Under the pieces are notes generated by a model. The model worked only from the letters and a program-made list of their open reading frames with translations. It was not told where the DNA came from and searched no databases. The position numbers and the translations under genes are program-made. Source: an uncultured Clostridia bacterium (GTDB lineage: Bacteria; Bacillota; Clostridia; Christensenellales; Borkfalkiaceae). Taken from it: a stretch of 38,986 bases of DNA. Positions 1 through 38,986 of the stretch are shown here, piece by piece. How positions within the stretch are numbered: position 1 is the stretch's first letter; each line of letters starts with the position of its first letter. The stretch lies in assembly GCA_944375795.1 (NCBI GenBank), contig CALWAU010000043.1:1-38986 (forward strand). The letters are read 5' to 3'.

Positions 1-1
1 T

Positions 2-223
2 GATTGCAGCGGACTGACGAGCGTGGAAATTCCGGACAGTGTGACAAGTATCGAGTACGGTGCGTTTCAAAATTGCAGCAGCTTGACGAGCGCTATATTT
101 GAAAATCCGAATGGTTGGTCGGTGGACGGCACAAGCCTTGCAAGCAGTAACCTTTCCGACCCTGCCACTGCGGCGAGATATCTTACTTCGGTTTATAGTG
201 GTATTTCTTGGAAACGCAATTAA
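2..223 (+). CDS. BspA-like leucine-rich repeat protein, C-terminal fragment
   Basis: The reading frame is open from base 2 and ends at 223, so only the last 73 residues of a larger protein are present; a GTG at 23 is an internal codon, not a convincing start. The visible part holds one and a half repeats of the LRR_5/BspA type (SVEIPDSVTSIEYGAFQNCS, then SLTSAIFENPNGW), where the pattern 'IPDSVTSIGYxAFxNCSSLTS' is characteristic. The C-terminus has no LPXTG anchor or membrane helix. Proteins of this family are usually secreted or surface-attached in gut bacteria and may bind host or matrix proteins; that role is inferred from the family. An intrinsic terminator follows 28 bases after the stop. 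Confidence 0.8.
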   Translation, partial: DCSGLTSVEIPDSVTSIEYGAFQNCSSLTSAIFENPNGWSVDGTSLASSNLSDPATAARYLTSVYSGISWKRN

Positions 224-251
224 AATCAAAGATGTCCGGAAAAAGCAAAAG

Positions 252-277
252 CGGGGCCGAAAGGCTCCGCTTTTTGC
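252..277 (+). terminator. Intrinsic terminator of the LRR gene
   Basis: An eight-base-pair stem GCGGGGCC / GGCTCCGC with a GAAA loop and one G-U pair is followed by CTTTTTG. It lies 28 bases past the LRR stop codon. Confidence 0.75.
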
Positions 278-310
278 CGATTTAAGTCAGGCGAAACGCG
301 GCATAAGGGC

Positions 311-460
311 AGGACAATCCCTCAGTCTGCCTGCGGCAGCCAGCTCCCTTTACACAAAGGAGCCTTGGGAAGAAGCCGCCGCTCTGTCACTCCCTTTGCA
401 CAAAGGAGCCTTGGAGAGAAAACCGCATTGCAGTCCCTTTGCACAAAGGAGCCGGAGGGA
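311..460. repeat. Clostridial intergenic hairpin repeat, one long and two partial copies
   Basis: The segment near 313-363 contains a short hairpin (CTGCC TGC GGCAG) followed by a second one (CTCCCTTTACACAAAGGAGC). The second hairpin unit recurs at about 389-410 and 433-453 as TCCCTTTGCACAAAGGAGCC, giving three near-palindromes in 110 bases. From memory this matches an intergenic repeat scattered through gut Clostridia genomes. No coding potential is apparent. The array fills most of the gap between the LRR gene and the convergent zinc-ribbon gene. Confidence 0.6.
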
Positions 461-470
461 CAACGAAAGT

Positions 471-493
471 AAAAACCCGCCCGAAGGCGGGTT
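471..493 (-). terminator. Intrinsic terminator of the zinc-ribbon gene
   Basis: Read on the minus strand, AACCCGCC TTCG GGCGGGTT runs into TTT, 5 bases past the stop of the minus-strand gene: an eight-base-pair stem with a stable TTCG loop. Confidence 0.8.
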
Positions 494-497
494 GTCG

Positions 498-1001
498 TTA
501 CCGCAGTTTGGCGCCGCAGTGGTTGCAAAAGGCGCTGTCGGAGGGAATGTCTTTTCCGCAGGCGGGACAGACGGAGCGGAGGGGCTTCCCGCAGCCCTTG
601 CAGAATTTGCTTCCCTTTTCGTTCCGTTCCCCGCAGGCGGGGCAAACGGCCGTTTCTTCCGCGTTTTGCGCTTCCCGTGCGGCGGAGACGACGTCGCCGA
701 CGGCGGGGCGCAATTCGCCGGCCGCTTCGTTGATGACGGGCACCGATTCGTTTTTGACGTATGTGTTTATTTCGCGGCGGAAGCCCATGGAGAGCAATCC
801 TCCGCCCACGGCGCACATCGGCAGTCCGAGAATGGCGCACCAGAACAAGCCGGGGGGACTTCCCGACCCGAAAGAGGAGAACAGGCTGATGAAGCCGATG
901 GCGGCGAAAACGATTCCGGCCGCGAGGACGATTCCTCCGGCAATTTTGAGAATTTTTTTCGTCTTTTCGTGTTCGGGAGAGCGGGTATTTTTGTCGGGCA
1001 T
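498..1001 (-). CDS. Membrane protein with two C-terminal zinc ribbons
   Basis: 167 residues. A charged N-terminus is followed by two predicted membrane helices (about 18-41 and 50-74), a linker, and two zinc-ribbon knuckle pairs with cysteines at 120/123/134/137 and 145/148/159/162 (CPACGERNEKGSKFCKGCG and CPACGKDIPSDSAFCNHCG). The layout is that of small 'zinc-ribbon domain' (DZR-like) membrane proteins common in Bacillota, whose function is unknown. The start is supported by AAAGGAGG seven bases before the ATG. It lies downstream of tRNA-Val on the same strand, and I see no promoter of its own between the tRNA terminator and the gene, so it may rely on read-through. Confidence 0.8.
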   Translation of the reverse strand: MPDKNTRSPEHEKTKKILKIAGGIVLAAGIVFAAIGFISLFSSFGSGSPPGLFWCAILGLPMCAVGGGLLSMGFRREINTYVKNESVPVINEAAGELRPAVGDVVSAAREAQNAEETAVCPACGERNEKGSKFCKGCGKPLRSVCPACGKDIPSDSAFCNHCGAKLR

Positions 1002-1051
1002 GGCTGTACCTCCTTTGCGCTGTCCGCGCGGAAAAAAATCGGAAAAAAAGC

Positions 1052-1077
1052 AAAAAACCTCCGGGTTTTCCGGAGGC
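1052..1077 (-). terminator. Terminator downstream of tRNA-Val
   Basis: On the minus strand CCTCCGG AAAA CCCGGAGG is followed by TTTTTTGC. It lies 12 bases past the tRNA 3' end and before the zinc-ribbon gene. Confidence 0.8.
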
Positions 1078-1088
1078 CTTTTGCAAGT

Positions 1089-1165
<77 letters not shown>

Positions 1166-1181
1166 GTAATCTTGCTTTGAT

Positions 1182-1210
1182 ATTATAGCAGATAATTTTT
1201 TTTCCGTCAA
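1182..1210 (-). promoter_or_regulatory. Sigma-A promoter of tRNA-Val
   Basis: On the minus strand, TTGACG (1210-1205) and TATAAT (1187-1182) are separated by 17 bases. The expected start is about 10 bases before the mature tRNA 5' end. Confidence 0.85.
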
Positions 1211-1289
1211 CTGATTTTCGGCGGATTTCGCATTTTCGCAAAAGTTTTTGCAAAAAGGCGGCGATTGCCGTTTTTTGGCGGGCGCATCG

Positions 1290-1319
1290 TTGACTTTTCG
1301 ATGGAAAATGGGATATAAT
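1290..1319 (+). promoter_or_regulatory. Sigma-A promoter of the ZIP-AsnC unit
   Basis: TTGACT (1290-1295) and TATAAT (1314-1319) with an 18-base spacer. The predicted leader to the ATG at 1351 is about 25 bases and carries GGGAGG. Confidence 0.82.
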
Positions 1320-1350
1320 AAAGACAGAGGCATTTTTACGGGAGGACATT

Positions 1351-2130
1351 ATGGGAGGTACGGTGGCGCTCGGGCTGCTTTTGCCCTTTGCCGGTACGAC
1401 GCTCGGCGCGGCGATGGTCTTTTTTCTGAAAAGGGAAATTGCTCCGAAATTGCAAAAGCTGCTTTTGGGTTTTGCGTCCGGCGTGATGATCGCCGCGTCC
1501 GTCTGGTCGCTCATTCTCCCTTCGGTGGAACTCGCGAGGGAGAGCGGGATAATCGAATGGCTCCCCGCCGCCGCGGGATTTGTCGGGGGAATGCTCGTTC
1601 TGCTCCTCCTCGATTCGGTCGTGCCGCATCAGCATCTGGATTCGGACAAACCGGAGGGGCACAAATCCGCCCTCGGAAAGACCAAGCTGCTCTTTCTTTC
1701 GGTGACGCTGCACAACGTACCGGAGGGCATGGCGGTGGGGGCGGTCTTTGCGGGCCTGATCGCCGCGGGAGAGGAGATTTCCGCCGCGGCGGCGCTTTCG
1801 CTGTCCGTCGGCATCGCGCTGCAGAATTTCCCCGAGGGCGCCATCGTTTCCATGCCCCTGAAGGGAACGGGAAAGAAGGGCAGGGCATTTCTCTACGGCT
1901 TTCTTTCGGGCGCCGTGGAGCCGGTCGCGGCCCTGATTACCGTTTTGTTTTCGGGCGTCATTCTGCCCGTGCTTCCCTATCTTTTGTCCTTTGCGGCGGG
2001 CGCGATGATCTACGTCGTGGTGGAGGAACTCATTCCCGAATCGCAGAGCGGCGAGCATTCCAATATCGCCACGATAGGGGTCATGCTCGGATTTGTCGTC
2101 ATGATGATTATGGATATGGCGCTGGGATGA
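1351..2130 (+). CDS. ZIP family divalent metal transporter
   Basis: 259 residues, nearly all membrane-embedded, with about eight helices. It carries the ZIP signature in transmembrane segments IV and V: HNVPEG at 121-126 and QNFPEG at 158-163, whose His, Asn and Glu residues form the metal site in the family. A histidine-containing loop (HQHLD, 93-97) and EELIPE (225-230) also fit the GufA/ZupT-type bacterial subgroup. The likely role is uptake of zinc or another divalent metal across the cell membrane; the metal cannot be read from sequence. ATG at 1351 follows GGGAGGACATT. An Lrp/AsnC regulator starts 34 bases after its stop, so the two are probably cotranscribed. Confidence 0.9.
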   Translation: MGGTVALGLLLPFAGTTLGAAMVFFLKREIAPKLQKLLLGFASGVMIAASVWSLILPSVELARESGIIEWLPAAAGFVGGMLVLLLLDSVVPHQHLDSDKPEGHKSALGKTKLLFLSVTLHNVPEGMAVGAVFAGLIAAGEEISAAAALSLSVGIALQNFPEGAIVSMPLKGTGKKGRAFLYGFLSGAVEPVAALITVLFSGVILPVLPYLLSFAAGAMIYVVVEELIPESQSGEHSNIATIGVMLGFVVMMIMDMALG

Positions 2131-2163
2131 AGCGCCGGAAAAAACTCGGAAAGGAGGCAGGGG

Positions 2164-2637
2164 ATGCGTAAAAGCGAAAAAAACGGCGTTCAGGCGGCGG
2201 ATAAGACGGATTTGCAGATTTTATCCCTGCTGCGGGATGACGCCCGCATGTCCGTCAAACACATCGCGGAAAAGACTTATCTTTCTCCGACGGCGATTTC
2301 CGCCCGCATAGAAAAGCTGGAACGGGACGGCTACATAGAGGGATATCACACCCGCATCAATCCGCAGGCGTTCGGCTTCAATATCAAGGCGTTTATCAAT
2401 CTGGAAGTCGAACCCGTTCAGAAAAAGGAATTTTATCCCTATATCCGTTCCTGTCCCAACGTCGTGGAGTGCAACTGCGTGACGGGGGATTATGCCATGC
2501 TGATAGAGGTGCTTTTCCGCACGACGGACGAACTCGATCATTTCATCAACGAGCTGCAGCATTTCGGCAAGACCAAGACGCAGATTGTATTTTCCACCTC
2601 CGTCGAACACCGCGATTCCTTCCTCGATCTGGAATAG
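2164..2637 (+). CDS. Lrp/AsnC family transcriptional regulator
   Basis: 157 residues. Residues 13-62 form the AsnC-type helix-turn-helix (DKTDLQILSLLRDDARMSVK followed by LSPTAISARIEKLERDGYI), and about 75-150 form the RAM/AsnC effector-binding domain, which contains the CVTGDYAMLIEV strand typical of the family. Members form dimers and octamers and respond to amino acids or related metabolites. The ligand is unknown here. The start has AGGAGGCAGGGG just before ATG. It follows the ZIP transporter in the same unit; whether it controls that gene, or the arginine genes further on, cannot be told from sequence. Confidence 0.9.
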   Translation: MRKSEKNGVQAADKTDLQILSLLRDDARMSVKHIAEKTYLSPTAISARIEKLERDGYIEGYHTRINPQAFGFNIKAFINLEVEPVQKKEFYPYIRSCPNVVECNCVTGDYAMLIEVLFRTTDELDHFINELQHFGKTKTQIVFSTSVEHRDSFLDLE

Positions 2638-2659
2638 CGTATTCCCGTTGTTTTCGGCG

Positions 2660-2687
2660 TTTTCCGCGCTTTTTCGCGGGCGGAAAA
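2660..2687 (+). other. Hairpin downstream of the AsnC gene
   Basis: TTTTCCGC (2660-2667) pairs perfectly with GCGGAAAA (2680-2687). No T-run follows on the plus strand, so it is a poor classical terminator, though its position 20 bases past the stop suggests an mRNA 3' end or processing structure. Confidence 0.4.
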
Positions 2688-2697
2688 ATCGGGGCGC

Positions 2698-2713
2698 TGT
2701 TTCACGTGAAAAG
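2698..2713. promoter_or_regulatory. Candidate parS (ParB/Spo0J binding) site
   Basis: TGTTTCACGTGAAAAG matches the bacterial parS consensus TGTTTCACGTGAAACA at 14 of 16 positions and contains the perfect 12-base palindrome TTTCACGTGAAA. It lies between genes, just upstream of the ribosome site of the HD-domain gene. Known parS sites cluster around replication origins and load ParB. The identification rests on sequence match alone. Confidence 0.6.
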
Positions 2714-2727
2714 ACAGGGAGGGATTC

Positions 2728-3204
2728 ATGACGCTGCTCGAACGAAGCGCGGCCTGCGCCGCGGATGCGGAAAAATATCTGCTCCCCGTTCTGCGGAGCG
2801 GAGAGGCGGAAAAAATGAAAGCGCACGTACAGCACGGGGGCGTAAGCACCTACGAGCATTGTTTCAACGTGGCAAAATGCAGCCTGTATCTCGCCCGGAA
2901 GTGGAAATGGAAGGTGGACGAGGAGGAGTTGGTTCTGGGCGCTTTCCTGCACGATTTTTATCTTTACGATTGGCACGTGAACAGGCGCCGCGGTCGGCTG
3001 CACGGCTTTTGCCATACCGCTTTGGCGGCAAAAAACGCGCGGGAAATTTTCGGCGTGGACGATAAGGTGTATTATATCATCCGCACGCATATGTTTCCGC
3101 TCACGCTCTTCTGGATGCCGCGGTCGGCGGAGGGCTGGCTGGTATGTCTGGCGGACAAATACTGCGCCCTCAGGGAAACCTCCGCGCGCGGATACGGGCG
3201 ATAA
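2728..3204 (+). CDS. HD-domain protein (putative metal-dependent phosphohydrolase)
   Basis: 158 residues. The HD metal-binding pattern is visible: His44 in TYEHCFNVA, His75-Asp76 in FLHDFYLYDWH, further histidines at 92, 96 and 121, and Asp143 in LADKYCA. Family members hydrolyse phosphomonoesters or nucleotides in the cytoplasm; I cannot assign a substrate. It is compact with no extra domain or membrane helix. The start follows AGGGAGGG by four bases. It sits 90 bases after the AsnC gene, with the parS-like palindrome in that gap, and ends at a bidirectional terminator shared with the convergent rod-protein gene. Confidence 0.8.
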   Translation: MTLLERSAACAADAEKYLLPVLRSGEAEKMKAHVQHGGVSTYEHCFNVAKCSLYLARKWKWKVDEEELVLGAFLHDFYLYDWHVNRRRGRLHGFCHTALAAKNAREIFGVDDKVYYIIRTHMFPLTLFWMPRSAEGWLVCLADKYCALRETSARGYGR

Positions 3205-3205
3205 A

Positions 3206-3240
3206 ATATCCCCTCGGAAGAAATTCCGAGGGGATTTCGT
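3206..3240. terminator. Bidirectional terminator between HD gene and rod-protein gene
   Basis: A 12-base-pair perfect stem ATCCCCTCGGAA / TTCCGAGGGGAT (3208-3219 and 3224-3235) with a GAAA loop lies between two convergent genes. The plus-strand tail is TTCGT and the minus-strand tail is ATTTTAT, so it may serve both. Confidence 0.75.
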
Positions 3241-3245
3241 CGGAT

Positions 3246-6200
3246 TCAGTTTTTCGCGTTGAGCGAAAAGAGATAGTAGAAAACCGCAAAGAGAATGATG
3301 TTGACGAGATAGATGACGGGCAAAATTACGTACGCGAGCAATTCGCGGGGCTGTTTGAGGTCCGCTTTGAGATAGACCGCCACCATGCTGACGACGATGA
3401 CGCCTATCACGAAGATGATGGAGGCGTTGAGGAGATATCCCGGGTGTTTTCCCCGCCTCGCCTGGGGGCGATAACCGCAGGCATAGAGGACGGTGCACAG
3501 CAGGAAGCCCGCAAGTCCCACGCCGCAGCCCACGGCCGGATACAGGCCGGAAACGTTCAGCCTGTCCTTGACGAAGAAGATGACCAGGCTTTCGGCCAGA
3601 ATGATGCAGAAAGTGATGAGGGCGGATTTGAAGAGGGTCAGCCCCTTGTTGAAGAACGCGGGGGCGGAGGCCGGCGCCTCTGCTTTATTCTTTCCCGCAT
3701 CCATGCTTCCCGCCGTCTTTAAGCGGATGCCGTCCGTTTGGGCGCGCCGGCGGAGGTCGTCGAGATCGATTCCCTCCTGTTTTGCGGCCGCCGGAGCGGT
3801 TGCCGGCGCGGGCGCCGTTCGCGGTTGGGCGGGGCGGCGGTATTCGTTCTCCAAAAATCCCGAAGGGGCGGGATAGGGAACGCCGTAGCCGGGATAGGGG
3901 GGCTCGGCGGAGCCGTTCGCGTATTCCGCGGCATAGCGGCGGGAATTGAATTCGCGGCGCGCCGCGTTCAATGCGTTTTCGCGGCTTTCGAGGTCGAGCT
4001 CCCGCTCTTTGAGTGCGGCGAGCTGTTTGTCGATGTCCGCATTCTTTTCCTGATATTCCGCCGCGGTTTCCAGCTTTTTCTTTTCCGTTTCCAGCTGCGC
4101 CTTTTCAAATTCCGTCTTTTGTTTTTCAAACGCTTCCTTGTCTTCGTCCAGCTTGGAACGCTGCGCTTCCAGGGTCTGCTTTTCTTCCTCGAACTTTTGC
4201 TTTTCCGTCCGGAAGGCGTTTTGTTCTTCGTTGAACCGCGCGAGTCCGTCGTTGAATTGCTTCACCTGTGCGTTGTAGGAGGCGAGCCTGTCCGCAAAAT
4301 CGAACTGCTGCGCCGCCAGCGTGTTTTTCTGGGTCATGAAATCGAGCTGCTGCTGATTGTAGATGGCCTGCCGTGCGGCGAGATCCTTTTGCTGCCGGCG
4401 GAAAGCTTCGATGTCGTTTTGCAGCTGTTCGCCGCTGCGCATCAACTCGTTCTGTCGGGCGGCGAGGTCGTCCCGTTGCCTCTGAACGTCCGCGGCGGAG
4501 GTGTCCGTCTGCGTCTGTCGGCTCTCTATCGCCCGTTGGTGCTCCTGCAGGGAATATTCCTTTTCGGTCAGCTCGTAGTTTTTCTTTTCCAGCTCGTTCT
4601 GCCTTTCCGCAAGCTCTCTCTGCGCCGTTTCGAGGGAGAGTTTTTCCGATTGCAGGCCTTCTTCCCGCTCCCGTATTTCGTTTTCTTTTTCGTCGAGGCC
4701 GCGGCGTTCGGAGAGGAGGGCTTCCCGCTGTCCGTCGAGATCGGTTTTGTCCCGTTCGTATGCGGCGCGTTCTTCTTCCCATTCGGCGCGCAGGCGTTCG
4801 TATTCTTCCCGTTCTTCGGCGAGGGCATTCTCGCGCTCCCGTATCGCCGTCTCCCGCGCTTCCAGCTCCGTGGCGGTGCTTTCGACGTTTTCGCCGGAGG
4901 AACGGACGGTCTCGTTCATTTCGTCGATGGAACGCTCGCGGGAGGCGAGTTCCTCCTCCTTTTCCGCAAGCCGCGCTTTGAGCGCTTCCAGCTCCGCCGT
5001 CCTTTCTTCCGTTTCCCGCTTTTCCGCTTCGAGCTGCCGCATTTGCTCGTCGATCTGCGCCTGGCGGGCGCTGAGTTCCACGGAGCGGTTATAGTGCTCG
5101 GCGGTCTTGTTTTCGAGGTCGTTTTTCAGAAGATTGAGCGCTTCTTCCTGGGAGGAGAGGGCGTTTCTGAGCGTGGCGATGTCAGATTTCTTTTCCTCCA
5201 GCTCGGCGCGCATTTCTTCCAGATCTTCGCTCTCCGCCTGCCGGTCCTGCATGGCGGTCTTTTCTTCTTCCAGCTGCGTTCTCTCCGCCTGAATGCGGGA
5301 GAGTATCTCATAATTTTCCGCCGTTTTCCTGTCGAGTTCTTCGCGGAGCCCGTCGAGCGCGCGCGTCTTTTCTTCCAGCTCGGCGCGCTGCGTTTCCGCT
5401 TCGGCTTCCGCTTTCTTCAGTTTTTCTTCCGCGTTTTCGATTTCCCGACGCTTTTCTTCGAGGGCTTCTTCCGCCCGTTGCAGGGCAGTCTCCCGTTCGG
5501 TCAGCTCCGATTGCTTCGTTTCGGAATCGGAAAGGGCCTCGGAGAGGGCGTCCTCCCGTTCCGCGAGCGCGGCGCGCGCTTCTTCCAGCTCCTTCTTCTT
5601 TTCGTCGAGTTCCGCTTGCAGCTCGTCCAGATTTTTCTGTTTTTCGTCCAGCTCGGATTGCAGGGAGAGGAGTTCGGACTGCTTGTCCGCCAGTTCTTCG
5701 GTGCGGGAGGATGTCTCCGCGCGCACCTCGTCGAGCTCGGTGATCTTTTCGTCGATCTCGATTTTCTGCGAATCGATTTTCCCTTTCAGGGAATCGATTT
5801 CCGCCCGCTGCCGCTCGAGCTCGTCCTTTGCTTCGCTTATCTCGCGCTGCTTTTCGTTCAGCTCAAATTCCTTTGCGTCGATTTCCGACTGCTTGTCGGC
5901 CAGCGCGCGTTCCTTTTCCTCCAATTCTTCTTTCTGCGTGCGGATCTTCTCTTTCAGCTCGTTGAAATCCGATTTCTGCGTGCTCAGAGAGGAGCTTTGC
6001 ACGGAGAGGAGGGAGCGTTCCCGCTGCAGTTCGTTGCGGAGATTGTTGAGGGCGTTTCTTTCTTCCTCCAAGGCCGATTCGCGCGCGGCGAGCGTCTTTT
6101 TGATATCGAGCAGCTCTTTCTGCTTTTCCGTGATAAAGGAAAAGTCGTAGTGGGCGTTGCCGTCCGAAATCAGGCTGTCGATGACCGTGCGGGAATATTC

Positions 6201-6563
6201 CCATTCGGACAAATCGCGCTGCGTCACCTCTTTTCCCTTTTCCGTGAGACGGAAATATTTCCGCCTGCCGCCGTTGGAAAAGTCCCCGTAATAGGATTCG
6301 ACGTATTTCAGGGATTCGAGGCGCTTTAAGGCGCTGTAAAGGGTGGGCTGTTTCAGGGTATACAGTCCGCCGCTCTTTTTCTCGATTTCGTTGATGATGT
6401 CGTAGCCGTACTTGTCCCCGTCGTACAGGCTCCGCAGAATAATGGTGTTGATGTGCCCGCGAATGAGATCGGAGCTTATCGTGGTGATGCCCTGTTCCTC
6501 CGCGCCGCCCGTCAGGGAGAAATCTTCCAGCTCGTCCACTCTCGTCTTTTCTTCCTGCGTCAT
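3246..6563 (-). CDS. PadR-type DNA-binding protein with giant coiled coil and C-terminal membrane anchor
   Basis: 1105 residues in three parts. (1) An acidic leader of about 30 residues, then a PadR winged helix at about 31-125: LIRGHINTIILRSLYDGDKY, GLYTLKQPTLYSALKRLES, GGRRKYFRLTEKGKE. (2) About 145-905: an almost uninterrupted Glu/Lys/Arg/Gln/Leu-rich coiled coil with repeated ELEEK/LDEKQ-like heptads. (3) A Pro/Tyr/Ala-rich linker, then four predicted membrane helices near 980-998, 1007-1031, 1044-1066 and 1076-1100, with a short cytosolic tail. Ordinary PadR proteins are 100-200 residues and soluble. The architecture implies a DNA-binding head held away from the membrane by a long rod, perhaps 110 nm if fully helical; that is inference. 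ATG follows AGGAGGG. A strong promoter and an operator-like dyad precede it. Confidence 0.88.
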   Translation of the reverse strand: MTQEEKTRVDELEDFSLTGGAEEQGITTISSDLIRGHINTIILRSLYDGDKYGYDIINEIEKKSGGLYTLKQPTLYSALKRLESLKYVESYYGDFSNGGRRKYFRLTEKGKEVTQRDLSEWEYSRTVIDSLISDGNAHYDFSFITEKQKELLDIKKTLAARESALEEERNALNNLRNELQRERSLLSVQSSSLSTQKSDFNELKEKIRTQKEELEEKERALADKQSEIDAKEFELNEKQREISEAKDELERQRAEIDSLKGKIDSQKIEIDEKITELDEVRAETSSRTEELADKQSELLSLQSELDEKQKNLDELQAELDEKKKELEEARAALAEREDALSEALSDSETKQSELTERETALQRAEEALEEKRREIENAEEKLKKAEAEAETQRAELEEKTRALDGLREELDRKTAENYEILSRIQAERTQLEEEKTAMQDRQAESEDLEEMRAELEEKKSDIATLRNALSSQEEALNLLKNDLENKTAEHYNRSVELSARQAQIDEQMRQLEAEKRETEERTAELEALKARLAEKEEELASRERSIDEMNETVRSSGENVESTATELEARETAIRERENALAEEREEYERLRAEWEEERAAYERDKTDLDGQREALLSERRGLDEKENEIREREEGLQSEKLSLETAQRELAERQNELEKKNYELTEKEYSLQEHQRAIESRQTQTDTSAADVQRQRDDLAARQNELMRSGEQLQNDIEAFRRQQKDLAARQAIYNQQQLDFMTQKNTLAAQQFDFADRLASYNAQVKQFNDGLARFNEEQNAFRTEKQKFEEEKQTLEAQRSKLDEDKEAFEKQKTEFEKAQLETEKKKLETAAEYQEKNADIDKQLAALKERELDLESRENALNAARREFNSRRYAAEYANGSAEPPYPGYGVPYPAPSGFLENEYRRPAQPRTAPAPATAPAAAKQEGIDLDDLRRRAQTDGIRLKTAGSMDAGKNKAEAPASAPAFFNKGLTLFKSALITFCIILAESLVIFFVKDRLNVSGLYPAVGCGVGLAGFLLCTVLYACGYRPQARRGKHPGYLLNASIIFVIGVIVVSMVAVYLKADLKQPRELLAYVILPVIYLVNIILFAVFYYLFSLNAKN

Positions 6564-6583
6564 GGTCCGCCCTCCTTCGTGTA

Positions 6584-6596
6584 TTTGTCTGACATA
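6584..6596. promoter_or_regulatory. Operator-like dyad in the rod-gene leader
   Basis: TTTGTC-T-GACATA is one base from the perfect dyad TATGTC-N-GACATA. It lies about 40 bases downstream of the predicted transcription start and 20 bases before the ATG. The same dyad occurs twice before the gene at 32244. PadR proteins commonly autoregulate, so this protein is a candidate to bind here. Confidence 0.45.
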
Positions 6597-6640
6597 GTAT
6601 AGGTTGTCTGCGAGAATACAATAAATATCTTATATATAGT

Positions 6641-6669
6641 ATTATACAACAAATAATTCCATAAGTCAA
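6641..6669 (-). promoter_or_regulatory. Sigma-A promoter of the rod-protein gene
   Basis: On the minus strand, TTGACT (6669-6664) and TATAAT (6646-6641) have a 17-base spacer. The leader of about 70 bases is AT-rich and contains the dyad at 6584-6596. Confidence 0.85.
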
Positions 6670-6771
6670 CGGGAATCGACAAAAAACTTGTCCGTTTTTC
6701 GCTTTTTTTCTCCTTTTTTGCCGATTTTGCGGACATTTTTCCGATTGTCGTAAAAAGGGCTTTGCGCGGCG

Positions 6772-6800
6772 TTGACATTTTTTTCCGGACGGTGTATAAT
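6772..6800 (+). promoter_or_regulatory. Perfect-consensus promoter giving a predicted leaderless thioesterase mRNA
   Basis: TTGACA (6772-6777), 17 bases, TATAAT (6795-6800). The expected transcription start, six to eight bases past the -10 box, coincides with the ATG at 6807. Confidence 0.88.
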
Positions 6801-6806
6801 ACAGGT

Positions 6807-7553
6807 ATGAATGTTTACGAACATATCAGAGAGTTTGACGTCAGGTATTGCGACGTCGATTTCAAGGACGAACTCAAGCCTTCCGCGATGCTCGCGTATT
6901 TTGAAGAAGCGGCCTGTTCGAGCGCGGACGAGCTCGGCTTCGGCTACGCCCGCCTCAAACCGATGGGGTTTACCTTCATGCTCACCAATATCCGCTGCCG
7001 CCTGTATCGGCCCGTTCTGCTCGGCGCCCGCGTGACCGTGAAAACCTGGCCGACGCCGCCCTCGTATGTGGTGTTCGGGAGAGAATACAAGATTTTGTCG
7101 GAAGGCGGGGAATGCCTGGCGGACGCCACCTCCCGTTGGTGCGTCGTCGATCTGAAGAACGGAAAGGTGCAGCCCTCCAAAGTGTTTCCGGAGCAGGATT
7201 ACGCTTCTTACAATCGCGCGCGGGCGCTGGACTGCAACCGCTGGAAATTTCCCGCGTATCCCGCGGACGAGGGGGAGCCTCGCTTTTCCATGACCGTCGC
7301 CAATTCGGAGTACGACCACAACATGCACGTCAACAACACCCGCTATGCGGACTACTGTTTCAACTGCTTCTCTTTGAAGGAGCTCGCCGCCCGTTCCCTG
7401 AAAGAATTTTCGCTCGGCTATCTCCGGCAGTGCCGGGAGGGGGACGGCCTCCGATTCGTGCGCAGAGAGGCGGAGGAAGGCGTCTTTCAGGTCGAGGGCT
7501 TCAACGAAGCGGGCGAAAACGTCGTGCGGTCGGAGATCCGCTTCGGGAACTGA
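6807..7553 (+). CDS. Acyl-ACP thioesterase (FatA/FatB-like family)
   Basis: 248 residues forming two hot-dog folds (about 1-125 and 155-248). The first begins with FDVRYCDVDFKDELKPSAML; the second carries YDHNMHVNNTRYADY (169-183), the family active-site region with the conserved Asn and His. Such enzymes hydrolyse acyl-ACP to free fatty acids in the cytoplasm and occur widely in Clostridia as stand-alone genes. The ATG at 6807 is chosen because family members start at this point and the -10 box ends only six bases before it, so upstream in-frame codons would not be transcribed. There is no Shine-Dalgarno sequence in the predicted mRNA. The gene is divergent from the rod-protein gene and appears to be monocistronic. 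Confidence 0.88.
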   Translation: MNVYEHIREFDVRYCDVDFKDELKPSAMLAYFEEAACSSADELGFGYARLKPMGFTFMLTNIRCRLYRPVLLGARVTVKTWPTPPSYVVFGREYKILSEGGECLADATSRWCVVDLKNGKVQPSKVFPEQDYASYNRARALDCNRWKFPAYPADEGEPRFSMTVANSEYDHNMHVNNTRYADYCFNCFSLKELAARSLKEFSLGYLRQCREGDGLRFVRREAEEGVFQVEGFNEAGENVVRSEIRFGN

Positions 7554-7575
7554 AAAGTTCTCCGAATCGAAGATT

Positions 7576-7607
7576 TTATAAAAATATACAGTATAAACCT
7601 TTTATAA
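7576..7607. other. AT-rich inverted repeat between the thioesterase and argG
   Basis: TTATAAAA (7576-7583) and TTTTATAA (7600-7607) are inverted around 16 bases in a very AT-rich stretch (7565-7665). AATGAATAAAA at 7607-7617 resembles half an ArgR box. It could be a regulatory region for argG or a degraded terminator; no firm assignment. Confidence 0.25.
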
Positions 7608-7672
7608 TGAATAAAACACAAAAAAGAATCTCAAAAAATTTATAAAAAGTCAAAATAAGGCCTCGTATTTGC

Positions 7673-7701
7673 TTGACGGGGCCGTTTTCGTGTAGTATAA
7701 T
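7673..7701 (+). promoter_or_regulatory. Sigma-A promoter of argG-argC-argJ
   Basis: TTGACG (7673-7678), 17 bases, TATAAT (7696-7701). The arms of a nine-base inverted repeat, GGCCGTTTT (7680-7688) and AAAACGGCC (7721-7729), flank the -10 box and start site. Confidence 0.88.
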
Positions 7702-7768
7702 AAAGCGCGACATCCGGAACAAAACGGCCGGAGCATCGGAAGAAAAAAATCATATTCGGAGAACGGAC

Positions 7769-8998
7769 ATGGAAAACAAGGAAAACATCAAAAAAATCGT
7801 ACTCGCGTATTCGGGCGGATTGGATACGTCCATCATCATTCCCTGGCTGAAAGAGAACTACGGGAATCCCGAGATCATCGCCGTTTCCGCCGACGTCGGA
7901 CAGGAATCGGAGCTGGAAGGGCTGGAGGAAAAGGCGCTGAAAACGGGCGCGTCCAAGCTCTACATAGAGGACCTCAGAAAGGAATTTATCGAGGACTACA
8001 TTTATCCCACCGTGCAGGCGGGCGCCAAGTATGAGGACAAATATCTGCTCGGCACCTCCTTTGCGCGCCCCGTCATCGCCAAGCGGCTTGTGGAAATCGC
8101 CAAGAAGGAAGGGGCGGACGCCATTTGCCACGGCTGCACGGGCAAGGGGAACGATCAGGTGCGTTTCGAGCTGACGATCAAGGCGTTTGCGCCCGAAATG
8201 AAGATCATCGCGCCCTGGCGTATCTGGAACATCAAGAGCCGCGAGGAGGAAATCGAGTACGCGGAGGCGCATCACATCCCTTTGAAAATTACGCGCGAGA
8301 CCAATTATTCCAAGGACAAAAACCTGTGGCATCTCTCGCACGAGGGCCTCGACCTCGAGGACCCCGCCAACGAGCCCGATTACGATAAGATCTGCGAGCT
8401 CGGCGTTTCGCCCTGGGCGGCGCCCGATAAGCCTACGTACCTTACCATTCATTTTGAGAAGGGCATTCCCACGGCGATCGACGGGAAGGAGATGGACAGC
8501 GTTTCCCTCATCGGAAAGCTGAACGAGGTCGGCGGCGCCAACGGCGTGGGGCTTTGCGACATGGTGGAAAACCGCCTTGTCGGCATGAAGTCCCGCGGGG
8601 TATACGAAACGCCGGGCGGCACTATTCTCTATACCGCGCACGAGCTTCTCGAGTCCATTTGCCTCGACAAAGCGACGATGCATTTCAAACAGCACGTCGC
8701 CATCAAGTTCGGCGAAATGGTGTACGACGGGCAGTGGTTCACGCCGCTGCGCGAGGCGCTGAGCGCGTTCGTGACCGAGACGCAGAAGACGGTGACGGGG
8801 GACGTGAAGCTGAAAATTTACAAGGGCAACGTGATGAACGCGGGAATCACCTCCCCGTATTCCCTGTACAGCGAAGATATCGCGACGTTCGATGACGACG
8901 GCGGCGCCTATCATCAGAACGATGCCGAGGGCTTCATCAATCTCTTCGGACTTCCCATCAAGGTCAAGGCGCTGCTCGACGCGAAAAAGCTCAAATAA
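7769..8998 (+). CDS. argG: Argininosuccinate synthase
   Basis: 409 residues, full length for the family. It joins citrulline and aspartate with ATP to give argininosuccinate, the penultimate step to arginine. The N-terminal PP-loop AYSGGLDTS (13-21) binds ATP, and [15 protein letters not shown] and the GRIP-like [14 protein letters not shown] segment are typical of the enzyme. ATG at 7769 is preferred over the in-frame codons further up because it lies past the predicted transcription start, follows a GGAG, and gives the usual N-terminus. It is first in an argG-argC-argJ unit; argH is not in the window. Confidence 0.97.
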
Positions 8999-9030
8999 GC
9001 CGCACCTTTGTCGTGCAAAGAACAAGTAGT

Positions 9031-9963
9031 ATGTATAACGTATTTATAGACGGCCGGGAAGGAACGACGGGATTACAGATATACGAGCGTCTTATGTCAC
9101 GCAAAGATGTTTCGTTGCTCACCCTTTCCGAGGAGCTCCGCAAGGACGCGGGTGCGAGAAAGGAAATGATAAATCGGGCGGACGTCGTGTTTCTGTGTCT
9201 GCCCGACGATGCGGCGAGGGAGGCCGCGGGCCTGTGCGAAAATCCCGCGACGAAAATCATCGACGCCTCTACGGCGCATCGGACTTCGCCCGGATGGGCG
9301 TACGGCTTTCCCGAGCTGTCGCCCGCCTTTCGTTCGGAAATCGCCTCGTGCGGGCGCATCGCCAATCCCGGCTGCCACGCGAGCGGCTTTATCTCGATTG
9401 TCTATCCGTTGGTTTCCGCGGGGATCGTGGGGGCGGATTATCCCTTCGTCGCCCATTCCGTGACGGGGTACAGCGGCGGGGGGAAGAAGATGATCGCCGA
9501 ATATCGTTCGGCGGAGCGGGACGGGGAGTTGGACAGCCCCCGGCAATACGGCCTGTCCCTGCATCATAAGCATCTGCCCGAAATGACGAAGGTGTGCGGG
9601 CTCTCCCGCACGCCGATTTTCCAGCCGATCGTCGCCGATTTTTATGCGGGGATGTGCGTATCGGTGCCGCTGTTTGCGGATCTGATGAAAGTCCGGCTTT
9701 CGCCCGACGGCCTGCGCGATTTTTACCGCGATTTTTATCGGCGGGCGAAGCTGATTTCCGTGGACGGCGGGACGCATTCCTATCTCGGCGCCAACGTTTT
9801 GGCGGGGAGCGACCGCATGGAGCTCTACGTGGACGGAAACGACGGACAGCTGCTCGTTTCGTCGAGGTTCGACAATCTCGGCAAGGGCGCTTCGGGCGCG
9901 GCCGTGCAGAACATGAATATATCGCTCGGTCTGGACGAAACCGCGTTTTTGCGCGGCGTCTGA
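9031..9963 (+). CDS. argC: N-acetyl-gamma-glutamyl-phosphate reductase, short type
   Basis: 310 residues. It reduces acetylglutamyl phosphate to the semialdehyde with NADPH, the third arginine step. The N-terminus FIDGREGTTGLQIYERL is the nucleotide-binding segment, and NPGCHASG (112-119) places the catalytic cysteine at 115. The length and the 'DGREGTTG' start fit the shorter second type of ArgC, distinct from the 340-residue form usual in Bacillota. The ATG at 9031 is used; a GTG at 9013 is in frame, but the family N-terminus argues against it, and neither has a good ribosome site. It lies 32 bases after argG and 28 before argJ. Confidence 0.95.
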   Translation: MYNVFIDGREGTTGLQIYERLMSRKDVSLLTLSEELRKDAGARKEMINRADVVFLCLPDDAAREAAGLCENPATKIIDASTAHRTSPGWAYGFPELSPAFRSEIASCGRIANPGCHASGFISIVYPLVSAGIVGADYPFVAHSVTGYSGGGKKMIAEYRSAERDGELDSPRQYGLSLHHKHLPEMTKVCGLSRTPIFQPIVADFYAGMCVSVPLFADLMKVRLSPDGLRDFYRDFYRRAKLISVDGGTHSYLGANVLAGSDRMELYVDGNDGQLLVSSRFDNLGKGASGAAVQNMNISLGLDETAFLRGV

Positions 9964-9991
9964 ACGGAGCGGAAACAGAGGTTACGGAGTT

Positions 9992-11239
9992 ATGAGGAAG
10001 AACGGAGTCAACAGAGAAATGAAGCCGATAGAAGGCGGCGTCTGCGCGCCGGCGGGATTTTCGGCGAACGGCGTCCATTGCGGCATTCGCAAGAATAAAG
10101 AGAAAAAGGATCTGGCGCTCATCGTCTGCGAAAAGCGCGCGGCGACGGCGTGCGTATATACGACCAATCTGGTCAAGGGCGCGCCCATTTTGGTGACGCA
10201 GAAGCACGTTGCGGACGGCTACGCGCGCGCCGTGATCGTCAACAGCGGCAACGCGAATACCTGTAACGCCGACGGCGTGGAAATCGCGGAGAAAATGTGC
10301 GCGCTCGTCGAAAAGCACTGCGGTATCTCCGCGGACGACGTGGTCGTCGCCTCGACGGGGGTCATCGGACAGAAGCTTTCCCTCGAGCCCATCGCGCAGG
10401 GGATGGACGCGCTCGTTTCCGGGCTGGGGAGCGGGGCGGAAAACAGCCTCGCGGCGGCGGAGGCGATCATGACGACGGACACGGTCGTCAAGGAACTCTC
10501 CTATCAATTCGAGCTGGGCGACATCAAGTGCCGCATCGGCGCGATCTGCAAGGGCGTGGGTATGCTCTGTCCCAATATGGCGACGATGCTGATGTTCATC
10601 ACGACGGACGTCAACATTACGCCGCAGATGCTGCAAAAGGCAATTTCCGCCGACGTGCGGGACTCGCTCAACATGGTGAGCGTGGACAGGGACACCTCCA
10701 CCAACGATACCCTCTGCATCATGGCGAGCGGGCTCGCGGGGAATGCGGTCATTGACCGCCCCGATACCGACTATAAAAAATTCTGCCGGGCGCTGCACGC
10801 GGTGACCGCGGCGATGTGCCGCAAGATCGCCGCCGACGGAGAGGGCGCGACCAAGCTGATCGAATGCGTCGTCGCGGGCGCGAAGTCCAAGCAGGTCGCC
10901 CGGACGGTCGCGAAATCCGTCGTCTGCTCCAACCTCCTCAAAGCCGCGATTTTCGGCGCGGACGCCAATTGGGGGCGGGTGCTGTGCGCGATCGGCTATT
11001 CCGGGGCGGACGTGGACGTGCACAAAATCGGCGTATCCTTCCGTTCCGCGGCGGGGAAAATCGAGGTGTGCGAGGACGGAATGGGTATTCCCTTTTCCGA
11101 AGAGGCCGCCAAGAAGATCCTCAGCGAAAAGGAGATCGAAATCCGGATAGAGCTGCACGACGGAAATTACGGCGCCACGGCCTGGGGCTGCGACCTGACC
11201 TACGAGTACGTGCACATCAACGGCGATTATCGCAGCTGA
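9992..11239 (+). CDS. argJ: Bifunctional glutamate N-acetyltransferase / ornithine acetyltransferase
   Basis: 415 residues. ArgJ transfers acetyl from acetylornithine to glutamate, closing the acetyl cycle; some members also use acetyl-CoA. The protein cleaves itself before a threonine, here Thr198 in KGVGMLCPNMATML, to give two chains; the C-terminal FGADANWGRVLCAIGYSG and the ending DLTYEYVHINGDYRS are hallmarks. ATG 9992 has CGGAG upstream; Met10 at 10019 with GGAGTCAACAG before it is an alternative and gives the more usual N-terminus. Whether the first reaction with acetyl-CoA is retained cannot be judged. A GC-rich hairpin follows, then a new promoter for argB. Confidence 0.96.
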   Translation: MRKNGVNREMKPIEGGVCAPAGFSANGVHCGIRKNKEKKDLALIVCEKRAATACVYTTNLVKGAPILVTQKHVADGYARAVIVNSGNANTCNADGVEIAEKMCALVEKHCGISADDVVVASTGVIGQKLSLEPIAQGMDALVSGLGSGAENSLAAAEAIMTTDTVVKELSYQFELGDIKCRIGAICKGVGMLCPNMATMLMFITTDVNITPQMLQKAISADVRDSLNMVSVDRDTSTNDTLCIMASGLAGNAVIDRPDTDYKKFCRALHAVTAAMCRKIAADGEGATKLIECVVAGAKSKQVARTVAKSVVCSNLLKAAIFGADANWGRVLCAIGYSGADVDVHKIGVSFRSAAGKIEVCEDGMGIPFSEEAAKKILSEKEIEIRIELHDGNYGATAWGCDLTYEYVHINGDYRS

Positions 11240-11254
11240 TTGCGGATTTTTACG

Positions 11255-11274
11255 GCGGGAAATCCTTTTCCCGC
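11255..11274 (+). terminator. Hairpin after argJ, weak terminator
   Basis: GCGGGAAA (11255-11262) pairs with TTTCCCGC (11267-11274) around TCCT. No T-run follows, so it may slow or partly stop transcription, or protect the 3' end, rather than fully terminate. Confidence 0.4.
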
Positions 11275-11294
11275 GCGAAAGCCCTCCCGAAAGG

Positions 11295-11323
11295 TTGACA
11301 AAGCGGGGCGGCTGTGTTATAAT
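11295..11323 (+). promoter_or_regulatory. Perfect-consensus promoter of the argB-thiI unit
   Basis: TTGACA (11295-11300), 17 bases, TATAAT (11318-11323). The predicted leader to the argB ATG is about 17 bases, too short for an attenuator. Confidence 0.9.
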
Positions 11324-11346
11324 AGAAAAAATAGACGGGTGACGAG

Positions 11347-12204
11347 ATGATTTCCAAGCAGGAACAGGCGGAATTTCTGGCCGAGGCCATGCCTTACATC
11401 AAAAAATATAACGATAAGGTGCTCGTGATCAAATACGGCGGCAACGCGATGATCAACGAGGAACTCAAAACTTCCGTCATGCGGGATATCGTGCTGCTGC
11501 AGCTGGTGGGGATCAAGGTGGTCCTCGTGCACGGCGGCGGCCCGGAGATTTCCGAAATGCTCAAACGGGTGGGCATCGAAAGCCGCTTTGTGGGCGGTCT
11601 GCGCTATACCGACGCCGAAACGGCAGAAATCGTCCGCATGGTCCTGGCGGGCAAAATCAACAAGGCGCTCGTCAATCAGCTGGAGTCCTGCGGCGGCAAG
11701 GCGATAGGCCTTTGCGGAATCGACGGGCATATGCTCGGCTGCGAGAAGGAGAGCGAGGAACTCGGCTTCGTCGGCAAAATCGTCGACGTGAACATCAAAA
11801 TTATCGAAGATTGCCTGAACGCGGGGTATATTCCCGTCATTTCCACGGTCGGATACGACGACGAAGGGAACGTTTACAACATCAACGCCGACACCGCGGC
11901 GTCCGTGATCGCGGGCGAGCTGCAGGCGGAAAGCATGATTCTGATGACGGATATCCGCGGACTTCTGGAAAATAAGGACGACGAAAACTCGCTCATCAAG
12001 CGGGTATATGTATCCGATATTCCTTCCCTTATCAAACAGGGGATTATTTCGGGCGGTATGATCCCCAAGGTCGAATGCTGTCGGGAAGCCATTCGCCGGG
12101 GCGTCAAAAAAGTATTCATCACCGACGGCAGGGTCAATCATTCCGTTTTGATGGAATTGCTCTCCGACGAGGGCATGGGAACAATGTTCGTGAACGGGGA
12201 CTGA
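11347..12204 (+). CDS. argB: Acetylglutamate kinase
   Basis: 285 residues of the amino-acid kinase family. It phosphorylates N-acetylglutamate, the second arginine step. Visible motifs are VIKYGGNAM near residue 30 (phosphate binding), VLVHGGGPEI (substrate and ATP) and DTAASVIAGELQAESMILMTD with the C-terminal KVECCREAIRRGVKKVFITD. The N-terminal helix EFLAEAMPYIKKYNDK resembles the arginine-sensitive hexameric kinases, so feedback inhibition by arginine is plausible but inferred. The ATG follows GGTGACGAG, a modest ribosome site. It is first of the second arginine unit. Confidence 0.97.
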   Translation: MISKQEQAEFLAEAMPYIKKYNDKVLVIKYGGNAMINEELKTSVMRDIVLLQLVGIKVVLVHGGGPEISEMLKRVGIESRFVGGLRYTDAETAEIVRMVLAGKINKALVNQLESCGGKAIGLCGIDGHMLGCEKESEELGFVGKIVDVNIKIIEDCLNAGYIPVISTVGYDDEGNVYNINADTAASVIAGELQAESMILMTDIRGLLENKDDENSLIKRVYVSDIPSLIKQGIISGGMIPKVECCREAIRRGVKKVFITDGRVNHSVLMELLSDEGMGTMFVNGD

Positions 12205-12230
12205 TTTTTTGCGAAATCAGTCTTATTTTT
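12201..12230 (+). other. Short hairpin overlapping the argB stop
   Basis: CTGATTT (12201-12207) pairs with AAATCAG (12214-12220), followed by TCTTATTTTTT. The stem is AT-rich and short. It could act as a weak intra-operon terminator or mRNA stabiliser between argB and argD. Confidence 0.35.
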
Positions 12231-12262
12231 TGAAGAGGCGCCCGGAGACGGGCGAAAAAACT

Positions 12263-13435
12263 ATGAATTTCGAGCAAATCAAAGAGAGTGACGCGGCGCA
12301 TATCGCGCCGACATACAATCGTTTTTCGGTCGCGTTGGAGAGCGGCGAGGGCGCCACGCTGACCGATACGGCGGGAAAGAAATACATCGATTTTACGAGC
12401 GGCATCGGCGTAAATATTTTCGGCGTCAACGACGGGCAATGGAAAAGCGCCGTCATCGCGCAGCTGAATAAGGTACAGCATACCTGCAATTTGTATTATA
12501 CCGAGCCGCAGACCCGCCTTGCGGCGCTCCTGTGCGAGAAGTCGGGGGCGAAAAAGGTCTTTTTCGGCAACTCGGGCGCGGAGGCCAACGAATGCGCCAT
12601 CAAAGCGGCGAGAAAATATTCTTTCCGGAAATACGGGGAGGGTCGGTACGAAATCGTCACCCTCGTAAACGGCTTTCACGGGCGCACGCTCGCGACGCTG
12701 GCCGCGACCGGACAGGAGGAATTTCATAAATATTTCGGGCCTTTTCCCGGCGGTTTCGTCTATGCCGAGCCCGAATTTGCGGCCGTGAAGGAAAAGATCT
12801 CCGAAAAAACCTGCGCCGTCATGATGGAGCTTATTCAGGGCGAGAGCGGCGTACACGTGCTCGACGAGAACTTTGTCAGACAGATTACCGAATATTGCCG
12901 GGCGAAAGATATCCTTGTCATCGTCGATGAAGTGCAGTCGGGAAACGGCAGAACGGGTTACATGTATTCCTATCAGGGGTATGGTATTATTCCTGACATA
13001 GCAACGACGGCGAAGGGGCTGGGGGGCGGTTTGCCGATCGGTGCCTGCCTGTTGTTTGAAAAGACGGCGGACGCGTTTTCCTGCGGGGACCACGGCTCCA
13101 CGTTCGGCGGAAATCCCGTCGTCTGCGCGGGCGCCGTAAGCATCGTCGAAAGGCTGACGGACGACCTCTTTCTCGAGGTGCGCGCCAAGGGCGATTACCT
13201 GAAAACTTTTCTCTCCAAGATAAAGGGAGTGGAAGAAGTGACGGGAAAGGGGCTGATGATCGGGCTAAAACTGCATCCGGGCGTTTCGGTGCGCGCGGCG
13301 GCGGAGAAGTGTCTCGAAAAGGGACTGATGGTGCTGACGGCGCACGACCGGCTGCGCCTGCTCCCGCCCCTGACCATCACAAAGACGGAAATGAACGAAG
13401 GACTGAAAATATTGAACGAGGTATTGGCGGAATGA
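12263..13435 (+). CDS. argD: Acetylornithine aminotransferase
   Basis: 390 residues, a class III PLP aminotransferase. It makes N-acetylornithine from the semialdehyde using glutamate. The PLP lysine is Lys251 in TTAKGLGGGLPIGA; Asp222 in IVDEVQSGNGRTG contacts the cofactor, and GNSGAEANECAIKAARK (102-118) is the phosphate-binding stretch. ATG 12263 gives the family N-terminus. The ribosome site is odd: GGAGA lies in the loop of a small CGCCCG/CGGGCG hairpin about 14 bases upstream. The last four bases overlap the argF start (ATGA), which suggests translational coupling. Confidence 0.96.
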   Translation: MNFEQIKESDAAHIAPTYNRFSVALESGEGATLTDTAGKKYIDFTSGIGVNIFGVNDGQWKSAVIAQLNKVQHTCNLYYTEPQTRLAALLCEKSGAKKVFFGNSGAEANECAIKAARKYSFRKYGEGRYEIVTLVNGFHGRTLATLAATGQEEFHKYFGPFPGGFVYAEPEFAAVKEKISEKTCAVMMELIQGESGVHVLDENFVRQITEYCRAKDILVIVDEVQSGNGRTGYMYSYQGYGIIPDIATTAKGLGGGLPIGACLLFEKTADAFSCGDHGSTFGGNPVVCAGAVSIVERLTDDLFLEVRAKGDYLKTFLSKIKGVEEVTGKGLMIGLKLHPGVSVRAAAEKCLEKGLMVLTAHDRLRLLPPLTITKTEMNEGLKILNEVLAE

Positions 13436-14340
13436 AACATTTACTCAAGCTCGGCGATTTGTCGAGGGAAGAAATTCTGGGCATTCTCAATCTGGCGGAT
13501 CAGCTCAAGTACGAAAGGAAAAACAACATCCACAAGGACTATCTGAAGGGCAAGAAGCTCGGCATGATTTTCCAGAAGTCGTCCACGCGCACGAGGGTAT
13601 CTTTCGAGGTGGGCATGTACGAGTTGGGCGGTTACGCGCTCTTTTTGTCCGACCGCGATCTGCAGATCGGGCGGGGGGAACCTGTGCAGGATACGGCGCG
13701 CGTGCTTTCCCGCTATCTGGACGGGCTGATGATCCGCACCTTTGCGCAGAGTGAGGTGGAGGATTTCGCGAAATACGGTTCCATTCCCGTCATCAACGCG
13801 CTCACCGATTACGCGCATCCCTGTCAGGTGCTCGCGGATCTCATGACCATACGCGAATATAAGGGCTCTTTCAAGGGCTTGAAGATGTGCTTTGTGGGCG
13901 ACGGCAACAATATGGCAAATTCGCTCATGGTCGGCGCGCTGAAAACGGGCATGAAATTTTCCATCGCCTGTCCCGAGGGCTACGAGCCGGACGGGGCGCT
14001 CCTCGAATGGGCGAAGGGCTTCGGCGATGATTTCGAGATGACGACGGACGTCAAAAAGGCCGCGGAGGGGGCGGACGTGCTGTATACCGACGTCTGGGCG
14101 TCTATGGGCCAGGAGGAAGAAAGGGCGCTGCGCGAAAAGGCGTTTAAGGGCTATCAGATCAACGCGGAGGTGATGGCCTGCGCGGGGAAGGACGCGATGG
14201 TGCTGCACTGCCTGCCTGCGCATCGCGGCGAGGAGATCACCGAAGATGTGCTGGAAGCGCACGCCAGGGAGATCTTCGACGAGGCGGAAAACAGATTGCA
14301 CGCCCAGAAAGCGGTCATGTGCAAGCTGATGCGGGACTGA
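13432..14340 (+). CDS. argF: Ornithine carbamoyltransferase
   Basis: 302 residues. It condenses ornithine with carbamoyl phosphate to citrulline. STRTR at 51-55 binds carbamoyl phosphate, HPCQVLADLMT near 129-139 lines the active site, and HCLPAHRG (259-266) carries the ornithine-binding HCLP motif that separates OTC from aspartate transcarbamoylase. The start codon overlaps the argD stop by four bases. The carbamoyl phosphate synthase genes lie downstream in the same unit, so substrate supply and use are cotranscribed. Confidence 0.97.
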   Translation: MKHLLKLGDLSREEILGILNLADQLKYERKNNIHKDYLKGKKLGMIFQKSSTRTRVSFEVGMYELGGYALFLSDRDLQIGRGEPVQDTARVLSRYLDGLMIRTFAQSEVEDFAKYGSIPVINALTDYAHPCQVLADLMTIREYKGSFKGLKMCFVGDGNNMANSLMVGALKTGMKFSIACPEGYEPDGALLEWAKGFGDDFEMTTDVKKAAEGADVLYTDVWASMGQEEERALREKAFKGYQINAEVMACAGKDAMVLHCLPAHRGEEITEDVLEAHAREIFDEAENRLHAQKAVMCKLMRD

Positions 14341-14353
14341 GGTCGACAGCCGT

Positions 14354-14713
14354 ATGCCGGAAAGGGAGAAAGTTTCGGACGATTGGCGATACTTAAACGG
14401 CAGCTATCTGCGCGGGCGCACGTTTGAATATCGCGCCTACGGTCCGGCGGAGCCGGGTGGCGACCACGATCACTGCGCGTTTTGTTGGGCGAAATTTCTT
14501 CCGTATCCGGCGGGAGAGGCGCAGACGGAGGGCTGGGTCACGGTCTGGAAAGAGGCCTATTCGCCGGGGCGGCACGACGCGCGCCGGGGAAAGGACGGAA
14601 GCCTTGCCGTGCCCGTCGTAGGCCGTGCGGGAAACGAAGCGGTGCAGGCCCGTTGGGTCTGCCGGAAGTGCTTCGACGATTTCAGAGATGTTCTCGATTT
14701 GAAAGCGAAATAA
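14354..14713 (+). CDS. Small conserved-looking cysteine protein between argF and carA
   Basis: 119 residues, function unknown. It has two Cys-x2-Cys pairs: DHDHCAFCWAKF near 38-49 and ARWVCRKCFDDFRDV close to the C-terminus, separated by a charged segment with GWVTVWKEAY. The pattern suggests one bound zinc. I recall short Bacillota proteins of similar form (HCxFCWxKF then WVCxxCFxDF) annotated only as hypothetical, but cannot check the relation. It begins 13 bases after argF with GAGG some 10 bases before the ATG, and ends 17 bases before carA, so it is cotranscribed with the arginine/carbamoyl genes. A regulatory or chaperone role there would be speculation. Confidence 0.7.
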   Translation: MPEREKVSDDWRYLNGSYLRGRTFEYRAYGPAEPGGDHDHCAFCWAKFLPYPAGEAQTEGWVTVWKEAYSPGRHDARRGKDGSLAVPVVGRAGNEAVQARWVCRKCFDDFRDVLDLKAK

Positions 14714-14730
14714 AAAAACGAAGGAAAGCC

Positions 14731-15816
14731 ATGAAGAAAAAAGTTTATCTGACCTTGCAAAACGGAAAGGTGTTTCAGGGATACCGTTTCGGCGCGGAGG
14801 GCGAAACGGTGGGCGAACTCGTGTTCACGACGGGCATGACCGGTTATCTCGAAACGCTGACCGACCCCAGCTATTACGGACAAATCGTCACGCAGACCTT
14901 TCCGCTCATCGGCAATTACGGCGTGATACCCGAAGATTTCGAGAGCGACAGGCCGTGGGTTTCCGCGTACGTCGTCCGGGAGGTCTGCGAAGCGCCCTCC
15001 AATTTCCGCTCGCAGGGGACGTTGGACGACTATCTCCGCAAGGCGGGCATCGTCGGCGTCTGCGGGATCGACACGCGGGAGCTGACCCGCATCGTCCGGG
15101 AAACGGGCGTCATGAACGCCTGTATTTCTTCCGCGCCGCTCGCGGAGGGCGACGCGCGGAAGGAGGAGATCGCGCGGTATCGGGTGCGGGACGCGGTGCG
15201 TTCGGTCACCTGTCCGGCCTTGAAGGAATACGGCGGGGCGGACGGAAAATATACCGTGGCGCTCTGGGATTTCGGCTGCAAGGAAAATATCGTGCGGGAG
15301 CTTTTGAAATGCGGCTGCCGCGTTTTTCGCGTCCCGTCCTTTTATACGGCGGAGCAGATCCTCGCGCTTTCGCCCGACGGCGTGATGCTCACCAACGGCC
15401 CCGGAGATCCGGAGGAGAATACGGGCGTCATCGCAGAGCTGAAAAAGCTCGCGGGGAAGAAGCCGATATTCGGGATCTGTCTGGGGCATCAGCTGTTTGC
15501 GCTCGCCATGGGGGGCAGAACGGGCAAGATGAAATACGGGCACAGGGGCAGCAATCAGCCCGTCAAGCATCTCGGTTCGGGGAGGGTGTATATTTCCAGC
15601 CAGAACCACGGTTACGAGGTGCTTTCCTCCACGGTGAAAAACGGAAAAATCAGCTTCGTAAACGCAAACGACGGCACCTGCGAGGGCGTGGATTACGACG
15701 ACATCGGCGCGTTTACGGTGCAGTTCCACCCGGAAGCGTGCGGCGGGCCGCACGACGCGAACTTCCTGTTCGATAAGTTCATCGCGAATATGGAAAAGGA
15801 GAAGAGCCATGCCTAA
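14731..15816 (+). CDS. carA: Carbamoyl-phosphate synthase small subunit
   Basis: 361 residues. The N-terminal half (1-150) is the CarA-specific domain (LTLQNGKVFQGYRFGAEG, TGYLETLTDPSYYGQ); the C-terminal half is a class I glutamine amidotransferase with nucleophile Cys250 in FGICLGHQLFALAMGG and His333/Glu335 in QFHPEACGGPHD. It releases ammonia from glutamine and channels it to CarB. ATG 14731 follows GAAGGA; a longer frame upstream overlaps the previous gene and lacks family similarity. The stop overlaps the carB start by eight bases, as expected for a tight complex. Confidence 0.97.
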   Translation: MKKKVYLTLQNGKVFQGYRFGAEGETVGELVFTTGMTGYLETLTDPSYYGQIVTQTFPLIGNYGVIPEDFESDRPWVSAYVVREVCEAPSNFRSQGTLDDYLRKAGIVGVCGIDTRELTRIVRETGVMNACISSAPLAEGDARKEEIARYRVRDAVRSVTCPALKEYGGADGKYTVALWDFGCKENIVRELLKCGCRVFRVPSFYTAEQILALSPDGVMLTNGPGDPEENTGVIAELKKLAGKKPIFGICLGHQLFALAMGGRTGKMKYGHRGSNQPVKHLGSGRVYISSQNHGYEVLSSTVKNGKISFVNANDGTCEGVDYDDIGAFTVQFHPEACGGPHDANFLFDKFIANMEKEKSHA

Positions 15817-18800
15817 GAGAAGCGATATCAAGAAAGTGCTCGTCATCGGTTCGGGGCCCATCGTCATCGGTCAGGCGGCGGAGTTCGATTATGCGGGCGC
15901 GCAGGCGTGCCGCGTTCTCAAAAGCGAAGGGATCAACGTCGTTTTGTGCAATTCCAATCCCGCCACGATCATGACGGACAGCGCGCTCGCCGACGAAATT
16001 TATCTCGAACCGCTCACGGAGGAGAGCCTCAAACGCATCATCATCAAGGAAAAGCCGGACAGCCTTCTGGCTTCCCTCGGCGGGCAGACGGGGCTGACGA
16101 TGGGCTGCAAGCTCGCCAAGTCCGGATTCCTCGAAAAACACGGCGTCAAACTCATCGGCACCAAGCTGGACGCGATCGACCGTTCGGAGGACAGGGAGCT
16201 GTTCAAGGAGACGATGGAGAAGATCCATCAGCCCTGCGTTCCCTCCGACATCGCCTATACGGTGGAGGAATGCGTCGCCGTTGCCGAACGCCTGAAATAT
16301 CCCGTCATCGTCCGTCCGGCCTATACGCTGGGCGGCGCGGGCGGCGGCGTCGCGCACGACGAGGAGGAGCTCCGCCTGATTGCCCACAACGGCCTGATGC
16401 TGTCTCCCATCACGCAGGTGCTCATCGAAAAATACATCGGCGGCTGGAAGGAGATCGAATTTGAGGTGCTGCGGGACGGCGCGGGCAACGTCCTCACCGT
16501 CTGCTCCATGGAAAATTTCGACCCCGTCGGCATTCATACCGGGGATTCCGTCGTCATAGCGCCCGCCGTGACGCTCGCGGACAAGGAATATCAGATGCTC
16601 CGCAGCGCTTCGCTGGCGATCATAACCGAACTCGGCATCGAGGGCGGCTGCAACGTGCAGTATGCGCTCAATCCCGATTCCTTTGAATATTCGGTCATCG
16701 AAGTCAATCCGAGGGTGAGCCGTTCTTCGGCGCTCGCCTCCAAGGCGACGGGGTATCCCATCGCCAAGGTCTCCACGAAGATCGCGCTCGGCTATACGCT
16801 GGACGAAATCAGAAACGACGTCACGGGCAAGACGTTTGCCTGTTTCGAGCCGACGCTCGACTATGTCGTCGTCAAGCTTCCCAAATGGCCCTTCGACAAA
16901 TTCCTGTACGCAAAGCGGGAGCTCGGCACGCGGATGAAGGCGACGGGGGAGGTCATGGCGATCGGCACCTCCTTCGAGATGGCGATCATGAAGGCTGTCC
17001 GCGGCGCGGAAATCTCCATGACGACGCTCAACCACAAAAAATTCGTCGGCATGACGGCGGACGAATTGCGCGAAAAGCTTCCCGAAAAGACGGACGAACG
17101 GTTGTTCGTCGTCTATCAGTCCCTGAAAAAGGGCATTTCCGTCGACGAAATTTTTTCGATCACCAAAATCGACCGCTGGTTTTTGAACAAGCTGAAAAAT
17201 CTCGTCGATTACGAGGCGGCGCTCGCCGCGGCGCCCAAGCTTTCCCGCGCGCTGTACGAGGAAGGGAAGCGGCTGGGGTACCTCGATAAAGACATCGAGG
17301 CGTTCAGCGGACAAAAGGTGCCGTATCATCGGCGGGCGGTGTTCAAGATGGTCGATACCTGCGCGGCGGAGTTTTCCGCGCAGACGCCTTACTTTTATTC
17401 CACCTACGACGAGGCGGATCACGACGAGGCGAAACCCTTTGTCGGGTGGAGCGGGAAAAAGCGGATCATCGTCATCGGTTCGGGGCCCATCCGCATCGGG
17501 CAGGGCATCGAGTTCGATTATTCCTCCGTCCATTGCGTCTGGACGCTCAAGGAGCTCGGCTATGAGGTCGTCATCATAAACAACAATCCCGAGACGGTCT
17601 CCACCGATTTCGACACGGCGGACAGGCTGTATTTCGAGTCGCTTACCCCCGAGGACGTACAGCACGTCATCGACGTGGAGAAGCCGTACGGCGTCATCAT
17701 CACTTTCGGCGGCCAGACCGCGATAAACCTCTGCGCCTATTTCGCTTCGCACGGTATCCGCATTCTCGGCACCTCCGCGGACAGCGTGGATATGGCCGAG
17801 GACAGGGAACGTTTCGAGGCGCTTCTGGAGAAATACTCCATTCCCCGTCCCAAGGCGATCACGGTCATGACCAAAGAGGAGGCGCTCGCCGCGGCGGAAA
17901 AGCTGGAGTATCCCATTCTGCTCCGCCCGTCTTACGTCATCGGCGGACAGAATATGACGATCGCCTTTACGGAGGAGGACGTATGCCGCTATATGGACGT
18001 CATCCTTTCGCAGGGGATAGAAAATCCGGTACTATGTGACAAATACCTCATGGGCACCGAGCTGGAAGTGGACGCCATTTCGGACGGTACGGACGTGCTC
18101 ATTCCCGGTATTATGCAACACATAGAACGTACGGGCATCCACTCGGGGGATTCCATCGCGGTGTATCCGCCCTATAATCTCGAGGATACGATGCTCGAGC
18201 GCATCATCGAGGTATCCACGCAGCTCACGCTCGAACTGAAAACCAAGGGGCTCATCAATATTCAGTACCTCATTTACCGGGGGCAGCTGTATGTCATAGA
18301 GGTCAATCCCCGCGCCTCGCGCACGGTGCCGTACATCTCCAAAGTGACGGGCGTGCCGATGGTGGAACTCGCCACGAAAATCATCGTCGGCGCGAAGCTG
18401 AAAAAGCTGGGCTACGGGACGGGATTGTATCCCTCGTCGCCGTATGTGGCGGTCAAAGTGCCCGTGTTCAGCTTCGAGAAGCTCAACGACGTCAATTCCC
18501 AGCTCGGCCCGCAGATGAAATCGACGGGCGAAGTGCTCGGCATCGGCAAGACGCTCGAAGAAGCGATGTTCAAGGGTTTGGTTTCCGCCGGTTTCAAGAT
18601 GTGTCATCCCTCCGAACAGCGCCCCGTCGGCGTGTATATGACCGTCAACGATCAGGACAAGTTCGACATCGTTTCCATCGCTAAAAAATTCGGCGATCTC
18701 GGCTGTACCATGTACGCCACGAAGGGGACGGCCAAGGTCATTTCCGACCTCGGCATCGACGTCACCGTGGTGGACAGGCTGTCCGCGACGGATACCGTCA

Positions 18801-19867
18801 TCCGCCTGATGGACGAAGGGAAGATAGATTATGTCGTCTATACGGGCAAGACGGATCTGGAATCCATCAACGACTTTATCCGCCTGCATCACCATGCGAT
18901 TTTGCTCGGCATCACGGTGCTGACGGCGCTCGACACCGCCAACGCGCTCGCGGACATCATCGCCAGCAAGTTTACCGAAGAGAATACCGAGCTCGTGGAC
19001 ATCAATCATCTGCGTAAGGCCAGGCTGCAGCTTTCCTTTACCAAGATGCAGTCGTGCGGAAACGATTACATCTATTTCGACAACCGCGACGGAAAAATCA
19101 CCTGTCCCGAGTCCATCGCCGTCAATTACGTCAATCCCCATTACGGAATCGGCGGGGACGGAATCGTGCTCATCGAAAATTCGGAGATTGCGGACGCGAA
19201 GATGCGCATCTTCAACAAGGACGGCTCGGAGGGGCTCGCGGGCGGAAACGCCATTCGCTGCGTGGGAAAATATCTCTACGAAAAGGGCATCGTGCCCCGT
19301 CGGGACATGCGGATAGAAACGGCGCGCGGCGTCAATGAAGTGCGGGTGTATTCGTTCGGCGGGAAGGTCAATTCCGCTTCCGTCAATCTCGGCAAAGCGG
19401 AGCTCGCGGGGGAAAAGATCCCCTGCGTCTGGAAGGAGGACCGCATCGTCGGCAAGCCTGTCGAAATCGGCGGCAAAAAATACGAAATCACCCTCGTCAA
19501 TATCGGCAATCCCCACTGCGTCGTGTTCAGCGAAAAGGTGGACGCGGTCGATTTGCAGACGGTGGGGCCGGAATTTGAAAACTGCGAATATTTCCCCGAG
19601 CGCATCAACGCAGAATTTATCCGCGTCGTCAACAAAGTGACCATCAAGATGCGGGTCTGGGAGCGCGGCAACGGCGAAACGTGGTCTTGCGGGACGGGTG
19701 CTGCGGCGGCGGTCGTCGCGGCGGTGCTCGGCGGCTACTGCGAGCAGGACACCAACGTCACGGTCAAGCTCCGCGGCGGGGACCTCGTCGTCAACTACCA
19801 TTCCGACGGCGACGTCGAACTGATGGGCAACGTCAAAACCGTTTACGAGGGCCGGCTGGAGATATAA
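15809..19867 (+). CDS. carB-dapF: Carbamoyl-phosphate synthase large subunit fused to a diaminopimelate epimerase domain
   Basis: 1352 residues in one frame. Residues 1-1074 are a complete CarB: synthetase half 1 (VLVIGSGPIVIGQAAEFDYA), oligomerisation region, half 2 (GSGPIRIGQGIEFDYSS near 555), and a C-terminal MGS-type allosteric domain ending in INHLRKARLQ. Residues 1075-1352 are a complete DapF (LSFTKMQSCGNDYIYFD, GIGGDGIVLI, ERGNGETWSCGTGA), which interconverts LL- and meso-diaminopimelate for lysine and peptidoglycan. There is no linker and no ribosome site before the internal ATG at 19046, so a separate DapF is unlikely. The first catalytic cysteine of DapF (C in CGN) is Gly1145 here; the second is Cys1294. 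Activity of that domain is therefore uncertain, while the CarB part looks intact. Confidence 0.95.
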   Translation: MPKRSDIKKVLVIGSGPIVIGQAAEFDYAGAQACRVLKSEGINVVLCNSNPATIMTDSALADEIYLEPLTEESLKRIIIKEKPDSLLASLGGQTGLTMGCKLAKSGFLEKHGVKLIGTKLDAIDRSEDRELFKETMEKIHQPCVPSDIAYTVEECVAVAERLKYPVIVRPAYTLGGAGGGVAHDEEELRLIAHNGLMLSPITQVLIEKYIGGWKEIEFEVLRDGAGNVLTVCSMENFDPVGIHTGDSVVIAPAVTLADKEYQMLRSASLAIITELGIEGGCNVQYALNPDSFEYSVIEVNPRVSRSSALASKATGYPIAKVSTKIALGYTLDEIRNDVTGKTFACFEPTLDYVVVKLPKWPFDKFLYAKRELGTRMKATGEVMAIGTSFEMAIMKAVRGAEISMTTLNHKKFVGMTADELREKLPEKTDERLFVVYQSLKKGISVDEIFSITKIDRWFLNKLKNLVDYEAALAAAPKLSRALYEEGKRLGYLDKDIEAFSGQKVPYHRRAVFKMVDTCAAEFSAQTPYFYSTYDEADHDEAKPFVGWSGKKRIIVIGSGPIRIGQGIEFDYSSVHCVWTLKELGYEVVIINNNPETVSTDFDTADRLYFESLTPEDVQHVIDVEKPYGVIITFGGQTAINLCAYFASHGIRILGTSADSVDMAEDRERFEALLEKYSIPRPKAITVMTKEEALAAAEKLEYPILLRPSYVIGGQNMTIAFTEEDVCRYMDVILSQGIENPVLCDKYLMGTELEVDAISDGTDVLIPGIMQHIERTGIHSGDSIAVYPPYNLEDTMLERIIEVSTQLTLELKTKGLINIQYLIYRGQLYVIEVNPRASRTVPYISKVTGVPMVELATKIIVGAKLKKLGYGTGLYPSSPYVAVKVPVFSFEKLNDVNSQLGPQMKSTGEVLGIGKTLEEAMFKGLVSAGFKMCHPSEQRPVGVYMTVNDQDKFDIVSIAKKFGDLGCTMYATKGTAKVISDLGIDVTVVDRLSATDTVIRLMDEGKIDYVVYTGKTDLESINDFIRLHHHAILLGITVLTALDTANALADIIASKFTEENTELVDINHLRKARLQLSFTKMQSCGNDYIYFDNRDGKITCPESIAVNYVNPHYGIGGDGIVLIENSEIADAKMRIFNKDGSEGLAGGNAIRCVGKYLYEKGIVPRRDMRIETARGVNEVRVYSFGGKVNSASVNLGKAELAGEKIPCVWKEDRIVGKPVEIGGKKYEITLVNIGNPHCVVFSEKVDAVDLQTVGPEFENCEYFPERINAEFIRVVNKVTIKMRVWERGNGETWSCGTGAAAAVVAAVLGGYCEQDTNVTVKLRGGDLVVNYHSDGDVELMGNVKTVYEGRLEI

Positions 19868-19895
19868 GCCGCGATCCGGCCGAGGAGGACAATGT

Positions 19896-20570
19896 ATGGA
19901 CGTTCTGTACGAAGAGAGCGCCGTCAATCAGAAATCGAAAAAGGCGGCAAAAATTTATAAGATACTCAATGTCATTTCCTGGATTGTGTTTGCTTTGGGG
20001 ATTCTTTGCGCGCTGCTGTTTTTCACGATGTTTTTGCCTTATTTCCTCACGCCCCTGGATTCCGCTCCGCCGGAGGGCGTGTCGGTCGAGGATTGGCAGA
20101 ATCAGATCGCGGGCGGCCGCGGCATGGCGATTTTTATCATCATGCAGTTCGTGTTTTTTGCGCTGGTGTGGTTTATGCTCTACACCCTCAAAAAGCGTGT
20201 GAACATCAGTTACGATTACACCTTTGTGTCGGGAGAGCTGCGAATCGCCAAGGTATTCAACATCAACCGCCGCAAATTGCAATGCCGTATCCAGCCGGAC
20301 GAAATCATGCAGCTCGGCGATGTGGAAAATGCGAGCTATGACCGCCTCCGTTCCGATCCGTCCGTCAAACAGGTACTCATGACCCCCAATTCGGAGCCGG
20401 CGGAGGGAAAGTTCTTTATGTATATCCTGGTCGGCGGCGGGGGCACGAAGAAGCTGTACATTCTCGAATGCCGGGAGGAGTTGCTCGTCAACATCCTCAA
20501 ATTCGTCAAGCGCGGAACGCTGGAATCCGACTACGTGATGCAGGAGAAAAAGCAGGCGCAGAACGGATAG
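19896..20570 (+). CDS. Two-helix membrane protein of unknown function
   Basis: 224 residues. A short basic cytosolic start is followed by two membrane helices (about 24-50 and 76-98) separated by an acidic loop, then a cytosolic domain of about 125 residues with mixed strands (ISYDYTFVSGELRIAKVFNI, KKLYILECREELLVNILKFV), somewhat like PH-type domains of small Bacillota membrane proteins. No catalytic motif is seen, and I do not recognise the family with confidence. AGGAGG precedes the ATG at 19896. It lies 28 bases after carB-dapF and 10 before the desulfurase gene, so it belongs to the same transcript. Confidence 0.8.
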   Translation: MDVLYEESAVNQKSKKAAKIYKILNVISWIVFALGILCALLFFTMFLPYFLTPLDSAPPEGVSVEDWQNQIAGGRGMAIFIIMQFVFFALVWFMLYTLKKRVNISYDYTFVSGELRIAKVFNINRRKLQCRIQPDEIMQLGDVENASYDRLRSDPSVKQVLMTPNSEPAEGKFFMYILVGGGGTKKLYILECREELLVNILKFVKRGTLESDYVMQEKKQAQNG

Positions 20571-20580
20571 AGGAGGCAGC

Positions 20581-21711
20581 ATGATTTATCTGGACAACGC
20601 CGCCACGACCGGGCCGGACGGGCGGGCGCTTTCCCGCGCGCGGGAATATCTGACGGACAAATGGTTTAATCCCTCCGCCTTGTACAAGGCGGGGTTTGCC
20701 CTGCAGGGAGAACTGAAAAAAGCCCGTTCCGCCCTGCTCGCTCACGTCGCGGACGAATCGGCGTTCGGGCTCGTCTTTACCTCCTGCGGGACGGAGGCGG
20801 ACAATCAGGCGGTGTTCGGGTACGGGCGCCGCGGAAACGTTGTGACGACGGCGGGGGAGCACGCGGCGGTCGCTTCTTCCGTCGCGGAGCTCGGAAACAG
20901 AAATATTGCGGAACCGCGGTTTGCGCCTCTGAACGCCGACGGCGGCGTCAATGCGGAAAAGTTGCTTTCGCTCGTGGACGAAAAGACCTCGCTTGTTTCC
21001 GTCATTCACGTGAACAACGAGACGGGCGCTGTCAACGACATCAACGCCCTCGCCCGCGCCGTCAAGCAGAAGAATCCCCGCGCCCTCTTTCACAGCGACG
21101 GCGTACAGGCGTACGGAAAAATTCCCTTCCGCCTGGGGCGGGAGGTCGATCTGTATACGATCAGCGCCCATAAAATCGGCGGCCTGAAAGGCACCGGGGC
21201 CCTGATCAAGAAAAAAACGCTTCCCTGCCGACCGTATATTTTCGGGGGCGGACAGGAAAACGGGGAGCGGAGCGGCACGGAAAACGTGTTCGGTATCAAG
21301 GCGTTCGAGTTTGCGGCGGAGGAAAAATTCCGGACGCTGAACGAGGATTTCGCGCGCCTGCGGGAACGGGGCGGGCGGCTTTGGGAAAGCTTGGATAAGG
21401 ACATTTTCGTCCGCATTTCGTCGGCGGACGCGTCGCCGTACATTCTCAGCATTTCCGCGCCGGGGCTGCGCGGCGAAGTGCTTCTGCATATGGCGGACGA
21501 CCGCGGCCTCGTCGTCGGTACGGGCTCCGCCTGTTCGTCGCATGCCAAAAACCGATATTCGCGGGTGATTCTCGCCTGCGGGGCGGACGAGAGGACCGCG
21601 GACGGCGTGCTCAGGCTGAGTTTTTCCGCGCAGACGACGGAATCGGAGACGGCCGAGGCGGCCAAAATTCTCAATTCCGTCGCCCGGGAGCTCAAATCGA
21701 AAATGCTTTGA
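20581..21711 (+). CDS. Cysteine desulfurase (NifS/IscS family)
   Basis: 376 residues, a class V PLP enzyme that takes sulfur from cysteine as a persulfide. PLP lysine is Lys198 in SAHKIGGLKGTG, His94 (GEHAA) stacks on the cofactor, and the persulfide cysteine is Cys318 in GTGSACSS. The start follows GAGGAGGCAGC. It lies directly before thiI; in Bacillus subtilis the NifZ desulfurase pairs with ThiI in the same way to make 4-thiouridine in tRNA. That partner role is inferred from neighbourhood, and no iscU or other Fe-S scaffold gene is nearby. Confidence 0.94.
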   Translation: MIYLDNAATTGPDGRALSRAREYLTDKWFNPSALYKAGFALQGELKKARSALLAHVADESAFGLVFTSCGTEADNQAVFGYGRRGNVVTTAGEHAAVASSVAELGNRNIAEPRFAPLNADGGVNAEKLLSLVDEKTSLVSVIHVNNETGAVNDINALARAVKQKNPRALFHSDGVQAYGKIPFRLGREVDLYTISAHKIGGLKGTGALIKKKTLPCRPYIFGGGQENGERSGTENVFGIKAFEFAAEEKFRTLNEDFARLRERGGRLWESLDKDIFVRISSADASPYILSISAPGLRGEVLLHMADDRGLVVGTGSACSSHAKNRYSRVILACGADERTADGVLRLSFSAQTTESETAEAAKILNSVARELKSKML

Positions 21712-21753
21712 AGGGTGTTCGGGCGTCGGCGCCGTTTCATGGAGGATTCCCAT

Positions 21754-22908
21754 ATGAAAAAGGTAATTGTGATACGCTATTCGGAGATGTTCCTGAAAGG
21801 GAAAAACAGGGGCTTTTTCGAGCGCGTGTTTGCGACGAATATCGAGCGCGCCCTGCGGGGCATCCGGCACGAGCTGCGCCGTTACAGCGGCCGTTATCTC
21901 GTCGAGGGCTTCGGGGACGGGGACGCCGACCGCATTGTGGAGAGGCTGAAAAAGGTATTCGGTATCCATTCCATGAGCGTCGCCCTCGAAACGGGCAACG
22001 GCATGGACGATATCGTGGAGGCGGCGATCGCCGTTTCCCGTCCCTTCGGCAGCTTTAAGGTGGAAACGCACCGGGCGGACAAGCGTTATCCGCTCACGTC
22101 CGTGGAAATCAGCCGCGAGGTGGGCGGGCGGCTTCTGGCGCATTACAAGGCGCTGACCGTGGACGTGCACGATCCTTCCTTCTATATTTACGTGGACGTC
22201 CGCGAAAACGGAACGGCGCTCGTGTTCGGGGAATTTTTCGCGGGCGCGGACGGAATGCCCGTCGGGACGGCGGGAAGGGGACTGCTGCTCATTTCGGGCG
22301 GAATCGACAGCCCCGTGGCGGGGCACATGATGGCGAAGCGGGGCATGAGCGTGGAATGTCTGCATTTCCACAGCTATCCCTATACCAATTTGCAGGCCAA
22401 GGAAAAGGTCGTCGAGCTCGCGCGGGTCCTGTCCGGCTATACGCTCGGAAAAGCGCTGTATACGGTCAGCGTGACGCACATTCAGGAATCCATTCACGAG
22501 AAGTGCGCTCCCGAGCTCATGGTGACCCTTTTGCGACGGTTTATGTTCCGCATAGCCGAACGATTTGCCCTCCGCATCAGGGCGCAGTGTCTGATTACGG
22601 GCGAAAGCCTGGGACAGGTCGCCAGCCAGACGGTGGAGGGGATGACATCTTCCAATTCCGTCATAGAGAGCCTGCCCGTCCTCCGTCCGCTCGTGGGGTT
22701 CGATAAAAACGAAATTATCGAACGCGCCGTAAAAATCGGCACGTACGATATTTCCATTCAGCCCTACGAGGATTGCTGCACGGTCTTTCTTCCCGATTAT
22801 CCCGCGATACGCCCCAAGCTGAAGGACATTCTGGCGGAGGAGGAAAAGCTGGACGTCGAAGGATTGATTTCCGAAGCGCTCGCAAGTCTGGAAAAAATCG
22901 ACCTGTAA
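21754..22908 (+). CDS. thiI: tRNA 4-thiouridine synthase ThiI, short form
   Basis: 384 residues: an N-terminal ferredoxin-like/THUMP region (to about 165) that binds tRNA, and a PP-loop ATPase domain beginning LLLISGGIDSPVAG (178-190) that adenylates U8. The C-terminal rhodanese domain of the enterobacterial protein is absent, as is normal in Bacillota, where the sulfur comes from a dedicated desulfurase; one is encoded immediately upstream. ATG 21754 follows GGAGG by eight bases and gives the canonical MKKVIVIRYSEMFLKGKNRG start; a longer frame from 21715 has no family similarity. A strong terminator follows. Confidence 0.95.
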   Translation: MKKVIVIRYSEMFLKGKNRGFFERVFATNIERALRGIRHELRRYSGRYLVEGFGDGDADRIVERLKKVFGIHSMSVALETGNGMDDIVEAAIAVSRPFGSFKVETHRADKRYPLTSVEISREVGGRLLAHYKALTVDVHDPSFYIYVDVRENGTALVFGEFFAGADGMPVGTAGRGLLLISGGIDSPVAGHMMAKRGMSVECLHFHSYPYTNLQAKEKVVELARVLSGYTLGKALYTVSVTHIQESIHEKCAPELMVTLLRRFMFRIAERFALRIRAQCLITGESLGQVASQTVEGMTSSNSVIESLPVLRPLVGFDKNEIIERAVKIGTYDISIQPYEDCCTVFLPDYPAIRPKLKDILAEEEKLDVEGLISEALASLEKIDL

Positions 22909-22931
22909 AAGCGCAAAAAGCGAAAAAGAAG

Positions 22932-22965
22932 CGCACCTGCACGGAGGAGTACGGGTGCGTTTTTT
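22932..22965 (+). terminator. Terminator of the argB-thiI unit
   Basis: CGCACCTG pairs with ACGGGTGCG (outer arm 22932-22939, inner arm 22951-22959) around a GGAGGA-containing loop, followed by TTTTTT. It lies 24 bases past the thiI stop. Confidence 0.85.
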
Positions 22966-22976
22966 GTGTCTTTCGG

Positions 22977-25208
22977 TCAGTATTCCCACCATTTTTTGTC
23001 GACGATATCGGGCGGAACGTCCGGGACCGCGGGGCGGTATTCGTTCGTCGTCACGGCGGGCAGCACGATTTGTTCTCCCTTCGTTTCCCGATAGACGGGC
23101 GTGACCGTGTAGATATACGTCTTGCCGTGTTCCAGCGTATCGTCCGTAAATACTTCCGTGTACTTTCCCCGATAGACGGTAGTATGCGTGACAGAATCAA
23201 AGCGGTCTATGTGGTATTCGTATTCCGACGGCGCTCCTTTCCGGAAGCGGATGATCACCTTCCCGTCTTCGCATGTCAGTACGGGGGGAGAAATGGCGGG
23301 GTGGGAATAGCTCTCCGAGCGGGCGGCGGGCAAAGCGGTTTTTTTGAAGAGTTCGGCGATGCGTGCCTCCACGGGGGCATTCTCGTCCGCCAGCACGATA
23401 TTATGCGTGTCATAATATTCGTTTCGGTCGAGTTCCGCCCGCTCGATTCCCGCCGGGCGGGCAAAATCTTCGGGGGGATATGTCCGATAGAGATATTTGT
23501 TGATTTTCAGCAGAATGTTGGCGGGCAGTCCGCCGCCCGTGATGTCGGTGAGGGAATTGTCCGCATTTCCGAGCCATACGCCGGCCACGTCCGAAGTCGT
23601 GTAGGAGAGGGCGTAGGCGTCGGTATTGCCGAGATCCGTTCCGCTCGTGCCCGTCTTTGCGGCGATCGGGAAGGAGAGGGTGCGGAGCTTTTTCGCGGTT
23701 CCCGACTGCGCCGCCGTTTTCAGCATGTCGTCGATAAGGTAGGCGGTCTCTTCCGAAAACACCCTCGTTTTCGTCCGCGTTCGCCCGTATGCGCGGTATC
23801 CGTCGATGACGATTTCCCGGATAAATCCCGCCGGCTCGTATTCTCCGCCGCAGGGGAAGGTCGCGTAGGCGTTCAGGAGGGCGTTCATTGTGAATCCCTC
23901 CCGCATGCCGCCGAGCGCGAGGGCGAGGGAATAGTCCTCCTGCGGGATATGCAGCCCCATTTTTTCGAGGTATCCGGCGGCCCTTCCGACGCCCACGGCG
24001 TTCAGCAGTTTTACGGCGGGCACGTTGACGCTCTTTGCCAAAGCTTCCCGCGCGCTCATGTACCCGCCGTAGGTCCCGTCGAAATTTTTCGGCTCGTAGC
24101 CGCCGAAATCCGTCCGTTCGTCGAGGACGGGGGTGGCGGGGGAAATGAAATCTTCCTCGAGGGCGGGGGCATATACGAGGAGGGGCTTGACGAGGGAACC
24201 GGGAAGCCGCCCGATCTCTCCCGCCGTGGAATAATAGGCCTTGAAACCCCGCGTTTTGCAATCGAGGACGGTATAGGTTTTGTCCGTCTCGCTCATGCCG
24301 TCCAGCGATTCCAGCATATCCTGCAATCCCCGGTCCAGATAGGTATAGATGCGTATGTTTCCCCCGATGGCGAAGTGATATTTTTCGGAGAGTTCTTCCA
24401 GCTCGTCGAATACCCTGTCGAAGTAGCTTCGGTCGAAAGCCGCGGCGGAAGGGGCTTCGGGGAGAGGCGCCGTGAGCGCCTCCGCTTCTTCCCGTTCGTC
24501 GATGTGTCCCTGTCTCTTCATCGCGTTCAGCACGAGTTTTTTCCTTTTCAGGCAGCTTTCGGGATGCCGGAAGGGGGAGTAATTGTTGGGGGAACGGATG
24601 AGCCCCGCAAGCACTGCGGAGTCGGCGAGCGAAAGCTCCGACGGCTCTTTGCCGAAGTAAAATTCCGCGGCTGCCTTTAACCCGAAGCAGCTGTGGCCGA
24701 AGTAGATGGTGTTCAGGTATTTTTCGAGGATTTCGTCCTTGGAATACCTTTTTTCCAGCTCTCTCGTCAGCTTGAACTCTTTCAGTTTGCGCTCTATGGT
24801 CTTTTCCTGGGAGAGGTGGGTATTTTTGACGAGCTGCTGAGAAATGGTGGACGCGCCCTCGCGGTAGGAGCGGGAGCGCAGATTTGTCCACGCCGCCCGA
24901 AGCATGCGCTTGTAGGCGAATCCGCGGTGCTTGTAAAAATCCTTGTCCTCGGTGTCGATAAAGGCGTAGCGGGTGTGCAGGGGCACCTCGCCGAGTTTTA
25001 CGTTTTCGCGGGGCGCGGCGGCTGCGGCGGCTTTGACGGCCGCGTTCTGCCCGTCGAAAATTTCTATCTTGTCGTCGGACAGGATCAGCTTTTTTTCGTC
25101 GAGCGTCACATCGTGCGTGACGGTCGCATAATAGGCGGCGCTGCCCGCGACGGCGGCGCAAAGTATCGCGGCGGTGCCGAGCAAAAAGATTTTCAGGGGT
25201 TTTTTCAT
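22977..25208 (-). CDS. Class A penicillin-binding protein (glycosyltransferase-transpeptidase)
   Basis: 743 residues. An N-terminal signal anchor (5-28) leads to a GT51 glycosyltransferase domain with DTEDKDFYKHRGF (85-97) and EGASTISQQLVKN (117-129), then a transpeptidase domain with SLVK (338-341, active Ser338), SVN (393-395) and KTGTSG (518-523). It polymerises and cross-links peptidoglycan outside the membrane. A fibronectin-III-like tail (about 640-725) precedes the end. The first motif is usually STFK or SxFK; SLVK still fits SxxK. ATG 25208 is the only Met placed before the anchor; no good ribosome site precedes it. The gene is convergent with thiI and divergent from miaB. Confidence 0.93.
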   Translation of the reverse strand: MKKPLKIFLLGTAAILCAAVAGSAAYYATVTHDVTLDEKKLILSDDKIEIFDGQNAAVKAAAAAAPRENVKLGEVPLHTRYAFIDTEDKDFYKHRGFAYKRMLRAAWTNLRSRSYREGASTISQQLVKNTHLSQEKTIERKLKEFKLTRELEKRYSKDEILEKYLNTIYFGHSCFGLKAAAEFYFGKEPSELSLADSAVLAGLIRSPNNYSPFRHPESCLKRKKLVLNAMKRQGHIDEREEAEALTAPLPEAPSAAAFDRSYFDRVFDELEELSEKYHFAIGGNIRIYTYLDRGLQDMLESLDGMSETDKTYTVLDCKTRGFKAYYSTAGEIGRLPGSLVKPLLVYAPALEEDFISPATPVLDERTDFGGYEPKNFDGTYGGYMSAREALAKSVNVPAVKLLNAVGVGRAAGYLEKMGLHIPQEDYSLALALGGMREGFTMNALLNAYATFPCGGEYEPAGFIREIVIDGYRAYGRTRTKTRVFSEETAYLIDDMLKTAAQSGTAKKLRTLSFPIAAKTGTSGTDLGNTDAYALSYTTSDVAGVWLGNADNSLTDITGGGLPANILLKINKYLYRTYPPEDFARPAGIERAELDRNEYYDTHNIVLADENAPVEARIAELFKKTALPAARSESYSHPAISPPVLTCEDGKVIIRFRKGAPSEYEYHIDRFDSVTHTTVYRGKYTEVFTDDTLEHGKTYIYTVTPVYRETKGEQIVLPAVTTNEYRPAVPDVPPDIVDKKWWEY

Positions 25209-25271
25209 CCGAATTAGTATTTGCCGCCCGCGATTTTTTATGACGAAATCGGGCGGGGAGCGCGCAAAGAC

Positions 25272-25300
25272 TTGATAAAATCCGAGAAAAAGAGTATAAT
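25272..25300 (+). promoter_or_regulatory. Sigma-A promoter of miaB-mutS-mutL-miaA
   Basis: TTGATA (25272-25277), 17 bases, TATAAT (25295-25300). The in-frame ATG at 25299 overlaps the -10 box and cannot be transcribed, which fixes the miaB start at 25329. Confidence 0.86.
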
Positions 25301-25328
25301 GGAAGAAAAACTTGCAAACGGGAAATTT

Positions 25329-26678
25329 ATGGAAAAAAAATACCGTATCGTCACATACGGCTGTCAGATGAACGTTCATGAATCGGAGAAGATCGCGGGG
25401 CTTTTGCACGGAATGGGCTACAGGGAGACGAAGGAGGACGCGGAGGCGGACATCATCGTGTTCAATACCTGCTGTATCCGCGAAAACGCGGAGAATCACG
25501 CCTTCGGAAACATCGGCGCCCTCAAAAAGCTCAAACGGCGCAAGCCCGGGCTCATCGTCGCCGTCGGCGGCTGCATGACGCAGGAAAAGGGAAAGGCGGA
25601 ACTTCTGAGGGAGAAATTTCCCTTCATCGACATCATTTTCGGCGCCCTCAATCTCGAACGGCTGCCCGAGCTCATCGAGCGCAGGCTGAAGGAGAGGCGC
25701 AAGGTGGTCGAGGTGCGCGAAAAGGAAGGGGAGATCGTCGAGGGAGAGGAGCCCTTCCGCACCAGCTATCCCAACGCCTGGGTCAACATCATGTACGGCT
25801 GCAACAATTTCTGCTCCTATTGCGTCGTGCCTTACGTGCGGGGGCGGGAGCGGTCGAGGAAGCCGGAACATATCCTCGCCGAGGTGAAAAAGCTGGTGGC
25901 GGAGGGCTATAAGGAAATTACCCTGCTCGGCCAGAACGTCGATTCTTACGGCTCGGACGGGACGACGGGCATGCGCTTTGCCGAGCTTCTGGACGCGGTG
26001 GCGTCCGTGGAGGGAAAATTCCGCCTGCGCTTCATGACCAGCCACCCCAAGGATTTCGGGAAAGAGGTCATCGACGTGATGGAGAAGCACCGCAAGATAT
26101 GCCGGCTCGTCCATCTGCCCGTGCAGTCGGGCTCCGATCGCATCCTCAAAGCGATGAACCGGCGGTACACGAGCGGGAAATATCTCGAGGAAGTGGAAAT
26201 GCTGAAAAGCCGTTTTCCGGAGGCGGAGGTGACGACGGATATCATCGTCGGCTTTCCGGGGGAGACGGAGGAGGACTATCTCGCCACCGAGTCGCTCGTG
26301 AAGGCGGCGGATTTCGCGTCGGCGTTCACTTTCGTCTATTCGCCGCGCGCGGGCACGAAGGCGGCGGAGATGGAGGACAAAGTGCCGCCCGAGGTGCAGA
26401 AGGACAGGATCGTCCGCCTGGTGGAGCTGGTCAATTCGCTGACGCGCAGAAAATCGGAGGCGTACGTCGGCAGGACGGTGGAGATCCTCTGCGAGGATTA
26501 CGACGAGAAAAAGGGGCTGTATCTCGGCCGGGACGAGTTCGGCCGCATGGGATATTTCGCTTCGGAAACAAACAGGATCGGGGATTTCGTAAAGTTGAAA
26601 ATCGAACGGGCGAACGGCATTTCCCTGTTCGGCGTACCGGCGGAGAAAGCGGGCGGCGCGTCCCCCGTTACAGACTGA
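25329..26678 (+). CDS. miaB: tRNA methylthiotransferase MiaB
   Basis: 449 residues. It adds a methylthio group to isopentenyl-A37 of tRNAs reading U-starting codons. The UPF0004 domain holds Cys12, Cys48 and Cys82 (YGCQMNVHESE, NTCCIRENA, GGCMTQEKGK) for the auxiliary cluster; the radical SAM cluster is Cys158/162/165 in GCNNFCSYCVVPYVRGRERS; a TRAM domain closes the protein. The start follows GGGAAATTT, a weak ribosome site, but is the first ATG after the predicted transcription start. MiaA, which makes its substrate, is encoded three genes downstream. Confidence 0.96.
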   Translation: MEKKYRIVTYGCQMNVHESEKIAGLLHGMGYRETKEDAEADIIVFNTCCIRENAENHAFGNIGALKKLKRRKPGLIVAVGGCMTQEKGKAELLREKFPFIDIIFGALNLERLPELIERRLKERRKVVEVREKEGEIVEGEEPFRTSYPNAWVNIMYGCNNFCSYCVVPYVRGRERSRKPEHILAEVKKLVAEGYKEITLLGQNVDSYGSDGTTGMRFAELLDAVASVEGKFRLRFMTSHPKDFGKEVIDVMEKHRKICRLVHLPVQSGSDRILKAMNRRYTSGKYLEEVEMLKSRFPEAEVTTDIIVGFPGETEEDYLATESLVKAADFASAFTFVYSPRAGTKAAEMEDKVPPEVQKDRIVRLVELVNSLTRRKSEAYVGRTVEILCEDYDEKKGLYLGRDEFGRMGYFASETNRIGDFVKLKIERANGISLFGVPAEKAGGASPVTD

Positions 26679-26700
26679 AAAGGCAGGTTTGAAAAAGGAT

Positions 26701-29289
26701 ATGGCTCTTTCACAGATGATGCGGCACTATCTCGAGATGAAGGAAAAATACAAGGACTGTATTTTGTTCTATCGTCTCGGGGATTTTTATGAAATGTTCT
26801 TCGAGGACGCAAAGAAGGTTTCCTCCCTGCTCGATCTGACGCTGACGGGCAAGGACTGCGGCCTCGAGGAGCGGGCGCCCATGTGCGGCATTCCCTATCA
26901 TGCCGCGGACACTTATATCGCCAGGCTCGTTTCGATGGGGGAAAAGGTCGCCATCTGCGAGCAGCTTTCCGATCCCAAGGAAGCGGGGCGGGGGCTGGTG
27001 GAACGGGACGTCGTGCGGGTGGTCTCCGCGGGGACGCTCATCGACGACACGATGCTCGACGAAAGCAGAAACAACTATATCGCCTGTCTGTACAAGGCGG
27101 GCGACAGCATCGCCGTCGCCTGGACGGACATCACGACGGGGGAATTTTCCGCGATGGAATTTTCGGGCGCTTCCGCGCTCGACGACGTTTTCAATCAGCT
27201 CGTGAAGCTGTCCGCGGCGGAGATCATCTGCAACGAGGACATGATTCTCGCCTCCCGCGACCGCAGCGAGGTGCGGCATAATCTGCTTCCGCCCTTTTCC
27301 TGTTACGTTCCCTGGGCGTTCAACGTCCGGCATGCGGAAAAGAATCTGCTCGAACAATTCGGCACCCGGTCCCTTGCGGCGTACGGCATTGCGGGGAGGG
27401 AAAACTGTATTTCGGCGGCGGGGGCGCTCATCGAGTATCTTCGGGAAACGCAGAAGCATTCTTTAAGCAACATCAATTCCGTCAAAGTCGTCAATCATGC
27501 GCGTTTTATGGTGCTCGACGGAATCGCCGTCCGCAATCTCGAGCTCGTGCAGAGCAACGCCGAAGGGAAAAAGTACGGGTCACTCCTCTGGCTGCTCGAC
27601 AAGACGCGGACGGGCATGGGCGCGCGGCTCATGAACCGCATGATCCTGTCTCCGCTCAGGGATTTGGATGAAATCGGGTACAGACAGGAGGGGGTGGCCG
27701 AATTGTTCGACGCTTCCGTTGTGCGCATGGGGCTCGCGGATACGCTCCGCGGGGTCAAGGATATCGAGCGGCTGTCGGGCAAAATCTCCAACGGCAATTT
27801 TATGCCGCGCGACTGCGTGGCGCTCGCCGCCTCCCTGAACGCGCTTCCCTCCGTCCGTTTTCAGCTGACGGGCTTTTCCTCCCGCATCCTTTCGGACATT
27901 GCCGACGGCCTTCCCGACATGAAGGCGCTGGCGGATACTCTTTCCGCGGCGATTGTCGATTCGCCTCCCGCGCTCATGAAGGACGGGGGATATATCCGCC
28001 CCGGTTACAGCAGGGAGCTGGACGAACTGCACGAAATCGGCAGCAACGGAAAAAATCTTATCGCCGACGTGGAGGTCCGCGAGCGGGAGCGCACTGGGAT
28101 CAAAAATCTCAAAGTGGGTTACAACCGCGTATTCGGTTATTACATCGAAATTTCCAATTCCTTTAAGGATAAGGTGCCGCAGGATTATATCCGCAAGCAG
28201 ACGTTGACGACGGGGGAGCGTTTTATCACGGAGGAGCTGAAAATTCTGGAGGACAAGATTCTGACGAGCAGCGAACGGGCGCTCAAATTGGAATCCGATT
28301 TGTACGCGCAGCTGCTGCAGGAGCTTTCCCGCAACATCGGCGTCCTGCAGAAAATTTCGGGTGCGCTCGCCCTGCTCGATTGTCTCGTATCCTTTGCGAC
28401 GGTGGCAAAGGAGCGCAAGTATTGCCGTCCGAAGATGACGGAGGGAGGCCCGCTCGTGATTTCGGAGGGGCGCCATCCCGTCGTGGAGGCGATTTCCCGC
28501 GAGCGTTTTGTTCCCAACGACACGCTGCTCGACAACGGAGAGAACCGGAGCGCCGTCATCACGGGGCCGAACATGGCGGGCAAGAGCACGTATATGCGCC
28601 AGGTGGCGCTCATCGTCCTGATGGCGCACATAGGCTGTTTCGTGCCCGCGCGGGAGGCGCAGATCCCGCTGACCGACCGCATTTTTACCCGGGTGGGCGC
28701 CAGCGACAATCTCATTTTCGATCAGAGTACCTTCATGGTGGAGATGACCGAGGTGGCCTCCATTCTGCTGCACGCGACCAAGGACAGCCTGCTCATTCTC
28801 GACGAGGTGGGGCGGGGCACGAGCACTTACGACGGCCTTTCCATCGCCTGGGCGGTCATCGAGTTTCTGACGGAAAAAATCAGGGCAAAGACGCTGTTTG
28901 CGACCCATTATCACGAATTGACCGAGTTGGAGAACAAAATCGAGGGGGTCAAAAACTATAAAGTGACGGTGCGGGAACTCAACGGCGCGGTGGTCTTTCT
29001 GCGCAAGATCGTCCGCGGCGGGGCAAACCGCAGTTTCGGCATCGAGGTGGCTTCGCTCGCGGGGGTGCCGAAGGAGGTGACTCTCCGCGCCAAGGGCATC
29101 TTGAAGACGCTGGAAAAGAACGATATCGCCAAGAAGGGAATGCTGGCCGGAAGCGAAGAAGAAAAGGAGGAAAAGTCCCTTTCGGAGGTGGAGAAAATTC
29201 TCCTCGATACGGACACGGACACTCTGTCTCCCATGCAGGCGCTCCTGCTTTTAAGCGATTTGAAGGAAAAGGTAAAATCGGAGAACTGA
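26701..29289 (+). CDS. mutS: DNA mismatch repair protein MutS
   Basis: About 862 residues. It recognises mismatches through the Phe-x-Glu motif in RLGDFYEMFFEDA near residue 30, and has the Walker A GPNMAGKST (622-630), Walker B with DEVGRGTST (701-709) and FATHYHE of the ABC-type ATPase. The C-terminal tail with LSPMQALLLLSDLKEKV resembles a tetramerisation segment. I take the ATG at 26701 because MALSQMMRHYLEMKEKYKD matches the usual MutS N-terminus; a TTG at 26689 (four more residues) with AAAAGG upstream is also possible. It begins 22 bases after miaB and is followed by mutL after one base. Confidence 0.96.
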   Translation: MALSQMMRHYLEMKEKYKDCILFYRLGDFYEMFFEDAKKVSSLLDLTLTGKDCGLEERAPMCGIPYHAADTYIARLVSMGEKVAICEQLSDPKEAGRGLVERDVVRVVSAGTLIDDTMLDESRNNYIACLYKAGDSIAVAWTDITTGEFSAMEFSGASALDDVFNQLVKLSAAEIICNEDMILASRDRSEVRHNLLPPFSCYVPWAFNVRHAEKNLLEQFGTRSLAAYGIAGRENCISAAGALIEYLRETQKHSLSNINSVKVVNHARFMVLDGIAVRNLELVQSNAEGKKYGSLLWLLDKTRTGMGARLMNRMILSPLRDLDEIGYRQEGVAELFDASVVRMGLADTLRGVKDIERLSGKISNGNFMPRDCVALAASLNALPSVRFQLTGFSSRILSDIADGLPDMKALADTLSAAIVDSPPALMKDGGYIRPGYSRELDELHEIGSNGKNLIADVEVRERERTGIKNLKVGYNRVFGYYIEISNSFKDKVPQDYIRKQTLTTGERFITEELKILEDKILTSSERALKLESDLYAQLLQELSRNIGVLQKISGALALLDCLVSFATVAKERKYCRPKMTEGGPLVISEGRHPVVEAISRERFVPNDTLLDNGENRSAVITGPNMAGKSTYMRQVALIVLMAHIGCFVPAREAQIPLTDRIFTRVGASDNLIFDQSTFMVEMTEVASILLHATKDSLLILDEVGRGTSTYDGLSIAWAVIEFLTEKIRAKTLFATHYHELTELENKIEGVKNYKVTVRELNGAVVFLRKIVRGGANRSFGIEVASLAGVPKEVTLRAKGILKTLEKNDIAKKGMLAGSEEEKEEKSLSEVEKILLDTDTDTLSPMQALLLLSDLKEKVKSEN

Positions 29290-29290
29290 T

Positions 29291-31294
29291 ATGTCGAAAA
29301 TCAATATTCTGCCCGCGCAGGTCTACAACCGCATCGCCGCGGGCGAGGTGGTGGACAGGCCCTATTCGGTCGTCAAAGAGCTCGTCGAAAACGCGATCGA
29401 CGCGGGGGCGACGGAGATAGAAATTACCGTGGAGGGCGGCGGCAAACAGCTCGTCCGCGTCACGGACAACGGGTCGGGAATTTTGCGCGAGGATCTTCAC
29501 GCCGCATTTCTTCCGCACGCCACCAGCAAAATCGAAAAGGCGGCCGATCTCGAGCATATCCAGACGCTCGGGTTTCGCGGGGAGGCGGTCGCTTCCATCG
29601 CGGCGGTATCCAAGATGACGATCACCTCCAAGGTGAAGGGAGAAAATTGCTATCGCCTCGCCTCGGACGGCGGGAAGCTCGGCGAAATCGAGGAGGCGGC
29701 GGGCGACGACGGGACGGACGTCCGCGTCGAATCGCTGTTTTTCAATACGCCCGTGCGCCTGAAATTCCTCAAATCGGACAGGGCGGAGGAAGCGGACATC
29801 ACCAATTTCGTCTCCCGCTTTATTCTCTGCCGTCCCGACATCTCCTTCCGTTATTACGTAAACGGAAAAAAGGTTTTGCAGTCCTTCGGCGGCGGAGAGG
29901 AAGAGGCGCTCGCCGACGTTTACGGCGCGGCGGTTTTGGGCGAATGCTATCATATTTCGGCGGAAAAGCACGGCGTGCGCATCCGCGGCTATATCGGGAA
30001 TCAGAATTTTTCCAAGCCCAACAAAACCTATCAGAGCGTATTTCTCAACGGCAGATACATCGTCAATTCCACCGTTTCGGCGGCGGTTTCCAACGCCTAC
30101 GGCAGCTATCTGATGAAGCGGCAGTATCCTTTTTATGTGCTGTATATAGACGTCCCGGCGGAGATCGTGGACGTCAACGTGCATCCCAATAAAGCGGATG
30201 TTCGCTTTGCCGACAATCAGGTGATTTACGGATGTATCTATTCCGTGATTTCCGCCGTTTTGGATGGGCAGCCGAAGGCGCTCGAATATATTCTCGCCGA
30301 TGAGGGAAAGGGGGCGCCGCAGCGAGCGGAAGCGCCCGTCCGTCCGTCGGAGAAGCCGCGCGAGGACGCCGCGCCCGCGCCCGTCCGGGACGAGAGGGCC
30401 AAGGGCTTTATTTCCTTTACTTATGAGGAGGCAAAGAAGGAAATGGAAAAGGCGGCTCCCCGCGTTCCCGCCGCCCGGGAGAGCGAGCTTCCCTTCGACG
30501 TCCCTCCGAAGGGAGAGGAAAAGGGCGGACCGCCGCCGAAGGAGCAGAAGGAAAAGAAAAATCTGCGGAACACCTATTCCGATTTGTTTTTCGAGAAAAA
30601 CGTCCTCAAAGTAAACGCGCCGGAGGCCGCATCGCCGGTCGCGTCCGACGATGCGTTCCTCGAGAACAAGAGATTTCTGGAGGAGCGGGAGAAAAAGGCG
30701 AAGCAGGACAGAATCGACGTTTCCTCCTGTACGTATGCGGGCAAACTGTTCAACACCTATCTTCTCTACGAGCGCGGGGACGAGTTTTATATCATCGACC
30801 AACACGCGGCGCACGAGCGGCTTATTTTCGATCGGCTGAAAGAGAGGATGAAAAACCGCGAAGTGTTGCAGCAGCCCATGCTCATTCCCTATATTCTCAA
30901 TCTCAACGCCTTCGAGAGCGAATTTATCCGCGACAACCTCGAAAATATCCGCGCCATGGGTTTCGACATCGAGGAATTCGGCCGGGACTCCTTCAAAGTA
31001 TCCGCCGTGCCCGTCGATTTGCAGACCATCGACCTCGGCGCTTTCTTCAATGAGATTCTCGGGGACGTGAGCGGTTTTCGTTCGATCAAGCTCGAGGATA
31101 TTCTGAAAGACAAGCTGGCGACGGCGGCGTGCAAAGCCGCGGTCAAGGGGGGCATGGACCTGACGCGCGGGGAGGTGGACGAGCTGTTTCGGCTCATGGA
31201 CGGCAATCTGGGCCTGAAATGCCCGCACGGGCGTCCCGTCGTCGTGCGCATGACCAGGACGGAGCTGGAAAAGATGTTCAAGAGGATCGTCTGA
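29291..31294 (+). CDS. mutL: DNA mismatch repair protein MutL (endonuclease type)
   Basis: 667 residues. The GHKL ATPase motifs are ELVENAIDAGA (30-40), DNGSGI (59-64) and GFRGEA (94-99); the C-terminal endonuclease motifs are DQHAAHE (503-509), AACKAAVKGG and CPHGRP (644-649). This is the nicking form of bacteria that lack MutH, activated by MutS and the sliding clamp. The linker between domains (about 330-460) is long, charged and Pro-rich, as usual. In the full DQHA-x2-E-x4-E motif the last Glu is Asp here, a mild change. The start follows CGGAG in the end of mutS; the stop overlaps miaA by one base. Confidence 0.96.
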   Translation: MSKINILPAQVYNRIAAGEVVDRPYSVVKELVENAIDAGATEIEITVEGGGKQLVRVTDNGSGILREDLHAAFLPHATSKIEKAADLEHIQTLGFRGEAVASIAAVSKMTITSKVKGENCYRLASDGGKLGEIEEAAGDDGTDVRVESLFFNTPVRLKFLKSDRAEEADITNFVSRFILCRPDISFRYYVNGKKVLQSFGGGEEEALADVYGAAVLGECYHISAEKHGVRIRGYIGNQNFSKPNKTYQSVFLNGRYIVNSTVSAAVSNAYGSYLMKRQYPFYVLYIDVPAEIVDVNVHPNKADVRFADNQVIYGCIYSVISAVLDGQPKALEYILADEGKGAPQRAEAPVRPSEKPREDAAPAPVRDERAKGFISFTYEEAKKEMEKAAPRVPAARESELPFDVPPKGEEKGGPPPKEQKEKKNLRNTYSDLFFEKNVLKVNAPEAASPVASDDAFLENKRFLEEREKKAKQDRIDVSSCTYAGKLFNTYLLYERGDEFYIIDQHAAHERLIFDRLKERMKNREVLQQPMLIPYILNLNAFESEFIRDNLENIRAMGFDIEEFGRDSFKVSAVPVDLQTIDLGAFFNEILGDVSGFRSIKLEDILKDKLATAACKAAVKGGMDLTRGEVDELFRLMDGNLGLKCPHGRPVVVRMTRTELEKMFKRIV

Positions 31295-32184
31295 TGAAAG
31301 CTCTCGTCATCTGCGGTCCTACGGCGTCCGGCAAGACGTCTCTGGCGGTGGACTGCGCGCTCGCGCTGGGGACGGAAATCATTTCCGCCGATTCCATGCT
31401 CGTCTATAAAGGGTTGGATATTGGCACCGCGAAGCCGACGGCGGAAGAACGAAAAGGGGTCAGGCATCATCTTATCGACGTGGCGGAACCGACGGAAAAA
31501 TTTTCCGTCAGCGATTACGAGGCACTTGCGCTTCCCGTCGTTCAGGGCCTTTTCGCGCGGGGAAAAATTCCCGTCATCTGCGGCGGAACGGGTTTCTATA
31601 TTTGCGCGCTCCTCTATAAGAGCCAATTCGGCAACGCGGGGGCGAATGAGAACGTACGGCAAAAATACGAAGCGTATCTCGCCCGGAACGGCAGGGAGGC
31701 GCTGCACGCTCTCCTCGGGGAAAAAGACCCGGAAAGCGCGGCGGTCCTTCACCCCAACGATACCAAACGGGTCATCCGCGCGCTGGAAATATTCGACGTC
31801 ACGGGAAAACGGAAGTCGGAACAGCGGGATCCGCGCCTTCCCCGTTTCGATTTCGTCGTCGTCTCTGTCGGGTATCCGCGGGAGGAACTGTACGCGCGCA
31901 TTGACCGCCGTGTGGATGAAATGCTGAAAGCGGGGCTCGTTGAAGAAGTGAAGGCGCTTTTGCGCTCGGTTCCCGAAACGGCCCAATGCATGCAGGGGAT
32001 CGGCTATAAGGAAGTGGCGGAAGGGCTCCGTGCGGGGGCTTCCCGCGAGGAGATCGCCGAACAGATAAAAAAGAATACCCGCAATTACGCAAAGCGGCAG
32101 ATTACTTTTTTCAAGCGCATGAATCCTTTTGTGCTGCCTCCCGAAGAAGCGACGGCGGAAAGGGTATTGCAATTCTTAAAATAA
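31294..32184 (+). CDS. miaA: tRNA dimethylallyltransferase MiaA
   Basis: 296 residues. It transfers a dimethylallyl group to A37 of tRNAs, providing the substrate of MiaB. The P-loop GPTASGKT (8-15), ISADSMLVYKGLDIGTAKPT, VICGGTGFYICALL and QGIGYKEV are standard. Usual family forms read 'SxQVY' where this one reads SMLVY, a noted variation in the substrate loop. The ATG overlaps the mutL TGA (TGATG), so translation is coupled. Hfq, which often follows in Gram-negatives and some Clostridia, is absent here. Confidence 0.95.
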   Translation: MKALVICGPTASGKTSLAVDCALALGTEIISADSMLVYKGLDIGTAKPTAEERKGVRHHLIDVAEPTEKFSVSDYEALALPVVQGLFARGKIPVICGGTGFYICALLYKSQFGNAGANENVRQKYEAYLARNGREALHALLGEKDPESAAVLHPNDTKRVIRALEIFDVTGKRKSEQRDPRLPRFDFVVVSVGYPREELYARIDRRVDEMLKAGLVEEVKALLRSVPETAQCMQGIGYKEVAEGLRAGASREEIAEQIKKNTRNYAKRQITFFKRMNPFVLPPEEATAERVLQFLK

Positions 32185-32190
32185 AAAAAC

Positions 32191-32223
32191 TATGTCAGGC
32201 ATAATTTATATGTCTGACATAAT
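32191..32223. promoter_or_regulatory. Tandem operator-like dyads upstream of the lyase-family gene
   Basis: TATGTCAGGCATAAT (32191-32205) and TATGTCTGACATAAT (32209-32223) are 15-base direct repeats 18 bases apart. Each centres on the dyad TATGTC-N-GACATA, the second perfect and the first with one mismatch. The spacing, near two helical turns, suits two repressor dimers. I see no clear -35/-10 pair, though CATAAT boxes lie inside the repeats. The same dyad lies before the PadR rod gene. Confidence 0.5.
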
Positions 32224-32243
32224 ACTGAAAAGGATAAAATGAT

Positions 32244-33494
32244 ATGGTCATGACAGCGGACAATCTGATAGCGGAGAGCGAACGGTCGCTTGCGGCGCGT
32301 TTTCGCAGGGCGGAAGAGATCGCCGAATATAATCAGGAAAAGGTATTGAAGGCATTTCAGGCGTGCCGGGTGGCCCTCCGGCATTTCAACCCGTCGACGG
32401 GTTACGGTTACGGCGACGAAGGAAGATTTACGTTAGGCGAAGTATTTGCTTTGTCGATGGGGGCGGAGGCGGGTATCGTTTCTCCCGCGATGCTTTCGGG
32501 GACGCACGCTTTAAGCGTGGCGCTTTTCGGGCTGCTCCGGCCGGGGGACAAAGTACTTTCCCTGTCCGGAATACCGTACGATACTTTGCGCGGCGTCATT
32601 TTCGGGGAGGGAAACGGTTCCCTGAAAGATTTCGGGATTTCCTTCGAGTGCCTCGCGCTCACCGGAGAGGGAAAATTTGACATGGCGGGCGCGGAAGAGC
32701 GGATAAAGGCGCTCGGGAGCGGGCTGAAAATGATTTATATCCAGCGTTCCCGCGGGTACGAGCTGCGCGACGCGTTCACCGTGTCCGAAATCGGGGAGGC
32801 CTGCGCCAAAGTGCGCGCGCTCGGTTTTGAGGGGTGCATCTTCGTGGACAACTGTTACGGGGAATTCGTCGAGAAAGAGGAGCCCTGTGACGTCGGCGCG
32901 GACGTCGCGGTCGGCTCTCTCATCAAAAATCCGGGCGGGGGATTGGCGCCGACGGGCGGTTACGTCGTCGGCGGGAAGGAGTATGTCGAGCTGATCGGAA
33001 AGCGGCTCACCGCGCCTTCCGTGGGCAACGAGGTGGGTTCGTACGCCTACGGATACCGTCCCTTTTATCAGGGGCTGTTTCTGGCGCCGCACGTGGTCGG
33101 CCAGGCAATCAAGGGCAGCCTTCTCATCGGCAGGTGCATGCAATCGCTCGGCTATGAAAATTTCCCTTCTCTCGACAAAACGCCCGCCGATATTACCCGC
33201 GCCATTCGTTTCGATACCGCGGAGCAGCTGTGCGCCTTTATCCGCTCGGTACAGGAGGCGTCTCCCGTGGACAGTTACGTCACCCCCGAGCCCTGGGATA
33301 TGCCGGGTTACGACAGCAAGGTCATCATGGCGGCAGGATGTTTCGTGGACGGCGCCTCCATCGAACTTTCGGCGGACGCCCCGGTCAAGCCGCCGTATAC
33401 CGCCTATTTCCAGGGCGGATTGACGTACGAGCATTGCAAATACGCCCTGAAAAAGATTTTGGAAAAGCTGCTGCCCGTCGAAGGGGCAAAATAA
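32244..33494 (+). CDS. Methionine gamma-lyase family PLP protein (YnbB / 'aluminium resistance' family)
   Basis: 416 residues, fold-type I PLP enzyme. The predicted PLP lysine is Lys228 in VGSLIKNPGGGLAPTGGY; SGTHALSVALFGLLRPGD and YIQRSRGYELR are typical of this family, which was named after a resistance phenotype and whose substrate is not well known. The ATG at 32244 follows AAAGGAT at a good distance; ATG 32250 is an in-frame alternative. In many Bacillota it sits after mutS-mutL-miaA(-hfq), as here. The 59-base gap from miaA holds two operator-like dyads, so it is probably controlled on its own. Confidence 0.9.
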   Translation: MVMTADNLIAESERSLAARFRRAEEIAEYNQEKVLKAFQACRVALRHFNPSTGYGYGDEGRFTLGEVFALSMGAEAGIVSPAMLSGTHALSVALFGLLRPGDKVLSLSGIPYDTLRGVIFGEGNGSLKDFGISFECLALTGEGKFDMAGAEERIKALGSGLKMIYIQRSRGYELRDAFTVSEIGEACAKVRALGFEGCIFVDNCYGEFVEKEEPCDVGADVAVGSLIKNPGGGLAPTGGYVVGGKEYVELIGKRLTAPSVGNEVGSYAYGYRPFYQGLFLAPHVVGQAIKGSLLIGRCMQSLGYENFPSLDKTPADITRAIRFDTAEQLCAFIRSVQEASPVDSYVTPEPWDMPGYDSKVIMAAGCFVDGASIELSADAPVKPPYTAYFQGGLTYEHCKYALKKILEKLLPVEGAK

Positions 33495-33509
33495 AGAAGG
33501 AGATTCGCG

Positions 33510-33989
33510 ATGGAAAACGGCGTCGAAAAAATCGTTCGGGCGACGGAGCGGGAGATCCCGGGCATCGGCCGCCTGCTGATACAGGTAAACGACGTGCATG
33601 CGGACGCCCGTCCCGACCTCTTTTGCAAAGGAGGCAGAAAGTACACGGACAAACAGCTGAAAGGAATATTGAAAGCTCCCGAAACGCCCGTGTTTGTCGC
33701 GCTGGACGCGGCGGGGGAGGTCCTCGGCTACGCCTTTTGCAAATTCGAGCACCACGCGTACAAAAGCGGGAAAATCGTCACCCTGTATATCGACGATCTC
33801 TGCGTGGACGAAAGGGTGCGCGGGGCGCACGTCGGAAGCGCGCTCTTTCGTTACGCGGAAGATTTTGCGCGGCAATCGGGGTGTTATAATCTGACCCTGA
33901 ACGTCTGGAGGGGAAACGATGCGGCGCGGCGTTTTTATGAAACGATGGGATTGACGGAACAAAAAATCGGATTGGAAAAAATTCTTTGA
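33510..33989 (+). CDS. GNAT family N-acetyltransferase
   Basis: 159 residues. The fold is recognisable: an N-terminal strand-helix segment (IVRATEREIPGIGRLLIQV), motif A with YIDDLCVDERVRGAHVGSALFRYAEDFA, where R-x-x-G-x-H-V-G binds acetyl-CoA, and motif B ending NLTLNVWRGNDAARRFYETMG. The substrate cannot be told; similarly sized proteins acetylate small amines or protein N-termini. GAAGGAG precedes the ATG. It lies 15 bases after the lyase-family gene, so the pair is one transcript, ending at a terminator shared with groEL. Confidence 0.9.
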   Translation: MENGVEKIVRATEREIPGIGRLLIQVNDVHADARPDLFCKGGRKYTDKQLKGILKAPETPVFVALDAAGEVLGYAFCKFEHHAYKSGKIVTLYIDDLCVDERVRGAHVGSALFRYAEDFARQSGCYNLTLNVWRGNDAARRFYETMGLTEQKIGLEKIL

Positions 33990-34036
33990 CGCGGAAAAAA
34001 TAAGTTTCCGGAAGGAGCAGAGGGCGATAACGATAA

Positions 34037-34075
34037 AAGAAAGGGACTTCCTTTAAGGAAATCCCTTTCTTTTTA
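34037..34075. terminator. Bidirectional terminator between the GNAT gene and groEL
   Basis: GAAAGGGA and TCCCTTTC pair around an inner TTCC/GGAA stem, with TTTTTAT on the plus side and CTTTTAT on the minus side. It lies between two convergent genes. Confidence 0.8.
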
Positions 34076-34105
34076 TGCCTTCTCAAAGGCGGTTCTCTTT
34101 TTCAA

Positions 34106-35740
<1,635 letters not shown>

Positions 35741-35785
35741 TTATCTCCTTAAAATAACCGATTTTGTGTTTGTCCGTCCGGGAGC

Positions 35786-36073
35786 TCAGTCCTCGACGAC
35801 GGCGAGAATATCGCTCTGTTTGATGATGGTGAATTCCTTTCCGTCGACCTTGAAGTCGGAACCCGCATACTTGGAGCAAAGGACTTTGTCTCCCACTTTC
35901 ACCTGCATCTGCACTTCTTTCCCGTCGATGATTCCGCCGGGACCGACGGCGACGACGATGCACGTCTGCGGTTTTTCCTGTGCGGAAGAGGGAAGGAAGA
36001 AGCCGCTCTTGGTCTTTTCTTCCACCGTCACGCTCTCCACGACCACTTTGTCGAACAACGGTTTGATATTCAT
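35786..36073 (-). CDS. groES: Co-chaperonin GroES (10 kDa)
   Basis: 95 residues. MNIKPLFDKVVVESVTVEEKTKSG includes the mobile loop (about 16-32) that binds GroEL, and ILAVVED ends the chain. The loop sequence SGFFLPSSAQEKPQ departs slightly from the usual SGIVLPDSAKEKPQ, with Phe-Phe in the hydrophobic tripeptide. GGAGG precedes the ATG by eight bases. First gene of groES-groEL; the upstream region has a sigma-A promoter but no CIRCE element. Confidence 0.97.
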   Translation of the reverse strand: MNIKPLFDKVVVESVTVEEKTKSGFFLPSSAQEKPQTCIVVAVGPGGIIDGKEVQMQVKVGDKVLCSKYAGSDFKVDGKEFTIIKQSDILAVVED

Positions 36074-36147
36074 AGCTGAAAACCTCCGAAAGATTTTTGT
36101 CCGTTTCCGCCCGTACGGACGGGGGACTGTAAATTTTTTCCGTTATT

Positions 36148-36175
36148 ATTATAAACACCGGAGGCGGAAGCTCAA
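36148..36175 (-). promoter_or_regulatory. Sigma-A promoter of groES-groEL
   Basis: On the minus strand, TTGAGC (36175-36170) and TATAAT (36153-36148) have a 16-base spacer. The leader holds GTCCGT/ACGGAC arms near 36098-36119 that could form a hairpin. No TTAGCACTC-N9-GAGTGCTAA (CIRCE) is present. The remainder of the 36074-36394 gap contains the divergent promoter of the deaminase gene. Confidence 0.7.
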
Positions 36176-36248
36176 ACAGGAAAAAACAAAATTGTTGCGG
36201 AGAAATTTTTATTTTTTGTCCGCCGTGCCGATTTCCCTTCCCAAAAGA

Positions 36249-36277
36249 TTGCGTTTTGAGGGAAAATGTGGTACAAT
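36249..36277 (+). promoter_or_regulatory. Sigma-A promoter of the deaminase-cyclophilin-purB run
   Basis: TTGCGT (36249-36254), 17 bases, TACAAT (36272-36277). The predicted leader to the ATG at 36395 is about 110 bases; in it I see GC-rich segments but no recognised riboswitch. Confidence 0.7.
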
Positions 36278-36394
36278 GATGATTGTCGCGGACGAAAAGA
36301 CGGAAAGAGCCCGCACCGGAAGTTTTGTTTTTTCCCGGAACACCGGAGGAAGGCATGCCGGCGGCGCCGTTTCCGCGGCGGGAGGCAGAGAGCG

Positions 36395-36868
36395 ATGGCG
36401 AAATCGGATAAATGGGACAAGCGGTTTATGGCGCTTACGGAGACGGTGGCGGAGTGGTCCAGCTGTTTTCAGCCGAACAGGCATGTGGGCGCCATCATCG
36501 TCCGCGACAAGCGGGTGATGACGACGGGTTACAACGGTGCGCCCGCCGGCGTGAAGAGCTGCGAGGAAAAGGGCGAATGTCTGCGCCGGAAGCTCAACAT
36601 TCCCAGCGGGACCAAGCAGGAACTCTGTTTTGCCGTCCATGCCGAGCAGAATGCGATTATCCAGGCGGCAAAATACGGCATCAACGTCAACGGCGCCACG
36701 CTCTATTGCACGCATCAGCCCTGCGTCATCTGCGCGAAAATGATCATCAACGCGGGGATTGCCCGCGTCGTGTACAAGGACGGCTATCCCGACGATTTTT
36801 CCTTAAAGCTCTTTGAAGAAGCGGGCGTGAAGGTGGAAAAATACGGCGCGGAGAACGAAAATTCGTAA
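36395..36868 (+). CDS. Deoxycytidylate (dCMP) deaminase, ComEB-like
   Basis: 157 residues. It deaminates dCMP to dUMP, feeding thymidylate synthesis. The zinc site is His82-Ala-Glu84 in VHAEQNAI with Cys110 and Cys113 in QPCVICAKMI; RHVGAIIVRDKRVMTTGYNGAP and the Cys-rich insertion (SCEEKGECLRRK) are typical of dCMP deaminases, as opposed to cytidine or tRNA deaminases. ATG 36395 follows GGGAGGC; a longer frame to 36266 has no family similarity. It precedes a cyclophilin gene by 33 bases. Confidence 0.93.
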   Translation: MAKSDKWDKRFMALTETVAEWSSCFQPNRHVGAIIVRDKRVMTTGYNGAPAGVKSCEEKGECLRRKLNIPSGTKQELCFAVHAEQNAIIQAAKYGINVNGATLYCTHQPCVICAKMIINAGIARVVYKDGYPDDFSLKLFEEAGVKVEKYGAENENS

Positions 36869-36901
36869 AACGCGGGTTTTACCCGGACAAGGAGAAAGAA
36901 A

Positions 36902-37420
36902 ATGAATCCAATCGTAACGTTTGAGATGGAAAACGGCAAAACCTTCAAGGCGGAGCTGTATCCCGAAAAGGCGCCCAATACGGTGAACAATTTTTTGTCG
37001 CTGGCGGAAAAGGGTTTTTATGACGGTCTGATTTTTCACCGCGTCATTTCCGGCTTCATGATTCAGGGCGGCGACCCGAACGGAACGGGGACGGGCGGCC
37101 CCGGTTATCGGATCAAGGGGGAGTTTTCGGGCAACGGCTTCAAGAAAAACGACATTTCCCATAAACGCGGCGTGCTGTCCATGGCGCGCGCGCAGCATCC
37201 CGACTCCGCCGGGTCGCAGTTTTTCGTGATGCACGAGGACGGAGAATATCTCGACGGGAATTATGCGGCGTTCGGGGCGGTCATCGAGGGAATGGAAACG
37301 GTGGACGAGATCGCGGGCTGCAAGACCGATTGGAACGATCGCCCGTACGAGGAACAGAAAATCAAAAGGGTGACGGCGGAGACTTTCGGGACGGAATATC
37401 CCGAGCCCGAAACGGTGTAA
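36902..37420 (+). CDS. Cyclophilin-type peptidyl-prolyl cis-trans isomerase
   Basis: 172 residues with no signal peptide, so cytoplasmic. The active-site signature is FHRVISGFMIQGGDPNGTGT (catalytic Arg in FHR) with AGSQFFVMHED and a GAVIEGMETVDEI segment. It speeds prolyl isomerisation in folding proteins. GGAGAAAGAA precedes the ATG. It lies in a short run between dCMP deaminase and purB, with gaps of 33 and 70 bases and no promoter seen, so the three are probably cotranscribed. Confidence 0.95.
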   Translation: MNPIVTFEMENGKTFKAELYPEKAPNTVNNFLSLAEKGFYDGLIFHRVISGFMIQGGDPNGTGTGGPGYRIKGEFSGNGFKKNDISHKRGVLSMARAQHPDSAGSQFFVMHEDGEYLDGNYAAFGAVIEGMETVDEIAGCKTDWNDRPYEEQKIKRVTAETFGTEYPEPETV

Positions 37421-37490
37421 GCGGACGTCCGGCGTTGCGGATGTATCGGCCGACCGCACGGGAAGAAAACTTTCAAATACAGGAGAATAT

Positions 37491-38927
37491 ATGACGGATC
37501 ATTCCATTTATCAGAACCCTCTTTGCACGCGGTATGCGAGCAAAGAGATGCAGCGGGCGTTTTCGGACGAGAAGCGTTTCCGGCTGTGGAGAAAGCTCTG
37601 GATTGCGCTGGCGGAATCGGAAATGGAGCTCGGGCTGGGCATCGAGCCCGGGCAGGTCGCGGAAATGAAGAAGTACGCGGACGATATTGATTACGACCTC
37701 GCCGAAAGTTACGAAAAGGAAGTGCGCCACGACGTCATGGCGCACGTAAAGACGTTCGGGGCGCAGGCAAAGAGCGCCATGCCCATCATTCATTTGGGGG
37801 CGACGAGCTGTTTTGTCAACTGCAATTCCGAAATCATCATGATGGACGAGGCGCTGGATATCGTTCGGCGAAAGCTCGTCAACGTCATGGAAAAGCTGAA
37901 AAATTTTGCGCTGAAATATAAGGATTTGCCCACTTTGGGCTTTACCCACCTCCAGCCCGCCCAGCTCACGACGGTGGGAAAGCGGGCGACTCTCTGGCTG
38001 CAGGATTTGGAAATGGATTACCTCGACCTCGCCGACCTGAAATCGCACGTCAAACTGCGCGGCGTCAAGGGAACGACGGGGACGCAGGCGAGCTTTCTGG
38101 AACTTTTCGACGGCGACGAGGAAAAGGTGAAGGAGCTCGAACGCAGAGTGGTCCGGAAAATGGGATACGAAAAGGTGTACGGCGTCACGGGACAGACCTA
38201 CCCGAGAAAATTCGACTATAACGTTCTCTGCGTCCTTTCGCAGATCGCGCAGAGCGCCTATAAGTTTTCCAACGATATCCGCCTTTTGCAGAATATGAAG
38301 GAAATCGAGGAACCGTTCGAGAAAAACCAAATCGGATCTTCGGCGATGGCGTATAAGAGAAATCCCATGCGCTGCGAACGCATCGGCTCGCTGGCGAGGT
38401 ATGTTCTTTCCCTTCCCGCAAACAGCGCGGTCACTTCTTCCACGCAATGGCTGGAAAGGACGCTCGACGATTCCGCCAACAGGCGCATCGTCAATGCGCA
38501 GGCGTTTCTCGCCGTGGACGCCATCCTCAATATTTATATGAACGTGGCGGAAAATCTCGTCGTCTATGAAAAAGTGATCGCCAAACATATCCGCGCGGAA
38601 CTTCCCTTTATGGCGACGGAAAACATCATGATGGAATGCGTGAAGGCGGGCGGAAACCGGCAGGAACTTCATGAACGCATCCGCGTGCTCTCCATGGAAG
38701 CCGGGAAAAAAGTCAAGGAGGAAGGCGGAGAAAACGATTTATTGGATCGCATCCGCGGGGACGATATGTTCAAGGCCGTGCACGACCGCCTGGACGAAAT
38801 TCTCGATGCGAATAAATTTATCGGACGGGCGCCTTCTCAGACGGCGGAGTTTATTCGCGACGAAATCGATCCCATACTCGAGGCAAACAAAGAATGCCTC
38901 GGTGAGAAAGGGGACGTCCGCATCTGA
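37491..38927 (+). CDS. purB: Adenylosuccinate lyase
   Basis: 478 residues, fumarase/aspartase superfamily. It acts twice in purine synthesis, on SAICAR and on adenylosuccinate, releasing fumarate. The superfamily signature GSSAMAYKRNPMRCERI is present near residues 283-299, with the upstream HLGATSCFVNCNSEIIMMD and GFTHLQPAQLTTVGKR segments of the active site. The length and RNPMRCE form match the longer type seen in animals and many Clostridia. Start at ATG 37491 after CAGGAG. No other purine gene is nearby. The terminator at the window edge follows. Confidence 0.96.
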   Translation: MTDHSIYQNPLCTRYASKEMQRAFSDEKRFRLWRKLWIALAESEMELGLGIEPGQVAEMKKYADDIDYDLAESYEKEVRHDVMAHVKTFGAQAKSAMPIIHLGATSCFVNCNSEIIMMDEALDIVRRKLVNVMEKLKNFALKYKDLPTLGFTHLQPAQLTTVGKRATLWLQDLEMDYLDLADLKSHVKLRGVKGTTGTQASFLELFDGDEEKVKELERRVVRKMGYEKVYGVTGQTYPRKFDYNVLCVLSQIAQSAYKFSNDIRLLQNMKEIEEPFEKNQIGSSAMAYKRNPMRCERIGSLARYVLSLPANSAVTSSTQWLERTLDDSANRRIVNAQAFLAVDAILNIYMNVAENLVVYEKVIAKHIRAELPFMATENIMMECVKAGGNRQELHERIRVLSMEAGKKVKEEGGENDLLDRIRGDDMFKAVHDRLDEILDANKFIGRAPSQTAEFIRDEIDPILEANKECLGEKGDVRI

Positions 38928-38953
38928 TTTGAAAAATACAATAATCGCGAAAG

Positions 38954-38985
38954 AAATAAGCCGACAAAGCGTCGGCTTATTTTTT
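38954..38985 (+). terminator. Terminator of purB
   Basis: ATAAGCCGAC and GTCGGCTTAT form a perfect ten-base-pair stem around AAAGC, followed by TTTTT at the window end. Confidence 0.9.
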
Positions 38986-38986
38986 A

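Follow-up and report, generated by a model that had tools for sequence, protein, structure and literature searches.

A protein that begins with a PadR DNA-binding domain, continues in a very long coiled coil and ends in hydrophobic helices raises the question of what such a build is for, as the PadR family is known for small soluble repressors. We analyzed the gene for this protein in a window of 38,986 nucleotides from an uncultured Clostridia bacterium. The window corresponds to contig C43 in a draft assembly of 142 contigs (2.1 Mb); the genomes compared with it were likewise all drafts and mostly metagenome-assembled. An earlier note on the window had described a PadR head, a giant rod and a four-helix membrane anchor, and had suggested that the protein tethers DNA to the membrane or senses the state of the envelope. 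As the reading frame is intact, the head is of the PadR type, the rod keeps one register and the tail has four helices, this three-part description was right. The parts of the 1105-residue protein follow each other in the order PadR head, coiled-coil rod, proline-rich linker and four-helix membrane tail (Table 1). A frameshift or assembly join between head and rod, which would have made the build an artifact, was ruled out because the architecture is conserved within the genus: the protein was matched in 31 of 37 congeneric genomes, many of these incomplete.

Table 1. Features of the window around the PadR-tail gene (positions in the window; aa, residues of the protein)
Feature	Position	Strand	Basis or remark
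parS-like palindrome TGTTTCACGTGAAAAG	2698-2713	.	2 mismatches; 533 bp beyond the gene's 3' end
Whole gene	3246-6563	-	single uninterrupted ATG ORF, 1105 aa
Four transmembrane helices, aa 973-1101, N-in/C-in	3261-3647	-	prediction, model, order-wide homology
Pro/Tyr/Gly-rich linker, aa 886-955	3699-3908	-	proline positions
Conserved pre-membrane motif DDLRRRAQTDGIRLKTAG	3711-3770	-	alignment; short helix in model
Coiled-coil rod without proline, aa 141-885, heptads in nearly one register	3909-6143	-	periodicity and register analysis
PadR winged-helix head, aa 29-135	6159-6479	-	Pfam, PDB relatives, fold match
Candidate operator TTTGTCTGACATAGTATAGGTTGTCTGC	6585-6611	.	between -10 box and start codon; motif within 3 mismatches
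Sigma-70-type promoter TTGACT-17-TATAAT	6641-6669	-	strong; ahead of the gene, similar form across the genus
Acyl-ACP thioesterase, divergent neighbor sharing the intergenic region of the gene	6807-7553	+	PF01643, E 4e-14
Further motif copy	12985-13000	.	up to 2 mismatches; 0 in reversed control of the window
Tandem motif copies TATGTCAGGCATAATTTATATGTCTGACATAATACT	32191-32226	.	between miaA and methionine gamma-lyase family gene

The head is a true PadR domain by profile, by sequence relatives and by predicted fold. A profile search, run to check the PadR identity proposed earlier for aa 31-125, matched aa 42-115 to Pfam PF03551 (PadR) with an E value of 2.1e-16 and 60.1 bits against a curated cut-off of 27. 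The nearest solved relative was 9qbc (E 2e-27 over aa 29-129), and the head was 37-46% identical to the best solved chains among LmrR and the other soluble PadR regulators. The AlphaFold2 model of the head matched LmrR/PadR chains with Z scores of 13-14, and a predicted helix at aa 108-133 aligned with the C-terminal dimerisation helix of PadR chains.

A coiled coil of about 745 residues, which keeps to essentially one register, follows the head. Proline is absent from aa 74-887 (814 residues), and the 3.5-residue periodicity of the rod was pronounced (z = 10.1 compared to shuffles). When a single register was applied to aa 141-885, the best heptad pair (a/d) was 57% hydrophobic compared to 31% overall, with a windowed z of 7.8. 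A fully helical rod would measure about 110 nm by arithmetic (0.1485 nm per residue). Membership in the SMC/Rad50 group was rejected: the NCBIfam matches of the rod stay far under the curated cut-offs and reflect a similarity shared by coiled coils in general, the SMC match was confined to the rod (82 bits, cut-off 567), and ABC ATPase head domains are absent from the ends of the coiled coil, which are occupied by the PadR domain and the membrane helices. The motif preceding the membrane helices has the consensus RAQ.(D/E)GI.LNTAG in the genus and is KGYNLKPY-like in other families. The giant rod of the earlier note was upheld as a heptad rod; however, it is limited to this genus, and the linker varies across the order. 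Periodicity was significant (z 3-10) in complete proteins of the genus and low in nearly all other lineages, and the linkers outside the genus are disordered or form long charged helices. Long charged-helix linkers (EEEARRQALEDEE-like) in which heptads were not clear were seen at L079, L080, L085, L086, L090 and L174; they constitute a second way of building a long spacer. A linker motif, [NDE]Y[KR]xxhxxh, was present in 60 of 71 proteins outside the genus, usually shortly before the tail (0.9 expected from shuffles), and in 0 of 39 proteins of the window's genus. It is conserved within the otherwise variable linkers of L033-L039, L078-L097 and L129-L177 and may be a docking peptide.

The membrane-helix prediction supported the proposed anchor, with hydrophobic helices at aa 980-998, 1004-1022, 1047-1065 and 1076-1094 in an N-in/C-in arrangement. 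AlphaFold2 modeled the tail as four long helices (mean pLDDT 87.6), and in all 97 four-helix homologues the positive-inside count of Lys and Arg assigned both termini to the cytosol. The loops between the membrane helices are short, with averages of about 9-11 residues on the outer and 20 on the inner side. They leave no classical external sensor domain, and the suggestion that the protein senses the envelope state is weakened accordingly. The best Foldseek match of the tail reached only E = 1 and the highest VIA-align Z was 7.3, for unrelated helical bundles; therefore, we claim no fold for it. Kinship with DUF1129/Yip1 was discarded, as the matches were sub-threshold only (DUF1129 in 9 of 37 tails).

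The protein occurs in relatives of Candidatus Borkfalkia/Scatosoma (Christensenellales), close to which named relatives also place the organism of the window, and in much of the order. Of the 297 genomes of the order, 146 were matched by a tail-only profile, and 145 of these had a single match; the matches fell mostly within open frames of 370-1000 aa. The tail accompanied each of the 80 named head matches, save those cut by contig ends and one apparent frameshift, and a PadR head was found in 18 of 20 further loci sampled across the order. Homologues lacking head or anchor had been named earlier as a point against the proposed build. Head and tail recur order-wide, but two loci that kept the four-helix tail had no recognizable head (eroded in L082, absent from L092). 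Because of this recurrence, we conclude that the ancestral plan in the order is a PadR head, a variable linker and a four-helix tail, with the rod confined to one genus. Single-copy occurrence combined with order-wide conservation is more in keeping with a core cell function than with a niche regulator. No description of a PadR head fused to a membrane tail was found in the literature searched, which did not cover every journal.

The neighboring genes are housekeeping genes that depend on the family, and no operon partner explaining the function was found among them. The divergent thioesterase is the conserved neighbor in Borkfalkiaceae (about 74 of the 113 loci compared), and in other families the PadR-tail gene is adjoined in 16 of 21 loci by a gene that, from our own reading of its sequence, we take to be RNase HI-like. 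As no partner is constant, evidence on the function has to come from the protein itself and from its DNA sites. Upstream regions of the genus (e.g., L050, L053 and L063) contain another palindrome, TACTTTACGTAAAGTA-like, at a position overlapping the -10 box. Near a tRNA-Val gene, at 498-1001 (minus strand), the window also encodes a small protein that has hydrophobic stretches and a double zinc ribbon.

Upstream of the gene, a palindromic motif, TATGTCWGACATARTACT, was present in 70 of 79 Borkfalkiaceae loci (25/29 in the genus and 45/50 in other Borkfalkiaceae within 3 mismatches; 0 in shuffles), and other families contributed two or three further loci (L033, L088 and partly L083). Its core is TATGTCWGACATA, and pairs 18 bp apart are frequent in the genus. 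The genome of the window contained 37 strand matches compared to 2 in the reversed control, and another genome (G351) contained 119 compared to 1. The tandem copies in the window end about 17 bp ahead of a start codon at 32244; the motif in this intergenic region is common to several genera and was also found in G034, and the identity of miaA was confirmed. The genes beside other recurrent sites presumably include purB-, dnaB- and argR-like ones, according to our reading of their sequences. On the basis of the constant place of the motif before the gene, we infer that the PadR-tail protein binds it. The candidate site reads ATGT-N3-ACAT, which are the half-sites of LmrR operators, but with a spacer of 3 instead of 8-10 (PMC3506622). 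In six families (f3, f6, f10, f14, f16 and f24) the protein is present with at most one motif match per genome, and G315 and G347 each contain one or two copies of the motif, with all of their PadR proteins being short. The recognition helices seem alike in lineages with and without the motif.

One genome of the genus, G034, was covered in long stretches totaling 774 kb. Its GC skew and its gene direction both turn from minus to plus near 345 kb on contig C2, with rpmH at 334 kb (origin side), and from plus to minus at 40 kb on C10 (terminus); a dif site that would confirm the terminus was searched for and not found. All 15 sites lie in the first 140 kb of C10, within about 100 kb of the terminus. 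No site was found in 514 kb elsewhere (374 kb of C2 and 140 kb of C1), with 1-2 control matches per contig. The chance of all ten site clusters falling within that 140 kb is about 4e-8 for this interval, which was picked post hoc. Regional clustering was also seen in G140, where every match lies on three contigs (about 317 of 1800 kb) that include the gene's own, and in G067, with 20 of 21 matches on the gene's contig; the clustering at a terminus refers to G034 as the one genome with both origin and terminus placed. In G351, 49 sites were located in 367 kb, 38 intergenic and 11 inside genes. These showed a strand bias opposite to the prevailing gene direction. In the genome as a whole, sites spread over at least seven large contigs, a distribution that is regional but wider than in G034. 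For their length, convergent gaps were favored over divergent gaps by the intergenic sites (p = 0.018). Convergent gaps are free of promoters, and this preference makes the G351 sites unlike operators. The dispersed element of this genome, GATCTATGTCACGCATAGTACTATGCAAAACG, with its 49 copies in 367 kb on contigs C7, C3 and C9 (L302-L321), is mostly intergenic and often lies just past gene ends and on the strand that opposes the main gene direction.

The parS-like neighbor mentioned in the earlier note was substantiated, with about 0.09 such sites expected by chance in the window (up to 3 mismatches). Of 39 loci of the genus, 14 have a parS-like site no more than 1.2 kb from the gene, in most cases 47-59 bp past the gene end; none of the loci outside the genus had one (up to 2 mismatches). 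The sole parS-like site in 260 kb of G034 contig C10 adjoins the gene. ParB of the genus matched only the later part of the family model, with 42-83 bits in 35 of 37 genomes, compared to mostly 157-208 bits in other families of the order. In the ParB proteins of the genus that were read, the CTP-binding motif GERRxRA is changed to GAADLSA or similar (wrong-frame rows L340 and L359 were disregarded in one alignment). ParB homologues without GERRxRA and box I that kept the HTH and the C-terminal domain were seen at L341:1351-2190 (contig C39 of the window's own genome), L340, L342 and L367. The ParB gene of the window's genome follows an ftsH-like gene. The coincidence of rod, parS-like neighbor and degenerate ParB in one genus suggests a link between them; as it represents one evolutionary event, it is suggestive and not proof.

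We hypothesize, as a tentative leading reading, that the protein is an integral-membrane protein that holds chromosomal DNA of the terminus region near the membrane. The N-terminal PadR dimer would bind palindromic sites repeated around the replication terminus, the coiled coil would dimerise the protein and span the cytoplasm, and the four-helix tail would anchor it to the membrane, perhaps at the site of division. The site in its own promoter region would let the protein limit its own production. The tethering idea of the earlier note is thereby retained with its three parts confirmed, whereas we infer that the head binds the motif, that binding serves tethering rather than regulation, and the place of the protein in the membrane. 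Three findings go beyond that note: the upstream palindrome, the gathering of its copies near the terminus of one genome, and a degenerate ParB in the genus. A tether is supported by the confirmed head, rod and tail with their single-copy occurrence across much of the order, by the regional clustering in G034, G140 and G067 and the G351 sites inside genes and convergent gaps, and by the upstream motif with its dispersed genome copies and LmrR-type half-sites. However, the spacer differs from that of LmrR, some sites occupy plausible operator positions (in the gene's own promoter and just before the methionine gamma-lyase family gene), the G351 sites extend over many contigs, and six protein-bearing families are nearly without the motif. 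The length of the rod also far exceeds the apparent need, and relatives manage with disordered linkers.

The main rival, which has a serious if slightly smaller chance of being correct, is a membrane-bound, autoregulated one-component transcription factor. Its tail would sense the membrane state or a lipid and signal along the linker to the PadR head, with the rod as a spacer or mechanical relay, and the head would repress or activate its own gene, the thioesterase and other motif-bearing genes. Well-studied PadR repressors often control their own genes, and the motif precedes the gene in nearly all Borkfalkiaceae. The divergent fatty-acid thioesterase, the miaA/methionine gamma-lyase site conserved across genera and the proposed signaling theme of PadR heads paired with separate membrane proteins (HAAS-PadR, PMC11237479) point in the same direction. 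In contrast, the genes at the recurrent sites are unrelated housekeeping genes, a good share of the sites lie in genes or convergent gaps, sites cluster regionally in three genomes, and an extracytoplasmic sensor domain is absent. Tether and membrane-bound transcription factor could both hold. It is unlikely that the motif belongs to another DNA-binding protein for which the PadR-tail gene is one target, the PadR-tail protein having a different site of its own. Several lineages have the protein and lack the motif, the spacer is unlike that of LmrR, and the recognition helices look much the same whether or not the motif is present; but the motif stands upstream of the gene in 70 of 79 loci even where the genome has about 20 copies. 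Moreover, g27 and g128, which bear the motif and were missed by the tail profile, do have full-length PadR proteins of 405-430 aa, as detected by the head search. We consider it very improbable that the protein is a replication fork trap, in which a PadR-like head at terminus sites blocks forks as RTP does, with membrane attachment added. The PadR dimer topology is very similar to that of RTP (PMC3506622) and the sites flank the terminus in G034, but the core sites there are near-palindromic with mixed orientations on each side of the terminus, the number of sites in G351 is far above what a fork trap needs, and the RTP profile matches were insignificant (E 0.06-0.09 for two homologues). To return to the leading reading, a bolder form of the tether, in which one polypeptide replaces the chain of MatP, ZapB and membrane at the terminus and, in this genus, took on some of the work of ParB, appears doubtful; it was prompted by the loss of the CTP motif in the same genus as the rod and the gene-adjacent parS-like sites.

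How the terminus is placed and held without MatP and ZapB is an open question for most phyla, and an order-wide single-copy membrane protein with a testable dispersed palindrome offers a concrete candidate in uncultured gut Clostridia. The protein also extends PadR from small soluble repressors to integral-membrane proteins, and the occurrence of one build with a coiled-coil, charged-helix or disordered linker amounts to a natural experiment on linker function.

Among known systems, the build resembles RocS of Streptococcus pneumoniae and RacA in its N-terminal DNA-binding winged helix, middle coiled coil and C-terminal envelope attachment. RocS and RacA link chromosome and envelope, the C-terminus of RocS attaching to the membrane and that of RacA to the pole (PMC11500499, PMC13042908). 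However, their heads are of the MerR type and not PadR, the short amphipathic anchor of RocS contrasts with a set of four transmembrane helices here, their coiled coil is many times shorter than the rod, and no sequence relation to them was found. MatP-matS with ZapB is similar in its 13-bp sites around the terminus and a coiled coil that links terminus DNA towards the division machinery (PMC7188993, PMC3330122). G034 has 15 sites near its terminus and 0 in 514 kb elsewhere, and the spread in G351 is regional but wider. In enteric bacteria the chain is divided among separate proteins (MatP, ZapB and the membrane link), whereas here one polypeptide with a PadR head is present and a link to the divisome is hypothetical; Pfam and NCBIfam scans of the protein gave PadR and no MatP family. 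The HAAS-PadR dyads of Firmicutes also have a PadR head working with a membrane partner (PMC11237479), but they consist of two separate proteins with the HAAS domain between them instead of one fused protein, and no HAAS/DUF1700 match was obtained in the protein, the tails or the neighboring genes in the window. LmrR and the other soluble PadR regulators share the fold and sequence of the head but are small and have neither rod nor membrane tail. RTP of Bacillus subtilis resembles the protein in its PadR-like dimer topology and terminus sites; it is a small soluble protein that arrests forks in a polar manner and has no membrane part. The protein lies outside the MatP, ZapB and RocS families, although a tether built from it would work similarly.

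Follow-up and report, generated by a model that had tools for sequence, protein, structure and literature searches.

The window, by which we mean the whole stretch of 38,986 nucleotides that was analysed, comes from an uncultured Clostridia bacterium of the Borkfalkiaceae and contains three short dyads belonging to one site family, the unit of which is the 13-bp dyad TATGYSNSRCATA. Two of them form a tandem site on the forward strand (32191..32221), of the type that is attributed below to the replication terminus. It comprises TATGTCAGGCATA at 32191-32203, which has one mismatch to the dyad, and TATGTCTGACATA at 32209-32221, which is perfect; their centres are 18 bp apart and the spacer reads ATTTA. 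The pair is placed between the stop of miaA (32184) and the start (32244) of a gene of the methionine gamma-lyase family. The third dyad, TTTGTCTGACATA at 6584-6596, again with one mismatch, lies between the start of the gene for a rod-like protein with a PadR domain, hereafter PadR-rod (6563), and a thioesterase gene from about 6807. Beyond these, the window contains no dyads at up to one mismatch. The positions of the three dyads and their location between genes are as a preliminary description of the sequence had reported. Its chance expectation of 0.09 conveyed their rarity correctly, but the figure was if anything too high, 100 dinucleotide-preserving shuffles having yielded a mean of 0.02 and a maximum of one. 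The window dyads are not due to chance.

The PadR-rod gene (3246..6563, reverse strand) encodes 1105 residues, in which a winged helix is combined with an SMC-like coiled coil and, at the C-terminus, with four hydrophobic helices. The PadR DNA-binding domain (PF03551, residues 42-115; codons 1-140 at 6144..6563, reverse strand) was matched at 60 bits against a cut-off of 27, and a hydropathy scan predicted four membrane helices at residues 980-1094 (3282..3626, reverse strand). An AlphaFold model of the N-terminus exhibits a PadR-type winged helix, with a mean pLDDT of 67.7 over 150 residues and of 72-95 per block in residues 31-120. The nearest solved structures among the matches listed for this domain are PadR proteins, and RTP is not among the best 50 matches listed for the model. 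The winged helix, the rod and the four C-terminal membrane helices were found to be kept in full-length orthologues from two genera (G015, 899 residues; G005, 954; G649, 689). In the family, the N-terminus was matched in 324 of 398 genomes, nearly always once per genome; the open frames that contain it mostly have a length of 550-1200 residues. Within the genus of the window, PadR-rod is present in 39 of 57 genomes, including all 12 near-complete ones.

A genome-wide scan for the motif, as proposed in the preliminary description, revealed 19 places at up to one mismatch in the window's genome versus 6 for a reversed control; two single matches inside genes, on contigs C79 and C116, look like chance. 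The tandem form, defined as two ATGYNNNRCAT dyads in an 18-bp register, occurs exactly at 8 places in this genome and its reversed control at none. It is present in 43 of the 57 genus genomes, where the control gave one match in one genome. Among 396 genomes sampled across the order, 15 contained a match, including 4 genus members and 4 other members of the family; several of the remaining matches, from outside the family, look like chance. The ATACC form, for which a named genome collection was scanned, returned 58 stretches, every one from uncultured Clostridia. We also built a model of 43 positions, R1, from 80 of 83 tandem elements, which matches the tandem site of the window at 32186-32225. 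R1 matches were found in 50 of the 57 genus genomes, among them all 12 that are near-complete, and across the family in 316 of 398 genomes; they are strong in one other genus, g28, referred to here as the second genus, and mostly weak in the rest of the family outside the window's genus.

The two genera differ in the architecture of the element. In the window's genus it consists of two dyads 18 bp apart, often with ATACC as the spacer, whereas the second genus mostly has one full dyad and a half dyad, GCATAGTAC. In the alignment of 80 elements, the arms of the tandem element, a 31-bp inverted repeat, covary as base pairs across the repeat (0.177 versus 0.117, a value reached by 0 of 500 shuffles), and base-pair covariation within each single dyad was not found. 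The cross-arm covariation could reflect a hairpin, conversion between the arms, or mirrored cooperative dimers. An inverted repeat with covarying arms, found both in and between genes, is also what a dispersed palindromic repeat of the REP or MITE kind would present, spread by a transposase and bound by no protein. We regard this as highly improbable, and as the least probable of the explanations considered here, given that the elements are confined to the terminus, as described below, that orthologous places are kept across genera while the middle letters vary, and that the second genus has single dyads. The distribution of the Y1 transposase expected of a REP/RAYT repeat speaks against it as well: a Y1_Tnp match was found in 21 of the 57 genus genomes and was absent from several site-rich ones, for example G005, G006, G007 and G015.

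With regard to the lyase gene, the comparison of leaders across related species that the preliminary description had called for showed the dyad to be conserved. At least one dyad lies upstream of the gene in 24 of the 25 readable genus orthologues, most of which have two to four of them in 18-bp register; among the readable orthologues, L084 alone has none. Two of the 27 genus loci (L097 and L101), truncated where the gene begins, were left out of this count. In some species (L047, L049, L086 and others), as many as four dyads follow one another before the lyase gene, strictly in the 18-bp register. The lyase leaders of three loci from other families contained no dyad element, and in two genomes of the second genus one polar dyad stands alone, 122 bp upstream of the lyase start.

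Sites of the same family were also found in quite different settings. Some lie between convergent genes, directly behind terminators (C2:140 and C77:2738), and recurring positions are behind an ABC-transporter operon, in the gap that separates the genes for a sigma factor and a pyruvate kinase, and at the end of an amylase gene. On three long contigs (G005:C5, G015:C10 and G649:C1), for which home-made gene calls were used, 11 of 41 strict dyads are inside genes and 3 of 41 between convergent genes. The sites are kept at orthologous places across species, whatever genes surround them and in any gene orientation. In the gene of an HI0933-like FAD protein, a site, often double, occurs in frame at a position that two genera have in common (L017:15894, equivalent to G000:C114:53893 in the window's genome; L109, L114, L127, L133, L134, L135 and L137; G649:C1:129746), which reads as a DNA-level constraint on a coding stretch. 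The preliminary description had held that a motif frequent inside genes would speak against a regulatory role; intragenic sites do exist, but they are themselves conserved.

These settings bear on whether the sites form an ordinary regulon, in which the PadR protein would control the lyase gene and its own gene from promoter operators. The conserved sites before the lyase gene and in the PadR-rod leader, together with sites before glgB and glgA, are what such a regulon would predict. We nevertheless consider it very improbable: the sites do not keep to the promoters of target genes, as they would in a PadR regulon, orthologous sites being found between convergent genes, past terminators and inside genes, and they are confined to the terminus, with an orientation that is set by the replichore and flips in the second genus. 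For the same reasons, the earlier suggestion that one regulator controls both genes was left unsupported. A glycogen and lyase regulon, considered because glg genes adjoin sites, was dropped, since sites also occur past terminators, within genes and in the surroundings of the terminus. The lyase gene is preceded by a site because it is near the terminus, and the glg sites are explained by the glycogen cluster of the window's genome adjoining the dif-like site described below.

Computation places the sites near the terminus. The R1 matches (E up to 0.1) of each of eight contiguous genus genomes are restricted to two contigs, or to four in G007, and the contig carrying dnaA is free of matches in all eight. 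In G005 and G015, one of these site-bearing contigs contains the point at which GC skew and gene strand change sign, near 190 kb and near 40 kb, respectively, and this flip is surrounded by the sites. In G005, 6 of 7 site loci are within 139 kb of the 1.7-Mb genome, if contigs C5 and C6, which like the others are MAG fragments, are assumed to join; in G015, 5 of 6 are within 130 kb. Clustering, here of single dyads, is also evident in the second genus. In G649, 380 kb of the flip contig contain 22 dyads, 10 of them no more than 50 kb from dif, compared with 2 dyads in 280 kb drawn from the starts of 14 other contigs, and eight permuted patterns gave 0 to 2 matches on the flip contig. In G658, 12 strict dyads were found in 140 kb around the skew flip.

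A gene for an Xer-type recombinase is located at the GC-skew flip in all four genomes read (G005, G015, G649 and G658). Comparison of the gaps adjoining this gene led to a dif-like site beside it, in which a 6-bp centre separates two inverted arms, resembling AACTATTCGTAAAA-N6-TTTTACGAA. On every contig it is the top-scoring match, and G015 contains one further match, a weaker one. The putative dif is at G005:C5:195449, G015:C10:42618, G649:C1:109187 and G658:C1:42964, and at G000:C114:19857 (L016) in the window's genome. It differs from the usual XerCD dif; the canonical dif consensus, tried as well, gave a single chance-like match (17/22), in G015. In the gap between the amylase and Xer genes, an extra short repeat of the CATTCTGAGCG...GAAGAATCCC type adjoins the tandem site in L118 and L142, both of the second genus. 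The Xer gene and the dif-like site at the flip confirm the location of the terminus independently, and the sites are very probably a family that marks it.

As for the protein that binds them, the PadR protein, already named as the obvious candidate in the preliminary description, is borne out as the best one by its leader and by the location of its gene, which shares a chromosomal region with the sites. The leaders of 21 of 30 genus orthologues contain a dyad-like pair 20 bp apart, with the consensus TATATCTGACATAGTACTACTATGTCAGACAAA, versus 0 of 30 control windows (33-bp pair in a fixed window, counted at a score of at least 16). The remaining 9 leaders lack a good 20-bp pair, and the window's own is one of them: its pair (6584..6616, reverse strand), a putative self-regulation site, has a weak score of 13 and comprises the good dyad at 6584-6596 and a degenerate one about 20 bp further from the gene, so that just one of the two is well kept. 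The gene carries a site probably because the binder regulates its own gene; judging from this variant leader site, PadR-rod is probably self-regulating, as had been supposed earlier.

PadR-rod and the sites share a contig in eight genomes (G005, G006, G009, G015, G017, G033, G052 and G056), and in G007 the gene is on a small contig, C44, apart from the sites. Mismatches between protein and sites in the genus come from incomplete assemblies, 14 with sites only, 3 with the protein only and 4 with neither. The four with neither (G025, G028, G035 and G040) are 63-80% complete; they may either lack their terminus contigs or belong to a lineage in which the system was lost. In the family, PadR-rod is more widely distributed than strong R1 matches are. 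This imperfect agreement over incomplete genomes would suit a different reading, in which the same terminus-marking family has another binder and PadR-rod is a neighbour whose leader happened to gain sites. We find that reading unlikely, the leader pair being kept in 21 of 30 orthologues, PadR-rod being single-copy in the region, and the half-sites fitting its DNA-binding domain. PadR operators are described as ATGT/ACAT half-sites with 8-10 bp between them (PMC3506622). LmrR and PadR resemble the present case in DNA-binding domain, in half-sites and in probable self-regulation; here, however, the half-sites are 3 bp apart, the domain is joined to a rod as well as to four membrane helices, and the sites are set by chromosomal position rather than by a target promoter. 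PadR-rod is the likely binder of the sites.

Most dyads of G649 have the half dyad GCATAGTAC on one side, and this side changes at dif. To the left, all 7 decided dyads have the half dyad in front (7:0), and to the right it follows in 11 of 12 (1:11); three dyads are undecided, and the p value of 1.6e-4, like the other one given for polarity, overstates independence, because orthologous sites are common to several species. In G658, which shares sites with G649, the ratios on the two sides of the skew maximum are 4:1 and 0:5. For the window's genus, 79 elements (some from the second genus) were considered, of which 71 had an absolute skew above 0.05; 54 of these 71 had a readable spacer orientation. 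The orientation of the ATACC spacer agrees with the local skew in 40 of these 54 (p 4.8e-4, with the same overstatement of independence) and opposes it in 14, and the dyad that an incoming fork meets second is nearer the consensus in 31 elements versus 15, a weak difference. The sites of the second genus are oriented relative to the terminus, whereas polarity in the window's genus is only statistical.

Polarity of this kind raises the main alternative to our preferred reading, a polar replication fork trap of the RTP/Ter type, in which PadR-rod dimers on the weak and strong parts of a site would let terminus-bound forks pass and stop outgoing ones. The reversal of orientation at dif, the fact that incoming forks in the second genus meet the half dyad first, and the spacer and consensus biases of the window's genus are all in its favour, as are several parallels. 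In Bacillus subtilis, nine ter sites are reported to span about 10% of the chromosome; each consists of an A and a B repeat, inverted and imperfect, and a fork is arrested if it meets the stronger B side. The rtp and tus promoters each contain a ter site (PMC13220808, PMC10331603), and PadR dimers have been reported as RTP-like (PMC3506622). Around dif, the sites described here likewise span about 10% of the chromosome, with opposite orientation on either side; the two inverted repeats that make up a site are imperfect and differ in strength (weakly so in the genus), and the promoter of the candidate binder also carries a site. In contrast to Ter/RTP, the candidate binder is 5-10 times longer and predicted to be membrane-anchored, and the second genus has about 20 sites over 290 kb. 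We consider a fork trap somewhat unlikely, as some elements are nearly symmetric, the polarity of the genus is a statistical one with 14 of 54 elements against it, and a long rod with membrane helices would be needless.

The organisation of the sites also recalls matS/MatP of the E. coli Ter macrodomain, in that a 13-bp palindrome is repeated at the terminus, in and between genes, and depleted elsewhere. The matS site has the sequence GTGACRNYGTCAC, and the consensus here is TATGYSNSRCATA instead. Because the site sequence differs, we do not assign the sites to matS/MatP. The candidate binder, with a PadR winged helix, a rod and membrane helices, is different too, the sites are polar and often paired, and the organism belongs to another phylum. 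The MatP binder is thought to bridge sites and to link them to division, which is the role proposed for the candidate binder here. There are 23 matS sites in 800 kb (PMC3330122), and MatP is described as restricted to Enterobacteriaceae and Vibrionaceae (PMC7188993). ZapT of Caulobacter, a regulator-like protein of the MerR family, is reported to bind near the terminus, mostly in ORFs, with no consensus site (PMC7188993). It shares with PadR-rod the combination of a regulator-type protein and terminus-proximal sites, but it is of the MerR family and the account cited describes no membrane helices. In the open-licence PMC literature, we found no paper joining PadR proteins with the replication terminus as sites and binder.

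The best explanation as a whole, which we judge to be reasonably probable, is that the sites mark the terminus and are bound and organised by PadR-rod; the binding and the mechanism are what we infer from the features described above. PadR-rod would contact the sites through its N-terminal winged helix and would repress its own gene via the variant leader pair. Its coiled coil and membrane helices may link scattered sites to each other and to the membrane or the division site, by which the terminus region would be organised and anchored with a MatP/matS-like effect, and there may perhaps be a polar action on forks or DNA pumps in addition. A membrane-anchored organiser is favoured over a fork trap because PadR-rod has a rod and membrane helices, and such tethering may be its main job, although we propose this with some reserve. 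More tentatively still, a single PadR-rod might do the work of the E. coli protein chain, in that it would bind polar sites around dif, bridge them by its coiled coil, fix the terminus to the membrane by its four helices and possibly gate forks. It would then represent a third, independently evolved terminus system with an RTP-like fold, beside MatP/matS and the fork traps.

MatP and the known fork traps are phylogenetically narrow; the latter are described as limited to a few groups (PMC10331603). For gut bacteria of a common group, the present analysis provides a sequence-defined terminus mark together with a named candidate for its binder, a protein of striking architecture. If the proposal is true, it would account for the presence of an SMC-like rod and membrane helices on a PadR 'regulator', and the sites would serve as a sequence marker for the terminus in draft genomes.
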